Assembly: GCA_028383925.1 (NCBI GenBank)
Contig: JAOEWO010000008.1
Coordinates: 26,674 to 90,673, forward strand
DNA length: 64,000 nt
DNA from: Winogradskyella sp.
GTDB taxonomy: Bacteria; Bacteroidota; Bacteroidia; Flavobacteriales; Flavobacteriaceae
Reading direction: 5' to 3'
Of this stretch, positions 1 to 64,000 are shown piece after piece; within the stretch, counting starts at the first letter, position 1, and every line of letters starts with the position of its first letter. Position numbers and translations under genes: made by a program. The notes under the pieces are model-generated. The model did no database searches and was not told the origin of the DNA. It worked only from the letters and a program-made list of their open reading frames with translations.

Positions 1-7
1 AAAAGCT

Positions 8-292
8 ATGACAGAATTGTATCGTGTATTAAAACCAAACGGCTGCATCTTTATACAAACACCATTTAAAGACGGAGATATTTATGAAGACTACAGTATT
101 GTCTCAGAACAAGCAAGGCGACTCGCCTTTGGACAAGAAGACCATGTACGTATGTATTCTGTAAACGGATTAAACGAACGTTTACAATCTGTAGGTTTTA
201 AAACAGAAATAATTAAAATACAAAACGCAGAAGACACTTATTATGGTTTTAGACCAGAAACTTATATTAAAGCACAAAAACTAATTAGTTAG
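8..292 (+). CDS. SAM-dependent methyltransferase C-terminal part (may be truncated by window edge)
   Basis: ORF; 'ELYRVLKPNGCIFIQTPF' motif typical of class I methyltransferases. Confidence 0.6.
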   Translation: MTELYRVLKPNGCIFIQTPFKDGDIYEDYSIVSEQARRLAFGQEDHVRMYSVNGLNERLQSVGFKTEIIKIQNAEDTYYGFRPETYIKAQKLIS

Positions 293-302
293 AAACAAGC
301 CT

Positions 303-1190
303 GTGATTTCTATTGTAATACCAACATATAACTACAACATTACAGCGCTTTTAGAAGCCTTAAACACACAATTAGAGGTACTCAAAACACCTTATGAGGT
401 TATTTGCTATGAAGATGGCTCTACCAAATATATTGAAGCAAACCGTGCTATAACTTCTAAAATTACACATGCAAAACACGTTATCTCTAAAGAGAATAAC
501 GGTCGTATAAGCACTCGGCAATTATTAGCAAATACAGCTACTTATGATTGGTTACTCTTTTTAGATGCAGATGTTGTTCCAAAAAATACTGACTTTTTAC
601 AACAGTATATAAACTGTTTACAAACCGATTATGACGCTATTTATGGCGGTTATTTTTATACTATTACACCACCGCAAAAAGCATTCTCGTTGCGCTGGAA
701 ATATGGCAAAACTTACGAGCAAGTAAGTGCTGAGATACGTAACAAAAATCGGTACAAAATAGTTATCTCAGGAAATTTTTTGATTAAAAAATCTGTCTTT
801 TTAGAGATTAACTCTAAAATAGATAATGATGGTTATGGCTATGATAATTATTTTGGAGCACTAATGAAACTGAACAACACCAAAGTATTTCATATTAATA
901 ATGAAGCTATTCATAATGGTTTAGATACAAATAATGTGTTTTTAAACAAAGTAGAAAAAGCGGTTGAGACTGTTGCAGAACTTTACCAAAAGCACACCAA
1001 TTTAACCACAGAAAATACCTTACTAGAAGTCTACAAGAAATTTAAAGCTAACGGCCTTTCTAAACCTGTACAATGGATTTTTAAACGTTGTAAGTTAGGC
1101 TTAACAAAACAACTACTCAGTAGCAAACCTAATTTAAGTTTACTTCAATTTTATAAATTGGGCTACCTTTGCACTCTAATGTCTCGTTAA
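303..1190 (+). CDS. family 2 glycosyltransferase
   Basis: N-terminal 'ISIVIPTYNYN' and 'LLFLDADVVP' motifs (GT-A fold). Confidence 0.85.
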   Translation: MISIVIPTYNYNITALLEALNTQLEVLKTPYEVICYEDGSTKYIEANRAITSKITHAKHVISKENNGRISTRQLLANTATYDWLLFLDADVVPKNTDFLQQYINCLQTDYDAIYGGYFYTITPPQKAFSLRWKYGKTYEQVSAEIRNKNRYKIVISGNFLIKKSVFLEINSKIDNDGYGYDNYFGALMKLNNTKVFHINNEAIHNGLDTNNVFLNKVEKAVETVAELYQKHTNLTTENTLLEVYKKFKANGLSKPVQWIFKRCKLGLTKQLLSSKPNLSLLQFYKLGYLCTLMSR

Positions 1191-1192
1191 AC

Positions 1193-2134
1193 ATGATGCC
1201 TTTTTTTTCGGTCGTAATTTCAGTTTATAACAAAGCCCATTTTGTGGAGCAGACTTTGACGCGTATCTTAAATCAAGATTTTAAAGATTTTGAAGTTATT
1301 ATTGTAGATGATGGCAGCAATGACGACAGTCTAAAAATTTTAAACGCATTTAACGATAAGCGTATTACCATTTACCCAACAAAAAATAAGGGTGTATCAT
1401 CTGCTAGAAATTTAGGAATGCAGAAAGCGAATGCAAATTATATTGCATTATCTGATGGTGATGACATTTGGTTGCCAAACCATTTAAGTGAACTAAAAGC
1501 ACTTATAGAATTACACCCTAATTGTGGGATCTACGCGACCTCTTATGTTAAAAAGTTTTTTAATAAGTATACCACACTACCAAAATTTAGCAATGTAGAC
1601 TCCTCTTTTTTTGGTGTTGTAGAAGATTATTTTAGCACAAGTATTATAGATAATATTTTATGGACATCTGCAATAGCATTACCAAAATCTACTATTAACC
1701 AAGGTTATATTTTTGACGAATCTTTAGGTTGTGGTGAAGATATAGACCTTTGGGTTTTTATTGGCAAAACGCTTAAAGTCGCCTTTTCGGCTAAAGTGAC
1801 TGCGCACAAAATGATTCATGCTAAGAATAACCATTTGTCTTTAACTAAAAACATTCCAGATTTAATACAAATGCTAAATAAGCATAAGGCAGATGAAAAA
1901 ACGAATGGCTCATTAAAACGTTACTTAGATCAAAATAGATTTGCAGCAGCTTTAGAAGCTAAAATTTTAGGAGATTTTGATAACTTCAAACTATTAAAAC
2001 AAGATATAGATTTAAAGCATCTAAACTCTAAATTAAAATTTCTTTTACGCTTACCAAAACCAGTGTTAATTGGCCTTAAAAAACTAAAGTTTATTTTGCT
2101 TAGAAAACGCTTGTATAATTCACCTTACCGCTAA
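1193..2134 (+). CDS. family 2 glycosyltransferase (ATG at 1193 preferred to TTG at 1169)
   Basis: 'FSVVISVYNKAHFVEQTL', 'ALSDGDDIW' motifs; overlapping upstream ORF argues for the later start. Confidence 0.85.
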   Translation: MMPFFSVVISVYNKAHFVEQTLTRILNQDFKDFEVIIVDDGSNDDSLKILNAFNDKRITIYPTKNKGVSSARNLGMQKANANYIALSDGDDIWLPNHLSELKALIELHPNCGIYATSYVKKFFNKYTTLPKFSNVDSSFFGVVEDYFSTSIIDNILWTSAIALPKSTINQGYIFDESLGCGEDIDLWVFIGKTLKVAFSAKVTAHKMIHAKNNHLSLTKNIPDLIQMLNKHKADEKTNGSLKRYLDQNRFAAALEAKILGDFDNFKLLKQDIDLKHLNSKLKFLLRLPKPVLIGLKKLKFILLRKRLYNSPYR

Positions 2135-2524
2135 TAAAAAATCTTTATAGTCTCTAATATACTCAGACTCGTCATAAGTTGTAGACGCTAAAACTAAACA
2201 AACTGCACCAGACGAAAAGTTATCTATTTCTCTCCAAATATGTGTTGGTATATATAGCCCTTGGTTAGGTTTGTTAAGCATTATACGTTTTTTAGAGTTG
2301 CCATCATCTACAAAAACATCAAAACTACCGCTAAGTGCAATTATTACAGATTGCTGCTCTTTGTGTGCATGGCCACCTCTAAAACTATCACTAGGCACAT
2401 CGTACAAATAATAAACGCGCTTAATACTAAACGGAATCACCTCTTTTTCTATAACAGCTAAACTGCCTCGCTCGTCGTGTACTTTTGGTATTTCTTTAAG
2501 TTTAACGTGTTCTATTGTATTCAT
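2120..2524 (-). CDS. WxcM/FdtA-like sugar 3,4-ketoisomerase
   Basis: cupin signature 'HDERGSLAVIEKE...RVYYLYDVP...RGGHAHKEQ...YIPTHIWREI'. Confidence 0.85.
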   Translation of the reverse strand: MNTIEHVKLKEIPKVHDERGSLAVIEKEVIPFSIKRVYYLYDVPSDSFRGGHAHKEQQSVIIALSGSFDVFVDDGNSKKRIMLNKPNQGLYIPTHIWREIDNFSSGAVCLVLASTTYDESEYIRDYKDFLLAVR

Positions 2525-2534
2525 TTATATAATC

Positions 2535-3626
2535 CTATTTTAATAACGATTGCCATTGTGCTGCAATTATTGCTTTAGAAAATTTGGCAACACTCGTTTG
2601 GGCATTCGTTTTACAATGTAAATATAATTGTTTGTCTTCTAACATGGTGTTCATTGCAGTTGCAAGTGCGTCTGCATTAAAATTTTCTACCAATAAACCA
2701 TTTTCTTTGTTTGTAATAATTTCATTTGGCCCAGACTTACAATCTACAGAAACTACAGGTGTACCTAGTGCTAATGACTCTATTAGCACCAAAGGAAAAC
2801 CTTCATACTTACTAGTTAAAACAGTAAAAAAAGCATTTTTTACTATAGGTTGCGGATTTGGATTATAAGGTAAAAACTCAACATAATTAGAGAGTTGTAA
2901 AGTAATAACCTCTTTTTGTAAGAACAGTAAATCTTTACCATCACCTAATAATTTTAATTTTATGTTATTGGCCGGCAAAAGCGAAGTCTTATAAGCACTT
3001 AATAGAAGTGAAATGTTTTTAACATCGTTATCTAACCTTCCGTAAAATAAAATATATTTAGCTGCTTCATCTTTTGTTTGGTGGAGAGTATCAACTAAAT
3101 TATCTTCAATGGGGTTGTAAATAACTTCAACATTTTTAAAATTATAGTCGCTTTTAAGCTTTTCTGAAATGGCTTTTGAGACGGCTACTATTTTATATGA
3201 AGTCCTATAAATTATACGACCAATAAACTTATTTGGTGTTATATATTGTTTTGTATTAAAACTATGAACACTATAAATAACGTTTGTATTTTTATAAATA
3301 ACTCTCGAGATTATAAACTCTTTTAAAGCACCAATTCTAGATCTATTATCAATTATATAATTAAACTTGTGCTTTTTAATGTGTTTTTTTAGAATGAGCA
3401 ATCGGTTTAACCTTCCTAAATGCGAGTCTCTTTCTTTTTTTAGTTGCCCTAAATTAAGAAGTTGTCCTTTATAATCGTATGATATATAATCTAAAACACT
3501 AACGATATAAACATCAAAACCAAGCTCATCTAAAAATATAGATAATAATGCTGAAGATTTCTCTGCACCACCAATACCTAAAGAAGACACTACAATACAA
3601 ATCTTTTTATTATTGGCTTTTGTCAT
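2535..3626 (-). CDS. family 4 glycosyltransferase
   Basis: 'GGAEKSSALLS', 'LLGDG', 'EGFPLVLIESLALGTPVVS' motifs. Confidence 0.9.
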   Translation of the reverse strand: MTKANNKKICIVVSSLGIGGAEKSSALLSIFLDELGFDVYIVSVLDYISYDYKGQLLNLGQLKKERDSHLGRLNRLLILKKHIKKHKFNYIIDNRSRIGALKEFIISRVIYKNTNVIYSVHSFNTKQYITPNKFIGRIIYRTSYKIVAVSKAISEKLKSDYNFKNVEVIYNPIEDNLVDTLHQTKDEAAKYILFYGRLDNDVKNISLLLSAYKTSLLPANNIKLKLLGDGKDLLFLQKEVITLQLSNYVEFLPYNPNPQPIVKNAFFTVLTSKYEGFPLVLIESLALGTPVVSVDCKSGPNEIITNKENGLLVENFNADALATAMNTMLEDKQLYLHCKTNAQTSVAKFSKAIIAAQWQSLLK

Positions 3627-3714
3627 TAACTACTATCTTTGAAACAAATGTAACGATATAAATGAAACATTCTTATTTGAAATATAACGAGATTTTTAAG
3701 GTAGTATTAAGACG

Positions 3715-4893
3715 TTGCATGTGCCAGAACAAAACCATAACAACCCACAGATGAAAATTTTATTAGTTGGTGAATATAGTAGGCTGCATAATTCTTTGAA
3801 GGAAGGCTTAATGCAACTAAACCACGAGGTAACTATCGTGGCCAATGGTGATGGTTTTAAAAACTATGATGTAGATTATCTTATAAAAAAGAAATATAGT
3901 AGTGGTATTTTAAAACGTTTTAAAAACGCAGTTTATAAAGTTATTGGTATAGATTTAGAATCGTATTACACAAAAAAACAAATTAATGCTTTACAACCTA
4001 ATATTAGCAATTTTGATGTGGTACAGTTTATAAATGAAGCCCCTTTTGGTTGTACTGCGACTATTGAAAAGAGTATTTTTAAATTAATTTCTTCGTGGAA
4101 TAAAAACAGCTTTTTATTGTCTTGTGGCACAGATCATTTAAGTGTAAAATATGCATTAGATGGTAAATTTAGGTACTCTATCTTAACACCTTATTTAGAT
4201 GGTAAAGATACTACACACCAGAGTGCATACGGCTTAAAGTATGTGCAAAAAGATTTTAAAGCGCTACACGATTTTATTTTTAACTCGGTAAAAGGTGTTA
4301 TTGCATCAGATATAGATTATCATATACCATTACAAAACCATTCAAAATATTTAGGTTTAATACCTAACCCTATAAATACAGAAATATTAGAATTTGAACC
4401 TTTAAAAGCCTCAGACAAAATTATTATCTTTCATGGTATAAATTCAAAAAACTATTACAAAAAAGGGAATGATATTTTTGAAGACGCTTTATCAATTTTA
4501 AAAGCAAAACACGATGCTAAAATTGAAATATTAACCGTTAGAAGTCTTCCCTATAAAGCATATATAGCATCGTACAACAAAGCACATATTGTACTAGATC
4601 AGGTCTATGCATACGACCAAGGTTATAACGCATTAGAGGCTATGGCAAAGGGTAAAGTTGTATTTACAGGCGCCGAAAAAGAATGGCTCAATTATTATAA
4701 ACTCAAAGAAGATACGGTTGCTATAAATGCATTACCCAATGCAAAAGCTATTGCTCAAAAATTAGAATGGCTTGTTTTAAATCCAGATAAATTAATCGAA
4801 ATTTCTAACCAAGCAAAAGACTTTATAGACACGCACCACAATTACATAAAAAGTGCTGAGAAATATATAACAGCTTGGCAAACTAAAATTTAA
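3715..4893 (+). CDS. glycosyltransferase family 1-like
   Basis: 'MKILLVGEYSRLHNSLKEGL', 'YDQGYNALEAMAKGKVVFTG'; true start may be internal at MKILLVG. Confidence 0.75.
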   Translation: MHVPEQNHNNPQMKILLVGEYSRLHNSLKEGLMQLNHEVTIVANGDGFKNYDVDYLIKKKYSSGILKRFKNAVYKVIGIDLESYYTKKQINALQPNISNFDVVQFINEAPFGCTATIEKSIFKLISSWNKNSFLLSCGTDHLSVKYALDGKFRYSILTPYLDGKDTTHQSAYGLKYVQKDFKALHDFIFNSVKGVIASDIDYHIPLQNHSKYLGLIPNPINTEILEFEPLKASDKIIIFHGINSKNYYKKGNDIFEDALSILKAKHDAKIEILTVRSLPYKAYIASYNKAHIVLDQVYAYDQGYNALEAMAKGKVVFTGAEKEWLNYYKLKEDTVAINALPNAKAIAQKLEWLVLNPDKLIEISNQAKDFIDTHHNYIKSAEKYITAWQTKI

Positions 4894-6209
4894 GTTACTT
4901 CATTTTTAGCTTCATCTTTATCTTCAGTTTTAGCTCCATTTTTAGCGTAATAAGTGCTAACTACAAAAGCAACAATTATAAAATAAATGATGTAACGAAC
5001 AAAATGTGCTATAACAATCCCTTCTGTACCATACGATTGTATAAACAACTGCGAAAGCACAAAAAAGAGCACTAAAGAAATAATCTCAGTAATTACAAAA
5101 CTCTTAACCAAACGTTTGGCCAAAAACTGATGAGCTAAAACCAACGCAGACAGTCTTATAAAATCACCCAACAACTGCCATTTAAATAAAGGTTCCATGC
5201 CTTCAAATTCTGGATAAACAAAACTAATAATATAGTTTCTAACCAAGTAAACAATCACCATACCTAATGCAAAAATGGGCAATATGGTCTTATAGATATG
5301 AAATACTTCTGCTTTAAAATCACCTTTAGAATGAATACTCGCAAATTTTGGTATGACATATAACGAGAATAAACCGGTTGCAAATACCATATAATTTTTA
5401 GAAATAAACATTACGGCTGTCCAATTTCCGGCTTCACCTGTACTAATTTCGTCAGAGATAAGATTTCTTAATTCTATTTCTATAAAATTCAGTAAAAATG
5501 TAGACACAAATGACATTATAGTAAATGCCAACAACTGATTTTTATAAATAAACGAGAGTTTTAACTTTGATGGCTGCACGTACACTACTAATGTTTTACC
5601 AAAAACAATTAACAAAATAACAAGTTGAATAACAGGTGCAATAGCAATGGCAATTAAAGCACCATCTAAGTTAAAAGTTAACAACCCATAAAGTAATGCT
5701 GCGACACTTAACAGATAAGAAATGAGCTCTACTTTTGCGTATGTTTTATAATCAGAAAGGCCATTAACCACACCACTAAAAATACGATTTACAGCAATAA
5801 ACGGCACAATAATAGCCAGCACTTTTAAGATGTAATGGTACGACTCGTCTTTAAATATTTTTACAGACAACGGTTCTGCAAAAAAGAATAGAATACCACC
5901 AGAAACAAAACTCCCAATTAAAATAAATAAGGCTACGGAAGAAAATATTTTTTGAAGCTCGCTTTTATTATCTCTAAACTCTGATACATATTTTACAGCA
6001 CCATTAAAAACACCCAACGTAGATGTGCTGGTTAACATGGCTGTAAGGTTTCTTATTTGGCCCACTAAGGCATACCCAGAATCACCAACCATACTCGCTA
6101 ATAATCTCTGTACAAAAAAAGACACAACAAGTCTTATACTTATTACAAATGCATTTAGCGATGTAATTTTAAGCACAATATTACCCGTTAAAAATTTTGG
6201 AAGCCTCAC
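4890..6209 (-). CDS. polysaccharide/O-antigen flippase (Wzx-like)
   Basis: multi-TM protein with 'GDSGYALVGQIRNLTAMLTSTSTLGVFNGAVKYVSE' N-terminus. Confidence 0.8.
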   Translation of the reverse strand: MRLPKFLTGNIVLKITSLNAFVISIRLVVSFFVQRLLASMVGDSGYALVGQIRNLTAMLTSTSTLGVFNGAVKYVSEFRDNKSELQKIFSSVALFILIGSFVSGGILFFFAEPLSVKIFKDESYHYILKVLAIIVPFIAVNRIFSGVVNGLSDYKTYAKVELISYLLSVAALLYGLLTFNLDGALIAIAIAPVIQLVILLIVFGKTLVVYVQPSKLKLSFIYKNQLLAFTIMSFVSTFLLNFIEIELRNLISDEISTGEAGNWTAVMFISKNYMVFATGLFSLYVIPKFASIHSKGDFKAEVFHIYKTILPIFALGMVIVYLVRNYIISFVYPEFEGMEPLFKWQLLGDFIRLSALVLAHQFLAKRLVKSFVITEIISLVLFFVLSQLFIQSYGTEGIVIAHFVRYIIYFIIVAFVVSTYYAKNGAKTEDKDEAKNEVT

Positions 6210-6220
6210 GTATTTAAAGA

Positions 6221-7531
6221 TTAAGAGTCCTTGGTACTTTGGTCTTCTAAAACACCAAACAAAGAACTACCAAATATTAACAATATTAAACCAAAATACA
6301 TTACATAACTAAAACAATGGGCCATTACAGCACCTTTATAACCAAAATCATCTATTAAATAAATACTAGAAACATATAGCATTACAAACAAGAAAATCTC
6401 TAAAACTATAAAGTGGCTAAACATTTTCTTAGCTAAAAACTGGTATGCAATTACCATGGATAAAACACGAACAAAATCTCCTAATATTTGATATCCGAAT
6501 AAGGTTTCTACAGGTCTAAATTCTTCAGTAAATAGTAATGGTACTAAAAACGATCTTGTAAAATAAATGACTAGTAATAAAACACCAAATATGGGCATTA
6601 TCGTTTTGTAAAAACTAAATACTTCTTTTCTAAATGCTTTTTTAGTATTGATTTGTGTAAACCGTGGTAATATATAAAGTGCCATTAAAGAGTTAATAAA
6701 CATAAGGTAATAATTAGACACACGATTCATGGCTTCCCAGTAACCTGCTTCTTTAATACCAACTTCATCAATAATATAAGATCTAATAATTAGCGTTACT
6801 ATGGGTATTGCAATAGATGATACTAAGGCCATAATCATATACGGACTTAGTTTGTCTAAAACAGAAAAGCTAACATTAGATATTTTTACATAAGACACTA
6901 AATTTTTTCTATACAAAATACCAACAACCGAAATGAGTAGATTTAAAGTAGGTGTAATTACTATGGCAATAAGAGCACCATCTATATTTTCTTGTTTTAT
7001 GAGTACTAAAGTGACTAATAAGCCTAAAACTTGACCTATAATATTAATTATTAGAAGAATTTTGTGCTTAGAAAAACCATTCATTATAGAAAACACAAAC
7101 ATATTTAAAGCGTAAAATGGCAATACAGTAGCCAAAACCTTAATGATATAGGTGTAGTTATAATTTGATGTAAAGATTAAATTATTAATGAACTCTGCAT
7201 TATAATAGCATAAAAATGCTAGTAACATTGATGAGAAAAAGCCAAAATAGAAAACTGTAGATAAGGTCTTTGAAAGCTCTAAAGCGTTGTTTTTAGTTTC
7301 GTTAATAAACTTTACAACACCTTTATACAAACCTGCAATAGCTAGCGATTGTATGGCGCTCATAAAATTTCTTAAGTTACCTATAAGTGCCATGCCATAA
7401 GGCCCAATATAAAGTGCTATAAATTTAGAAATAAGAATACCTGTTACAATCTTAAGTGTAATATTAGCGTTATTAAGACGTGCTGCCTTAACTAAAACTT
7501 CGGTATTTATGTAGTGTATTAAACGTTTCAA
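6221..7531 (-). CDS. polysaccharide/O-antigen flippase (Wzx-like), tandem paralog
   Basis: same architecture as the neighbouring ORF ('GPYGMALIGNLRNFMSAIQSLAIAGLYKGVVKFINE'). Confidence 0.8.
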   Translation of the reverse strand: MKRLIHYINTEVLVKAARLNNANITLKIVTGILISKFIALYIGPYGMALIGNLRNFMSAIQSLAIAGLYKGVVKFINETKNNALELSKTLSTVFYFGFFSSMLLAFLCYYNAEFINNLIFTSNYNYTYIIKVLATVLPFYALNMFVFSIMNGFSKHKILLIINIIGQVLGLLVTLVLIKQENIDGALIAIVITPTLNLLISVVGILYRKNLVSYVKISNVSFSVLDKLSPYMIMALVSSIAIPIVTLIIRSYIIDEVGIKEAGYWEAMNRVSNYYLMFINSLMALYILPRFTQINTKKAFRKEVFSFYKTIMPIFGVLLLVIYFTRSFLVPLLFTEEFRPVETLFGYQILGDFVRVLSMVIAYQFLAKKMFSHFIVLEIFLFVMLYVSSIYLIDDFGYKGAVMAHCFSYVMYFGLILLIFGSSLFGVLEDQSTKDS

Positions 7532-8629
7532 TTAATAGTTATTTACAACTTTTATTACAGCTTGTACCTCTTTAATAGACATAACTGGGCTTATTGGCAA
7601 ACTTATAATTCTTTTATGAATCTTCTCTGTTATAGGAAGATTTAAGTGCGACAATAACGCTAAAGCCTTTTGTTTGTGAGGTGGTATTGGGTAATGTATT
7701 AACCACGCTACAGCATTAGCTTCTAAATATTTAATAAAACCGTCTCTATCTTCTACCTCTACAACAAAGGCATAAAACACATGCTTTTTAGAACCGTTAT
7801 ATTTTGGTAATTGTATTTTAGGATTTGTTATTTCTCTTAAATATGTTTTTGCAATAGCACTTCGTTTTTCATTATCTGCATCTAAATGTATGAGTTTAAT
7901 ATTTAAAAACGCAGCTTGCATATCGTCTAATCTGCTATTAACTCCAATAATTTCGTTATTGTATTTTTCTTTACTCCCGTAATTTCTAAGAAGTTTAATA
8001 GTCTGTTCTAAGTCTTTATGGTTTGTAGTTACAGCACCACCATCACCAAGAGCACCAAGGTTTTTACTAGGATAAAAGCTAAAAGCTGCAGCATGAGATA
8101 AATTACCAGCTTTGCCCAAACTTGTTTCTGCACCATGTGCCTGTGCAGCGTCTTCAAAAAGCAAAAGATTATGAGTATTAGAAAACTCAGCAAATGCTTC
8201 CATATCTGCTAACTGCCCATATAAATGCACTGCGATTATCGCTTTTATTTTTGGCGTAAACTGTTGTTTAACATTAGTAATAGAGAGCGTATAAGTATTC
8301 TTACAAGGCTCTACCAAAACAGGCTCTAAACCTGCATGAATAACAGAAAGTATTGTCGCAATAAAGGTGTTGGCTGGCACCATAACTTTATCCCCTTTTT
8401 TTAATTTACCTAAGTGTATGTAGCCTTTTAAAATAAGGGTTAATGCATCTAAACCGTTGGCTGTACCAATACAATAGTTGGCACCACAATAGTTAGCAAA
8501 AGCAGCTTCAAAATTTAATACATTTTTACCTAAAATAAAGTGTGAATCTTTTAAAGACTGTTTAAAAGCAGTTTCGTAATCTTTATGAAAACGTTTGTTA
8601 ATTTTATGAAGATCTAAAAATTTAATCAT
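7532..8629 (-). CDS. DegT/DnrJ/EryC1/StrS-family sugar aminotransferase (FdtB-like)
   Basis: 'FEDAAQAHGAE', 'FSFYPSKNLGALGDGGAV' PLP-Lys motif. Confidence 0.92.
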   Translation of the reverse strand: MIKFLDLHKINKRFHKDYETAFKQSLKDSHFILGKNVLNFEAAFANYCGANYCIGTANGLDALTLILKGYIHLGKLKKGDKVMVPANTFIATILSVIHAGLEPVLVEPCKNTYTLSITNVKQQFTPKIKAIIAVHLYGQLADMEAFAEFSNTHNLLLFEDAAQAHGAETSLGKAGNLSHAAAFSFYPSKNLGALGDGGAVTTNHKDLEQTIKLLRNYGSKEKYNNEIIGVNSRLDDMQAAFLNIKLIHLDADNEKRSAIAKTYLREITNPKIQLPKYNGSKKHVFYAFVVEVEDRDGFIKYLEANAVAWLIHYPIPPHKQKALALLSHLNLPITEKIHKRIISLPISPVMSIKEVQAVIKVVNNY

Positions 8630-9603
8630 ACAAAAATTGCATCTAGCAGTTTATAATTTTCTGTTTCAATTTCATAGAATCCTTGTGCTACAGAGCGCGC
8701 ACCAAAGCCTTCTTTCCAATATAGTAAACCTTCATTAATTTGTTGACCAGCATTAATATTAGACGTTCCAAAATCATAATACCGTTTGTCTTTAAACACA
8801 GTTTTAATAAGATGGTGATGTAAAAAATCTAAACTTCCTAATGTGTTTTTATCTGCATTTCCTGAAATATATTGGCAATGAGCCACATGTTCTGTTTCAA
8901 AAATTGTAGTACCAGCAACAATAGTTTGGTCTTTAAACACATTAAATTGCCTTATATTGTTTTTAAATTGAGATTTTAAAAGTGTAATTTCTTCTAAGCT
9001 ATGCACAGGCTTAACGCCATGTTTAGAAGACAAATTAGCTATTAGTATAGTGTTCCAAAACAAATCGAAATCTTGTACTTCTTCTACCCTTAAATTTGAT
9101 TTTTCGCCTCTTTTAATACCTTTTTTTCTACTGTTAGAATAGGTGTTATCTGTTAATTCTAAAACAGAATGAAGGTCTGTACGCATTAGCTTTGCGTGGG
9201 TTCTAAATAAGAGATAAGCTAATGCATTATTTGTTGGGTTTTGTAAATATATACTTGGCAACTCTTTTAGCGTAATGCGCTTAATACCATTGGCGTTTAA
9301 AAACTCTAAAACCGCTTTAAACACATTAATAATTACTGTTGTTTTTATAAGCTTGTCTGTTATTAAACTACCGTAAGTTAAGCCTTGGTGCGAATATAAT
9401 TTTTCACCTACTCTATTTGCAGGCAGTAAAGCAATGAGCTTTTTATCGTCGTAAATTAGTAACGAATAGTCAACAAACCTATGGCTATGATAGTCCATAA
9501 AATCGCGTTGAAACAAAAAAGTATCTTGATTGCTTTTTAACGCAAAATTATTCCACGTCGTTTTATCGTTAACCTTATATATCTTTACGTTATAGTCTGA
9601 CAT
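8626..9603 (-). CDS. FemAB/GNAT-like acyltransferase
   Basis: FemAB-like pattern 'HQGLTYGSL...NTLGSLDFLHHHLI...YDFGTSN...GLLYWKEGFGAR'. Confidence 0.7.
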   Translation of the reverse strand: MSDYNVKIYKVNDKTTWNNFALKSNQDTFLFQRDFMDYHSHRFVDYSLLIYDDKKLIALLPANRVGEKLYSHQGLTYGSLITDKLIKTTVIINVFKAVLEFLNANGIKRITLKELPSIYLQNPTNNALAYLLFRTHAKLMRTDLHSVLELTDNTYSNSRKKGIKRGEKSNLRVEEVQDFDLFWNTILIANLSSKHGVKPVHSLEEITLLKSQFKNNIRQFNVFKDQTIVAGTTIFETEHVAHCQYISGNADKNTLGSLDFLHHHLIKTVFKDKRYYDFGTSNINAGQQINEGLLYWKEGFGARSVAQGFYEIETENYKLLDAIFV

Positions 9604-9618
9604 TACTCAAAAATAATT

Positions 9619-10527
9619 CTAATTTTCTATTAAGCTATTAAGGATCAATGAAAATTTCTTGGCTCCCGTACTATTTAGATGATCTGCATCATAAAAATCG
9701 CTGTGTATTAAGTTTAGACGCGTCATAAAGTTATGATAAGAGCAGTTTTCATATTTTTCGCCTAAATAAATACCTGTTTCAACCATTTTATCAACTTGGT
9801 TTGTATTAAGGTTATTTACATAACTTTTATAGGCAGGCGGTGTAACTACTAAAACTTTAATATGGCGTTGGTTACAGTGTTCAATTATTTTTTTAAAGAC
9901 TTCGCTGTTTTTATGTAATAAGTGCCAAGAAGATATGGTGTGTCGCTTTGCTGCTATGCGCCCTGCATTGTCTAAATCTATTGTTTTAAGCTGACTTTTT
10001 ACTTTACCAAAACCTAAACTATCGCAGTTAAGCAATGGCGTATTATTAAAATACTCGTTTTTTAAAACTTCTAAACTTTGTTTTAATCCCATGGCTAGTA
10101 CTTCAGAGTTGTGCTTTAACGTGTAATCTAAATCTACATTGGTGTATAATTTATAGTCTTTTAGTCTCCAATCTTCGGGTGATAGTTTAAGCTGTTCAAA
10201 AAGGGTATCGTAAGATAATCTAATCACCACAGTTTTTAAATTTGTAAGCTGATGCTCATAAGATTTTAAAATGGCCAAATCTACATCTGGTGACTGCGAA
10301 ACATTACTCATATTAAATGCTGGTGCTGTAAAGTATTTTGGATTAATACCATAAAACGAATGGGAGCTCCCTAAAATTAAGGTCTCAATACGTTCTGCCT
10401 TATTTTCTAAATACTCAGATTTAAGCTCATAACTATTTGGTATATGTCTAATTCTAATCTCAAGACTTATAGCCAGCACCACTATTGGTATTAAAAAAAG
10501 TATGATAGATTTTATAAACCCTTTCAT
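9619..10527 (-). CDS. SGNH/AlgJ-like protein, probable MBOAT partner
   Basis: signal-anchor, 'LILGSSHSFYGI' and 'DADHLNSTGA' (Ser and DxxH blocks); probable start MKGFIKSII just after the MBOAT stop. Confidence 0.65.
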   Translation of the reverse strand: MKGFIKSIILFLIPIVVLAISLEIRIRHIPNSYELKSEYLENKAERIETLILGSSHSFYGINPKYFTAPAFNMSNVSQSPDVDLAILKSYEHQLTNLKTVVIRLSYDTLFEQLKLSPEDWRLKDYKLYTNVDLDYTLKHNSEVLAMGLKQSLEVLKNEYFNNTPLLNCDSLGFGKVKSQLKTIDLDNAGRIAAKRHTISSWHLLHKNSEVFKKIIEHCNQRHIKVLVVTPPAYKSYVNNLNTNQVDKMVETGIYLGEKYENCSYHNFMTRLNLIHSDFYDADHLNSTGAKKFSLILNSLIEN

Positions 10528-10528
10528 T

Positions 10529-11974
10529 TTAAAACTGAAAATAAATAAATTGTTGTTGTGTTTCGTAAAAGTAAAATATGGCAAAAATTAAACTGTAATA
10601 AAATATATAACGGTTGTGTTTTTTCCAATTTAACCCTAATTTTTCTAATGCATGATTATCGTTTCTAGCATTCCATTCTGTTAGTATTAAAAAAGAAATG
10701 ACAATAAGTACTAGTAATGCTTTGTTTTTATCACCCAAACGTGGTAACTCAAATAAAGATTCAGAAAAGATAGATGTTATATAATTAAACGCAGAATTTA
10801 GGTCATTAGCTCTAAAAAATAACCAAGCAAATGTGGTAAGAAAAAACGTTGTTAAAATAGAAGCTAAAGTCTTAAATTGTGGAATTGCAGTTTTACTCGT
10901 TGGGGTGTTTTTATACTTTTGGTTGGTATTGGTTAGCCATAAGGTTATAAATAGAAATGCGTGTATTATACCCCAAAAAATAAAAGTCCAATTGGCACCA
11001 TGCCACAAGGCACTTATAATAAAAACTATAACTATATTTCTAATAGTTTTAGATTTAGAACCTTTAGAACCACCTAGAGGTATGTATAAATAATCTCTAA
11101 ACCAATTGGTTAAAGAGATATGCCATCTGCCCCAAAACTCTGCTATATTTCTAGAAAAATAGGGGTAATTAAAATTCCGTTTTAAATTAAAACCAAATAA
11201 TCTAGAGGTCCCTATAGCAATATCTGTATAACCAGAAAAGTCGCAATAAATTTGAAAACTAAATAAAAAAGCACCCAATAATAATGCACTACCGTTATAA
11301 GCATCTGGATTAGCAAAAAAAGCATCGACAAAAATGGCACAATTATCTGCAATTACCATTTTTTTAAAGAGTCCCCAAAGTATCTGTCGCAAGCCATCTT
11401 TAACTTTTATAATCTCAAAATTTCGCTTTTTTAAAAATTGAGGTAAAAAATTAGAAGCCCTTTCTATTGGCCCAGCTACCAATTGCGGAAAAAAGCAAAT
11501 AAATGATGCAAATGCAATAAAATGGGTTGTGGGTTTTATTTTCTCTCTATAGACATCTATAGTATAACTCATAGTTTGAAACGTATAAAAGCTTATACCA
11601 ATAGGCAAAATTATATTAAGATAATTAAGATCTAACGGTTTACCAAAAAGTAGAAAGGCATCGTTAAAATTCTCGATAAAGAAATTATAATACTTAAAAA
11701 AACCAAGAATACCCAAATTAAGCAAAATACTTAACCCTAATAAAATAGCTTTAAACTTTTGTTGTTGTTGCTTTACAATAGCCAAACCAATACTGTAATC
11801 TATTAGAGTACTGGTAATTATAAGGCTTAAAAAACGCCAGTCCCACCAGGCATAAAATACATAGCTAGCACAAATTAATAAGACATTCTGAAATTTTAAT
11901 GTCTTAAATACAAACCAGTATAGTATAAATACAAGGGGAAGAAAAATTGCAAAATCTATAGAATTAAATAGCAT
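10529..11974 (-). CDS. MBOAT-family O-acyltransferase (AlgI-like)
   Basis: 'FFPQLVAGPIERA', 'NFNYPYFSRNIAEFWGRWHISLTNWFRDYLYIPLGG', 'ALWHGANWTF'. Confidence 0.95.
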   Translation of the reverse strand: MLFNSIDFAIFLPLVFILYWFVFKTLKFQNVLLICASYVFYAWWDWRFLSLIITSTLIDYSIGLAIVKQQQQKFKAILLGLSILLNLGILGFFKYYNFFIENFNDAFLLFGKPLDLNYLNIILPIGISFYTFQTMSYTIDVYREKIKPTTHFIAFASFICFFPQLVAGPIERASNFLPQFLKKRNFEIIKVKDGLRQILWGLFKKMVIADNCAIFVDAFFANPDAYNGSALLLGAFLFSFQIYCDFSGYTDIAIGTSRLFGFNLKRNFNYPYFSRNIAEFWGRWHISLTNWFRDYLYIPLGGSKGSKSKTIRNIVIVFIISALWHGANWTFIFWGIIHAFLFITLWLTNTNQKYKNTPTSKTAIPQFKTLASILTTFFLTTFAWLFFRANDLNSAFNYITSIFSESLFELPRLGDKNKALLVLIVISFLILTEWNARNDNHALEKLGLNWKKHNRYIFYYSLIFAIFYFYETQQQFIYFQF

Positions 11975-12064
11975 TAAATCGCTTTAATAAATACAAAGTG
12001 AAATATAGAACAACTAAAGGTTATAATGAAACTTATGGCAGACAGATATTAGTTTTACTAGCTA

Positions 12065-13546
12065 TTAATCGGTAATAAATGCCTTAAAAATCGCCTTATT
12101 ATTTTTATCAATGACTTTATAAATACCCAAGGGAGCTCCTTCATTAACGGATAAGAAACTAGCATCACTTTCTATATTTTTTAATAAGGATGTATCTTCA
12201 CTTAAAGCAGAAAAAACAGTTCTAAAAAGATTAACACTCGTTTGTATATCTGCATTATACATGGCGTTATTGTCTGGCCATTTAATTGCTAAAAGCGACG
12301 AAAACATAGAAAATGTATCTGCTCTATTTTTTGGTTTTATATGCGATTGCGCAGAATAATCATAACCTACAAAACCACCATGGTCCGCAACAATAATAAT
12401 GAGTGCGTTTGCATCATTAGAGTTAATTAACGCCAACGTGTTTTTTAACCAAGAGTTGGCGTCTGCTAAACGGTCTAAATATTTTTGGCGCTCTAGTGCT
12501 GCACCTTCAGATGCAGATTGATATGTGGTAATATGACCAGGACTAATACGTTCTATAAAATAAAAGTGTTTACCACTTAAATTGGTCTTTATTTGTGATT
12601 TTAAATCTTTAAGCACATCTCTCTTAAAGTCGAAACCAGAAGACACTACAGATAAATCTGAATAATCTATAGTACTAAAATCATACCCCATTTTTGGTCT
12701 GTTGGCTAACAAATATGAATTCTCTAAAATTAAAGATGTTCTATAACCGTTATTTTTGAGAATAGATAAAACAGGATTTTCAGAAACAATAATATCTCTA
12801 GCAAACAAAAGTTCTGAACCCACATTTAGGTTACGGTTATAGTAGTGATGCTTCATAGAAAACATAGAACTATTAGAGCTTAAAGTAGAATAATAATTAC
12901 TTCTAAAATTAGGATACAACTTAAAATCATTATCTAATAGAAATGTGTTAAAGTCTGAATTGTCTTTATTGTAATTGCCTTGTCCTATTTCGGACAAACC
13001 AATATAACCGTCTGGTTGAATAACATAAATATTGGGTGTGTTTTTAAATATAACCGACTCTATATGGTCGGGTTGTTTTTGCCAATCATTACTGTAATTA
13101 AAATAAGATACAACGGTTGGCACCAAAAATAACAGACCAATACCTGCTAATAAAAACTGAAATTTAATTATTTTTTTTAGATGCTTATAAAGCAAAATAC
13201 CTAATACAACAGCCAAAATAGCGACTAAAACTAGTATTTTCTTTTTAAAACCATACACACCATAAACAAGTAAACTTAAAAAAACCGAGACGTTAAGCAC
13301 GGCTAAAATCCTATTGTAATAGTCCTTAAAAAAAGCTATTTTTTTAGTAAGTAAGGCGAAACACAAAAACATTAAAATAGGCAAAGCCACAAACAGCAAA
13401 AGCAAAAAACCAAACTGACCCCAAGATAAAAGTAACGTATGGTTAGACGTGTATAAATAAATTAAGGGATATAAACCTGCAGCTAAAGCGGCCATAAAAG
13501 CCAAACCCATTAGAGGCTTGGTATCAAATTTATGCTCTGTTTTCAA
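12065..13546 (-). CDS. membrane-anchored sulfatase/alkaline-phosphatase-superfamily protein
   Basis: N-terminal TM helices; 'NIYVIQPDGYIG', 'TLSSNSSMFSMKHHYY', 'LIIIVADHGGFVGYDY'. Confidence 0.8.
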   Translation of the reverse strand: MKTEHKFDTKPLMGLAFMAALAAGLYPLIYLYTSNHTLLLSWGQFGFLLLLFVALPILMFLCFALLTKKIAFFKDYYNRILAVLNVSVFLSLLVYGVYGFKKKILVLVAILAVVLGILLYKHLKKIIKFQFLLAGIGLLFLVPTVVSYFNYSNDWQKQPDHIESVIFKNTPNIYVIQPDGYIGLSEIGQGNYNKDNSDFNTFLLDNDFKLYPNFRSNYYSTLSSNSSMFSMKHHYYNRNLNVGSELLFARDIIVSENPVLSILKNNGYRTSLILENSYLLANRPKMGYDFSTIDYSDLSVVSSGFDFKRDVLKDLKSQIKTNLSGKHFYFIERISPGHITTYQSASEGAALERQKYLDRLADANSWLKNTLALINSNDANALIIIVADHGGFVGYDYSAQSHIKPKNRADTFSMFSSLLAIKWPDNNAMYNADIQTSVNLFRTVFSALSEDTSLLKNIESDASFLSVNEGAPLGIYKVIDKNNKAIFKAFITD

Positions 13547-14933
13547 AATTTAAGTTTTTAATTTCTAATAAATACATAGTACGCTCAGCATCTTTAATAT
13601 GAATTTTTTCTTTTATATTGAATAATTCACTGTAGGCCATTTCAAAATTTTCGATTGTATAAAAGCCAAAGTAATCTTCAAAATCTGCTTTAGATTTTAA
13701 TAAGCGTTGTACCCAAGAGTCGTTACGCTTAGGAAATTCAATAATGAGATATTTTGAAAATGAAGCGAAAAACTTAGCTGATTCTTTAAAAGGGACGTTT
13801 CCAGATAAAGACATGTGGTGTATAACCGCCAATGCCAAAGTAACATCTGGTGCATAAGCCGCTATACGCTGCAAAAAAGAAGCACGCTCGGTACTATTTA
13901 AACCTATAGCCGCAGACGGATTTAACACATCTAACACAAAAGGTAACATTTTTTGGTCTTTATTTAATTTTGTTGTTTTGTAATTAAAATCTACCGCATT
14001 ATTATCTATATCGCAAACTAAGGCTTCTTTATAGTCGTAGTTTATTTGTCTTACAAACGTACCGTCGTTACCACCAATATCTATTAAACTTGAAGGCTTA
14101 ATCTTAGAAATCCAATCATTAATAACAATATCTTTTGTCTTAAAAGCAACATCTGTGTAATTGGTTTTATTGTAATAATTACCCCATTCTGAAGCTTCTT
14201 TAAGTTCTAATTTTTTTATAAATTCATAAAGGCTCTTTACGATATTTAACTGACCTTTTTTAGATAAACTAGCCGTCTTAGTTTTACCTTCATAATCTTC
14301 GCTATGCTTGTCTTCTAATTTTGCTAAAAGGTGAATGTTAGTATACAGTAATGGACTTAACTTTGTTTTAGAAGGTAACATGGTACTTACCATTTTTACA
14401 GGCACCCCATCTATAAAATTACGCAATAATTTTAATTGGTGTGCACCATGGTAACTTGCCAAAAGTAAAGGCCCTAAAAAATGTGTTATAAATTGTTTAT
14501 ACGCACGCCATGGGGTGTTTTCTTTATAAAAATCGAAAGATAACGTATCTATAAATACCGCTTTTCCTTTGTGAAATGTAACATTAAATGCTGATGCATC
14601 TTTTAATGAAAAACCATGTTCTAAACTATATTTCTGAAGCTTTAAAGTTAATAAAGCCGCTTCTTTATACATGTTAAAACTCCACTCGTAAGGGTAAGTT
14701 ATAAAAGGAATTTGCTCTGGCTCTATAATGATTTCGTTAGCCGTTCTAGAAATTTCTTTATGGCTAATAAGCAATTTGTTTTTAATTAAATTATCGAAAA
14801 AACCAGATGTTTTTAAAGCATCGTACTGATTAAAATAAACAGGATTAATAACCCTTTTTATACTATTATTCTCAATAAAAATATAACCCGAAGGATCTCT
14901 AAACGAAGATGAATGAGCGGTTTTTAATTGCAC
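13530..14933 (-). CDS. SAM-dependent methyltransferase with N-terminal kinase-like region (NoeA-related type)
   Basis: 'SSLIDIGGNDGTFVRQ' SAM motif; N-terminal 'LKDASAFNVTFHKGKAVFIDTLSF' resembles a kinase/APH catalytic loop. Confidence 0.7.
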   Translation of the reverse strand: MQLKTAHSSSFRDPSGYIFIENNSIKRVINPVYFNQYDALKTSGFFDNLIKNKLLISHKEISRTANEIIIEPEQIPFITYPYEWSFNMYKEAALLTLKLQKYSLEHGFSLKDASAFNVTFHKGKAVFIDTLSFDFYKENTPWRAYKQFITHFLGPLLLASYHGAHQLKLLRNFIDGVPVKMVSTMLPSKTKLSPLLYTNIHLLAKLEDKHSEDYEGKTKTASLSKKGQLNIVKSLYEFIKKLELKEASEWGNYYNKTNYTDVAFKTKDIVINDWISKIKPSSLIDIGGNDGTFVRQINYDYKEALVCDIDNNAVDFNYKTTKLNKDQKMLPFVLDVLNPSAAIGLNSTERASFLQRIAAYAPDVTLALAVIHHMSLSGNVPFKESAKFFASFSKYLIIEFPKRNDSWVQRLLKSKADFEDYFGFYTIENFEMAYSELFNIKEKIHIKDAERTMYLLEIKNLNFENRA

Positions 14934-14934
14934 T

Positions 14935-15132
14935 TTAGTTTTTATTTTCTACATCAGAATCTTTAATCTCTATGTCATCAAAAACATCGTCTTTATCTTC
15001 TTTTTGTAAACCTAAAAACAATTTTATTTTATACATAACATTTTTTGAAAACAATACAACACCTGCAACAGCTGCTATTATGGCCTGGATAATCATGGCA
15101 CCTAAACCTGGATCGAAATAAAGAAAATGCAT
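14935..15132 (-). CDS. small single-TM protein ('YFDPGLGAMIIQAIIAAVAG')
   Basis: 65-aa ORF abutting the methyltransferase, hydrophobic helix then acidic tail. Confidence 0.65.
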   Translation of the reverse strand: MHFLYFDPGLGAMIIQAIIAAVAGVVLFSKNVMYKIKLFLGLQKEDKDDVFDDIEIKDSDVENKN

Positions 15133-15238
15133 TATTATTTTTTTGTAAATATATAACTTTATCAGCCTCTACTGTAAAAATGCATCACTTTTACAAAACT
15201 GTATTATTTAAATGATAAATAAACGCGTACCAGTATGT

Positions 15239-16765
15239 TTACTCTTCTAAAGTCTTAAAGACTATATTACCGTGACCATCTATAAATTCATAGATACCCG
15301 TTGGTGCACCTTTTCTAATAACAAGGTAGCTTTTATCTTCTTGCAAATTGTTTAAGTAGCTTTTATCATCTGCTAAATACGAAAACAAGACTCTAAATAA
15401 ATTTACAGAAGACTTTAAATCTTTATGAAAATCTGTATAACTATCATCTGGCCATTTTATTGCTAATACCGAAGCAAACATAGATTGAATAATTAAAGGA
15501 TCTGTTTGCTTGGTTTGGCTTTGTTTCATATAATCTAAACCGACATAACCACCATGGTCAGCTGCTAAAATTATTAACCCATTTGGATCTTCTTTTGCTA
15601 TAAATAAAATAAGTTTTTTTAGCCAACTATTAGCCAACTATTAGCCAACTATTAGCCAACTATTAGCCAATTTAAGCCGTTCTACATACAAACTCCGCTC
15701 ATTTTCTATAGACGTAGCACTATTATAATGTGTTACAATATGGCTAGGTAACATAGACTCTATAAAGAAAAAATTAGTAGTCTTTTTATTTTGTTTTATA
15801 GCTGCTTTTGTATCTGCTAATAGGTCTTTTTCTATATTAAATCCTCTTGAGATAAAAGAGACTTCATCTAACGAAATATTACAATTATCAAAATCTATAC
15901 GAGGTCTATTGGCTAATAAATAAGGGACTTGCAACGTTAAAAATGTAGTGTATTGGTTATGTTTAAGGGTTTTTAAAACGGGGTTACTACTCACAATTTC
16001 ATCTCTACTATTGTGAGACGGATTAATACCCAACGTGCTATTGCCATAGTAATGATGTTTCATATTAAACATAGAACTGTTAGAGCTAAGCGTAGACGCG
16101 TAGTTACTTCTATAATTATTATAAGAAGTAAACCCTTGTTTAGACAGAAAAGTTTCAAAACTACTATTACCGTAATTATAATTAGAGTTTTCTAATTGCG
16201 AAAAATTAGCATAACCATCTGGCTGAATAACATAAATATTTGGTGTCTTTTTAAAAGTAATCGTTTCAATGGCGTCTGGTTGTTTAGCCCATGCTTTAGA
16301 GTACATAATTTCTCTATACACATCTGGCATTAATTTGGGTAACACTAGTGCCATTAAAATTAACTGAAGTATAATAATTTTATATATGTATTTTGAAAAA
16401 ATAGACCCTAAAATTAAACCCAACATTAGAGCTATTATCATTTTTATAATATCAAAACCATATAGCGTTATTATAATAAGTAACAAAAAACAAGTACTGT
16501 TACACATTGAAAGTACGTAAGGTTTAAGCTTTACAAAGGGCTTAAAACTTCTTATAATAAATGCAGAAGAGTAATAAAATATAATTGGTAAACAGCTATA
16601 GAAAAACACAAAAAATAAAAATTGTGATTTTGAATTTATAATAGCATAATTTTTATCGTAATAGTAAAGTAGCGGATATAATCCTGAAGCCAACATAGCC
16701 CATACAGGATGTATATGGGTGTTCTTAAAAAGTTTTAAAATATAGCGCCTTCGGGTTTGTAACAT
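15239..16765 (-). pseudogene. sulfatase-like paralog of 12065..13546, interrupted by in-frame TAA TAG generated by an 11-bp tandem repeat
   Basis: ORFs 15641..16765 and 15239..15637 lie in the same frame, separated only by stop codons at 15638-15643; together they align over the length of the paralog. Confidence 0.85.
15621..15670. repeat. 11-bp tandem repeat (agccaactatt)x4 + 6 nt
   Basis: direct reading of the sequence. Confidence 0.98.
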
Positions 16766-16802
16766 TAAATTAACTAAGCTTATAAAGGCTTAAATTAACA
16801 AA

Positions 16803-17042
16803 TTAGGTTGTCTTTTTAGTTAAATAATAGATGTTTACCACAAAAATTGCCACATTAGCAATAATAATTGGCAGTCCTACACGAAGCGTAGGCATTAAAA
16901 AACCATAGGTAATAAAAAGCACGCAACCTGTCATATTAACAAGTCTTAGCTTTTTTACGTCTTTCATTGTAAATGATATTAGCACCATTAAAGATGCTAA
17001 ATAGCCAATATACTCAGTTACTGTGAGTCCAAATAATTCCAT
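16803..17042 (-). CDS. small 3-TM protein, SemiSWEET/PQ-loop-like
   Basis: 'YIGYLASLMVLISFTMKDVKKLRLVNMTGCVLFITYGFLM'. Confidence 0.55.
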   Translation of the reverse strand: MELFGLTVTEYIGYLASLMVLISFTMKDVKKLRLVNMTGCVLFITYGFLMPTLRVGLPIIIANVAIFVVNIYYLTKKTT

Positions 17043-17059
17043 ATTGTAAATTAAACAAA

Positions 17060-17092
17060 AAAGAGAAACACTTTTCAGTATTTCTCTTTTTA
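17060..17092 (-). terminator. intrinsic terminator downstream of typA
   Basis: inverted repeat aaaaagagaaa...tttctcttttt, U-tract on minus strand. Confidence 0.6.
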
Positions 17093-17155
17093 TAGGTTAT
17101 AACTAAATTAATTAGTGCTGTTCTAAAATAAATTTAGACTAACAAATTAATATTA

Positions 17156-18955
17156 TTACATATTCTTATTACGTTTACGGTCTACTTCTTTTAAGTGTAC
17201 TTTTCGTAACCTTAGAGAATTTGGAGTCACCTCAACATACTCATCTTTTTGGATATATTCTAAAGCTTCTTCTAAAGAAAACTTAATTGCTGGTACAATC
17301 TTCGCTTTATCATCTGCACCAGAGCTACGAACGTTACTTTGCTTTTTAGCTTTTGTAATATTCACAGCCATATCATCTTGACGAGAATTTTCACCAATTA
17401 CTTGGCCTTCGTATATACTTTCACCAGGCTCTACAAAAAACTTACCTCTATCTTGTAACTTATCGATTGAATAAGGAATCGCTGTACCATTTTCCATAGA
17501 GATTAAAGATCCAGAAATACGACCAGGAATTTCACCTTTAAAAGGCTGGTATTCTTTAAAACGGTGTGCCATAATTGCTTCACCAGCAGTCGCTGTTAGT
17601 AATTGGTTACGCAAACCAATAATACCACGAGAAGGAATCATAAACTCACATATCATACGCTCACCTTTAGCTTCCATACTTAATAACTCACCTTTACGTT
17701 TAGTTACAAACTCTACAGCTTTACCAGAAACAGTTTCTGGAAGATCAATAGTTAATTCTTCGATTGGCTCACATTTAGCACCATCAATTTCTTTGATGAT
17801 TACTTGTGGCTGACCAATTTGAAGCTCGTAACCTTCGCGACGCATGGTTTCGATTAATACCGACAAGTGCAATACACCACGACCAAAAACCATAAACTTA
17901 TCTGCAGTAGCAGTCTCACCTAGACGCAATGCTAAGTTCTTTTCTAGTTCTTTTTCTAAACGATCTTTAATATGACGAGATGTTACAAACTTTCCATCTT
18001 TTCCAAAGAAAGGAGAATCGTTAATGGTAAACAACATACTCATTGTAGGCTCATCAATAGCGATAGATTTTAAACCCTCAGGATTTTCTAAATCGGCAAC
18101 AGTATCACCTATCTCAAAACCTTCTACACCAACAAGGGCACAAATATCTCCGGTTTGAACGCTCTGTACTTTTTTACGGCCAAGACCTTCAAAAATAAAG
18201 ACTTCTTTAATTCTACTTTTTATTACAGACCCATCTCTTTTTACCAAAGCGATTTGTTGTCCTTCTACTATAGTTCCTCTTTGTACACGACCAATTGCAA
18301 TACGACCTGTAAAAGAAGAAAAATCTAAAGATGTAATTAACATCTGTGTAGTTCCTTCTTCAAAAACTGGGGTTGGCACGTGTTCTATTACCATGTCTAA
18401 TAATGGTTCAACATTATCAGTTTCGTTTTTCCAATCATCACTCATCCAGTTGTTCTTTGCAGAACCATAAACTGTAGGGAAATCTAATTGCCACTCTTCA
18501 GCACCAAGTTCAAACATTAAATCAAATACCTTTTCGTGCACTTCGTCTGGTGTACAGTTTTCTTTATCAACCTTATTGATAACCACACAAGGTTTTAAAC
18601 CTAAATCAATCGCCTTTTGTAATACAAAACGCGTTTGTGGCATAGGCCCTTCAAAAGCATCAACTAATAATACAACACCATCAGCCATATTTAATACCCG
18701 CTCTACTTCACCTCCAAAATCGGCGTGACCAGGTGTATCAATAATATTAATTTTAGTATCCTTGTAAACCACAGATACATTTTTAGATGTTATTGTAATA
18801 CCTCTTTCACGTTCTAAATCGTTGTTATCTAGAATTAAGTCACCTGTATTCTCGTTTTCACGGAATAACTGACAGTGGTACATGATTTTATCAACCAAAG
18901 TAGTTTTACCGTGATCGACGTGTGCAATGATTGCAATATTTTTAATATTAACCAT
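17156..18955 (-). CDS. typA: GTP-binding translation factor TypA/BipA
   Basis: 'AHVDHGKTTLVDKI', 'DTPGHADFGGEVERVL', 'NKVDKENC'; full length. Confidence 0.97.
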   Translation of the reverse strand: MVNIKNIAIIAHVDHGKTTLVDKIMYHCQLFRENENTGDLILDNNDLERERGITITSKNVSVVYKDTKINIIDTPGHADFGGEVERVLNMADGVVLLVDAFEGPMPQTRFVLQKAIDLGLKPCVVINKVDKENCTPDEVHEKVFDLMFELGAEEWQLDFPTVYGSAKNNWMSDDWKNETDNVEPLLDMVIEHVPTPVFEEGTTQMLITSLDFSSFTGRIAIGRVQRGTIVEGQQIALVKRDGSVIKSRIKEVFIFEGLGRKKVQSVQTGDICALVGVEGFEIGDTVADLENPEGLKSIAIDEPTMSMLFTINDSPFFGKDGKFVTSRHIKDRLEKELEKNLALRLGETATADKFMVFGRGVLHLSVLIETMRREGYELQIGQPQVIIKEIDGAKCEPIEELTIDLPETVSGKAVEFVTKRKGELLSMEAKGERMICEFMIPSRGIIGLRNQLLTATAGEAIMAHRFKEYQPFKGEIPGRISGSLISMENGTAIPYSIDKLQDRGKFFVEPGESIYEGQVIGENSRQDDMAVNITKAKKQSNVRSSGADDKAKIVPAIKFSLEEALEYIQKDEYVEVTPNSLRLRKVHLKEVDRKRNKNM

Positions 18956-19148
18956 AATAGATGCTGATTTTAAGCGCGCAAAGGTACATCATATTCTTTT
19001 CATTTCGTTAATTATATGTTATAATTTATTTTTGAAGTAATTTACAGTCGTAACTTACCGTTGTAATAGTAATTAACAGTAAAAGCCTACCTCAAAAAAC
19101 CAATCGCTAATTGGGCTATTTACATCTGAACCCTAAAAATCACAACAG

Positions 19149-19508
19149 ATGCATACCATTAGTAAATACACCCGTTTTGTGCCGTATCTTTATTTTTTAT
19201 CTGTAATTGTATATTGGTTTACAATTATTAATAAAAATGAAGGTATTTCTGCCTATCCTATCTTATTATTTGCAATTCCTTTTTTATGGCAGGTTATTAC
19301 ACCAAATAGAAAGCTCAATTTTTCGTTAGGTATTGTTTTTATCTGTCTTTCTTCCTATTTAACACTAGCGTATTTGTTAGACTTGTTTAATATTTTTTAT
19401 TGGTCTAATTCTTCTAAATCCTATTTGTTTTATGGTGGTATTTTAGTTGTTGCAAACTTTATAATGTCGTTATGGATTTTAAGAAATAGTATAAAACGTG
19501 TATTTTAA
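19149..19508 (+). CDS. hypothetical multi-TM membrane protein
   Basis: ORF with 3-4 hydrophobic segments. Confidence 0.5.
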   Translation: MHTISKYTRFVPYLYFLSVIVYWFTIINKNEGISAYPILLFAIPFLWQVITPNRKLNFSLGIVFICLSSYLTLAYLLDLFNIFYWSNSSKSYLFYGGILVVANFIMSLWILRNSIKRVF

Positions 19509-19580
19509 GTAAAAAAATATAGTACTAAAAGGGTAATTTACCTTGTTAAAAATCAAACTTATAATTAGGGTTTAAAATAC

Positions 19581-19588
19581 TATCTTTG
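19581..19588 (+). promoter_or_regulatory. candidate -7 element TATCTTTG upstream of kdsA
   Basis: match to Bacteroidetes TAnnTTTG consensus, 25 bp upstream of the start codon. Confidence 0.45.
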
Positions 19589-19613
19589 TGGCCTAACATT
19601 TAAGTCATAAGCT

Positions 19614-20426
19614 TTGATTACGATACCTAAATTAAAACACACAGATTCTAATAATTTCTTTTTACTATGTGGCCCTTGTGCTATTGAAGGAGAAGATATG
19701 GCATTGCGTATTGCAGAAAAAGTCATTACAATTACAGACAAACTTCATATTCCTTATGTTTTTAAAGGCAGTTTTAAAAAGGCGAATAGAAGTAGAATTG
19801 ATAGTTTTACAGGTATTGGTAATGAAAAAGCACTTAAAATTTTAAGAAAGGTTTCTGAAACTTTTGATGTACCTACGGTTACAGACATACATGAAGCGTC
19901 TGATGCTGCAATGGCTGCAGAATATGTAGATGTTTTACAGATACCTGCATTTTTAGTAAGACAAACCGATTTGGTAGTTGCAGCTGCAAAAACTGGTAAA
20001 GTGGTAAATTTAAAGAAAGGACAATTTATGAGTCCGGAAGCCATGAAACACGCTGTACAAAAAGTTAAAGATGCTGGTAACCAAAATGCTTGGATAACAG
20101 ATAGAGGTACCATGTTTGGCTACCAAGATATGATTGTAGATTTTAGAGGTATCCCAACCATGCGCCAATATGCTCCTACAGTGCTAGATGTTACACATTC
20201 GCTACAACAACCTAACCAAAGTATTGGTGTAACAGGTGGACGACCAGATATGATTGAAACTATAGCCAGAGCTGGTGTGGTAAATAATGTAGATGGCTTA
20301 TTTATTGAAACACACTTTGACCCTGCAAATGCAAAAAGTGATGGTGCAAATATGTTGCATTTAGATAATTTGGAAGGCTTACTTACGAATTTAGTGGCTA
20401 TTCGTAAAACAATAAACGTTTTATAA
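19614..20426 (+). CDS. kdsA: 3-deoxy-8-phosphooctulonate synthase (TTG start)
   Basis: 'LLCGPCAIEGEDMALRIAEKV', 'FKGSFKKANRSR', 'TDRGTMFGYQDMIVDFR'. Confidence 0.96.
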   Translation: MITIPKLKHTDSNNFFLLCGPCAIEGEDMALRIAEKVITITDKLHIPYVFKGSFKKANRSRIDSFTGIGNEKALKILRKVSETFDVPTVTDIHEASDAAMAAEYVDVLQIPAFLVRQTDLVVAAAKTGKVVNLKKGQFMSPEAMKHAVQKVKDAGNQNAWITDRGTMFGYQDMIVDFRGIPTMRQYAPTVLDVTHSLQQPNQSIGVTGGRPDMIETIARAGVVNNVDGLFIETHFDPANAKSDGANMLHLDNLEGLLTNLVAIRKTINVL

Positions 20427-20546
20427 TACCAGATTAATATCTAAACACTTATTTATCAAAAGATTAAATGTTAAATTATTTTTAATTTAAATTCTTAATT
20501 TTTAATTTTTAATTTTATAATGAATTAAAGAAAAAAGAAAGAAATC

Positions 20547-21089
20547 ATGAAAAAATATTTAAAATCTAGTTTAGTTTTAATGCTATTACTTTCTGTATCC
20601 TGCACAAGTGTCAGTAATTCTGAAGAATCATCTGCTAATAAAGCAGAAAATATACAAAATCAAATTTCGGAAGACACCTATAAGAATTGGGTAGAGGTTG
20701 GGAAAATAGAAGATGGTGTTGCGATCTTAACTGCAGATAAAAATAATCTTATTGAATCACTTAATCAAAATCTTTATGTTACTACTGGCAAGAGTACTAG
20801 AGTAAATGATGTTTCTATAGAAAGAATTGATGATTTCTTTTATCTATTATTTAGAAGTAAAAAACAAAGAGTTACATTTTATGTACAAAAAAGTAAGGAT
20901 AGTAATATTTTGAGAGCTGCAGCAACAACAGTTTGCACAACCTCAGAATGTACACAAGAACCATTAGGATGTATACCAAAGTACGATATTACTCCGGCAG
21001 GTCAAGACGGTATAGGCACGTGCACACCTTGCGCAAATGGAGGTAAGTGTACCAAAACAGTCTCTGGTAAATCCCTAATATCTAATTAA
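20547..21089 (+). CDS. putative lipoprotein with Cys-rich C-terminus
   Basis: lipobox 'MLLLSVSC'; C-terminal 'CTTSECTQEPLGC...CTPCANGGKC'. Confidence 0.6.
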   Translation: MKKYLKSSLVLMLLLSVSCTSVSNSEESSANKAENIQNQISEDTYKNWVEVGKIEDGVAILTADKNNLIESLNQNLYVTTGKSTRVNDVSIERIDDFFYLLFRSKKQRVTFYVQKSKDSNILRAAATTVCTTSECTQEPLGCIPKYDITPAGQDGIGTCTPCANGGKCTKTVSGKSLISN

Positions 21090-21274
21090 AAAAAACGATT
21101 CTGAATTTTTAAATTAAAAGTATATTGAGAAACCAATTTAGAATAACAAATTCTAAACATTTTAAATTTTAAAGTTTATTAGAATTGATGAATTCTAGAA
21201 AAATACGGAACAAGAAAGACAATTGCTTACATAACAAATTATTAAAATAAAAAAGCATTATTAAGACTAATGAC

Positions 21275-21658
21275 TTAATTTTCCCTTTTCGATTTTAATA
21301 TTGTCTTAAACGGATTCGTATTAATATCTAATTGTTTCTGAAGCACATACACAATAACCTCGTCATTTATGTCTTCTAATGTTTTATAACGCAAAGACAT
21401 TACAGATTTTCGGTTTGCTGCTACAAACTTTATCTTGTACTTGTCTATTTGGTTACCATGCCAAAAAACCAAATCAACATAATCTTTAGACTTATTGAGA
21501 TAGCATAACGGAATGCCATTGCAGTAATAAAAAGGGATACGCCATTTATATAATAACTCAGCCTGTGGTGCAATTGCCAATATAACAGACTGAAGCTGTA
21601 ATAAAATAGACCGAAAAGGTTCTTCTTGTTTTAGAATGTAGACTTCAGCAGGGTTCAT
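21275..21658 (-). CDS. DUF1801-like protein
   Basis: 'QAELLYKWRIPFYYCNGIPLCYLN...YVDLVFWHG' pattern. Confidence 0.65.
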   Translation of the reverse strand: MNPAEVYILKQEEPFRSILLQLQSVILAIAPQAELLYKWRIPFYYCNGIPLCYLNKSKDYVDLVFWHGNQIDKYKIKFVAANRKSVMSLRYKTLEDINDEVIVYVLQKQLDINTNPFKTILKSKREN

Positions 21659-21661
21659 TTT

Positions 21662-22012
21662 TTAAAACAAACCCAAAACACCAATAACCAAAAGTCCTAT
21701 ACCAATAATAGCTTTAAACGGCATTAATTTAGTAGAGAGTTTTCTTAGACTTGCCTCTAGTGCTGGTACTTTACCAAATACGTGTGTTAACAATAAAAGT
21801 CCACCCAAAATACTTACACAATTAAAAAGAAGATTACTCCAAAACGACAATAAAGCCAAAATAATAAGCGCACCACCAATTATAGTTTGAAAAGGTGCTA
21901 GCATGCCTGCAATTTTATTAAAAAAATTACTATCGCCATCCCATTTATCTAAAGTGGCTAACCCTAATAATAATCCGCCCGCTATATTTGCAATTGTTAG
22001 TAAAAAATCCAT
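21662..22012 (-). CDS. hypothetical small membrane protein
   Basis: hydrophobic ORF adjacent to 21275..21658. Confidence 0.5.
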   Translation of the reverse strand: MDFLLTIANIAGGLLLGLATLDKWDGDSNFFNKIAGMLAPFQTIIGGALIILALLSFWSNLLFNCVSILGGLLLLTHVFGKVPALEASLRKLSTKLMPFKAIIGIGLLVIGVLGLF

Positions 22013-22096
22013 ACGTGTCTGATTTTAAGTTTTAGTTACGCTCTAATTTAATCAATATCTTTTAAAATAGTTTTGCAAAATTCAATTAAATTCATT

Positions 22097-22115
22097 TACT
22101 TTGTATTTCAAAGTA
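22097..22115. promoter_or_regulatory. inverted repeat TACTTTG-TATTT-CAAAGTA (candidate operator)
   Basis: perfect 7-bp arms, 5-bp spacer; second copy at 23100..23118. Confidence 0.7.
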
Positions 22116-22123
22116 CTTTTATT

Positions 22124-22735
22124 ATGAGCAACGAAGACTACCTAAAAGACATCAGCGAGATTAAAAATCTAATGAATAAATCGTCTCGTTTTATTTCGCT
22201 AAGTGGTTTATCTGGCATACTAGCTGGCGTATATGCACTAATTGGCGCTGCTATAGCTTATTGGTTAGTAATTTCTTATAGTGGTGGCACATTGTACATA
22301 TTTCATGGTTGGGTATTTTGGATAGCAATGTTTGTACTTTTTATGGTCGCTTTATTAAGTGCCGTTACAGGAATAATACTTACAACTAGTAAAGCAAAAA
22401 AAAATAATGAAAAAATATGGGATAATTCTTCTCGCAGATTACTCTTTAACTTTTTAGTACCTCTAGCAGTTGGAGGTATTTATTGTATAATAATTTTAAG
22501 TCAAGGAAGATACGGTCAAACAGGTGGACTTATGCTTATCTTTTACGGATTAGCTTTAGTAAATGCATCAAAATATAGTATTGGTAACATTAAGTACTTA
22601 GGATTTATACAGATTATTTTAGGATTAATTGCAAGTTATTATCCAGGTTTTGGCTTTTGGCTTTGGGTACTTGGTTTTGGAGTGATGCATATAATTTACG
22701 GAACTTGGATGCATTTTAAATATGATGTAAAATAG
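22124..22735 (+). CDS. hypothetical multi-TM membrane protein
   Basis: ORF 22073..22735, ATG at 22124 likely (MSNEDYLKDISEI); about 6 TM segments. Confidence 0.65.
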   Translation: MSNEDYLKDISEIKNLMNKSSRFISLSGLSGILAGVYALIGAAIAYWLVISYSGGTLYIFHGWVFWIAMFVLFMVALLSAVTGIILTTSKAKKNNEKIWDNSSRRLLFNFLVPLAVGGIYCIIILSQGRYGQTGGLMLIFYGLALVNASKYSIGNIKYLGFIQIILGLIASYYPGFGFWLWVLGFGVMHIIYGTWMHFKYDVK

Positions 22736-22786
22736 TAAACCGGTATCAGTCGCAGTTTTCAGTAACTTTACGCACAAATTTAAATT

Positions 22787-23080
22787 TTGAGTATAATAAC
22801 CAATATAAATAAACTTTTTGATCATAGAATTAGGCTCGGCATTATGTCTGTTCTTATGGTAAACGAGTATGCCGATTTTAATATGCTTAAAGAATTACTT
22901 GGTGCTACTGATGGTAATTTGGCAAGCCATACAAAAGCGTTAGAAAAGGCAGAATATATATTAGTACAAAAACAGTTTATTGGCAAAAAACCAAATACAA
23001 GATATAGCACAACCAAGCTTGGCAAAGCTGAATTTAAAAAGCACATTAATGCTTTAGAAAAATTAATAAATAAAACTTAA
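22787..23080 (+). CDS. winged-helix transcriptional regulator (ArsR/MarR-like)
   Basis: 'IRLGIMSVLMVNEYADFNMLKELLGATDGNLASHTKALEKAEYI'. Confidence 0.8.
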   Translation: MSIITNINKLFDHRIRLGIMSVLMVNEYADFNMLKELLGATDGNLASHTKALEKAEYILVQKQFIGKKPNTRYSTTKLGKAEFKKHINALEKLINKT

Positions 23081-23099
23081 CTCTATTTTTTTAATCATT

Positions 23100-23118
23100 T
23101 ACTTTGAAAAACAAAGTA
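23100..23118. promoter_or_regulatory. inverted repeat TACTTTG-AAAAA-CAAAGTA (candidate operator)
   Basis: identical arms and spacer length to 22097..22115. Confidence 0.7.
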
Positions 23119-23135
23119 CTTTTAAATATTGAATC

Positions 23136-24521
23136 ATGAAAAAAATCATCTTATTCATTGGCGCCTTTCTATTCAGCACCTTATTTTACAACCAAGCTAT
23201 TGGTCTCAACCTCCTACTCTTTAGTTTACTTACAATTACCGTTCTTTTCATTAACAACAAAATTGATTTTAAACAACAAAAAACTATAGTTTATGCTTGT
23301 CTTTATATGGTTACAGGTGTTGCTGTTTTCTTTCATGATTCTGCACTTGCCATTTTAGCCAATTGCATAGCATTTTTTACCTTAATTGGGCTTGTATCTC
23401 AGCACAAATCATCATTATACATTAATTGGCTTAATGGCATTTACACCACTGTTGCTGGTATTTTACATCGTAATTTCACTATAAATGAACAGGGGCAACC
23501 AGTAAAAGAAAAAAGTAATATAGATTACCTACACGTCGTAAAAATTATAGTTATTCCGTTAATTATACTCATCATTTTTATTGCCTTGTACAAAAACGGC
23601 AATCCTGTTTTTAACGACCTTATTTCAAAAATAGACTTTAGTTTTATAAACATACAATGGGTATTATTTGCTGGTTTGGGTTATTATCTTCTCTTAAACA
23701 TACACCAACCTGTAGAGGTAGAACCTGCAACAGCACTAGATTTACAAATTGGTAACATCCTTAGTAAAAGCAATAGCTTCTCAATACCTAAACTAAAACA
23801 AGAAAACCAATTAGGCATCATTTTAATTGGCATGCTAAACGCGTTAATTGTACTCTTCTTAATTACCGATATTTCAACACTTACAGCAACTACAGAAATA
23901 AAAGGCTCTGTGTTTTCTGCACAAATTCATAATGGTGTTAATGCCTTAATTGCGTCTATTGTTATAGCGATACTAATTCTACTTTATGTTTTTAGAGGAG
24001 ACTTAAACTTTTATGACGCTAACAAAACACTAAAGCACTTAGCTATAATATGGATTATTTTAAACATTCTACTCGTGCTTAGTATTGCCACTAAAAACAG
24101 CCAATACATGTATTATTTTGGACTAACCTACAAAAGAATTGGTGTACACATCTACCTTATCCTCTCTGTTTTTGGTCTTATAACCACGCTTTTAAAAATT
24201 AGTAGCGTAAAAAACATTTGGTATTTATTTAGAACAAATACCCAAATTGCTTTTGCTATTCTAATTATTGCAAGTACTGTTAATTGGGATAGTCTTATTA
24301 CCAATTACAATTTAAACCATGCAAAATCTGTGGATTTTAAATACCTCATTGAGCTATCAGATAACAATACTTTAGAATTGAATGCGCAGATGAAATTAAA
24401 ACCCTTAAATGCAGATTATGTAAGATTGGTTGAAAAAAAATACAAACGTTACACAACAAAGCTAAAAGAAAGCAACTGGCAAGAGTTACAGTACGACAAC
24501 TTTAAACTAGAAACTAAATAA
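23136..24521 (+). CDS. DUF4173-family multi-TM membrane protein
   Basis: large polytopic ORF; 'RGDLNFYDANKTLKHLAIIWIILNILLVLSIATKNSQYMYYFGLTYKRIGVHIYL' typical of the family. Confidence 0.75.
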   Translation: MKKIILFIGAFLFSTLFYNQAIGLNLLLFSLLTITVLFINNKIDFKQQKTIVYACLYMVTGVAVFFHDSALAILANCIAFFTLIGLVSQHKSSLYINWLNGIYTTVAGILHRNFTINEQGQPVKEKSNIDYLHVVKIIVIPLIILIIFIALYKNGNPVFNDLISKIDFSFINIQWVLFAGLGYYLLLNIHQPVEVEPATALDLQIGNILSKSNSFSIPKLKQENQLGIILIGMLNALIVLFLITDISTLTATTEIKGSVFSAQIHNGVNALIASIVIAILILLYVFRGDLNFYDANKTLKHLAIIWIILNILLVLSIATKNSQYMYYFGLTYKRIGVHIYLILSVFGLITTLLKISSVKNIWYLFRTNTQIAFAILIIASTVNWDSLITNYNLNHAKSVDFKYLIELSDNNTLELNAQMKLKPLNADYVRLVEKKYKRYTTKLKESNWQELQYDNFKLETK

Positions 24522-24522
24522 T

Positions 24523-24819
24523 ATGATAGGCCTCGCAATTTTAGGGTTTCTATTTGTTGCCTGTATTCATTTTGCACTTTTACGCATAAGTATTTCATGC
24601 ATGTATTGGTGGTCTAATAATTCATCTAGTAAAGCAGATGTATTTAAAATATGCTTTCCGTACTACATCATCACGCTTTCTGTATTGTGCTTAACTGCAA
24701 TTGTAATGTTTCATTTTGCTCAGATCGCTATTATCTATTTCTCATTTGTATATCTCACTGCATTATTAATGTGGCGACATGACTTAAAAAAAGAAAAGCT
24801 TCAAGACATAATTTTTTAA
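24523..24819 (+). CDS. hypothetical membrane protein
   Basis: ORF immediately following DUF4173 gene. Confidence 0.45.
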   Translation: MIGLAILGFLFVACIHFALLRISISCMYWWSNNSSSKADVFKICFPYYIITLSVLCLTAIVMFHFAQIAIIYFSFVYLTALLMWRHDLKKEKLQDIIF

Positions 24820-24835
24820 AAACATAAAATTTAGC

Positions 24836-25357
24836 ATGAATACTAACATAATAAAGAAAACAAAAACCTTGAGAAAGCAGTTTATTATATGGCTTTTTGA
24901 GCATTCGCAGCGCATCTACACGTCGCTATTTAAAAACCATGAGTCTTGGAATCTCACAAAAAACGATTTACTAAAACTACCAAAACCTACATTTGGCAGA
25001 CACCTTGGTGAATTTTTGGACATTAATAATTTTGAGTTAATCCCAAAAGTAGAGCGTCACGATTGTTACCATGTATTATGTAATTACAGCACTAAAGTAG
25101 AAGACGAAATAGCCTTACAATGTCTTTGTTTTGGCAATGGCAAACGCAGTCCTTATTTATACGGAGCCATTATTTTAGGCGTAGCCATACTACCAGATTA
25201 CTATCCGTATTACTACAAATCTTATAAAACAGGCAAATCAGCAAATGCATTTCATCATTTCGATTATCGGCAGCTTTTAAATGTATCTATTCAAGAATTT
25301 ATAAGTGTCATATTTCCGAAGTCAGCATTAACAAACCTTAACCTCACTGTAGCATGA
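24836..25357 (+). CDS. Coq4-like protein
   Basis: 'HDCYHVLCNYSTKVEDEIALQCLCFGNG' resembles the Coq4 family. Confidence 0.65.
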   Translation: MNTNIIKKTKTLRKQFIIWLFEHSQRIYTSLFKNHESWNLTKNDLLKLPKPTFGRHLGEFLDINNFELIPKVERHDCYHVLCNYSTKVEDEIALQCLCFGNGKRSPYLYGAIILGVAILPDYYPYYYKSYKTGKSANAFHHFDYRQLLNVSIQEFISVIFPKSALTNLNLTVA

Positions 25358-25977
25358 AAAAGCTTAATCTATTACTTCTTATTTCTGCTGTTATACTTTC
25401 TGGTGTTTTAGCAACCTATTATTGGGTAGGCTTTAAATCTAGACATCATATTTATGATAATGTCAACACCATCCCAAAAAATAAAGTCGGCCTGGTTTTA
25501 GGCACTAGTAAATATGTTAAAAGCGGTTCAATTAATCTATACTACAAATATCGAATAGATGCCGCTCTACAATTATATAGTGCCAATAAAATAGAATACA
25601 TATTAGTAAGTGGTGATAATAGCCGAAAGGCTTATAATGAACCCTCAGACTTTAAAAACGACCTTATAGCTTTAGGTATTCCTGCTGATAAACTCATTTT
25701 AGACTACGCTGGTTTTAGAACACTAGATTCTATGGTTAGAGCCAAAGCCATATTCGGACAAACAGCATTAACTATTATCTCACAAAAATTTCATAACGAA
25801 CGTGCCATTTACATCGCTAAACATTTTAATATTAACGCTATAGGTTTTAATGCTAAAGACCCTAAATATGGCAGAAGTACGCATCTGCGAGAATACTTGG
25901 CACGCTCTAAAGCCAGTTTAGATTTGGTATTTAACGTTTCACCCAAATTTTTGGGCAAACCGATTGCTATACCCTAA
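25354..25977 (+). CDS. SanA/ElyC-like (YdcF family) envelope protein
   Basis: 'VGLVLGTSKYV...YYKYRIDAALQLYSANKIEYILVSGDN...TIISQKFHNERAIYIA'. Confidence 0.85.
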   Translation: MKKLNLLLLISAVILSGVLATYYWVGFKSRHHIYDNVNTIPKNKVGLVLGTSKYVKSGSINLYYKYRIDAALQLYSANKIEYILVSGDNSRKAYNEPSDFKNDLIALGIPADKLILDYAGFRTLDSMVRAKAIFGQTALTIISQKFHNERAIYIAKHFNINAIGFNAKDPKYGRSTHLREYLARSKASLDLVFNVSPKFLGKPIAIP

Positions 25978-25995
25978 CACAATTCATAAAAACAA

Positions 25996-26403
25996 ATGAA
26001 AATACAATTTAACAAGTACTATTTAACGCTAGCGCATTCGCTATTATTAATAGAATTAGCTATCGCTTTTATTATAAAAACCGGTTTTATTCGCTACACA
26101 TTTGGAGATTACTTGGTGGTTATTTTACTATATGCAATTATAAGAGGATGTACAAACCTGTCAGTGAGGGCTTCAGCTTTTATCGTCCTCTTTATTGCTT
26201 ATGGTATAGAGTTGCTTCAACTTACACCATTTTTAACCTACTTTAATTTACAAGATAGTTTTACCGCAAAACTCATATTTGGCAGCACCTTTCATTTAAC
26301 AGATTTATTAGCCTACACTTTAGGCGTTATTACCATTTTGGGTGTTGAAACTGCAATTATAAAATACCAAAATCATCAAAATATTAAATTATGGAAACCT
26401 TAA
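25996..26403 (+). CDS. DUF2809-like membrane protein
   Basis: 'GDYLVVILLYAIIRG...IELLQLTPFL...LIFGSTFHLTDLLAYTLG'. Confidence 0.7.
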   Translation: MKIQFNKYYLTLAHSLLLIELAIAFIIKTGFIRYTFGDYLVVILLYAIIRGCTNLSVRASAFIVLFIAYGIELLQLTPFLTYFNLQDSFTAKLIFGSTFHLTDLLAYTLGVITILGVETAIIKYQNHQNIKLWKP

Positions 26404-27069
26404 AATTATTCATTCAAAATAAGTTTAAAACACTCTCGCTTATTACTGTGGCTTTAATATTTAATGTTTTTGTACTCTTAGTACGTATAAAACTAAATAA
26501 ATCAGTCTTCTTTTTATTTTTAATATGGAATGTTTTTTTTAGCCACAATACCATATGCCATAACTATATATCTTACTACAAAACCAAAACTCAGTAAATT
26601 TAAACTTGGCTTTTGGTTTGTTGTTTGGCTTGCGTTTTTACCAAATGCACCTTATATAGTAACAGATTTAATACATATTAGAATTGGCAATACTAACCTA
26701 TTATGGCTAGATGTTTTGTTAATTTTATCGTTTGCATTAAGTGGTTTATTACTTTTTTATTTATCTATTATAGATATGCAGTTAATAATCTCTAAAAACG
26801 TTAAACGTATTGGCATAAAATTGGCCACAACCGTAGTTCTTTTTTTATGTGGTTTTGGTGTCTATTTAGGTCGGTTTTTACGATATAACACTTGGGAAAT
26901 TATGAGTGAGCCTCACTATCTCTTTTTAGATATAATAGGAATTATTATAGAACCGTTTCAGCATTTTGAAGCTTGGTTATTTACTTTTAGTTTTGGAGGA
27001 TTCTTATGTATTGGCTTTTGGATGTTTAAAACCATTTACGATTTTCCATCCACAAAATCTTGTAAATAA
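26391..27069 (+). pseudogene. DUF1361-like membrane protein split by an apparent +1 T in an 8-T run
   Basis: 26391..26597 and 26530..27069 join as '...FLIWN-VFLATIPYAITIYLTTK' if one T is removed from 26533-26540. Confidence 0.65.
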
Positions 27070-28244
27070 GAAAATCTAGCAGTAAGCTTACCATCTTTTG
27101 TAGTCATTTGTGCACGTTCTAAAACACGGTCTTTATCTTCATTAAAAAATGCAGGAATGACATGTTCTAAAAACAAATCTCCAAAGCCTTCGCTGGCGTC
27201 CTTTGGCAATTCGCACGGTAAATTATCTACAGCCATTACTGTTATAGCACCTTTGGTGTTAAAGGCTACTTCACTTTCTGTTTTGGCATCGTAACCATAA
27301 AACGGATCTGCTATAGTAGAGGCTCTTAAAGTAGAAGCTACAGGGCCATCTACATCGCAAGATATATCTGCCACTAAGTTTATTTTAAAGTCTGGGTGTT
27401 TGGCGTCTTCTCTTGTAAATAAATAAGGTGCATTATTGCCATAAAAATGACCAGCAATAAAGTAGTCTGTTTCTTTTGCATATGGCATAAAATTACGTTC
27501 GTAACCCGTAGGGTCTTTATAAAACTCTCGTTTATTACCAACTTTACCGTCTTTACGTTTGGCGTATTCCATAACATCAACCATACAATATACAGGCTCT
27601 GTAAATTTTGAAGTTAAATACAACGCGTCACCAACCTCTTTTACACCTAGATGGTCTAAAATTTCTTTTGCACCATAAGCCACTTTACCTGTACCAGATA
27701 ATAAGATTTTTATATTAGGTAGCGTAATTTTGTCTAGCTCTGCTTTTACGGCTTCTAAGTCTGCAAGAGTTTCTACTTTTGGTAATGCAAATATGTTGTC
27801 TCTTAGACCTAAAGCTCTAAAACCATTATAAGTACCAACTAAACCTGCAAAACGACCAAAACCAATAAGCCTTGCTCCATTCTCTTTTACTATAGTCTCG
27901 TGGTCTAACATCTCAATATTAGTATTGAGCATCGCTTTAAGCAAGTTTCTATTGTAGGGTTGTTTTTTTATAGTGTGCGAAAAATAAAAATATTTTTTAT
28001 TAGGAATTAGATGTGCGATAGGCACTTCTTTTACTCCTATCATTACGTCTGCGTCTGTTACGTCATTAGTGACATTAAAACCTTTTGCTTTGTAGGCTTC
28101 GTCTGAAAAAATACGAATATCTGAAGATTCTACTATAAATTCGGCCTCAGGAAACTGTGCTCTAGCTTCTGCAAGTTTTTCTGGAGAAAATACCACACGT
28201 CTGTCTGGTGGATTTTTACGTTCTTTAATGATGGCGAATTTCAT
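27036..28244 (-). CDS. saccharopine/lysine dehydrogenase-like (alanine dehydrogenase/PNT N-terminal family)
   Basis: 'MKFAIIKERKNPPDRRVVFSPEKLAEA', 'RLIGFGRFAGLVGTYNGFRALG'. Confidence 0.75.
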   Translation of the reverse strand: MKFAIIKERKNPPDRRVVFSPEKLAEARAQFPEAEFIVESSDIRIFSDEAYKAKGFNVTNDVTDADVMIGVKEVPIAHLIPNKKYFYFSHTIKKQPYNRNLLKAMLNTNIEMLDHETIVKENGARLIGFGRFAGLVGTYNGFRALGLRDNIFALPKVETLADLEAVKAELDKITLPNIKILLSGTGKVAYGAKEILDHLGVKEVGDALYLTSKFTEPVYCMVDVMEYAKRKDGKVGNKREFYKDPTGYERNFMPYAKETDYFIAGHFYGNNAPYLFTREDAKHPDFKINLVADISCDVDGPVASTLRASTIADPFYGYDAKTESEVAFNTKGAITVMAVDNLPCELPKDASEGFGDLFLEHVIPAFFNEDKDRVLERAQMTTKDGKLTARFSYLQDFVDGKS

Positions 28245-28546
28245 AGCGTTATGCAATTAGTAATTTGCCCCGAAGATATTAGAAATTAAGAGTATTACCA
28301 ATAGATTTTTTAGATATAAGGTTGGTTAGTTGGTATTGGTTAAATTTTAAATTTAGCTAAATGACGGGATTTAAAACTAAAGTCTAATGTGTTTTTAGTC
28401 TTTCATATTAATTTGAAAGGATGTATTGGGTGATTACTGACAAATTTTCTTATTGTATTTATAAAATGAGTTTGGTATAGCTTTTGACTTAGTATTTTAG
28501 TAATATTGCACATCATTAAGCGGTTATTACTGTTTTTTGGTGTGGT

Positions 28547-28622
28547 GCGTTAGGGATTGAGGCTTTGTTGAAGCTCTTTTTTGATTTTTTTTCAAAAAAA
28601 GCGACTGCCGAAAGCCCGACCT
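28547..28622 (-). repeat. REP-like dispersed element, copy A
   Basis: gcgttagggattgag...gaaagcccgacc; reverse complement resembles 58447..58526, with an internal hairpin. Confidence 0.55.
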
Positions 28623-28688
28623 TTTTTAATCTTATAAAGATTATAATAGGTAACGACATCATAATTTTTTTTTTGAATACTATAAAAT

Positions 28689-29079
28689 GGGGTCGACTGG
28701 TTTTGACAGCGAGATTAATTAGATAGTAAGCACGTCGTGTAATGGCATTGATACACGTAAAAGGCTAGACCAAATTTTAAACGGCGAGAATAACTACGCT
28801 TTAGCTGCATAATCTGAATTATAGTAAGATTAAGCCTCGTCCTACTAGGTAGGAGTGCTAAATGTCTCGAGAAAGCCTTGGTTAATGGCGTTCTTTTTAT
28901 GGCATCGTAAATATTGACTAAGATTAGGTAGTGCTTTGTTGCCTTTTTGAGATAAAGAAGCTAAGCTAAAAGTGGGTTGTCTTTAACCAGCTTTAAGTCT
29001 AAAAACTAAGAAAAGAATAAGCGTGTAGAAACCTATTTTGTTACTTGTTTGGACGAGAGTTCGATTCTCTCCGACTCCA
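28689..29079 (+). ncRNA. ssrA: transfer-messenger RNA (tmRNA), tag GENNYALAA
   Basis: 5' GGGGTCGACTGG, 3' GACGAGAGTTCGATTCTCTCCGACTCCA; tag reading frame GGC GAG AAT AAC TAC GCT TTA GCT GCA TAA at 28783-28812. Confidence 0.97.
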
Positions 29080-29120
29080 CAATTAAGCCGCAACTTTGTT
29101 ACGGTTTTAAAACTAAAAAA

Positions 29121-29157
29121 GCTCAACAAGTCTAACTTGATTGGGCTTTGTTTTTTT
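29121..29157 (+). terminator. intrinsic terminator of tmRNA
   Basis: imperfect stem gctcaacaag/cttgattgggc followed by T-rich run. Confidence 0.6.
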
Positions 29158-29279
29158 AAACATTTGCTTTTAAAAAAAAAAAACAGGTTGGCTAACATCT
29201 TTTGGACCACAACGTGTGCCACTTAAAGTCTATTTAGTGTAGAGTAGTTTATTCTAGTTTGTTTTAAATAGCTTTTTAA

Positions 29280-30722
29280 TTATGTAAGATCCCAAACAAG
29301 GGGCAGAAAATAATACACAATTAGCGTTAATAAGGCAATAGAAATGATATTCATCCATATCCCTTTTTTTACCATATCTTCTATTTTTAAGTAGCCAGAA
29401 CCAAACACTACTGCATTTGGTGGTGTTGCTACAGGCAGCATAAATGCACAAGATGCGGCAACGGTCGCACCTACCATTAAGAAATAAGGGTGCACATTTA
29501 GTATGGTTGCTAATGGCACCAATACAGGAAGTAGCATTGCTGTTGTTGCTAAATTAGAGGTGATTTCAGTTAAAAAGTTAACCGCTGTTATTAAAATAAA
29601 AAGAAGTACAAAAAGTGATAAGGTTTCGAGATTTGTCATTTGTTGCCCAAGCCATAATGCCAAACCACTAGAATCGAAACCTAATGCTAACGCCATACCA
29701 CCACCAAACAGTAAGAGAATACCCCAAGGTAATTTTACAGCGTCTTCCCAGTCTATAATTTTTTTGTTTTTCTGCTTACTCGGTAATACAAATAATAAGA
29801 CAGCAAACATAATGGCAATAATTGTATCGTCTATTGCGGGTACAAATTGTTTTATTAAGAACGATCTGGTAATCCAAGCCAAAGCGGTTAGTACAAAAAC
29901 GATGAGTACTGTTTTTTCTTCGTAAGACAACTTTCCTAAATCTTTAAGCTGTCTGTTTATTTCGTCGCGTCCACCAGGAAAAGCCTTTTGCTTAAATTTA
30001 AAAGCCACTTTAGTTAGGTATAACCAACAAATTAGTAATAATAAAATAGCTATAGGAAATCCAAAACTAAACCATTGTGAAAATGTAATCTCTACACCAT
30101 AGCTTTCTTGCACCACACCTGCAAGTACTAAATTTGGAGGTGTACCAATAAGTGTAGCCATACCTCCTATTGAGGCACTATAAGCAATGGCTAACATTAG
30201 TGCTTTTCCAAAAATTAAATTTTCATCTTCAATCGTATCAGGATTATCTCGCAGTTGCGCAACAATAGCCATACCTACTGGTAAAATCATAACAGCAGTG
30301 GCTGTGTTAGAAATCCACATAGATAAAAATGCTGTGGCTACCATAAAACCCAAAATAATATTAACCACATTAGTACCAACAAGTTTTATAATGGTAAGCG
30401 CAATACGTTTGTGCAGATTCCATTTCTCTATTGCTATGGCTAAAATAAAGCCACCAATAAATAAGAAAATGTATTTATGACCATAAGATGCTGTAGTTTC
30501 TTTTAAACCTAACCCACCACTTAATGGAAACAAGACAATAGGCAATAAAGCAGTAACGGCAATTGGTAACGCTTCTGTTATCCACCAAATTGCCACCAAA
30601 ACTGCAGAAGCAAGAATTGCATTTGCAGCCTGACTTAAACCTTCTGGATGAAAGAACTGTAGGATTATGATAAACATAAGTGGTCCTAAAACAAGTCCTA
30701 TTTTTTGCTTGGTTAATTGCAT
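29280..30722 (-). CDS. DASS/SLC13-family anion (di/tricarboxylate or sulfate) symporter
   Basis: 'WWITEALPIAVTALLPIVLFPL', 'MWISNTATAVMILPVG', 'FLTEITSNLATTAMLLPVL'. Confidence 0.93.
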   Translation of the reverse strand: MQLTKQKIGLVLGPLMFIIILQFFHPEGLSQAANAILASAVLVAIWWITEALPIAVTALLPIVLFPLSGGLGLKETTASYGHKYIFLFIGGFILAIAIEKWNLHKRIALTIIKLVGTNVVNIILGFMVATAFLSMWISNTATAVMILPVGMAIVAQLRDNPDTIEDENLIFGKALMLAIAYSASIGGMATLIGTPPNLVLAGVVQESYGVEITFSQWFSFGFPIAILLLLICWLYLTKVAFKFKQKAFPGGRDEINRQLKDLGKLSYEEKTVLIVFVLTALAWITRSFLIKQFVPAIDDTIIAIMFAVLLFVLPSKQKNKKIIDWEDAVKLPWGILLLFGGGMALALGFDSSGLALWLGQQMTNLETLSLFVLLFILITAVNFLTEITSNLATTAMLLPVLVPLATILNVHPYFLMVGATVAASCAFMLPVATPPNAVVFGSGYLKIEDMVKKGIWMNIISIALLTLIVYYFLPLVWDLT

Positions 30723-30729
30723 ATTATTT

Positions 30730-31665
30730 TTAATTAAAAATTAAATCGGCTGCATTTTGTGAGGCAATCTCATAATTATGATCTGCGCCATCGTTAATAT
30801 GTAATTGCCACTGTAAATCTAAATTATTACTTATTGCTAATGTGTTTGCCTTATTATAAAAATAGTTAGCGCGTTCTAATCTATGTAAACCTTGTGCATC
30901 TGCAAATTGATTATGCCTAAGCCCAGATGCAGATGGGTTATTATCTAAACTCCCTATTTGAATTATTAATTGTTTTGAAAACAAATTACTTAAACTTACA
31001 ATTTCTAAAGGTGATTGCACAAATCCATATGGAAAAACAACCTCTAAATCTGAGGCTGTATACCAGCCTGAAGCTGAAGCAACCACTTTTTGATAACGTG
31101 CAGTTGGTTTATACATTAAAAACCGATGTGCAAATTGACCACCAGCAGAATGCCCAAAAACATGATAATTTGAAACGGTATTATTCAAATTAAGTTTAAC
31201 AAAATCAAACAAAGGATCTATAACAGAAAAGGTCCACTCGGCTTCAGGATTTAAAGTTGATGACGACGGATTATCACCATCTATAAAAACATTACCTAAG
31301 TTGTAAGCATCACCACCAAGAAAATTAGCGACAGAAAACTCGGGAGCTATAACTATAAAATTATACTGATTTGCTTTTAATATCATGGCGTCTCTATAAT
31401 CCTTAGCATTTCTGCCGTTACCATGAAATACAAACAAAATTTCTGTATTAGAATTTGTATTTGAAGGGATATGATAATATACTCTTAAAACTTTACCATT
31501 AAAAGGAGTATAGTCAGAATATTCAAAAAAACCGCTTCCCGTTGTCGTTTCTGTAAAAAGCAAGTCTGCATTAGATACTGACGTTGAATCATCTGAACAA
31601 GAATTAATTACGAGTATAAAACCAACAAGTAAAATTTGCCCTAATACAGAAAGACTATTTTTCAT
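30730..31665 (-). CDS. secreted lipoprotein alpha/beta hydrolase (PHB depolymerase-like)
   Basis: lipobox 'VINSC'; nucleophile elbow 'FGHSAGGQ'; late 'GADHN' His; paralog of C-terminal half of 42795..44537. Confidence 0.75.
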   Translation of the reverse strand: MKNSLSVLGQILLVGFILVINSCSDDSTSVSNADLLFTETTTGSGFFEYSDYTPFNGKVLRVYYHIPSNTNSNTEILFVFHGNGRNAKDYRDAMILKANQYNFIVIAPEFSVANFLGGDAYNLGNVFIDGDNPSSSTLNPEAEWTFSVIDPLFDFVKLNLNNTVSNYHVFGHSAGGQFAHRFLMYKPTARYQKVVASASGWYTASDLEVVFPYGFVQSPLEIVSLSNLFSKQLIIQIGSLDNNPSASGLRHNQFADAQGLHRLERANYFYNKANTLAISNNLDLQWQLHINDGADHNYEIASQNAADLIFN

Positions 31666-31698
31666 AATGTAAATTACGTTTAGATTTTAGTATATTTA

Positions 31699-31731
31699 TA
31701 AGACCAATTATTAAAATCAATGAATACCAAT
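31699..31731 (-). promoter_or_regulatory. direct-repeat site ATTGGTATTC/ATTGGTCTTA, 23-bp period (candidate MocR operator)
   Basis: reverse complement of TAAGACCAAT (31699) and GAATACCAAT (31722). Confidence 0.6.
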
Positions 31732-33210
31732 TACAAATTTGTAGTAAATAGAATAAAAGAAGCATATATTAAGCAAGAAAAGTTTGAGCCTACAAATAAA
31801 TACATCATTCTTTACCGCGCTATTAAAGATTGTATTACAAATATAGAAATTCCAAATAACTGGCTATTACCTTCAACTAGGGTGTTAGCGGAAGAATTAA
31901 AACTCTCGAGAACCACTGTTAATAAAGCTTATGAATTATTACAATTAGAAAAACTTATTTCTTCTAAAGCCGGCTCTGGTAATCGTATTAGTCATGAAGC
32001 CCTAGTAAAAACCGATAACAAGAAAACAGTAAAAACTACTAAAAACTTATATCCTACAATCTCTGAAAAAGGACTATCCTATTCAAAAAATATTTCGCTT
32101 TTAAACAGAATGCCAAACAACAATTTAGCCTTTAGACCAGGCTTACCACCTATAGATGCATTTCCTGTAAATCAATGGAAAAAATTACTTAATGCATATT
32201 GGCGGCATATTAAATCTTCTAATTTATCGTACTCTAACTCTACCGGATTATTAGAATTAAAAAAAAGTATTAGTGACTATTTAAACATTAGCAGAAATAT
32301 TAAATGCAATCACCAACAAATTGTAATTGTTTCTGGCTCATTACAATCGCTCTATCTTATAACTAATGCGCTAATAGACAAAGGAGATACTGTGGTGTTA
32401 GAAAACCCAGTATTTCCTAACGTGTACTCTGTTTTTAAGAGCTCTCAAGCCAACTTAATCCCTATCGCTATAGACGAAGAAGGTATAGATTTAAAACAAA
32501 TTAAAGTCTTAAAAACAAAGGCTAAGCTTATTCACTTAACACCGTCTAACCAATATCCATTAGGTATTAAAATGAGTTTAAAAAGACGTCAAGCTATTTT
32601 AAAATGGGCCTCTAAAACAAAAACATTGATTATTGAAAATGACTATGAAAATGAAATTGCAAACCACTTAGAAAATATACCATCTGTTTTTAGCTTAGAT
32701 AAAGAAGACCGAACAATATATATTGGTACTTTTAATAGGTTATTAAATCCTTCTATACGATTAGGTTATATGATTGTGCCCAAGTATTTAATTAGCACAA
32801 TTGAAGCTTTACAAGAACATTCGCACAGGTTTGTTTCACCCTCAATACAAGTTGTGATGACACAATTTATTGAAAAAAACTATCTATATAAGCACATTAA
32901 AAATACTATTGAAGTTGCAAAAGAAAGGCTCGACTTATTTGCTAAAGAATTTAATTTAATAAGCACTAAAATGCATGTTAATGTAGAGGCTTGTTCTAGT
33001 TTTCATGTCATTGCTCACTTTAACTCACCAACTAATATAGACGAAGAAGCACAGATTATATATAAGTTAAATCAACAAAATATCACAGTCCATTCGTTAA
33101 GTAAATGTTATGTTGGTGTAGCACAAAAAACAGGTTTAATATTTGGTTATTCTTCTGTAAGACCGTCTATAATAAAACAAAAAATAAAAAAAATGATAGG
33201 CATAATTTGA
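31720..33210 (+). CDS. MocR/GabR-type regulator (GntR wHTH + aminotransferase-like domain)
   Basis: 'LLPSTRVLAEELKLSRTTVNKAYELLQLEKLI' HTH; 'LTPSNQYPLGIKMSLKRRQAIL', 'IENDYENE', 'YIGTFNRLLNPSIRLGYM'. Confidence 0.9.
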   Translation: MNTNYKFVVNRIKEAYIKQEKFEPTNKYIILYRAIKDCITNIEIPNNWLLPSTRVLAEELKLSRTTVNKAYELLQLEKLISSKAGSGNRISHEALVKTDNKKTVKTTKNLYPTISEKGLSYSKNISLLNRMPNNNLAFRPGLPPIDAFPVNQWKKLLNAYWRHIKSSNLSYSNSTGLLELKKSISDYLNISRNIKCNHQQIVIVSGSLQSLYLITNALIDKGDTVVLENPVFPNVYSVFKSSQANLIPIAIDEEGIDLKQIKVLKTKAKLIHLTPSNQYPLGIKMSLKRRQAILKWASKTKTLIIENDYENEIANHLENIPSVFSLDKEDRTIYIGTFNRLLNPSIRLGYMIVPKYLISTIEALQEHSHRFVSPSIQVVMTQFIEKNYLYKHIKNTIEVAKERLDLFAKEFNLISTKMHVNVEACSSFHVIAHFNSPTNIDEEAQIIYKLNQQNITVHSLSKCYVGVAQKTGLIFGYSSVRPSIIKQKIKKMIGII

Positions 33211-33220
33211 GTTTATTACA

Positions 33221-33253
33221 ATTGGTGTTAATAATTAATTAATATTGGTATTG
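33221..33253 (+). promoter_or_regulatory. direct-repeat site ATTGGTGTTA/ATTGGTATTG, 23-bp period
   Basis: sequence reading; 22 bp (end to start coordinate) before TAACTTTG at 33275. Confidence 0.65.
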
Positions 33254-33274
33254 CCATTTTTAAGTAATAAAAGT

Positions 33275-33282
33275 TAACTTTG
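33275..33282 (+). promoter_or_regulatory. -7 element TAACTTTG
   Basis: matches TAnnTTTG. Confidence 0.55.
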
Positions 33283-33308
33283 TTTCAAGAATTAATTAAA
33301 CCAATATT

Positions 33309-34979
33309 ATGAAAAAACTTTACATTTTATTTTTACTATGCTCATTTATAGGCTTTTCTCAAAGTCCTGGTGATATAGTTATTACAGAAATTATGAATAA
33401 CCCAGACCCCGTTAGTGATACTACTGGTGAATGGTTTGAAATCTTTAATACCACGGGTGCATCAATCGATATTAACGGTTGGACTCTTATGGATGATGGT
33501 AGTGACACTCACGTTATAGATAATACTAACGGAACAACAGTAGTACCTGCTGGTGGCTATTTAGTTTTAGGAAGAACTACAAATACTATAACTAATGGTG
33601 GTGCAGCTGTAGATTATGCTTATGGCGAATCTGGTGGACATACTTTAGCAAACGGTGCAGACGAAATTGTACTTTTAACAACAGGCGCTGTAGAAATTGC
33701 TAGAGTTAATTACGATGGAGGTCCAAATTTTCCGGATTTAACAGGAGCAAGTATGCAAGTAGATACTGCCTTTTTAAATGAAACTGATAATGATAATGGT
33801 GCAAATTGGTGTGCATCTACATCTGCTTATGGTGACGGAACTGGTGCTTTAGGAACACCTGGTGCAGCAAACAACGCTTGTGCACCTGTTTGCGAAGCAG
33901 GCTTAGCTTCTAGTGATGCAACATGTGACTCAACTAACCCTGGAGCTACAGATGATACTTATACTGCTACCTTAGCCTATTTTGGTGCTGCTACAGGAGA
34001 AGCTTTTGTTGTTACAGCAACCGAAGGAACAGTTGATTTATCTGGTGGTAATGACCCAACAACAGATGCCTCTGGTATTATAACTGTAACTGGCATTACA
34101 GAAGGAACAGATATAACTATTACAGTAGATAATACTGCAGATGGTGGATTATGTACATTAACGAGAGATATTTCTAGCCCTGTTTGTGTACCAACAGGTA
34201 GTGTAGATTTAGAATTACAAGGTATTATTGATTTTACAGTACCTACAGCTGGTAATGATGGTAAAGCAATACATGTTGTTGCGACTGCTGACATTGCAGA
34301 TCTAAGTGTTTACGGTATAGGTACTGCTGGTAATGGTGATGGTTCTGATGGCGAAGAATATAATTTTGATGCGATAGCTGTTAGTGCTGGAGATCATATT
34401 TTAGTTGCAAGAACTTTAACTGCTATGGAAGCTTATTTTACGACAGCAGGTTATAACTTATTTGATTTTGTGCTTTTAGCAAATACAAATATTAACATGA
34501 ATGGTGATGATGCTATAGAATTATTTAAAAATGGTACTGTAGTTGAAACATTTGGAGATATTAATGTTGATGGCACAGGTGAAACTTGGGAATACACAGA
34601 TTCTTGGGCTTACAAAACTACATTAGGTGCTGTTTGGCCAGCAGGTTGGTCTTACGGAACTGTTGATTGTACAGATGGTACTACGACTACTTTTGATAGT
34701 ACGTGTGTTTACCCTTTCTTATCATCTTTATCTAACAGTGATATTACGGTTTCTGAGCTATCAATTTACCCTAACCCTACAAATAGTGGTATTGTAAATA
34801 TTAAAACTCAAATTGCTGGTGTTAAATCAATAACACTATTTGATATTACAGGTAGAAATGTACTTTCAACTGAATTAAACGCAGATGTTTTAGACGTAAG
34901 TGCAATTGGTACTGGTATGTATTTACTTAAAGTTAATATTAACGGACGTTCTTCTATAACTAAGTTAATTATTAAATAA
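33309..34979 (+). CDS. secreted lamin-tail-domain protein with T9SS C-terminal sorting domain
   Basis: 'DIVITEIMNNPD...GEWFEIFNTTGASIDINGWTL'; C-term 'ISIYPNPTNSGIVNI...GMYLLKVNINGRSSITKLIIK'-type tail. Confidence 0.85.
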   Translation: MKKLYILFLLCSFIGFSQSPGDIVITEIMNNPDPVSDTTGEWFEIFNTTGASIDINGWTLMDDGSDTHVIDNTNGTTVVPAGGYLVLGRTTNTITNGGAAVDYAYGESGGHTLANGADEIVLLTTGAVEIARVNYDGGPNFPDLTGASMQVDTAFLNETDNDNGANWCASTSAYGDGTGALGTPGAANNACAPVCEAGLASSDATCDSTNPGATDDTYTATLAYFGAATGEAFVVTATEGTVDLSGGNDPTTDASGIITVTGITEGTDITITVDNTADGGLCTLTRDISSPVCVPTGSVDLELQGIIDFTVPTAGNDGKAIHVVATADIADLSVYGIGTAGNGDGSDGEEYNFDAIAVSAGDHILVARTLTAMEAYFTTAGYNLFDFVLLANTNINMNGDDAIELFKNGTVVETFGDINVDGTGETWEYTDSWAYKTTLGAVWPAGWSYGTVDCTDGTTTTFDSTCVYPFLSSLSNSDITVSELSIYPNPTNSGIVNIKTQIAGVKSITLFDITGRNVLSTELNADVLDVSAIGTGMYLLKVNINGRSSITKLIIK

Positions 34980-35004
34980 GTTAGTATATCTTAAAAATAT
35001 TGTA

Positions 35005-35040
35005 AAGGCGCTTCTATGAATTTAGAAGCGTCTTTTTTTT
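35005..35040 (+). terminator. intrinsic terminator
   Basis: gcgcttct-N8-agaagcgtc + 8 T. Confidence 0.75.
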
Positions 35041-35057
35041 ATTTAATTTTTCGTATA

Positions 35058-35090
35058 ATTGGTATTCTTTTATTTTACACACTGGTATTA
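35058..35090 (+). promoter_or_regulatory. direct-repeat site ATTGGTATTC/ACTGGTATTA, 23-bp period
   Basis: sequence reading; 22 bp (end to start coordinate) before TAAATTTG at 35112. Confidence 0.65.
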
Positions 35091-35111
35091 AATCAATACT
35101 ATTCAAAAGCC

Positions 35112-35119
35112 TAAATTTG
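35112..35119 (+). promoter_or_regulatory. -7 element TAAATTTG
   Basis: matches TAnnTTTG. Confidence 0.5.
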
Positions 35120-35151
35120 GGAAAATCATTGGTACATAAATTAAAAACATA

Positions 35152-36156
35152 ATGAACTTACAATTCGCATTAAAACAAACGTTAACTAGTTTAGGTATTG
35201 CTCTAGTTATTTTTTCGTGTACAACAGACGATATTGCACCAAGTGTTTCACTAACTAGTGACAGTTCTAATTTAAGTGAAGCTAATGGTATTTTAACATT
35301 AACAGTGTCGCTAAATGCGGCAGCGACTGAACAATTATTAATACCCTTCATTATTTCTGGTACAGCAACAGCTAATAACGATTTCACTTTAAGTGCTAAT
35401 GCAATAACTATTAACCCAGGTAACAACTCTGGCAATATAACAATTACAGCGCTTCAAGATACTGATGTAGAAGGTGAAGAAACCATACTCATAAGTTTAG
35501 GCTCTGTAAATAATGCCTTAGTATTATCTAATACACAACTTACTATTGCCTTACAAGATGATGATTCAGATTCTGATGGTGATGGTGTTTTAGACGCAAA
35601 TGATGACTGCCCAAATGATGTTGGTGACCCCTCTAACAATGGCTGTCCGTTTTTAGGATTTTTAATTAATGAAGTCAATTATGATCCTGAAGCTGGTTTA
35701 GCAGGTGATGCAAACGGAGATGGCACGAGAGATGCTAACGAAGATGAATTTATAGAATTTTATAACTCAGGTCCAGAATTAGATTTAAGTGGTTATACCA
35801 TATCTGATGCTTCGGCAGTAAGACATACGTTTCCTGCAGGTACAATTATCCCTGTTAATGGAGTTTTAGTAGTGTTTGGAGGAGGTACACCTACTGGAGA
35901 TTTTGGTGGAGCACTTGTACAAACCGCATCAGAAGGTCAAATTAATATGAGTAATGGCGGTGATTTAGTAACATTAAGAGACGCGTCAGGTGCAGAAGTA
36001 CTTACGTTTGATATTAATCCTTTATCTGGTAATCCTAACGAATCTTACACAAGAAGTCCAGATTTAACAGGCAATTTTGTACAACACGCAAGCGTAGATG
36101 CAGCCAATGGTGCATTATTTTCACCTGGCACACGTTTAGATGGTTCATCACTATAA
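35152..36156 (+). CDS. secreted lipoprotein with Calx-beta-like and lamin-tail domains
   Basis: 'LVIFSCTTDD' lipobox; 'GTATANNDFTLSANAITINPGNNSGNITITALQDTDVEGEETILISL'; 'LGFLINEVNYDPEAG...DEFIEFYNSG'. Confidence 0.8.
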   Translation: MNLQFALKQTLTSLGIALVIFSCTTDDIAPSVSLTSDSSNLSEANGILTLTVSLNAAATEQLLIPFIISGTATANNDFTLSANAITINPGNNSGNITITALQDTDVEGEETILISLGSVNNALVLSNTQLTIALQDDDSDSDGDGVLDANDDCPNDVGDPSNNGCPFLGFLINEVNYDPEAGLAGDANGDGTRDANEDEFIEFYNSGPELDLSGYTISDASAVRHTFPAGTIIPVNGVLVVFGGGTPTGDFGGALVQTASEGQINMSNGGDLVTLRDASGAEVLTFDINPLSGNPNESYTRSPDLTGNFVQHASVDAANGALFSPGTRLDGSSL

Positions 36157-36175
36157 ATAATATCTTGACTAATTA

Positions 36176-37543
36176 ATGAGTTACTTAGGTACTATATTGT
36201 CTTTAATTTTTGTGGTGATAACCGCAAGGCTTCTATTGAAGAAATATAATCCGCATGCCGTGCTATTAGTATCTGGCCTGTTAATGCTTATTACAGCTCA
36301 ATTATTAAATTATAATTTACCAACTTTAAAAACACCAACAGGTTTTTCTTGTTTTGATTTATTTAGATATATAAAAGAATCGTTTAGTAAAACCAACGCA
36401 GGTGTCGGTTTAATGATTATGTCTATAGGCGGTTTTGTAGCTTATATTGATAAAATAGGCGCATCAGATGCTTTAGTTCAGGTGACCATGAAACCTTTAA
36501 AGTTATTTAAAAAAAGACCTTACATCGCAGCATCAATGGTTATTCCAATTGGGCAAATATTGTTTACTGCCATACCTTCTGCTGCAGGTTTAGGACTATT
36601 GCTTATGGCATCTTTATTTCCAATTTTAGTTAATCTTGGAGTCAGCAGACTTTCTGCAGTTTCGGTAATTACGGCAGCCACTGCTTTTGGTATTGGTCCG
36701 GCATCAGCGATTACAGCAAGCGCAACGAGTATTGCTCAATTAGACACGATATTGTTTTTTCTAGATTACCAAATACCTTTAGTTTGGCCTTTAAGTATTT
36801 CAATGATGGTTACTTATTATTTTGTGAATCGTTATTACGATAATAAAAATAGCCATGAAGGTGAATTAGAAAATGTTGAAGAAAAAGCTACAAAACTAAA
36901 GGCTCCATTGGCATACGCTATCATTCCTATATTACCAATAATCTTGTTAATCATATTTTCTAAAATATTTAGTTTGTTCTCCCAACCGATAGTGCTCGAT
37001 ACTACAACTGCGATGTTTATTAGTCTATTTGTAGCACTTATTTGTGAGTTAATTAGAACACGTAGTATTAAAACTGTTTTTAATTCTCTACAAACCTTTT
37101 GGAATGGTATGGGAAATATTTTTAAAACAGTTGTAACTCTAATTATAACCGCAGATATTTTCGCAAAAGGGTTAATTAGCCTAGGTTTTATTGACGGCTT
37201 ATTAGACCTCGCTCAAAATTTAGGTTTTGGAGGAGTTGGTGTTGGTATTGTAATGACAATAATGATTTTTTTAGCATCAATGCTTATGGGAAGTGGTAAT
37301 GCTGCCTTCTTTGCTTTTGGTCCTTTAGTGCCAAAAATTGCGAGTAAATTAGGTATAGAAAGTTCGTCTATGATTTTACCAATGCAACTTTCAGCATCAA
37401 TGGGTAGAACTGTGTCACCTGTTGCAGGCGTTATAATTGCTACTGCCGAAATTGCAAAAGTATCTACAATCGCCATTGTAAAACGAAATATAATCCCTTT
37501 AGTAGTTGCGCTGGCAATAATGCTATTTTACCATTATATATAA
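36176..37543 (+). CDS. DcuC-family C4-dicarboxylate/anion transporter
   Basis: 'GVGLMIMSIGGFVAYIDKIGASDALVQV', 'IPSAAGLGLLLMASLFPILVNLGVS'. Confidence 0.85.
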   Translation: MSYLGTILSLIFVVITARLLLKKYNPHAVLLVSGLLMLITAQLLNYNLPTLKTPTGFSCFDLFRYIKESFSKTNAGVGLMIMSIGGFVAYIDKIGASDALVQVTMKPLKLFKKRPYIAASMVIPIGQILFTAIPSAAGLGLLLMASLFPILVNLGVSRLSAVSVITAATAFGIGPASAITASATSIAQLDTILFFLDYQIPLVWPLSISMMVTYYFVNRYYDNKNSHEGELENVEEKATKLKAPLAYAIIPILPIILLIIFSKIFSLFSQPIVLDTTTAMFISLFVALICELIRTRSIKTVFNSLQTFWNGMGNIFKTVVTLIITADIFAKGLISLGFIDGLLDLAQNLGFGGVGVGIVMTIMIFLASMLMGSGNAAFFAFGPLVPKIASKLGIESSSMILPMQLSASMGRTVSPVAGVIIATAEIAKVSTIAIVKRNIIPLVVALAIMLFYHYI

Positions 37544-37547
37544 AAAC

Positions 37548-38690
37548 ATGCTTAAACTTATAAAAAACACAGAATTATACGCACCTCAACATTTAGGCAA
37601 AAAGGATATACTCCTTGCTGGCGAAAAAATAGTTGCCATTGCAGATAATTTAGATCAATTTAAAACTGATGCTGAGGTTTGGGATGCTAAAGGTAAAATA
37701 ACAACGCCAGGTCTAATAGATCAGCATATACATGTTATTGGTGCTGGTGGTAAAGATGGTTTTTCATCTATGACACCAGAAATTAACCTTAGCCAACTAA
37801 TAGCGTGTGGTACAACCACAGTTTCAAGTTTATTTGGCACAGATGGGAAAGCGCGTAGTTTAAGAACGCTTTATAGTAAAGTAAAAGCTTTAGAACAAGA
37901 AGGTATTTCGGCCTATATGCTTTGTGGGTATTACGGCGTAGATTCTCTTACAATTACAGAAAGTATTCAATCCGATATGATTTTTATTGATAAAATTCTC
38001 GGTTGTAAAATCGCCATTAGTGATGTACGCTCATCGTACCCAACTGCCGTAGAATTACTCAGAAAATTAAGAGATGTTAAGGTCGGAGGCATGATTGGCA
38101 ACAAAAAAGGTATTCTACATGTACACCTTGGTAATTTAGACACTAAAATGGATGTGTTGTTCGAACTTGTAAATAACTATCAATTTCCAATAGAACATAT
38201 TTCACCAACACATGTTGGCAGAACTAAAGCACTTTTCGATCAGGCTATTGAATTCGCAAAACTTGGAGGCATTATTGATATAACAACAGGAGCATCTCAA
38301 TATACGTCACCATACAAATCTGTTTTATATGCTTTAGAACAAGGTGTTAATATGGATTACATGACGTTTAGTTCTGATGGACATGCCGGTCTCACAAAAT
38401 TTGATGACCATAAAAACCCAATTGGCGTGAGAGTTGCACCATTTGATAAAAATTTAGAAGAAGTTGTTTTGTTAATTAAAGAAGGAAACGTCGCTATTGA
38501 AGAGGCTTTTAAGTTAATAACCACAAATCCGGCAAGAAATTTAGGTTTAAAGCATAAAGGACAAATAGAAGTTGGCTTTGATGCTGATTTATGTTTTTTT
38601 ACAGAAGGTCTAAAATTAACAGAAGTATTTGCAAGAGGACAACAAATGATGGTTAACGGAAACGTAATTGTAAAAGGAAATTTTGAATAA
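37548..38690 (+). CDS. iadA: isoaspartyl dipeptidase
   Basis: 'TPGLIDQHIHVIGAGGKDG', 'KIAISDVRSS' (carboxylated-Lys block), 'HISPTHVGRTKALFDQAIEFA', 'TFSSDGHAG'; close match to remembered E. coli IadA. Confidence 0.93.
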   Translation: MLKLIKNTELYAPQHLGKKDILLAGEKIVAIADNLDQFKTDAEVWDAKGKITTPGLIDQHIHVIGAGGKDGFSSMTPEINLSQLIACGTTTVSSLFGTDGKARSLRTLYSKVKALEQEGISAYMLCGYYGVDSLTITESIQSDMIFIDKILGCKIAISDVRSSYPTAVELLRKLRDVKVGGMIGNKKGILHVHLGNLDTKMDVLFELVNNYQFPIEHISPTHVGRTKALFDQAIEFAKLGGIIDITTGASQYTSPYKSVLYALEQGVNMDYMTFSSDGHAGLTKFDDHKNPIGVRVAPFDKNLEEVVLLIKEGNVAIEEAFKLITTNPARNLGLKHKGQIEVGFDADLCFFTEGLKLTEVFARGQQMMVNGNVIVKGNFE

Positions 38691-40017
38691 TAGTATTAAT
38701 TATAAAAGTATGAAGGTTTTTAAAATTACTAGTCTTTGTGTATTTGTGTTGTTTAGCATCCTTGCTAAAGCACAAGACGTAAAGTTAGATACCTATAAAT
38801 TTGGTGAAGGACTAAATTTTAGCACTAATAACGGCTACAAACTGAAGCTAACAGGTTACCTACAACCTTATATGGATACTAAAACATATACAGATGTAGA
38901 TGACAATAGCACTCAAAATCGTTTTAGAATGCGACGAATTAGACTTCGTTTAGAAGGAAACCTTAAAGATGAACGGTTTAAATATAGGTTCGCATTTGAT
39001 TTAAGTGGAACCTCTGAAGCTGGAGATTCTAACACCAACGATTATCTATTAGACGCATACGTATCTTATAATATCACTAGCCGTATTAAAGCTACTTTTG
39101 GTCAGCGTTCTACATTCACAGATAACCGTGAATTATTTATGGCATCAAACACACTTCAACTTGTGGAGCGTAGCAGAGTAACGTCTGCCTTCGCAGCTAT
39201 TAGAGAATTTGGTTTATTCCTTCAAGGAAGTTTTAAGACTGGCAAAGGCTCTTACGTAAAACCTTATTTTGTACTGACCAATGGTGATGGCCTAAATGCT
39301 ATAGGACGCGATAGAGGTGGTCTAAAAATTGGTGGACGACTAGATTATTTACCTTTTGGACTTTTTACAAATTTCGGACAGTTTAGACAAGCAGATGTTG
39401 TAAGAGAACGTGCACCAAAATTAGTAATAGGTGCTAACTTTAGTCATAATAATGGTATGAGTAGCCGTCGTGGTCGCGATAGTGGCTCTATTATCTATCT
39501 CGATGAAAACGATGAAGAATCGCTTCCAAATTATACAAAATATGGTGTAGATTTTCTTTTTAAATACCAAGGATTTTCAGCACTTGGAGAATATGTAAAA
39601 ACAACAGCTACAGTGCCAGATGATATTACACAACGTGTTAGAAATGATGGCACAACATCTATGAATTTTGATGTTAATGGTATACAAGATGTAGAAAATT
39701 ATGTAAGAGGCCGAATAATGCTAGGTGATGCCTATAACATACAAGCAGGTTATTTATCTAAAAGTGGAATATCATTAGATGCGCGTTATACACGCCTTAA
39801 TACAGACGAAAATTCATTTTTAAATAATGCCACGTTCTATAACAGACCAAATTATTACACCATAGGTATTAGCAAGTATTTATCGCGTAGCTATGGAGCC
39901 AAAATTCAGGCAGATTGGACGTACATTGATGGTAGCGAAGGTATCAATAACAATGAAGGTATTGCAATTCCAGGAAACGAACACTTAGCTAGAATCATGC
40001 TAACATTTGCTTTTTAA
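38683..40017 (+). CDS. OprO/OprP-like porin
   Basis: 'YLQPYMDTKTY...RFRMRRIRLRLEGNLKDERFKYRFAFDLSG', beta-barrel C-term ending in F. Confidence 0.85.
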   Translation: MNNSINYKSMKVFKITSLCVFVLFSILAKAQDVKLDTYKFGEGLNFSTNNGYKLKLTGYLQPYMDTKTYTDVDDNSTQNRFRMRRIRLRLEGNLKDERFKYRFAFDLSGTSEAGDSNTNDYLLDAYVSYNITSRIKATFGQRSTFTDNRELFMASNTLQLVERSRVTSAFAAIREFGLFLQGSFKTGKGSYVKPYFVLTNGDGLNAIGRDRGGLKIGGRLDYLPFGLFTNFGQFRQADVVRERAPKLVIGANFSHNNGMSSRRGRDSGSIIYLDENDEESLPNYTKYGVDFLFKYQGFSALGEYVKTTATVPDDITQRVRNDGTTSMNFDVNGIQDVENYVRGRIMLGDAYNIQAGYLSKSGISLDARYTRLNTDENSFLNNATFYNRPNYYTIGISKYLSRSYGAKIQADWTYIDGSEGINNNEGIAIPGNEHLARIMLTFAF

Positions 40018-41551
40018 GATGAAATATAAATTATTAGTCATAGGCCTACTCGTTTGTTCAGCTAATGCCATTGCGCAGTTAAATCCGCAATCCAAAAAAG
40101 TAACAAAAACATTTTTCCCAGAATATGAAGCGCTAGAAAATGTAACACCTGCACTTCAAAAAAAGAAAGGCTTTACAGATTATCAAGAATTAATGACGTT
40201 TCTTAATGCTTTGATAACAAAACATCCCAATTTAATCAACCTTAGTTTCATTGGAGAAAGTCAAAAAGGAAAGCAAATTCCTATAGTACATTTAACCAAG
40301 AAAAATTCAAATACTAAAATTAAAGTTTGGCTACAAGGAGGTTTACACGGTAACGAGCCAGGTAGTACAGAAGGCATGCTCTACCTACTTCACCAACTTT
40401 TAAATAATGGAGACTACACTCCGCTTTTAGAGACTTTAGAAATAGCCATTGTACCTATGGCTAATATAGATGGTTACGAAAAACAAGACCGCTATGCTGC
40501 AAATGGTTTAGATTTAAATAGAGATCAAACCAAATTAATAGCACAAGAAAGTGTATCGTTAAAACAAGCCTTCTCAGATTTTAACCCTGAAGTTGGTTTA
40601 GATTTTCATGAGTATAAACCTTACCGTAAAGATTTTACACAATTAAGCGAATTTGGAATTACATCTTTATTTGATGCTATGTTTTTGTATTCAGGAAATT
40701 TAAATGTTCCTGAAAACCTTAGACAACTCACAGACACATTATTCGTCGAAAACGCAAGGCAAGTATTAGACAATAACAAGTTAAATTATAGAAATTACGT
40801 CTCTAGTAGTAAATATTCTGGTGAAATTCATTTTAACCAAGGCTCTAGTAACGCAAGATCTAGCGCCACAAATTACGCCTTAACAAATACGATTTCTACA
40901 CTGTTCGAAGTTAGAGGAGTTGGTATTGGCAGAACCTCCTTTAAGAGGCGCATACGCACAACTTTCTTATTAGCTATTTCATATTTAGAAACTGCCAGTA
41001 GAAATATTGACTTAATAAAGCAAGAGATAACTAACGCTACAGCCCAACAAAATGATGTAGTAGTTACAAGTAAAAAAACAATTGAAAAAAGTACACTCCA
41101 AGCTATAGATTTAGATACCAACACCATTATAGATTTAGATATTACGCTAAGAGATGCTCTAAAATCTAAAGCCGATTTGGTTAGAAAAAGACCAATAGCT
41201 TATTTAATTGATGCTAACCAAACTGTACTCATAGAAAAACTCAAAACACTAGGTGTTAGCATGGAAACGTTAGAAGAAGATCAAAACATTGAAGTTGAAA
41301 CGTATAAAATTTCAGATTATAAAAAAGCTTCAAAAAAATACGAAAAGATGACTCTTCAAACTGTAAAAACAACGATCGAAACAAAAAATATTCAGTTTCC
41401 AAAAGGCACTTATAAAATAAATACCAATCAACGAAGAGCAAATATCATTCTCGAAGTTTTAGAACCAGAAGCACCAAATAGTTTTGTGTCTTTTGGTGTA
41501 CTTGAAACCGAAGTAGAAGCATATTTACCCATTTATAGAATAATAAAATAA
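40007..41551 (+). CDS. secreted M14-family zinc carboxypeptidase
   Basis: 'QGGLHGNEPGSTEG' HxxE motif, 'DLNRDQTK', 'TLFEVRGVG'. Confidence 0.88.
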   Translation: MLFKMKYKLLVIGLLVCSANAIAQLNPQSKKVTKTFFPEYEALENVTPALQKKKGFTDYQELMTFLNALITKHPNLINLSFIGESQKGKQIPIVHLTKKNSNTKIKVWLQGGLHGNEPGSTEGMLYLLHQLLNNGDYTPLLETLEIAIVPMANIDGYEKQDRYAANGLDLNRDQTKLIAQESVSLKQAFSDFNPEVGLDFHEYKPYRKDFTQLSEFGITSLFDAMFLYSGNLNVPENLRQLTDTLFVENARQVLDNNKLNYRNYVSSSKYSGEIHFNQGSSNARSSATNYALTNTISTLFEVRGVGIGRTSFKRRIRTTFLLAISYLETASRNIDLIKQEITNATAQQNDVVVTSKKTIEKSTLQAIDLDTNTIIDLDITLRDALKSKADLVRKRPIAYLIDANQTVLIEKLKTLGVSMETLEEDQNIEVETYKISDYKKASKKYEKMTLQTVKTTIETKNIQFPKGTYKINTNQRRANIILEVLEPEAPNSFVSFGVLETEVEAYLPIYRIIK

Positions 41552-42795
41552 TGAAGCAAATTTATTTAGATATGAAAAAAGTAGCATCACTAATCGTATT
41601 TCTCTGTATATCTGTACTGTTAAATGCGCAAGAAAGCGAAGAAAAAAACGCAGCAAGCTTTGACCTTGGTAGTGGACTGAATTTTTCTTTTAACGAAGGA
41701 AATTATCAGTTTAATTTTGGTGGTTTTGTAACACCAACATACAGCTACAGTAAAGTTTCGGGTGGAGATGCCGAAAACACATTTAATGCAAGAAATGCAT
41801 TCTTAATATTAAGCGGAAAGGCCGTAAAAGAAAAAGTGAGTTTTTTAGTCCAAACAGATTATAGTCAATCGCAGCCGTTGTTAGATGCCTGGTTAGCTTA
41901 CCACCCTACCGACGATATCACCATAACATTTGGGCAAAAGCAAACCTTTTTAAATAACCGTGAGATGACCTATCGCGAAGACAGATTACAATTTACAGAT
42001 CGTAGTTTATTAAGTCAAACACTTAGTAATACAGGCCGTGAGTTTGGTGTCTTTGTAGAAACAAAATTTATGGTAGGCAACAACTTTGGTATTGCACCAA
42101 TGGCTGCTGTAACTTCTGGAGATGGTCGTAATTCTTTTGGAAGTGATTCTCGCGATTCAGACTTAGGCGGTTTAAAAATAGGCGGACGATTAGACGTCTA
42201 TCCTTTAGGCTTTTTTAAAAAAGGTAATGATTTATTTAGTGCGGATTTAGCACATGAAGACCGTTTGAAATTTGTAATTGGAGGAGCAGTAAGTAAAAAT
42301 ACAGGTGCCAGTAATGCCATAGGTGAAGGGCACGGAGATTTCTTTTTATATAATGCCAATGGTACAGATAATTTACCAGATTATTCGCAAGCTTATATAG
42401 ATCTCTTATTAAAATATAAAGGCTTCTCTTTTTTAGCAGAATATGCAAATGCTAGTGCAGAAGGTTTAGATTTAGTATTTACCGATGAGGCTGCTACTCA
42501 ATTATTAGCACCACAGCAGATTAGTGAATTTTTAGTTTTAGGCGATAGTTATAACATGCAAGCAGGTTACGTTACTAAAAGCGGTTTTGGTTTTGATGTA
42601 AGATATGAAAATGCCACTCCAGAATTTGAAACTAATTTAAATTCGCTACTCACGGATTACAGTAGTTACACCTTAGGATTAACTAAATACTTTGATAACA
42701 ATAATTTAAAAATGCAGGCCTCATTTAGTAGTATTGATGTTGCAAATGGCAATAACCAAACCGTTGCAGAATTTTTAGTTCAAATTGTATTTTAA
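41551..42795 (+). CDS. OprO/OprP-like porin, second copy
   Basis: same layout as 38683..40017 ('FGQKQTFLNNREMTYREDRLQFTDRSLLSQ'). Confidence 0.83.
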   Translation: MKQIYLDMKKVASLIVFLCISVLLNAQESEEKNAASFDLGSGLNFSFNEGNYQFNFGGFVTPTYSYSKVSGGDAENTFNARNAFLILSGKAVKEKVSFLVQTDYSQSQPLLDAWLAYHPTDDITITFGQKQTFLNNREMTYREDRLQFTDRSLLSQTLSNTGREFGVFVETKFMVGNNFGIAPMAAVTSGDGRNSFGSDSRDSDLGGLKIGGRLDVYPLGFFKKGNDLFSADLAHEDRLKFVIGGAVSKNTGASNAIGEGHGDFFLYNANGTDNLPDYSQAYIDLLLKYKGFSFLAEYANASAEGLDLVFTDEAATQLLAPQQISEFLVLGDSYNMQAGYVTKSGFGFDVRYENATPEFETNLNSLLTDYSSYTLGLTKYFDNNNLKMQASFSSIDVANGNNQTVAEFLVQIVF

Positions 42796-44537
42796 TGAAA
42801 AAAAACATAGCCTTCTACCTTTTTCTAATACCAATACTAAGTTTTGCTCAAAACTCAGTATCTATTACTAAAATTATTGAATCAGACTGCTCAAATCCAT
42901 TTGTAAAGTCTGTAGAATTATATGTTGATGGGAGCGTAGATTTTAGTTCGGAAGTTCAATTAAACTACATGCAAAATGGCGGCTTATGGTCAGACATTCA
43001 AATTAATGTATCTGATTTTGGTGTTATCTCAGATAAATTTATTTATATCATTAGAGATCTAGGCTTAATGCAAGCCGAATTTCCAAATACAATATTTGAG
43101 ACCAATTCAGCATTTCCAGAATTTAATACAATCATAACAGGCACTTCTACAAATGGTAATGATGGTTACCAAGTGGTTTTAAATGGGAACGTTGTTAGTC
43201 AATTTGGACAAACCGATACAGATGCAGATACCGATGTAACTTGGGAACACGACGACTCAGTAGTTTCAAGAAAATTAGATATACCAGATAATGGGTTATG
43301 GGATGAAACCCATTGGGAATATAGTGGAAAAAACTCATTAGACGGAGAAACAGCATGTAATGGTGGTGCAGGAATAGAGGCATATTTAGCTAGTTTAGGA
43401 GGTATATTTCCACTTCAATATGGTTCTGGTAATTCAGATCCTAATAATTTAATCTTATTGCCCAATACTACAGGTTCATTTTCATTTGTGCCCCAGGCAC
43501 CTTTAGTAAGACCTCCTTTAAATGTATTTTACCATATTCCTAAAGGTGATATTACTACAATGCCAATATTAATGGTTTTTCATGGGTCAGAACGAGATGG
43601 TGGTCCTCATAGAGATTTTTGGATAGATATGGCTAATGACACTAATTTTATAGTTATTGCACCAGAATTTTCAACAGCTAACTATCCAGGTTTAGGTGAT
43701 AATTATTTAATGGCTAATCTTTTTGATGATGGTGATACCCCAAGTATGGCCACATTTAATAGTCCAAATGAATGGACGTTTTCAATATTAGATCCTTTAT
43801 TTGATTATGTAAAAGAAGGCATTTCAGGTACTCAACAAAACTATAATGCTTGGGGACACTCTGGTGGAGCTCAATTTTTACATCGGTTTGTTACCTACTT
43901 ACCTAATAGTAACTTAAATATTGCCGTATGCTCAAACGCAGGCTGGTATACAGTGCCTGAGACCGGAGTTAGTTTTCCTTACGGTATTGATAATGGACAA
44001 TTACCAATAGTAGACTTAACAACAGCTTTTTCAAGGAAATTAATTGTTCACTTAGGACAAAATGATAATGATCCAAATTCTGGATTAAGACGTAATGCAG
44101 TTGTAGATGCCCAACAAGGTATACACAGGTTAGAACGTGGGCAATATTATTTTAACACAAGTCAAAATGTCGCCTCTAATATGGGAGTACCATTTAATTG
44201 GGAATTGCAAGAACTTTCTAACGTAGGCCACAATCCGCAGCTAATGGCAAATGATGCTTTACAATATTTCTTAACAAACTTTCTTTCTGTAGACGCACTA
44301 AACGACAGTCAAAAACCTAAGATCTATCCAAACCCTGTTAATAACGGTTTTGTCACTATTTTGAGTTCTAATACTGCTGCAATGCATGTTTATGTATATG
44401 ACGTATTGGGTAAAGAAGTAAAAAAAGAAAAATTAACAACTAACACCTTAAACGTTTCAGACTTACAACCCGGCATTTATATAATTAAAACGCTACAAAA
44501 CAATGCGTTTTCTACTCAAAAAATAATTATAAACTAA
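42795..44537 (+). CDS. secreted alpha/beta hydrolase with N-terminal lamin-tail-like domain and T9SS tail
   Basis: 'AWGHSGGAQFLHRF' elbow, 'VGHNPQ', C-term 'KIYPNPVNNGFVTI...GIYIIKTLQNNAFSTQKIIIN'. Confidence 0.82.
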   Translation: MKKNIAFYLFLIPILSFAQNSVSITKIIESDCSNPFVKSVELYVDGSVDFSSEVQLNYMQNGGLWSDIQINVSDFGVISDKFIYIIRDLGLMQAEFPNTIFETNSAFPEFNTIITGTSTNGNDGYQVVLNGNVVSQFGQTDTDADTDVTWEHDDSVVSRKLDIPDNGLWDETHWEYSGKNSLDGETACNGGAGIEAYLASLGGIFPLQYGSGNSDPNNLILLPNTTGSFSFVPQAPLVRPPLNVFYHIPKGDITTMPILMVFHGSERDGGPHRDFWIDMANDTNFIVIAPEFSTANYPGLGDNYLMANLFDDGDTPSMATFNSPNEWTFSILDPLFDYVKEGISGTQQNYNAWGHSGGAQFLHRFVTYLPNSNLNIAVCSNAGWYTVPETGVSFPYGIDNGQLPIVDLTTAFSRKLIVHLGQNDNDPNSGLRRNAVVDAQQGIHRLERGQYYFNTSQNVASNMGVPFNWELQELSNVGHNPQLMANDALQYFLTNFLSVDALNDSQKPKIYPNPVNNGFVTILSSNTAAMHVYVYDVLGKEVKKEKLTTNTLNVSDLQPGIYIIKTLQNNAFSTQKIIIN

Positions 44538-44572
44538 GCAAACGCTTTTTACTATAAAAATCACATACCATA

Positions 44573-44605
44573 CTCTAGAATTATAAAAATTCTATAGTTT
44601 TTTTA
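44573..44605 (+). terminator. intrinsic terminator after the hydrolase gene
   Basis: near-perfect stem ctctagaatt/aattctatag + T7. Confidence 0.6.
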
Positions 44606-44736
44606 TTGAAATTATAACCAAAAGCAGCTTTAACATTCATTAATAAATGATACTATAATTTTGCTAAACACTGTTTTAAATTTCCTAAAACCTAACAATC
44701 ATGCTATAATATAGGGAATCCTAAAAAAGATAAACT

Positions 44737-44883
44737 ATGAAATTTATTAAAGATGAAGATGATAAAAGAAGAGATTATATTTTTCAAAAAGATAAAAAAA
44801 CGATTTTAGGTGCAGCCTTTGTATCTAGCATTTTAGTATTACTGATAGTCGCAGTAACTGTGACATATTTCACATTGCAATAA
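44737..44883 (+). CDS. 48-aa single-TM small protein (absent from ORF track)
   Basis: ATG...TAA: MKFIKDEDDKRRDYIFQKDKKTILGAAFVSSILVLLIVAVTVTYFTLQ. Confidence 0.5.
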   Translation: MKFIKDEDDKRRDYIFQKDKKTILGAAFVSSILVLLIVAVTVTYFTLQ

Positions 44884-44986
44884 GCACTAATTTTATAGAA
44901 TTTTTCATAAAATCAAAAAGATAAGTTAACTGTAATTTTCTTCCTGATTTTTCGACTATTTTTACTTCAAAGAAAGAAAATAGATT

Positions 44987-45439
44987 ATGCTAACTTGGAA
45001 AGACGTCATTAACTTTTCTGTAAAAGGAAATCCAATTCCTGACAGACGCGTTGAAAAAACAGAAACCGAATGGAGTGCTCAATTAACTCCAGAACAATTC
45101 AGAATTACAAGAAAAAAAGGCACAGAACGCCCAAATAGTGGCGAACTTTGTAGTATTTATGACGAAGGGCAATACAATTGTGTTTGCTGTAATACTCCGT
45201 TATTTGATTCTACAATAAAGTTTGAATCTGGTAGTGGATGGCCTAGCTTCACACAACCTATTAAAGAGAATGCTATAAAATACGATAGAGATATTTCTTT
45301 TGGTATGGTGCGCGTAGAGGTAATGTGCAACACGTGCGACGGCCATTTAGGACATGTTTTCCCTGATGGTCCTGAGCCTAGTGGTTTGCGCTATTGTATA
45401 AATTCAGAATCTATGATTTTAGATAAGGAGATAGCCTAA
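44987..45439 (+). CDS. msrB: peptide-methionine (R)-S-oxide reductase
   Basis: 'YNCVCCNTPLFDSTIKFESGSGWPSFTQP', 'GHLGHVFPDGP', 'RYCINS'. Confidence 0.95.
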   Translation: MLTWKDVINFSVKGNPIPDRRVEKTETEWSAQLTPEQFRITRKKGTERPNSGELCSIYDEGQYNCVCCNTPLFDSTIKFESGSGWPSFTQPIKENAIKYDRDISFGMVRVEVMCNTCDGHLGHVFPDGPEPSGLRYCINSESMILDKEIA

Positions 45440-45978
45440 TGAAAACTAGAAACTTACAAATGGCAACCGTTGGTGGTGGCTGCTTTTGGTGTACAGAAGC
45501 GGTTTTTGAAGAAGTAAAAGGTGTAGAAAAAGTAGTATCTGGTTATACTGGTGGTAAAGCGCCAGGACGACCAACATATAGAGAAATTTGCTCTGGTTTA
45601 ACCGGGTTTGCCGAAGTGGTACAAGTAACGTATGATGCCAACATCATTTCTTATGAAGACATACTCGTTATTTTTATGACCACGCACGACCCAACCACAT
45701 TAAATAGGCAAGGTGCAGATCGTGGTACACAATACCGCTCAGTAATATATTATAATAATGATGGACAGAAAAAAGTAGCTGAAGTCGTTTTAGCCGAACT
45801 TGCACAATACTACGATAATCCTATTGTTACAGAAGTATCTGCTGCATCAATTTTTTACGAAGCCGAAAAAGAACATCAGGATTTTTATAAAAACAATCCA
45901 GATTACGGCTATTGTAGTTTTGTGATAGATCCTAAATTAGCGAAACTTAGAAAACTACATTCTGATAAATTAAAATAG
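45439..45978 (+). CDS. msrA: peptide-methionine (S)-S-oxide reductase
   Basis: 'GGGCFWCTEAVFEEVKGVEKVVSGYTGG'. Confidence 0.96.
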   Translation: MKTRNLQMATVGGGCFWCTEAVFEEVKGVEKVVSGYTGGKAPGRPTYREICSGLTGFAEVVQVTYDANIISYEDILVIFMTTHDPTTLNRQGADRGTQYRSVIYYNNDGQKKVAEVVLAELAQYYDNPIVTEVSAASIFYEAEKEHQDFYKNNPDYGYCSFVIDPKLAKLRKLHSDKLK

Positions 45979-45997
45979 AATTAAACACTAATTAAAT

Positions 45998-46023
45998 TGA
46001 AGCCGTTTGTAATACTGGCTTCA
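45998..46023 (+). terminator. hairpin/terminator after msrA
   Basis: tgaagcc...ggcttca followed by T-rich ttttattt. Confidence 0.55.
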
Positions 46024-46054
46024 TTTTATTTAAAAACAGAAAGGACATTTAAAG

Positions 46055-46309
46055 ATGTCGAGCCCACTAGAACTAAAATTATACGGCGCAGAGCGCTGTC
46101 ATAAAACAAAATACTATCAAACTTTTTTAAATAGTAGAAACTTACATTATGAATTTTTAGATGTTGAAGTAAATGATAATTATGCTAAAGAATTGCGTGT
46201 GTTGTACGGCAACGGAAAACTTAATTTTCCAACGCTTACCCTAGGCAATAAAAAACTAAGAAACCCAACTGAAAAAGAACTCACCAAATGGTTAGCAAAA
46301 CTAAAATAG
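46055..46309 (+). CDS. glutaredoxin-like protein with single Cys (CHKT)
   Basis: 'LKLYGAERCHKTKYYQTFLNSRNLHYEFLDVE...NFPTLTLGNKKLRNPTEKEL'. Confidence 0.7.
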   Translation: MSSPLELKLYGAERCHKTKYYQTFLNSRNLHYEFLDVEVNDNYAKELRVLYGNGKLNFPTLTLGNKKLRNPTEKELTKWLAKLK

Positions 46310-46815
46310 CTTTAGGAGGTGGCTGCCATTGGTGTACTGAGGCCGTGTTTCAGGCTTTAAAAGGTGTGGTAAAAGTTGAACAAGGCTATATAGCTTCAAT
46401 TGAAGAAAACCAATCGTTTTCAGAAGCTGTAATTATTCATTTTAATTCTGAATTGATTTCGCTTCAAACGTTAATTGAAATCCATTTACATACACACAAA
46501 AGCACCACCGCACATTCTATGCGGCACAAATACAGGTCTGCCGTGTATTATTTTTCAGAAGAACAAAAAATAGAAGCTTGGACAATCTTAAATACTTTTC
46601 AACCCGAATTTAAACATCAATTGGTGACTAAAGTATATCGGTTTTCAGAATTTAAAGCATCGCGCGAAGCGATTCAGAATTACTATCTAAAAAATCCCAA
46701 TAAACCATTTTGCGAACGCTTTATAAATCCTAAATTAGAACTATTACTCCATCAATTTTCAGAATTAGTAGTCTCTGAACGTATTCCTGAAAAATTGAAA
46801 GCCATAAAAAAATAG
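46288..46815 (+). CDS. divergent MsrA-like protein (GGCHWC)
   Basis: 'ALGGGCHWCTEAVFQALKGVVKVEQGYIAS', 'RHKYRSAVYYFSEEQ'. Confidence 0.8.
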   Translation: MVSKTKIALGGGCHWCTEAVFQALKGVVKVEQGYIASIEENQSFSEAVIIHFNSELISLQTLIEIHLHTHKSTTAHSMRHKYRSAVYYFSEEQKIEAWTILNTFQPEFKHQLVTKVYRFSEFKASREAIQNYYLKNPNKPFCERFINPKLELLLHQFSELVVSERIPEKLKAIKK

Positions 46816-46819
46816 ACAA

Positions 46820-47776
46820 ATGACAACAACTAAAATAGGATTAGGCCTTGCTGCTTTGGGCAGACCAGATTATATAAATATAAGAGCTAAGGATGTTATT
46901 GATAAGTCTGTAGAAGCCTTTAAAACCGATGCAATTAAAGTTTTAGATGAAAGTTACCAACTTGGTATTAGAGATTTTGATGTGGCTCCATCTTATGGCT
47001 TAGGCGAAGAATTTTTATTGGAATGGAATAGCACTAGAAACCATAGTGATGTCAACCTTTCTACAAAGTTCGGTTACACTTACGTCGCGAATTGGAATAT
47101 TGGCTTTTCGGGCAAACATGAAATTAAAGAACACTCGCTTAAAAAACTGAATGCGCAATGGCAAGTCTCAAAAGCTATGCTTCCTAATCTAAAAATTTAT
47201 CAAATTCATTCTGCAACATTAGATAGTGGTGTTTTAAATAATACTGCTGTATTATCTCGACTTAATGAGTTGAAACAAAAACATGGCTTACAAATAGGGC
47301 TTTCGTCTAGTGGCAACGCACAACTACAAATTATTGAAGCTGCACAAAAAGTATGTTTTGATGGTGTAGAATTATTTGACAGTTACCAAGTAACTTTTAA
47401 TATTTTTGAGCAATCTTGTAGCCTTATATTATCACAATTACTAAACAAAGGAAAAACCATTATTATAAAGGAGGCATTAGCTAATGGAAGGCTATTTAGA
47501 CATAGCAATCTAAAGCACTATGAATCTACTTATAATTATCTTGAATTACTCTCAAAAAAATATAGCGTTGGTATAGATGCTATTGCCATACGATTTATTA
47601 TAGACAGCCTACAACCTACTCTAGTATTAAGTGGAGTAGCTAACAGTGCACAATTAAAAGACAACTTAAAATCGTTAACATTTAAGTTACATACAACCGA
47701 ACTATCTCTACTGAAAGGTTTAGCCATCTCACCAGATAATTATTGGACAGAAAGGGGTCAATTACGTTGGAATTGA
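46820..47776 (+). CDS. aldo/keto reductase family oxidoreductase
   Basis: 'GIRDFDVAPSYGLGEEFL...TKFGYTYV', 'IGLSSSGNAQ'. Confidence 0.85.
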   Translation: MTTTKIGLGLAALGRPDYINIRAKDVIDKSVEAFKTDAIKVLDESYQLGIRDFDVAPSYGLGEEFLLEWNSTRNHSDVNLSTKFGYTYVANWNIGFSGKHEIKEHSLKKLNAQWQVSKAMLPNLKIYQIHSATLDSGVLNNTAVLSRLNELKQKHGLQIGLSSSGNAQLQIIEAAQKVCFDGVELFDSYQVTFNIFEQSCSLILSQLLNKGKTIIIKEALANGRLFRHSNLKHYESTYNYLELLSKKYSVGIDAIAIRFIIDSLQPTLVLSGVANSAQLKDNLKSLTFKLHTTELSLLKGLAISPDNYWTERGQLRWN

Positions 47777-47866
47777 AGCCGCATTACATTGTAGAGCAGA
47801 CCATTTATAGAGCAAAAAAACTATGCTTTTACTGATTTTAAAATTAGCATCGTCGTAATATAGCAG

Positions 47867-50278
47867 TTACTTCTTAAAGTTTGCAACACCTTGTTTTAAC
47901 CAATTATAATACTCCTTAGCATCTGGTGTATAAGCTACAGGCTCATTAAGGTTTTCTTCATTATGATCCATCAGCACATAATACGGTTGCGTATTAGATT
48001 TATATCTAATGGTTTGCATTTCGCTCCATTTCTGACCTTTATTTCTCAATTTCTTTCCTGGTCTTAATTTAGAATCTGGTGCTTCTCCTTCAAGAAAATC
48101 TATTTGCTCGTCTACATATAACGAAATGAGTACCACATCATTTTTAAGTTTAGATAGAACGTCTGGTTTCACCCAAACTTGTTGTTCCATCTTACGGCAG
48201 TTTACACATGCCCAACCCGTAAAATCGAGCATTACAGGTTTGCCTATCTTTTTTGCGTAAGCTAATCCTAAATCATAATCGTTAAATGCAACAATATCAT
48301 GCGGAGCTAATAGATGTGCACCTTCTGGTAAATCTATATGACTTGAAGCTCCTCCACCTTTTGAGTTCCCTACACCATAAGGAGATTCACTATAATCTAA
48401 TGGAGGAGGAAATGCACTGATTAAATTTAAAGGTGCACCCCAAAGACCAGGAATCATATAAACAGTAAAACTAAGAGTTAAAAGTCCTAACATTAATCGG
48501 CCTACAGAAATGTGCTTTAAAGGTGAATCGTGCGGTAATTGTATTTTACCTAAGAGGTATAAAGATAACGCCCCAAAGATAGCTATCCAAATAGCTAAGA
48601 AGACTTCACGCTCTAAGAAATGTAATTGTAATACTAAATCGGCTTGCGATAAAAACTTAAATGCAAATGCTAATTCTAAAAATCCTAAAACCACTTTTAC
48701 GGTATTTAACCATCCACCAGATTTAGGTAATGAATTTAACCATCCTGGAAATGCCGCAAAAAGACCAAATGGTAATGCAATTGCCATCGAAAAACCCAAC
48801 ATCCCAACAATAGGACCTAAGCCTCCTTCAGCAGAAGATGCACCAATTATGCTTCCAACAAACGGCCCAGTGCACGAAAACGACACTATGGCTAATGCTA
48901 ATGCCATAAAAAAGATTCCAATATAACCACCTTTATCTGCTTTAGCATCAATTTTATTTGCCCAAGAATTGGGAAGCATAATTTCAAAAGCACCCAAAAA
49001 AGAAATAGCAAATATTACAAGTATAAAGAAGAAGATTAAATTGAACCACACATTAGTCGCAAGTGCATTAAGTGAACTTGCACCAAAAATAGCAACAACC
49101 AAAGTGCCTAGAAGTACATAAATTAAAATTATGAATAATCCGTAAACTACGGCGTTTCTTATCCCTTCAGCTTTTGTCTTACTTTGTTTAGTAAAAAAAC
49201 TAACTGTCATTGGTATCAATGGGAATACGCATGGTGTAAAAATCGCTACAAATCCAGCTCCTAAACCCAAAATAAAAATTAACCAAAGCCCTCTACTATC
49301 ACCTTTATCTTCTTCATTTGCACTTGTAAGATCTTCACTTTTTACAGTATTAGTTAAATCGAATTCTAAATCGAAGTATGATGGTGGTGTACATTTGGTA
49401 TCATTACAAGCCATAAAGCCAACCTCAGCTTTTACAGAAGTAATGTCGGTGTTAGCTACTTTAATTTTTTGCCTAAACTGAGCCGTATTTTTAAAGAATT
49501 TAATCTCCGCCTCGAAAACTTTATCCATTACAACGTTACCTTTTTCTTCTCTAGTTTCTCCATCTAAGATAACACCATCTTTAAGTGTATAGTCAAAACT
49601 AGTTGGTATAGGTCCTTCTTCAACATTTTGCGAATAAAGCTTCCAATTCTTTTGTATGGTTGCTGTAGAGACTAAAACATAATCTGTTGCCGTTAATTTT
49701 TCGACAGAAGTACTCCATTTTACAGGATTAATAATTTTAGAATCTTGTAGTGTGTTTAAAGTATTGGTTTCTGGTATATCTATAACACTGTTGTCTGTAC
49801 TTTTACCTACAGTTTTAGCTTTTTTTAAATCAAATTTTATATCTATATAAGTTGGTGGTAAACACTTTTCGTCATCACAGACCATAAACTCTACTTCACC
49901 TTCAACTAAAGATAATTCTGAATTTAAAACCTTAATACGTTGTCTAAATTCTGCCTTGTTCTCGAAAAATTTAATTTTCATTTCAAAAACTGGGTCGTCT
50001 ACTATTTTTCCATCTTGTTCTATAGTAGATGCTACTAATTGGTAGCCTGTATTTTCATTGTAAGTAAAACTTGTAGCTATTGGTCCGCCTTCTGGTACAA
50101 CTTGAGAGTACAAATGCCAACCGCTATCTATAGTCGCTGTAGATATGAGATCGTATTCGGTATCAGAAATTTTCTCTGAACGGGTTTCCCATGTTACAGG
50201 TTCAACAACCTGAGCTTGTAAATTAAATGAAAAATAAAATGCTGCAAAGCAGTATAGAAGTACGTTTTTAATTGCCAT
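47867..50278 (-). CDS. DsbD-like thiol:disulfide interchange protein with duplicated N-terminal domain
   Basis: two N-terminal repeats with '[10 protein letters not shown]' and '[10 protein letters not shown]', CcdA-like TM region, C-terminal '[10 protein letters not shown]' thioredoxin. Confidence 0.9.
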
Positions 50279-50390
50279 ATATAGAACATTAAAAACACAA
50301 ATAAAATAAATGTGCCTTTATTATTAGTTAACAGTCGTCTAATATATAAAAACCTTAATTAATTTGGGTAAAGATAAAGAGTATAAAAAA

Positions 50391-50411
50391 AGCCAAACAT
50401 AATATTTGGCT
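50391..50411 (-). terminator. intrinsic terminator of rhodanese gene
   Basis: agccaaa/tttggct stem; poly-A at 50384-50390 on + strand (poly-U on minus). Confidence 0.65.
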
Positions 50412-50420
50412 TCTGTATTT

Positions 50421-50834
50421 TTAAGATTTTCTCTCAATTTTCAGTTTCTCAGAATGTTGCCATTTTGAAATACCACCTTCGAGCTCGTAAATTTTTGTAA
50501 AGCCAGCGTCTTTTAATTTTTCAGCGCACTTGGCGCTTCGCACACCACCTTTACAATATAAAATTACTGGTTTTGCTTTATCTAATTTTGATACGTCAGC
50601 ATCAAACGTTGGCGAATTAAAATCTATATTTTGAGCGTTAGCAATGCGTATTTCTTCAAATTCTTTAGCAGTGCGTACATCTACTAATTGCACATCTTCT
50701 AAATCTAATATAGATTGCATCTCTTCTGCTGTCACCAACTTAATATCTGTATCTGCAACTTTAGCATCTAAGCAACTTGTACTGAAGCTTATTGTTACAA
50801 AAAGACAACAAATAATTCCTATTTTTTTTATCAT
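50421..50834 (-). CDS. secreted rhodanese-like domain protein
   Basis: signal peptide/lipobox; 'VQLVDVRTAKEFEEI', 'VILYCKGGVRSAKCAEKL'. Confidence 0.9.
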   Translation of the reverse strand: MIKKIGIICCLFVTISFSTSCLDAKVADTDIKLVTAEEMQSILDLEDVQLVDVRTAKEFEEIRIANAQNIDFNSPTFDADVSKLDKAKPVILYCKGGVRSAKCAEKLKDAGFTKIYELEGGISKWQHSEKLKIERKS

Positions 50835-50838
50835 ACTT

Positions 50839-51156
50839 CTATTCTTTTAAAGTAACCTCACCTTGCCATTCGCTAAAACCACCAATTAAATTATGAGTGT
50901 TTTCAAAACCTAACTGGTTCATAACTGCACAAGCTTGTGCACTACGCCCACCTGCCTTACAATAGACAAAATAAGTTTTACTTTTATCTAATTTTTCTAT
51001 CTCTTCAATAAAACCTTGACCTTTATAAATATCTATATGTAGTGCGTTAGGAATAATACCTAAATCTACTTCGTCTTGAGTTCTAACATCTAAAACCAAA
51101 GCTTTATTGTCTTCTTCGAGTAATTTTGTCCAATCTTTTTGTAATAAATCTGCCAT
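50839..51156 (-). CDS. rhodanese-like domain protein
   Basis: 'ALVLDVRTQDEVDLG', 'YFVYCKAGGRSAQAC'. Confidence 0.9.
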   Translation of the reverse strand: MADLLQKDWTKLLEEDNKALVLDVRTQDEVDLGIIPNALHIDIYKGQGFIEEIEKLDKSKTYFVYCKAGGRSAQACAVMNQLGFENTHNLIGGFSEWQGEVTLKE

Positions 51157-51206
51157 TTTATGCTTTAATTATTAAACAAAATTAACATTTCTTTATGATA
51201 TAGACG

Positions 51207-51237
51207 AAAAAAAATCCGAAGTGTTACACTTCGGATT
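51207..51237 (-). terminator. intrinsic terminator
   Basis: aatccgaagtg-tta-cacttcggatt, poly-A (minus poly-U) at proximal side. Confidence 0.75.
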
Positions 51238-51288
51238 AAAATTTTAACATATACTAAAAGCTATAGTTTAAGAAACTAATATTTAGTT

Positions 51289-51906
51289 TTAGCTTTTTAC
51301 TTTAATAGAACAGCCTATAGCTCTGGTCTGTGGGTTTTTAATTTCTTCACCTTTTAAAAGTGAATTTACAGCAGCTTCTGTATACCTCTCATTTACAGCA
51401 TCAGCATCTTTATAATTATCATCTATAGCGCCAATATACTTTACCTCATTCCCTTTTTTAGTTTTTTGCAAAACATAAACATGAGGTGTTTTTGTAGCAC
51501 CATATTGTGGATAAATATCTTGACCTTCATCTAATAAATACGGAAATGTAAAACCTTTGGCTTTTGCCCTAGCACGCATTGCGTCTATATTATCACCAGG
51601 TTTTAAATCTGTATCATTAGGCATAATTGCTATTACAGGGTAGCCTTTTGAAGCATATTTCTTATCTAGAGCCACAATTCTATCTTCGTATGCTACTGAG
51701 TACGGACAAGTATTACACGTAAATATCACTATAAAACCTCTGGCTTCTTTATAATCTGCTAAAGACACCTTTTTGCCATCTATATTCTGTAAACTAAAAT
51801 CTGTAGCAATATCACCAACAGTATAGCCCTTGGCATCTGTTTTTACAGCAAATGCAGTTAAAGCAATTGCAAAAACTACGACTAGACATAATTTAAATAT
51901 TTTCAT
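51289..51906 (-). CDS. thioredoxin-fold redoxin (AhpC/TSA-like)
   Basis: 'FSLQNIDGKKVSLADYKEARGFIVIFTCNTCPYSVAYEDRI'. Confidence 0.88.
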   Translation of the reverse strand: MKIFKLCLVVVFAIALTAFAVKTDAKGYTVGDIATDFSLQNIDGKKVSLADYKEARGFIVIFTCNTCPYSVAYEDRIVALDKKYASKGYPVIAIMPNDTDLKPGDNIDAMRARAKAKGFTFPYLLDEGQDIYPQYGATKTPHVYVLQKTKKGNEVKYIGAIDDNYKDADAVNERYTEAAVNSLLKGEEIKNPQTRAIGCSIKVKS

Positions 51907-51917
51907 AATTAATCTGT

Positions 51918-52460
51918 TTATTTTAAAAATTGTTTCAATTCGGTTTCTAATTCTTTTTGAGTAAACGATTGTTCGTAAAAGTTTCGTTTATCACCTTTAT
52001 ATATAATAGTAGCTGGTAAAGCCCCAGACCAACTTTGGTCTATTGCTGTAATCCATCTGTTTTGATCTGTATCATCTAAAGCTACAACTTTAGATGTTAT
52101 ATTATGTTTTAGTATAAATGACTTTAATTTGGTTTCATAGTCTTTAGGAAAATCTAAACTCACCAATAAAACCTCTACACCTTCATTTTTGTACTGTGTA
52201 TTTATAACTTCAAAATAAGGTAATTCTTTAACACAAGGCGCACACCAAGTGGCCCAAAAGTTAACCACATGTACTTGGTCATCTTTTTTATTAATTAAAG
52301 GAGCCAAACCATTATAATCATAAACATCTAGCTTATAATTATTTGCAGATGTCATTACCGTATTTACTTTAGCATTTGTAGGTGCGCTTTTGGCCGTGTG
52401 AGTTTCACTATTATTACAAGATAACACGCATAAACTTAAAACAAACAAAATTAGCTTCAT
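51918..52460 (-). CDS. TlpA-like thioredoxin lipoprotein
   Basis: 'VHVVNFWATWCAPCVKELPYFE'. Confidence 0.9.
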   Translation of the reverse strand: MKLILFVLSLCVLSCNNSETHTAKSAPTNAKVNTVMTSANNYKLDVYDYNGLAPLINKKDDQVHVVNFWATWCAPCVKELPYFEVINTQYKNEGVEVLLVSLDFPKDYETKLKSFILKHNITSKVVALDDTDQNRWITAIDQSWSGALPATIIYKGDKRNFYEQSFTQKELETELKQFLK

Positions 52461-52523
52461 GGGATAAAGTTATTAATCCATTAGTACTGAAATAAATAAT
52501 TAACAAAATATTAATTGAAATCC

Positions 52524-52554
52524 TTGAAATTGCGCGTTATGATTTCTATCTTTG
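52524..52554 (+). promoter_or_regulatory. trp operon promoter: TTG (-33) and TATCTTTG (-7)
   Basis: TTG at 52524, 20-bp gap, TATCTTTG at 52547. Confidence 0.65.
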
Positions 52555-52563
52555 AATTTCAAA

Positions 52564-52620
52564 ATGAAAATAAATACAAATCATACTTGGTGGTGGAATT
52601 TCTCAAACTCATGTTCGTGA
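52564..52620 (+). CDS. trpL: trp leader peptide MKINTNHTWWWNFSNSCS
   Basis: short ORF with three consecutive TGG codons (52588-52596) between promoter and attenuator. Confidence 0.8.
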   Translation: MKINTNHTWWWNFSNSCS

Positions 52621-52650
52621 ACTAACCCTTGTATGTAATAATCATAATAA

Positions 52651-52684
52651 AAAGGCTTGTCATTCACGACAAGCCTTTTTTTTT
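52651..52684 (+). terminator. trp attenuator terminator
   Basis: perfect 11-bp stem aaaggcttgtc/gacaagccttt, loop attcac, T-tract to 52684. Confidence 0.88.
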
Positions 52685-52750
52685 ATGCTGAATTATTTCA
52701 GCATTACACAAAGTATAACCATAAAAAATACTGAAATAAACTCAGCATAA

Positions 52751-54151
52751 ATGAAAACCTTTAGTCTATATACGCATTACAAAAAGATTCTTGCAGACAC
52801 CATTACACCTGTAAGCATTTATCTTAAAATTAGAGATAAATTTCCTAACAGTATCTTATTAGAAAGTAGCGATTACCATGCCAATGAAAATAGTTTTTCT
52901 TACATCTGTTGCAATCCTATTGCATACATAAAAGTAGAGAACAGTACAATCTACCAAACGTATCCTGATGGGAGTTCTAAAAAAAATCATATTAAAAACA
53001 TTAGTGTAACCGAAGAGGTTCACAAATTTACACAACGGTTTAAAGTAGAATCTAAAGAAAAATTTAAGTTTATAAATAACGGTATTTTTGGTTATACCAC
53101 TTACGATGCCGTTAAGTATTTTGAAGATATTAAGATTTCAAAAAAAGATAATTCTATAGATATACCAGAGATATACTATGCTGTTTACCAAAATATTATT
53201 GCTATTAATCACTTTAAAAACGAAGCTTATATTTTTGCACATTGCTTTGATACAGATAATAATATTGATGACATTTTACAGCTAATACAAACCAGGCAAC
53301 ACGCCACTTATGATTTTAATACCAAAGGCGATATTGAATCTAACCTAAGTGATAATGAGTACAAAGCGCATGTAGAACTTGCTAAAAAGCATTGTGCAAG
53401 AGGAGATGTGTTTCAGCTGGTTTTATCTAAGCAATTCTCACAAAAATTTAGTGGAGACGAGTTTAATGTTTACAGAGCGTTACGAAGTATAAACCCGTCA
53501 CCATATTTATTTTATTTTGACTATGGCAATTTTAAAATTTTTGGAAGTTCGCCAGAAGCGCAACTCATTGTAAGTGATGGCAAAGCAGAAATACATCCTA
53601 TTGCTGGCACATTTAAACGCTCTGGTAATGATCTTAAAGATGCAGAACTTGCAGAAAAATTAATACAAGACGACAAAGAAAATAGCGAGCATGTAATGCT
53701 TGTAGATTTAGCAAGAAATGACCTCAGCAGAAATGCAAGTAACGTTACTGTAGATAACTACAGAGAGGTACAATTCTTTTCTCATGTTATTCATTTGGTA
53801 AGTAAAGTAACTGGTACAATTCATAAAAACACAGATACAATGCAAATTGTGGCAGACACGTTTCCGGCAGGCACCCTAAGTGGTGCACCCAAACACAAAG
53901 CCATGCAACTTATAGAAAAATACGAAAAAACAAGCAGAGGGTTTTATGGTGGTGCCATTGGTTTTATGGATTTTCAAGGTAATTTTAATCATGCCATAAT
54001 GATTAGAACATTTCTCAGTAAAAACCATAAACTATTTTGGCAAGCAGGTGCTGGTTTGGTTGCAAAATCTAACCCAGAAAGCGAATTACAAGAGGTTTAC
54101 AATAAGCTTGGTGCTTTAACTAAAGCTATAGAACAAGCAAAAGAAATATAA
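52751..54151 (+). CDS. trpE: anthranilate synthase component I
   Basis: 'FQLVLSKQFSQKF', 'EIHPIAGTFKRS', 'FPAGTLSGAPKHKAMQLI'. Confidence 0.96.
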   Translation: MKTFSLYTHYKKILADTITPVSIYLKIRDKFPNSILLESSDYHANENSFSYICCNPIAYIKVENSTIYQTYPDGSSKKNHIKNISVTEEVHKFTQRFKVESKEKFKFINNGIFGYTTYDAVKYFEDIKISKKDNSIDIPEIYYAVYQNIIAINHFKNEAYIFAHCFDTDNNIDDILQLIQTRQHATYDFNTKGDIESNLSDNEYKAHVELAKKHCARGDVFQLVLSKQFSQKFSGDEFNVYRALRSINPSPYLFYFDYGNFKIFGSSPEAQLIVSDGKAEIHPIAGTFKRSGNDLKDAELAEKLIQDDKENSEHVMLVDLARNDLSRNASNVTVDNYREVQFFSHVIHLVSKVTGTIHKNTDTMQIVADTFPAGTLSGAPKHKAMQLIEKYEKTSRGFYGGAIGFMDFQGNFNHAIMIRTFLSKNHKLFWQAGAGLVAKSNPESELQEVYNKLGALTKAIEQAKEI

Positions 54152-54152
54152 C

Positions 54153-54719
54153 ATGAAAAAGATATTAGTCATAGATAATTACGACAGTTTCACCTATAAT
54201 CTTGTCCATTATTTAGAAGATCTTAATTGCGATGTAACGGTATTAAGAAATGATAAATTAACGATTGAAGATGCGGCTAGCTTCGATAAAATTGTTTTAT
54301 CACCTGGTCCTGGTGTACCAGATGAAGCTGGTTTATTAAAAGAAATTATTAAGGCATATGCACATACAAAAAGCATATTAGGCGTTTGTTTAGGGCAGCA
54401 GGCTATAGCAGAAGTTTTTGGTGGTACGTTAGAAAATTTAGATAATGTATACCATGGTGTTGCTACCAAGGTTACACTCTCTGTAGCTAACGAAAGTCTC
54501 TTTGCAGGTTTAGACAACACTTTTAACGTTGGCCGTTACCACTCTTGGGTTGTAAACATCAATTTACCTGATTGTTTAGAGGCCACTTCTTTTGATGAAA
54601 ATGGACAAATTATGTCATTAAGACATAGAGAATTTGATGTAAAAGGTGTGCAATATCACCCGGAATCTGTGTTAACTCCAAACGGAAAAACTATTCTTAA
54701 AAACTGGGTTAATTCTTAA
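54153..54719 (+). CDS. trpG: anthranilate synthase component II (glutamine amidotransferase)
   Basis: 'DNYDSFTYNLVHY', 'ILGVCLGQQAIAEVFGG', 'GVQYHPESVLTP'. Confidence 0.96.
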   Translation: MKKILVIDNYDSFTYNLVHYLEDLNCDVTVLRNDKLTIEDAASFDKIVLSPGPGVPDEAGLLKEIIKAYAHTKSILGVCLGQQAIAEVFGGTLENLDNVYHGVATKVTLSVANESLFAGLDNTFNVGRYHSWVVNINLPDCLEATSFDENGQIMSLRHREFDVKGVQYHPESVLTPNGKTILKNWVNS

Positions 54720-54721
54720 TT

Positions 54722-55714
54722 ATGAAACATTTACTTAATAGACTTATAAACCAAGAGAGTATATCGAGTTCTGAAGCTAAAAATGTCTTAGTTAATATCT
54801 CAGAAGGAAAATATAACCAAAGCCAAATTGCATCATTCCTTACGGTTTACATGATGCGTAGCATAACCATTGAAGAATTACGAGGTTTTAGAGATGCACT
54901 ATTAGAGCTATGTATTCCGATAGATTTAGACGGTTATGATACTATTGATTTGTGCGGTACTGGTGGTGATGGCAAGGATACCTTTAATATTTCAACGCTT
55001 TCTTCTTTTGTTACTGCAGGTGCAGGCATACATGTCACAAAACACGGTAATTACGGTGTGTCGTCGGCATGTGGCTCATCTAATGTAATGGAACAACTTG
55101 GTATAAAATTTACAGACAATAAAGCCTTTTTAAAACGCAGTCTCGATGAGGCAAATATTTGTGTGTTACATGCACCTTTATTTCATCCTGCCATGAAAAA
55201 CGTGGCACCAATACGAAAAGAACTAGGTGTAAAAACATTTTTTAATATGTTGGGCCCAATGGTAAATCCTGCGTTTCCAAAAAACCAAATGGTAGGAGTC
55301 TTTAATCTAGAACTCTTAAGACTGTACAGTTATTTGTATCAAGAAACCGATAAAAATTATGCGATAGTACATGCCTTAGATGGCTATGATGAAATTTCGT
55401 TAACCGGAAAAACTAAAGTTATTTCTAACACATCTGAAATTCTTTTTGAACCAAAAGATTTGGGTGTAGAGCAAATAAATCAATCCGCTATTTTTGGAGG
55501 AGATACTGTTAAAAAATCGGCTCAATTATTCAAAAAAATCATCAATGGTAAAGGTACAAAAGCACAAAACAATGTTGTATTTGCTAATGCAGGCCTAGCC
55601 ATAGCAACAGCAAAACAAATATCACACTCAGAAGGATTTGAGCTCGCAAAAGAATCATTAATGGGTGGTAAAGCAAAAGAAAGTTTAGACAAACTTATTG
55701 ATCTTAGTAAATGA
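54722..55714 (+). CDS. trpD: anthranilate phosphoribosyltransferase
   Basis: 'DLCGTGGDGKDTFNISTLSSFV', 'KHGNYGVSS'. Confidence 0.96.
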   Translation: MKHLLNRLINQESISSSEAKNVLVNISEGKYNQSQIASFLTVYMMRSITIEELRGFRDALLELCIPIDLDGYDTIDLCGTGGDGKDTFNISTLSSFVTAGAGIHVTKHGNYGVSSACGSSNVMEQLGIKFTDNKAFLKRSLDEANICVLHAPLFHPAMKNVAPIRKELGVKTFFNMLGPMVNPAFPKNQMVGVFNLELLRLYSYLYQETDKNYAIVHALDGYDEISLTGKTKVISNTSEILFEPKDLGVEQINQSAIFGGDTVKKSAQLFKKIINGKGTKAQNNVVFANAGLAIATAKQISHSEGFELAKESLMGGKAKESLDKLIDLSK

Positions 55715-56490
55715 ATATATTAGATAAAATCGTAAGAGATAAGCGCAAGGAAGTAGATTTACGAAAATCCTTAATTCCTATTAAACAATTAGAACAATCC
55801 GTTTTATTTAATCGCGAAGCGCATTCATTGGCCATAAAGCTTAAAACAAGTACATCTGGCATTATTGCAGAGCACAAAATAAGATCGCCTTCTAAATCTG
55901 TAATTAATCAAAACTTAAATGTACAAGATGTTGCAAGTGGCTACGAGCAAGCAGGCGTCTGTGGCATGTCTGTGTTAACCGATGGTAAATATTTTGGTGG
56001 TGCATTAGATGATTTATTACTTGCAAGGGCAAGTTGTAATATGCCATTATTACGAAAAGAGTTTATAATAGACTCATATCAAATTATAGAGGCCAAAGCT
56101 TATGGTGCTGACGCTATTTTACTTATTGCAGCAATTTTAACTCAAAAAGAAATTAAAGTATTTTCAGAATTAGCAAAAAGCTTAAAGCTTGATGTTTTAT
56201 TGGAGGTACACAATGAAGAAGAGTTACACAAATCGCTTATGCCATCTTTAGATCTGTTGGGTGTAAATAATAGAAATCTTAAAACATTTAATGTCAATTT
56301 AGAAACTTCAAAGCGACTAAGTGAACTTATACCTAACGATTTTGTAAAAGTTTCAGAAAGTGGTATCAGTTCAGTAGAAGCCATAAAAGAATTACAACCT
56401 TATGGTTATAAAGGTTTTTTAATAGGAGAAAACTTTATGAAAACAGATAATCCTGGACAAAGTGCTCTAAAATTTATTAATGAGCTATAA
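55711..56490 (+). CDS. trpC: indole-3-glycerol-phosphate synthase
   Basis: 'IIAEHKIRSPSKSVI', 'PLLRKEFIIDSYQI', 'GVNNRNLKTF'. Confidence 0.96.
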   Translation: MNILDKIVRDKRKEVDLRKSLIPIKQLEQSVLFNREAHSLAIKLKTSTSGIIAEHKIRSPSKSVINQNLNVQDVASGYEQAGVCGMSVLTDGKYFGGALDDLLLARASCNMPLLRKEFIIDSYQIIEAKAYGADAILLIAAILTQKEIKVFSELAKSLKLDVLLEVHNEEELHKSLMPSLDLLGVNNRNLKTFNVNLETSKRLSELIPNDFVKVSESGISSVEAIKELQPYGYKGFLIGENFMKTDNPGQSALKFINEL

Positions 56491-56538
56491 CATATCACTT
56501 CGTGTGATTTTTTAAAAAATAATAAAAGTATAGACAAG

Positions 56539-57165
56539 ATGAAACTGAAAGTTTGCGGAATGAAATATAAAGACAATATAGAAGCTGTTGCGAGTTTGCA
56601 ACCAGACTATCTCGGTTTTATATTTTACTCTAAATCTACTCGGAATTTTACAAGTTCTCATATCACAGAAATACCAAATAGTATTAAAAAAGTTGGTGTT
56701 TTTGTTAATGAAACTTTAGACATGGTTTTAGATAAAATAAAACAGTTCAATCTACAAGTTGTACAGCTTCATGGTAATGAGTCACCACAATTTTGCGCCT
56801 TATTAAATGAAGTTGAAGTCATTAAAGTTTTTAGTATTAAAGACCAATTTAATTTTAAAGTGCTTCAACCTTATGAAGACGTGTGCGATTTTTACCTGTT
56901 CGATACTAAAGGAGAATTACCAGGAGGAAACGGTTACACGTTTAACTGGGATGTATTAAAAAATTACCCCTCTTCTAAACCTTATTTTTTAAGTGGTGGA
57001 ATTGGATGGCATGAAACAGAAAAAATAAAAGCTTTTAAAGAAAGTTCAGCTTCTAAATATTGTTACGCCATTGACGTGAATAGTAAATTTGAAATAGAAC
57101 CTGGATTAAAAAATATTGAAGAATTAGAAAAATTTAAAAAACAAATCACTTCGAGTGGTTTTTGA
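56539..57165 (+). CDS. trpF: phosphoribosylanthranilate isomerase
   Basis: 'KVCGMKYKDNIEAVASLQPDYLGFIFYSKSTRN', 'VQLHGNESP'. Confidence 0.95.
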   Translation: MKLKVCGMKYKDNIEAVASLQPDYLGFIFYSKSTRNFTSSHITEIPNSIKKVGVFVNETLDMVLDKIKQFNLQVVQLHGNESPQFCALLNEVEVIKVFSIKDQFNFKVLQPYEDVCDFYLFDTKGELPGGNGYTFNWDVLKNYPSSKPYFLSGGIGWHETEKIKAFKESSASKYCYAIDVNSKFEIEPGLKNIEELEKFKKQITSSGF

Positions 57166-57174
57166 GACACAAAA

Positions 57175-57245
57175 AAATTATATCGAGACGTATTGATAAG
57201 TTCTCGATACAATTTCGATAAAAATCGAAATCACTCGAACTGACA
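57175..57245. repeat. palindrome-rich intergenic element between trpF and trpB
   Basis: tatcgag...ctcgata and atttcgat-aaaa-atcgaaat inverted repeats. Confidence 0.55.
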
Positions 57246-57259
57246 AAAAAAATTTAAGC

Positions 57260-58441
57260 GTGATCTATAACATTAACGAAAAAGGTTACTACGGTGATTT
57301 TGGTGGCGCATACATACCAGAAATGCTCTATCCTAACGTAGAAGAATTGAGACAAAATTATCTAAAAATAATGGCAGAACCTTCGTTTCAAGAAGAGTTT
57401 AATGCCTTACTAAAAGATTACGTTGGCCGTCCGTCACCACTCTATTTTGCAAAACGACTTTCAGCAAAATACAACACTAAAATTTATCTTAAGCGCGAAG
57501 ATTTAAACCATACAGGTGCCCATAAAATAAACAATACTATTGGGCAAATTCTTATGGCAAAACGCTTAGGAAAGCACAGAGTTATTGCAGAAACTGGCGC
57601 TGGGCAACACGGTGTTGCAACCGCTACCGTTTGCGCACTTATGGGTATTGAGTGTATCGTTTACATGGGCGAAATAGATATTGCAAGGCAAGCACCAAAT
57701 GTGGCACGTATGAAAATGCTTGGCGCTAAAGTTGTACCCGCATTATCTGGTAGTCGTACCTTAAAAGACGCCACAAACGAGGCTATCCGAGACTGGATTA
57801 ACAACCCTATTGACACGCATTATATTATTGGTAGTGTTGTTGGGCCGCATCCCTACCCAGATATGGTAGCACGTTTTCAGGCAGTAGTCTCAGAAGAAAT
57901 ACAATGGCAATTAAAAGAAAAAGAAGGCACCAATAAACCAGACTATGTAGTGGCTTGTGTTGGTGGTGGTAGCAATGCCGCTGGTGCATTTTACCATTAT
58001 TTAGAAGATACCGATGTAAAACTTATAGCCGTTGAAGCTGCCGGCAAAGGCATACATTCTGGCGAAAGCGCAGCCACTTCGGTACTTGGTAAAGAAGGCA
58101 TTATTCATGGCAGTAAAACGCTATTAATGCAAACCAAAGACGGCCAAATTACAGAACCTTATTCTATATCTGCAGGCTTAGATTACCCAGGTGTTGGCCC
58201 AATGCATGCCCATTTATACACCTCTGGCCGTGCCCAATTTATGTCAATAACAGATGACGAAGCCATGACGGCTGGCTTAGAATTAAGTCAGTTAGAAGGT
58301 ATAATTCCTGCTATAGAAACATCGCACTCATTGGCTATTTTTAATGAGAAAAAATTTAAACCTACAGATATTGTGGTCATTAATTTATCTGGTCGCGGAG
58401 ACAAAGATTTACAAAATTATATAGATTATTTTAAATTATAA
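57260..58441 (+). CDS. trpB: tryptophan synthase beta chain
   Basis: '[21 protein letters not shown]', '[10 protein letters not shown]', '[10 protein letters not shown]'. Confidence 0.97.
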
Positions 58442-58446
58442 ATTTA

Positions 58447-58526
58447 GGGCGTTACCACAAGGGTCAGGCTTTTCGCTATATCTCTGATAAAAAAATATCA
58501 GAGGATGCCGCTTCAATCCTTAACGC
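58447..58526 (+). repeat. REP-like dispersed element, copy B
   Basis: GCGTTA...TAACGC ends; internal CTCTGATA/TATCAGAG hairpin; resembles reverse complement of 28547..28622. Confidence 0.6.
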
Positions 58527-58530
58527 AAAT

Positions 58531-58592
58531 AGAGAATAGAGAATAGAGAATAGAGAATAGAGAATAGAGAATAGAGAATAGAGAATAGAGAA
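58531..58592. repeat. heptanucleotide tandem repeat (AGAGAAT)x8 + 6 nt
   Basis: direct reading. Confidence 0.98.
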
Positions 58593-58872
58593 AGCTAAAC
58601 ACATTTTTGGTACAAAACAGAAAAGACAACAGAAATAAAAGTCCTAAATTTCGACAAAGTCGGAATGAACAATTTTAAAAATAATGAGTAAAGGAATAGA
58701 ATTGCATAGCGAAGCTTTAAGCATGGAATTCCGAAAACCAATGGTGCTTTAGCAATTTCTTTATAAACTGTTTTTAATTTTTGGTTCGTTTTGTTTCAAG
58801 ACAAAATGAATAAAAGAAAGAACAGAAAATGCAAGTTTTAAATAGAATTTAGACAGACAAAAACAATACACT

Positions 58873-59640
58873 TTGAATAGAATAAACCAAAAACTAGAAG
58901 AAAACAAAAAACTCTTATCCATATATTTCACCGCTGGTTATCCAAATATTAATGATACGGTTAGTGTTATAAAAGATTTAGAGAAAAGTGGTGTAGATAT
59001 GATAGAAATAGGACTACCCTTTAGTGACCCTTTAGCCGATGGCCCAACCATACAAGCAAGTTCTACCACAGCACTTCATAACGGTATGACGAGCGACCTT
59101 TTGTTTAATCAACTAAAAGACATCCGTAAAACAGTAACTATTCCGCTCATTATAATGGGCTATTTTAATCCCATGTTACAATATGGTGTTGAAGTTTTTT
59201 GCAAAAAATGCCAAGACGTTGGTATCGACGGACTTATAATACCCGATTTACCAGTAGATGTTTATAATGAAAGTTATAAAAGTATATTTCAAAAATATGG
59301 TCTACGCAACGTCCTTTTAATTACACCACAAACTTCCGAAGAGCGTATTCGTTTTATAGATTCTGTTTCAGATGGTTTTATATACATGGTTAGCAGCGCT
59401 AGTGTTACAGGTGGCAGTTCTGGGTTTGGAGCTGCACAAACAGATTATTTTAAACGCATAGCAGACATGAAACTTAAGAACCCTCAAATTATAGGCTTCG
59501 GAATTTCAGATAATGAAACATTTACACAAGCAACAACTTATGCAAAAGGTGCTATTATTGGTAGTGCATTTATTAAGCATCTTACACAACAAGGTATTAA
59601 TACCATCAATAATTTTACACAACATATTTTAAAACCTTAA
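58873..59640 (+). CDS. trpA: tryptophan synthase alpha chain
   Basis: 'MIEIGLPFSDPLADGPTIQASS', 'GLIIPDLPVD'. Confidence 0.96.
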   Translation: MNRINQKLEENKKLLSIYFTAGYPNINDTVSVIKDLEKSGVDMIEIGLPFSDPLADGPTIQASSTTALHNGMTSDLLFNQLKDIRKTVTIPLIIMGYFNPMLQYGVEVFCKKCQDVGIDGLIIPDLPVDVYNESYKSIFQKYGLRNVLLITPQTSEERIRFIDSVSDGFIYMVSSASVTGGSSGFGAAQTDYFKRIADMKLKNPQIIGFGISDNETFTQATTYAKGAIIGSAFIKHLTQQGINTINNFTQHILKP

Positions 59641-59698
59641 ATGCATAAAAAACACAATACTAGGCAATCACAAATAGAAAACACAAAAAGTAAATAGT

Positions 59699-59932
59699 AT
59701 GAAAATTTTAAACGATTGGCGCCTAATAATTCTTCTGTGCTTAACGCTTGGTTTGGCCCCTTTTTTTCCTGAACCTCACCTTTTAGGCAAACTAAAATGG
59801 CTAGCAGGTGGTGCAAATAGTATGGTTTTAAAAGACTACTTTGATGTACTCTTACATGGCGTTCCTTTTGTATTACTTTTAAGATTAATACTTTTAAAAA
59901 TCAGCAATAAAACTTCAAAACAAAAAAAGTAA
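59699..59932 (+). CDS. hypothetical small membrane protein
   Basis: ORF with hydrophobic N-term segment. Confidence 0.45.
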   Translation: MKILNDWRLIILLCLTLGLAPFFPEPHLLGKLKWLAGGANSMVLKDYFDVLLHGVPFVLLLRLILLKISNKTSKQKK

Positions 59933-60043
59933 ACATCATTATTGTTTTAAAACAAGCGCTCTAATTTATAAAAGATAATTTTGTGTATTAATACATAGCA
60001 AATGACTTTGGTTTTGTAACTTTAGAATACTAAAAAAAAGCAC

Positions 60044-60937
60044 TTGAAACACACAAAAACATTTAGACTTATATCAGAATATTTTCAAATTGCTTTTGGT
60101 ATAATTTTAGCAAGTATTGGACTTAAAGCCTTTTTGTTACCTAACGATTTTTTAGATGGTGGTGTTACTGGTATTGCACTTTTGGTACGCTCTCAATTTG
60201 ATATTAATATTTCTATTTTACTTGTAGCATTTAGTATTCCGTTTTTAATACTAGGGTATTATACGGTTTCTAAACGTATTGTAGTAAAATCTATTATAAG
60301 CATAATTGGTTTAGCATTATTTATTCAGTTTGAAAATTTTGGAACCATTACAGAAGACAAACTACTCATTTCTATCTTTGGAGGCTTATTTCTTGGTGCT
60401 GGCATTGGTATTGCCATACGTAACGGATCTGTTTTAGACGGCTCAGAAATTTTAGGAATTTATCTTAATGATCGTTTTGGTTTTAGCATTGGGCAAATTA
60501 TTCTATTCTTTAATATTATTCTGTTTAGTATTACAGCATACGTCATATCGGTAGAGGTTGCCCTCTACTCTATTCTTACCTATATCGTAACTGCAAAAGT
60601 TACAGATTTAACTATTGAAGGTTTTGAAGATTTTATAGGAGTAACAATAGTCTCTAAAGAATATATGCCTATTAAAACAGCAATAATGAAAGAATTAGGT
60701 GCTGGCTTAACCACTTACAAAGGCTCAAAAGGATTTGGCAGCCAAGGAGAACAAGAAGATTTTGATATTATACACACCATAATTAATCGTATTGATATTA
60801 AAAAGATGCATCGTATTGTTGATGATATTGACAGAAATGCTTTTATTGTAGAGTTTGATGTAAATTCTGTAAAAGGTGGAGTTCTTCGTAATTATTTAGA
60901 TAAAAAGAAGAACAAAAAACTACACAAATTACAGTAA
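60044..60937 (+). CDS. YitT-family membrane protein (DUF2179 C-term)
   Basis: 'GIILASIGLKAFLLPNDFLDGGVTGIALL', 'GIAIRNGSVLDGSEILG'. Confidence 0.92.
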   Translation: MKHTKTFRLISEYFQIAFGIILASIGLKAFLLPNDFLDGGVTGIALLVRSQFDINISILLVAFSIPFLILGYYTVSKRIVVKSIISIIGLALFIQFENFGTITEDKLLISIFGGLFLGAGIGIAIRNGSVLDGSEILGIYLNDRFGFSIGQIILFFNIILFSITAYVISVEVALYSILTYIVTAKVTDLTIEGFEDFIGVTIVSKEYMPIKTAIMKELGAGLTTYKGSKGFGSQGEQEDFDIIHTIINRIDIKKMHRIVDDIDRNAFIVEFDVNSVKGGVLRNYLDKKKNKKLHKLQ

Positions 60938-60939
60938 AA

Positions 60940-61203
60940 ATGAATAAAGCATTTGGTATTATACTCTACATTGTAGGTGCAGTGTTTAGCTTAACGTTAG
61001 TAGGTCAATTTTTTAAGTTTGTAGCAGCAATAACTGCTATTTCTAGATTATTCTCAGATGACACAAATGCTTATGATGCAGGTGGTATTGTTGGGGCTAT
61101 ACTTTATTGGCTAGTACATATTACTATCATTTATTTGTGTTTTAAATATGGCAAAAAGCGCTATAAGAAAGAATCACAACACGAAAAAAAAATCAAGAAA
61201 TAG
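60940..61203 (+). CDS. hypothetical membrane protein
   Basis: ORF 3 bp after YitT gene. Confidence 0.45.
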   Translation: MNKAFGIILYIVGAVFSLTLVGQFFKFVAAITAISRLFSDDTNAYDAGGIVGAILYWLVHITIIYLCFKYGKKRYKKESQHEKKIKK

Positions 61204-61238
61204 TACTAAAACTAGTATTACTAAAGCCTATAAAAAAA

Positions 61239-61466
61239 TTAATTTTTCTTCTTTTTTAACATGTCTAAATACATATTTTCAACCTTAGTTCTTGCCCAAG
61301 GTGTTCGTCTCAAAAATTTTAAACTAGATTTTACAGAAGGATCACTTGTAAAACAACGAATATTAATTTCGTAACCCATATACTCCCAGCCATAATGCGC
61401 TTGCAAATCGGTTACAATCTGTTCTAATTTTATGCCGTGTAGTGGGTTGTTTTGTTGTGTTGACAA
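61239..61466 (-). CDS. VF530-like DNA-binding protein
   Basis: '[54 protein letters not shown]'. Confidence 0.88.
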
Positions 61467-61467
61467 A

Positions 61468-61683
61468 CTATAAATTTTTAACGAGTTCTTTTATTTTTAC
61501 AGCCTTTTCAAAATGATCTAGTTGGTGTGTTTGTATCCACCATGTTGCAGCTTCCATTAAAAGCTCAGAATTATCATTCTTATTTTTAAAAAACGCATAA
61601 AATGACAAACCAACATTAGTACCTTTTTGTGCAATTTTAGTATTACAAACGTCAATAATTTTAGCTTTTAATACAGGTGTCAT
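61468..61683 (-). CDS. small conserved protein (DUF6500-like)
   Basis: ORF between VF530 and helicase genes. Confidence 0.45.
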
Positions 61684-61686
61684 TTA

Positions 61687-62979
61687 TTAGTTTCTATTAT
61701 CGCTACGACGACGATTACTACTCTTATTACGGTTAGCACTCTTATTGTAACTACCAGAGTTTCTAGAGTTAGATTTAGAGTTAGAGCTACGACCACGACC
61801 TTGGTTTCTATTCTGACCTTGCTTTATAGGCTCTGTTGAGGCGTTAGGATCTGGTTCAAAACCTTCAATAATCTCAACATCAATTTTCATGTTAATGAGT
61901 TTCTCTATACTTCGTAAATAACTCGTTTCGTCTGCACTTACTAAAGATATAGCTTCACCACTTGCGCCTGCTCTACCTGTTCTCCCAATACGGTGTACAT
62001 AGTCTTCAGAAATATTTGGCAGTTCGTAATTAATAACGTGTGGCAATAACGGTATATCTAAACCACGTGCTGCAATATCTGTAGCCACTAAGACTCTTAC
62101 CGAGCCATTTTTAAATCCGGCTAATGCCTTAGTTCTTGCCCCTTGACTTTTATTACCATGAATAGCCGCTGCTGTTATACCAGCACTAATCATGTTTTTA
62201 GTTAGTTTATTAGCGCCATGTTTGGTACGAGAAAACACTAAAACCTGCTTCCAATTACCTTCAGAAATTAACTTTATAATTAAACCCGTCTTTTTACCTT
62301 TGGCAACTCTGTGCACTTTTTGTTGTATAACCTCAACAGCAGTATTTTCTGGTGTCGCTTCAACCTGTACAGGGTTATTTAAAATAGTATATGCTAATTT
62401 TTTAATGTCTTTAGAAAAGGTTGCAGAAAACATTAAGTTTTGTCGTTTATCTGGCATTAACTTCATAACACGTTCTATATCGCGTAAAAAGCCCATATCT
62501 AACATACGGTCTGCTTCATCTAACACAAAAATCTCAACACGTTTTAGAGATAATGCACCTTGGCTCTCTAAATCTAATAAACGACCTGGTGTAGCCACCA
62601 ATACATCGATACCTTGTTTTATAGTCGCCACTTGCGGTTTTTGGTTAACACCACCAAAAATAACAGCACTTCTTAAATTTAAAAACTCGCTATATTCTTT
62701 AACATTAGCATAAACTTGTGCCGCTAACTCTCGCGTTGGCGTTAATATTAATGCGCGTATAGGTCTGTATTTCTCTTTAGGATTTTCAGATAATAAATGT
62801 AATAATGGTAATGTAAAACCTGCAGTTTTACCTGTACCCGTTTGTGCAGATGCTAAAACATCTTTACCTTCTAATACTGGAGGTATCGCTTTTGCTTGTA
62901 TAGGAGACGGAGTTTCGTATCCTTTTTTACTAATTGCTTTTAGTAATGGCTCAGAAAGGCCTAATAATTTAAATGACAT
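61687..62979 (-). CDS. DEAD-box RNA helicase (RhlE-like)
   Basis: '[18 protein letters not shown]', '[10 protein letters not shown]', '[10 protein letters not shown]'. Confidence 0.96.
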
Positions 62980-63083
62980 ATATAAAGTTTATGAAGCAAA
63001 CTCTATTTATATATTAGGTCACTCCTTTAATTCGGCGCGAAGTTACAGCTATTTTTTTGTGTGTTTAAGTTATTAGCGACTTA

Positions 63084-63890
63084 TTATAAAACTGAAGATT
63101 TTTTTCCCTGTATAAGTTTTACTAACGGATTTGTTGCTCTATTTCTAAAAGCATGTAAAGCAGAAAAAAACAATAAAACACCAGCACCAGCAAAAGCAAA
63201 ATAAAGTAAGTTATTATTAGTACCATTGTTTGCAGTACCAATACCAACTAATGCCTAAGCACCAACAATAGCAAACTCTCGCATATTACGTTTCCAAATC
63301 ATATACAAATTAAGACTAATAGCTACAGTCATTAAAATTATTGTCCATACAACTTGAGACCAACCAAAACCGTCCCATCCTATTTTTATTAAATAGGTAG
63401 AAACATTGGCAATACTCGCCACAGAAACCCAACCAGCATAGACCACAAATGGCCACCATACAAAGGCAATAACAGAAAACGGCTCATCATCTAGTTCCAT
63501 ACGGTTATTAACTATAATCTTAAGTAATGACGCCAGCAGTAAAAAAATAAATAGGCAAGACCAACCTGTGTATTCATAAATCCAAGCAAATACCCAAAGT
63601 GAATTAAACACGCAAGAAGCAACAAACCACCAACCTGTTTTAAGTACAAAATCATCATTTTTTACATTTACAAAAAGGCTTCGACCTTGGTAGATAGCAA
63701 AACAAAATAGTAACAAATATATAATGCCCCAAATTGCAAACGTATAACCAGCAGGTGTAAATAAAGTTCTGTAATCGTTTGAAATTTCACCAATTGTAGT
63801 GTTATTCATTAGACCCGTATTAGACAAATAATTTATAAAAATTGTAGACCCTAATGCCAAACCGTTGGCTATTTGTAATGCTATTTTCAT
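63084..63890 (-). pseudogene. TspO/MBR-related (tryptophan-rich sensory-like) membrane protein with in-frame TAG at 63255-63257
   Basis: ORF 63255..63890 continues in the same frame for 56 sense codons after TAG ('ALVGIGTANNGTNNNLLYFAFAGAGVLLFFSALHAFRNRATNPLVKLIQGKKSSVL'). Confidence 0.75.
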
Positions 63891-64000
63891 GCTACAAGTT
63901 AGTAAAAATCGATGATAGTTATTAAAAATGAATTGTAGGTATATAATTAGAATCCTAAAAACCTAATCTGATTTTAGTAACAGAATAAATATAATTTTAA

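Follow-up and report, generated by a model that had tools for sequence, protein, structure and literature searches.

The interrupted gene and its setting

The window, by which we mean the whole 64,000-nucleotide stretch analysed here, comes from a single draft genome of this Winogradskyella species (101 contigs, 83% complete) and contains a polysaccharide cluster, a setting proposed by an earlier sequence-only reading and borne out by the presence of flippases, glycosyltransferases, an MBOAT acyltransferase and an aminotransferase. All genes considered in this section lie on the minus strand. Two Wzx-type flippases and a DegT/DnrJ aminotransferase occupy positions 4890-8629, an MBOAT (AlgI-type) O-acyltransferase positions 10529-11974, and an intact, array-free paralog of the gene studied here positions 12065-13546 (493 aa, sharing about 40-46% identity with the orthologs described below, Pfam Sulfatase PF00884 at E 4.7e-9). 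Next come a conserved gene at 13530-14933, with no significant Pfam hit, whose product reads as SAM-methyltransferase-like by its DIGGNDG motif, and a conserved 65-aa small membrane protein at 14935-15132, assigned to no Pfam family and possibly a partner subunit of these enzymes. The gene at 15239-16765 encodes a predicted inner-membrane protein of the alkaline-phosphatase superfamily and is interrupted, its ortholog in relatives being intact at about 496 aa. Because the cluster holds flippases, glycosyltransferases, an acyltransferase and an aminotransferase, the role of the interrupted gene is likely to be the modification of a surface glycan or lipid. Decay of the cluster as a whole was considered and rejected, as the neighbouring genes are intact and syntenic.

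The interruption is caused by a 52-bp perfect array at 15619-15670, which on the minus strand consists of (TTGGCTAATAG)x4 + 8 nt (TTGGCTAA) and is scored by TRF at 104, with 100% matches, a period of 11 and 4.7 copies; the tandem repeat noticed inside the coding sequence is thus confirmed. The minus-strand reading across it gives LANSWLIVG, then TAA TAG in frame, then LANSWLKKLI, dividing the gene into two ORFs of the same frame. The upstream ORF (15641-16765, 374 aa) encodes five putative membrane helices and roughly half the periplasmic domain and ends in LANSWLIVG, whereas the downstream ORF (15239-15637, 132 aa), whose first TTG lies within the array, holds the ADHGG motif and the C-terminal strands behind the stops. 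Loss of ADHGG, as originally claimed, therefore applies to the truncated product; the motif is still encoded in the genome, in the downstream ORF only. The paralog at 12065 carries the single-copy equivalent, DANSWLKN, without interruption, again as proposed. Stop-codon reassignment was rejected, since TAA and TAG both act as stops at this site and table 11 gives normal readings for the rest of the window's genes.

Relatives and structural family

Seven syntenic orthologs in Winogradskyella and Lacinutrix-type genomes are all open (491-497 aa, 54-68% identical over the N-terminal part), and in each of them the neighbourhood comprises BipA, the 65-aa membrane protein and the methyltransferase-like protein. 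At the array site all seven have one unit's worth of sequence, the nearest reading KAANTWLKEL, which answers the question of whether relatives carry a single unit. A survey of 69 genomes of the genus recovered 30 family members in 19 genomes, with internal stops in the present one only; on this distribution the family is accessory, with sets of two to four paralogs in some genomes. A scan of viral contigs found no other allele of the array locus. As a separate observation, the membrane-enzyme family expands locally and its copy number differs between species: at L025:3033-10432 four paralogs lie close together, with a methyltransferase-like gene between the first and the second.

The single unit in every ortholog, a gene broken by the array alone and the draft state of the assembly would be compatible with an assembly or consensus error at what is truly a one-unit locus. 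However, a single short read of ordinary length can span 52 bp, the array is perfect and its flanks are clean and unique, and the neighbouring genes are intact; moreover, assemblers tend to collapse repeats rather than expand them. We consider such an error improbable. With one draft genome to go by, the four-unit form might also be a minority allele.

To place the protein, an intact ortholog was modelled with AlphaFold from 24 sequences (pLDDT 88, pTM 0.87, as against pLDDT 61 in a 10-sequence run). The model features five long N-terminal helices, called membrane-spanning by their length and make-up, followed by a periplasmic alkaline-phosphatase-superfamily domain. Its best Foldseek matches in the PDB are PbgA/YejM, EptC, EptA, MCR-1 and LtaS (probability 1.00, E 1e-8 to 1e-6), with sulfatases ranking slightly behind the YejM/Ept/LtaS group; identities among these matches are 10-17% and TM-scores about 0.4 by query length. 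A PDB sequence search returned a single weak sulfatase match (E 0.08), and an NCBIfam search nothing useful. The predicted architecture of five N-terminal membrane helices and a periplasmic alkaline-phosphatase-type domain is shared with YejM/PbgA, EptA/EptC/MCR-1 and LtaS, from which the present genes differ in occurring as tandem paralog sets beside a methyltransferase-like and a small membrane protein. With formylglycine sulfatases (S1) the family shares the superfamily fold, and the paralog is matched by the Pfam Sulfatase model, but the protein has five putative membrane helices and the C/S-x-P-x-R motif is absent at the active-site position; the one match to it, in a paralog, is a chance occurrence at residue 100, in the membrane-helix region. 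Since that motif is missing, the label sulfatase used by the sequence-only reading is valid only as a superfamily name, and judged from motif and modelled fold the gene product is not a formylglycine sulfatase.

Candidate metal or nucleophile residues in the model are the family-conserved D180, S225 (at a helix start), D389 and H390. The truncated product keeps D180 and S225; because it loses D389 and H390, the Asp-His of ADHGG, together with the last strands, it should be inactive. Function could in principle be retained if both ORFs were made, by termination-reinitiation at the array TTG or by stop readthrough, and worked as a split protein: the C half is conserved, and the downstream ORF is in frame with a TTG start directly after TAA TAG. 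Against this, the two stops are consecutive, the break falls within a long catalytic-domain helix of the model (residues 350-378), by-eye inspection saw no upstream initiation signal, the downstream start owes its very existence to the array, and none of the relatives is split. A working split protein is thus very improbable indeed.

Unit number and reading frame

Reading the gene in silico with one to ten units shows that only n=1 is open and that n=2 to 10 all end at the same TAA, the two-unit version being already stopped at the same codon as the four-unit one. As 11 is not divisible by 3, translation passes through all three phases of the repeat within 33 bp and cannot avoid a stop. Two elements of the sequence-only reading hold up under this arithmetic: a TAA comes with each added unit, and with four units the frame is restored but TAA TAG remains. 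The possible contingency locus that it suggested is not supported in that form, since ON/OFF toggling would be possible only through full contraction to one unit. In the simple-sequence contingency loci of Haemophilus, Neisseria and Campylobacter, as here, slippage at a perfect repeat in a surface-glycan gene decides translation, but such tracts leave the frame open at many lengths (n modulo 3, each third being ON), whereas here changes in unit number do not give ON and OFF states at several lengths. With all lengths above one copy OFF, the repeat is unfit as a normal on/off counter and does not represent a tract designed for toggling, even though it is a tandem repeat inside a gene. Nor is it kept in orthologs: the seven syntenic ones, besides being single-unit, also lack the 7-bp seed described below. 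The array is not a classical contingency tract.

We further scanned 100 stretches and the window (1.88 Mb, 65% of the genome) for comparable repeats. This sample contains only four perfect arrays longer than 50 bp, and the array at 15619-15670 is the only one of period 11 with at least three full copies. The remaining three are 7-bp repeats, two of them outside any ORF of at least 80 aa and the third touching only a frame of 83 codons that is unlikely to be a gene. The scanned 65% of the genome holds no other perfect array of at least 25 bp inside a long ORF, and hence the examined part contains no set of coding contingency repeats. Direct repeats of 7-10 bp at a distance of 11 occur at 174 sites, of which this one alone has grown to at least three full copies, and the two-unit pattern has no second occurrence anywhere in the genome. 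The array is not due to chance.

These data bear directly on whether a phase-variable switch is in use here, with one-unit (ON) and multi-unit (OFF) cells mixed and both kept by selection, for example that exerted on surface glycans by phages or grazers. The polysaccharide-cluster setting, the good preservation of both gene halves, the perfect array units and the precedent of the pneumococcal capsule genes would all suit such a switch. However, one-unit slippage among multi-unit alleles would never toggle the gene, the seed and the repeat are missing in relatives, and no second long-ORF array was found in the scanned part of the genome, so that we hold a switch in use to be unlikely.

Origin and age of the four-unit allele

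The one-unit sequence implied by the flanks contains a 7-bp direct repeat of TTGGCTA at distance 11 (TTGGCTA-ATAG-TTGGCTA). Identity at lag 11 is 7/7 at this seed, as against 2-4/7 in the orthologs and 2/7 in the paralog, which makes the seed lineage-specific, although the duplication itself could have produced part of the 7/7 identity. We propose that the codons for LANSWL in this lineage happened to hold the 7-bp repeat 11 bp apart, that the TTGGCTA microhomology probably seeded a first 11-bp tandem duplication, and that later replication slippage would have brought the array to four units. Translation would then end at TAA TAG, once the membrane part and roughly half the periplasmic domain have been made but ahead of the metal-site Asp-His, leaving the product, a YejM/EptA/LtaS-like cell-envelope enzyme, presumably inactive. 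The allele would be reversible in principle, as the gene would be open again once every extra unit was lost.

The half behind the stops shows no detectable relaxation of constraint by identity, dN/dS or a relative-rate test of low power. Identity to the nearest ortholog is 72% in the C half and 68% in the N half, and pairwise dN/dS is 0.12 and 0.18, respectively (NG86, with dS near saturation). Window-only and relative-only changes stand at 10:6 in the C half and 34:26 in the N half (Fisher p 0.78, of low power with 16 informative changes in the C half). The earlier remark that both halves are well preserved, suggesting a recent event, agrees with these values. When neutral drift was simulated for the C half, 0.05 substitutions per site were alone enough to change about 13 amino acids, and the chance that no new stop arose was 39%. 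Changes specific to the window number only 10 in that half over the whole branch, for which dS/2 is about 0.7, pointing to a break that would be young relative to the species split.

Taken with the frame arithmetic and the intact syntenic orthologs, these results favour, with a probability of roughly three in four, a recent loss-of-function allele that arose by replication slippage, can in principle revert and is not a dedicated switch. The closest known parallel is found in Streptococcus pneumoniae, where reversible spontaneous sequence duplications switch off the capsule genes cap3A, cap8E and tts, as described in PMC4243769, PMC4022640 and PMC2995930, the first two citing Waite 2001 and 2003 for the duplications. 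In those accounts, as here, a tandem duplication within one ORF of a surface-polysaccharide locus disrupts the gene, which would be restored if the extra copies were lost, and no long simple-sequence tract was there beforehand; by analogy, the array fits a microhomology-seeded slippage duplication of this kind. The cases differ in that pneumococcal switching was observed in culture, according to those papers, whereas the four 11-bp units are known from the sequence of one draft genome. It is their reversion that qualifies the pneumococcal duplications as phase variation.

Any switching at the present locus would be strongly asymmetric, because reversion requires the loss of all extra units and the one-unit gene would be a weak slippage substrate. 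One could imagine on this basis an asymmetric switch whose stop lies within the 11-bp unit itself, so that extra units mean OFF and complete contraction alone means ON, which would hold a surface-glycan enzyme of a marine flavobacterium in an OFF state that works like a ratchet and is seldom reset; this we regard as unlikely. Our literature search found no paper linking Winogradskyella with phase variation. Should one-unit and four-unit cells prove to mix in populations, marine Bacteroidota would join the bacteria that vary surface glycans through spontaneous duplications. Read as a slippage-born loss-of-function allele, the locus would offer a clean example, outside the well-studied pathogens, of a chance 7-bp coding microhomology breaking a surface-glycan gene, together with a simple rule for telling a contingency tract from a one-off duplication, namely which unit numbers keep the frame open.

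Some further repeats were observed in the same material. The favoured repeat period in this genome is 7 bp: a perfect array, (AATAGAG)x9.3, lies between trpB and trpA at window positions 58528-58592, and two more long, perfect heptamer arrays, (TTTTGCA)x12.3 at L096:15712-15797 and (AGTTTAG)x8 at L119:17246-17301, lie outside clear genes. The AATAGAG heptamer is also arrayed in two other genomes of the genus (L139 and L140), in unrelated places, and would therefore arise repeatedly or be independently seeded. Finally, a 45-bp stretch between trpF and trpB (window 57200-57244) is about 89% identical to L140:2365-2409, in another genome of the genus and a different setting, and is possibly a small dispersed repeat.
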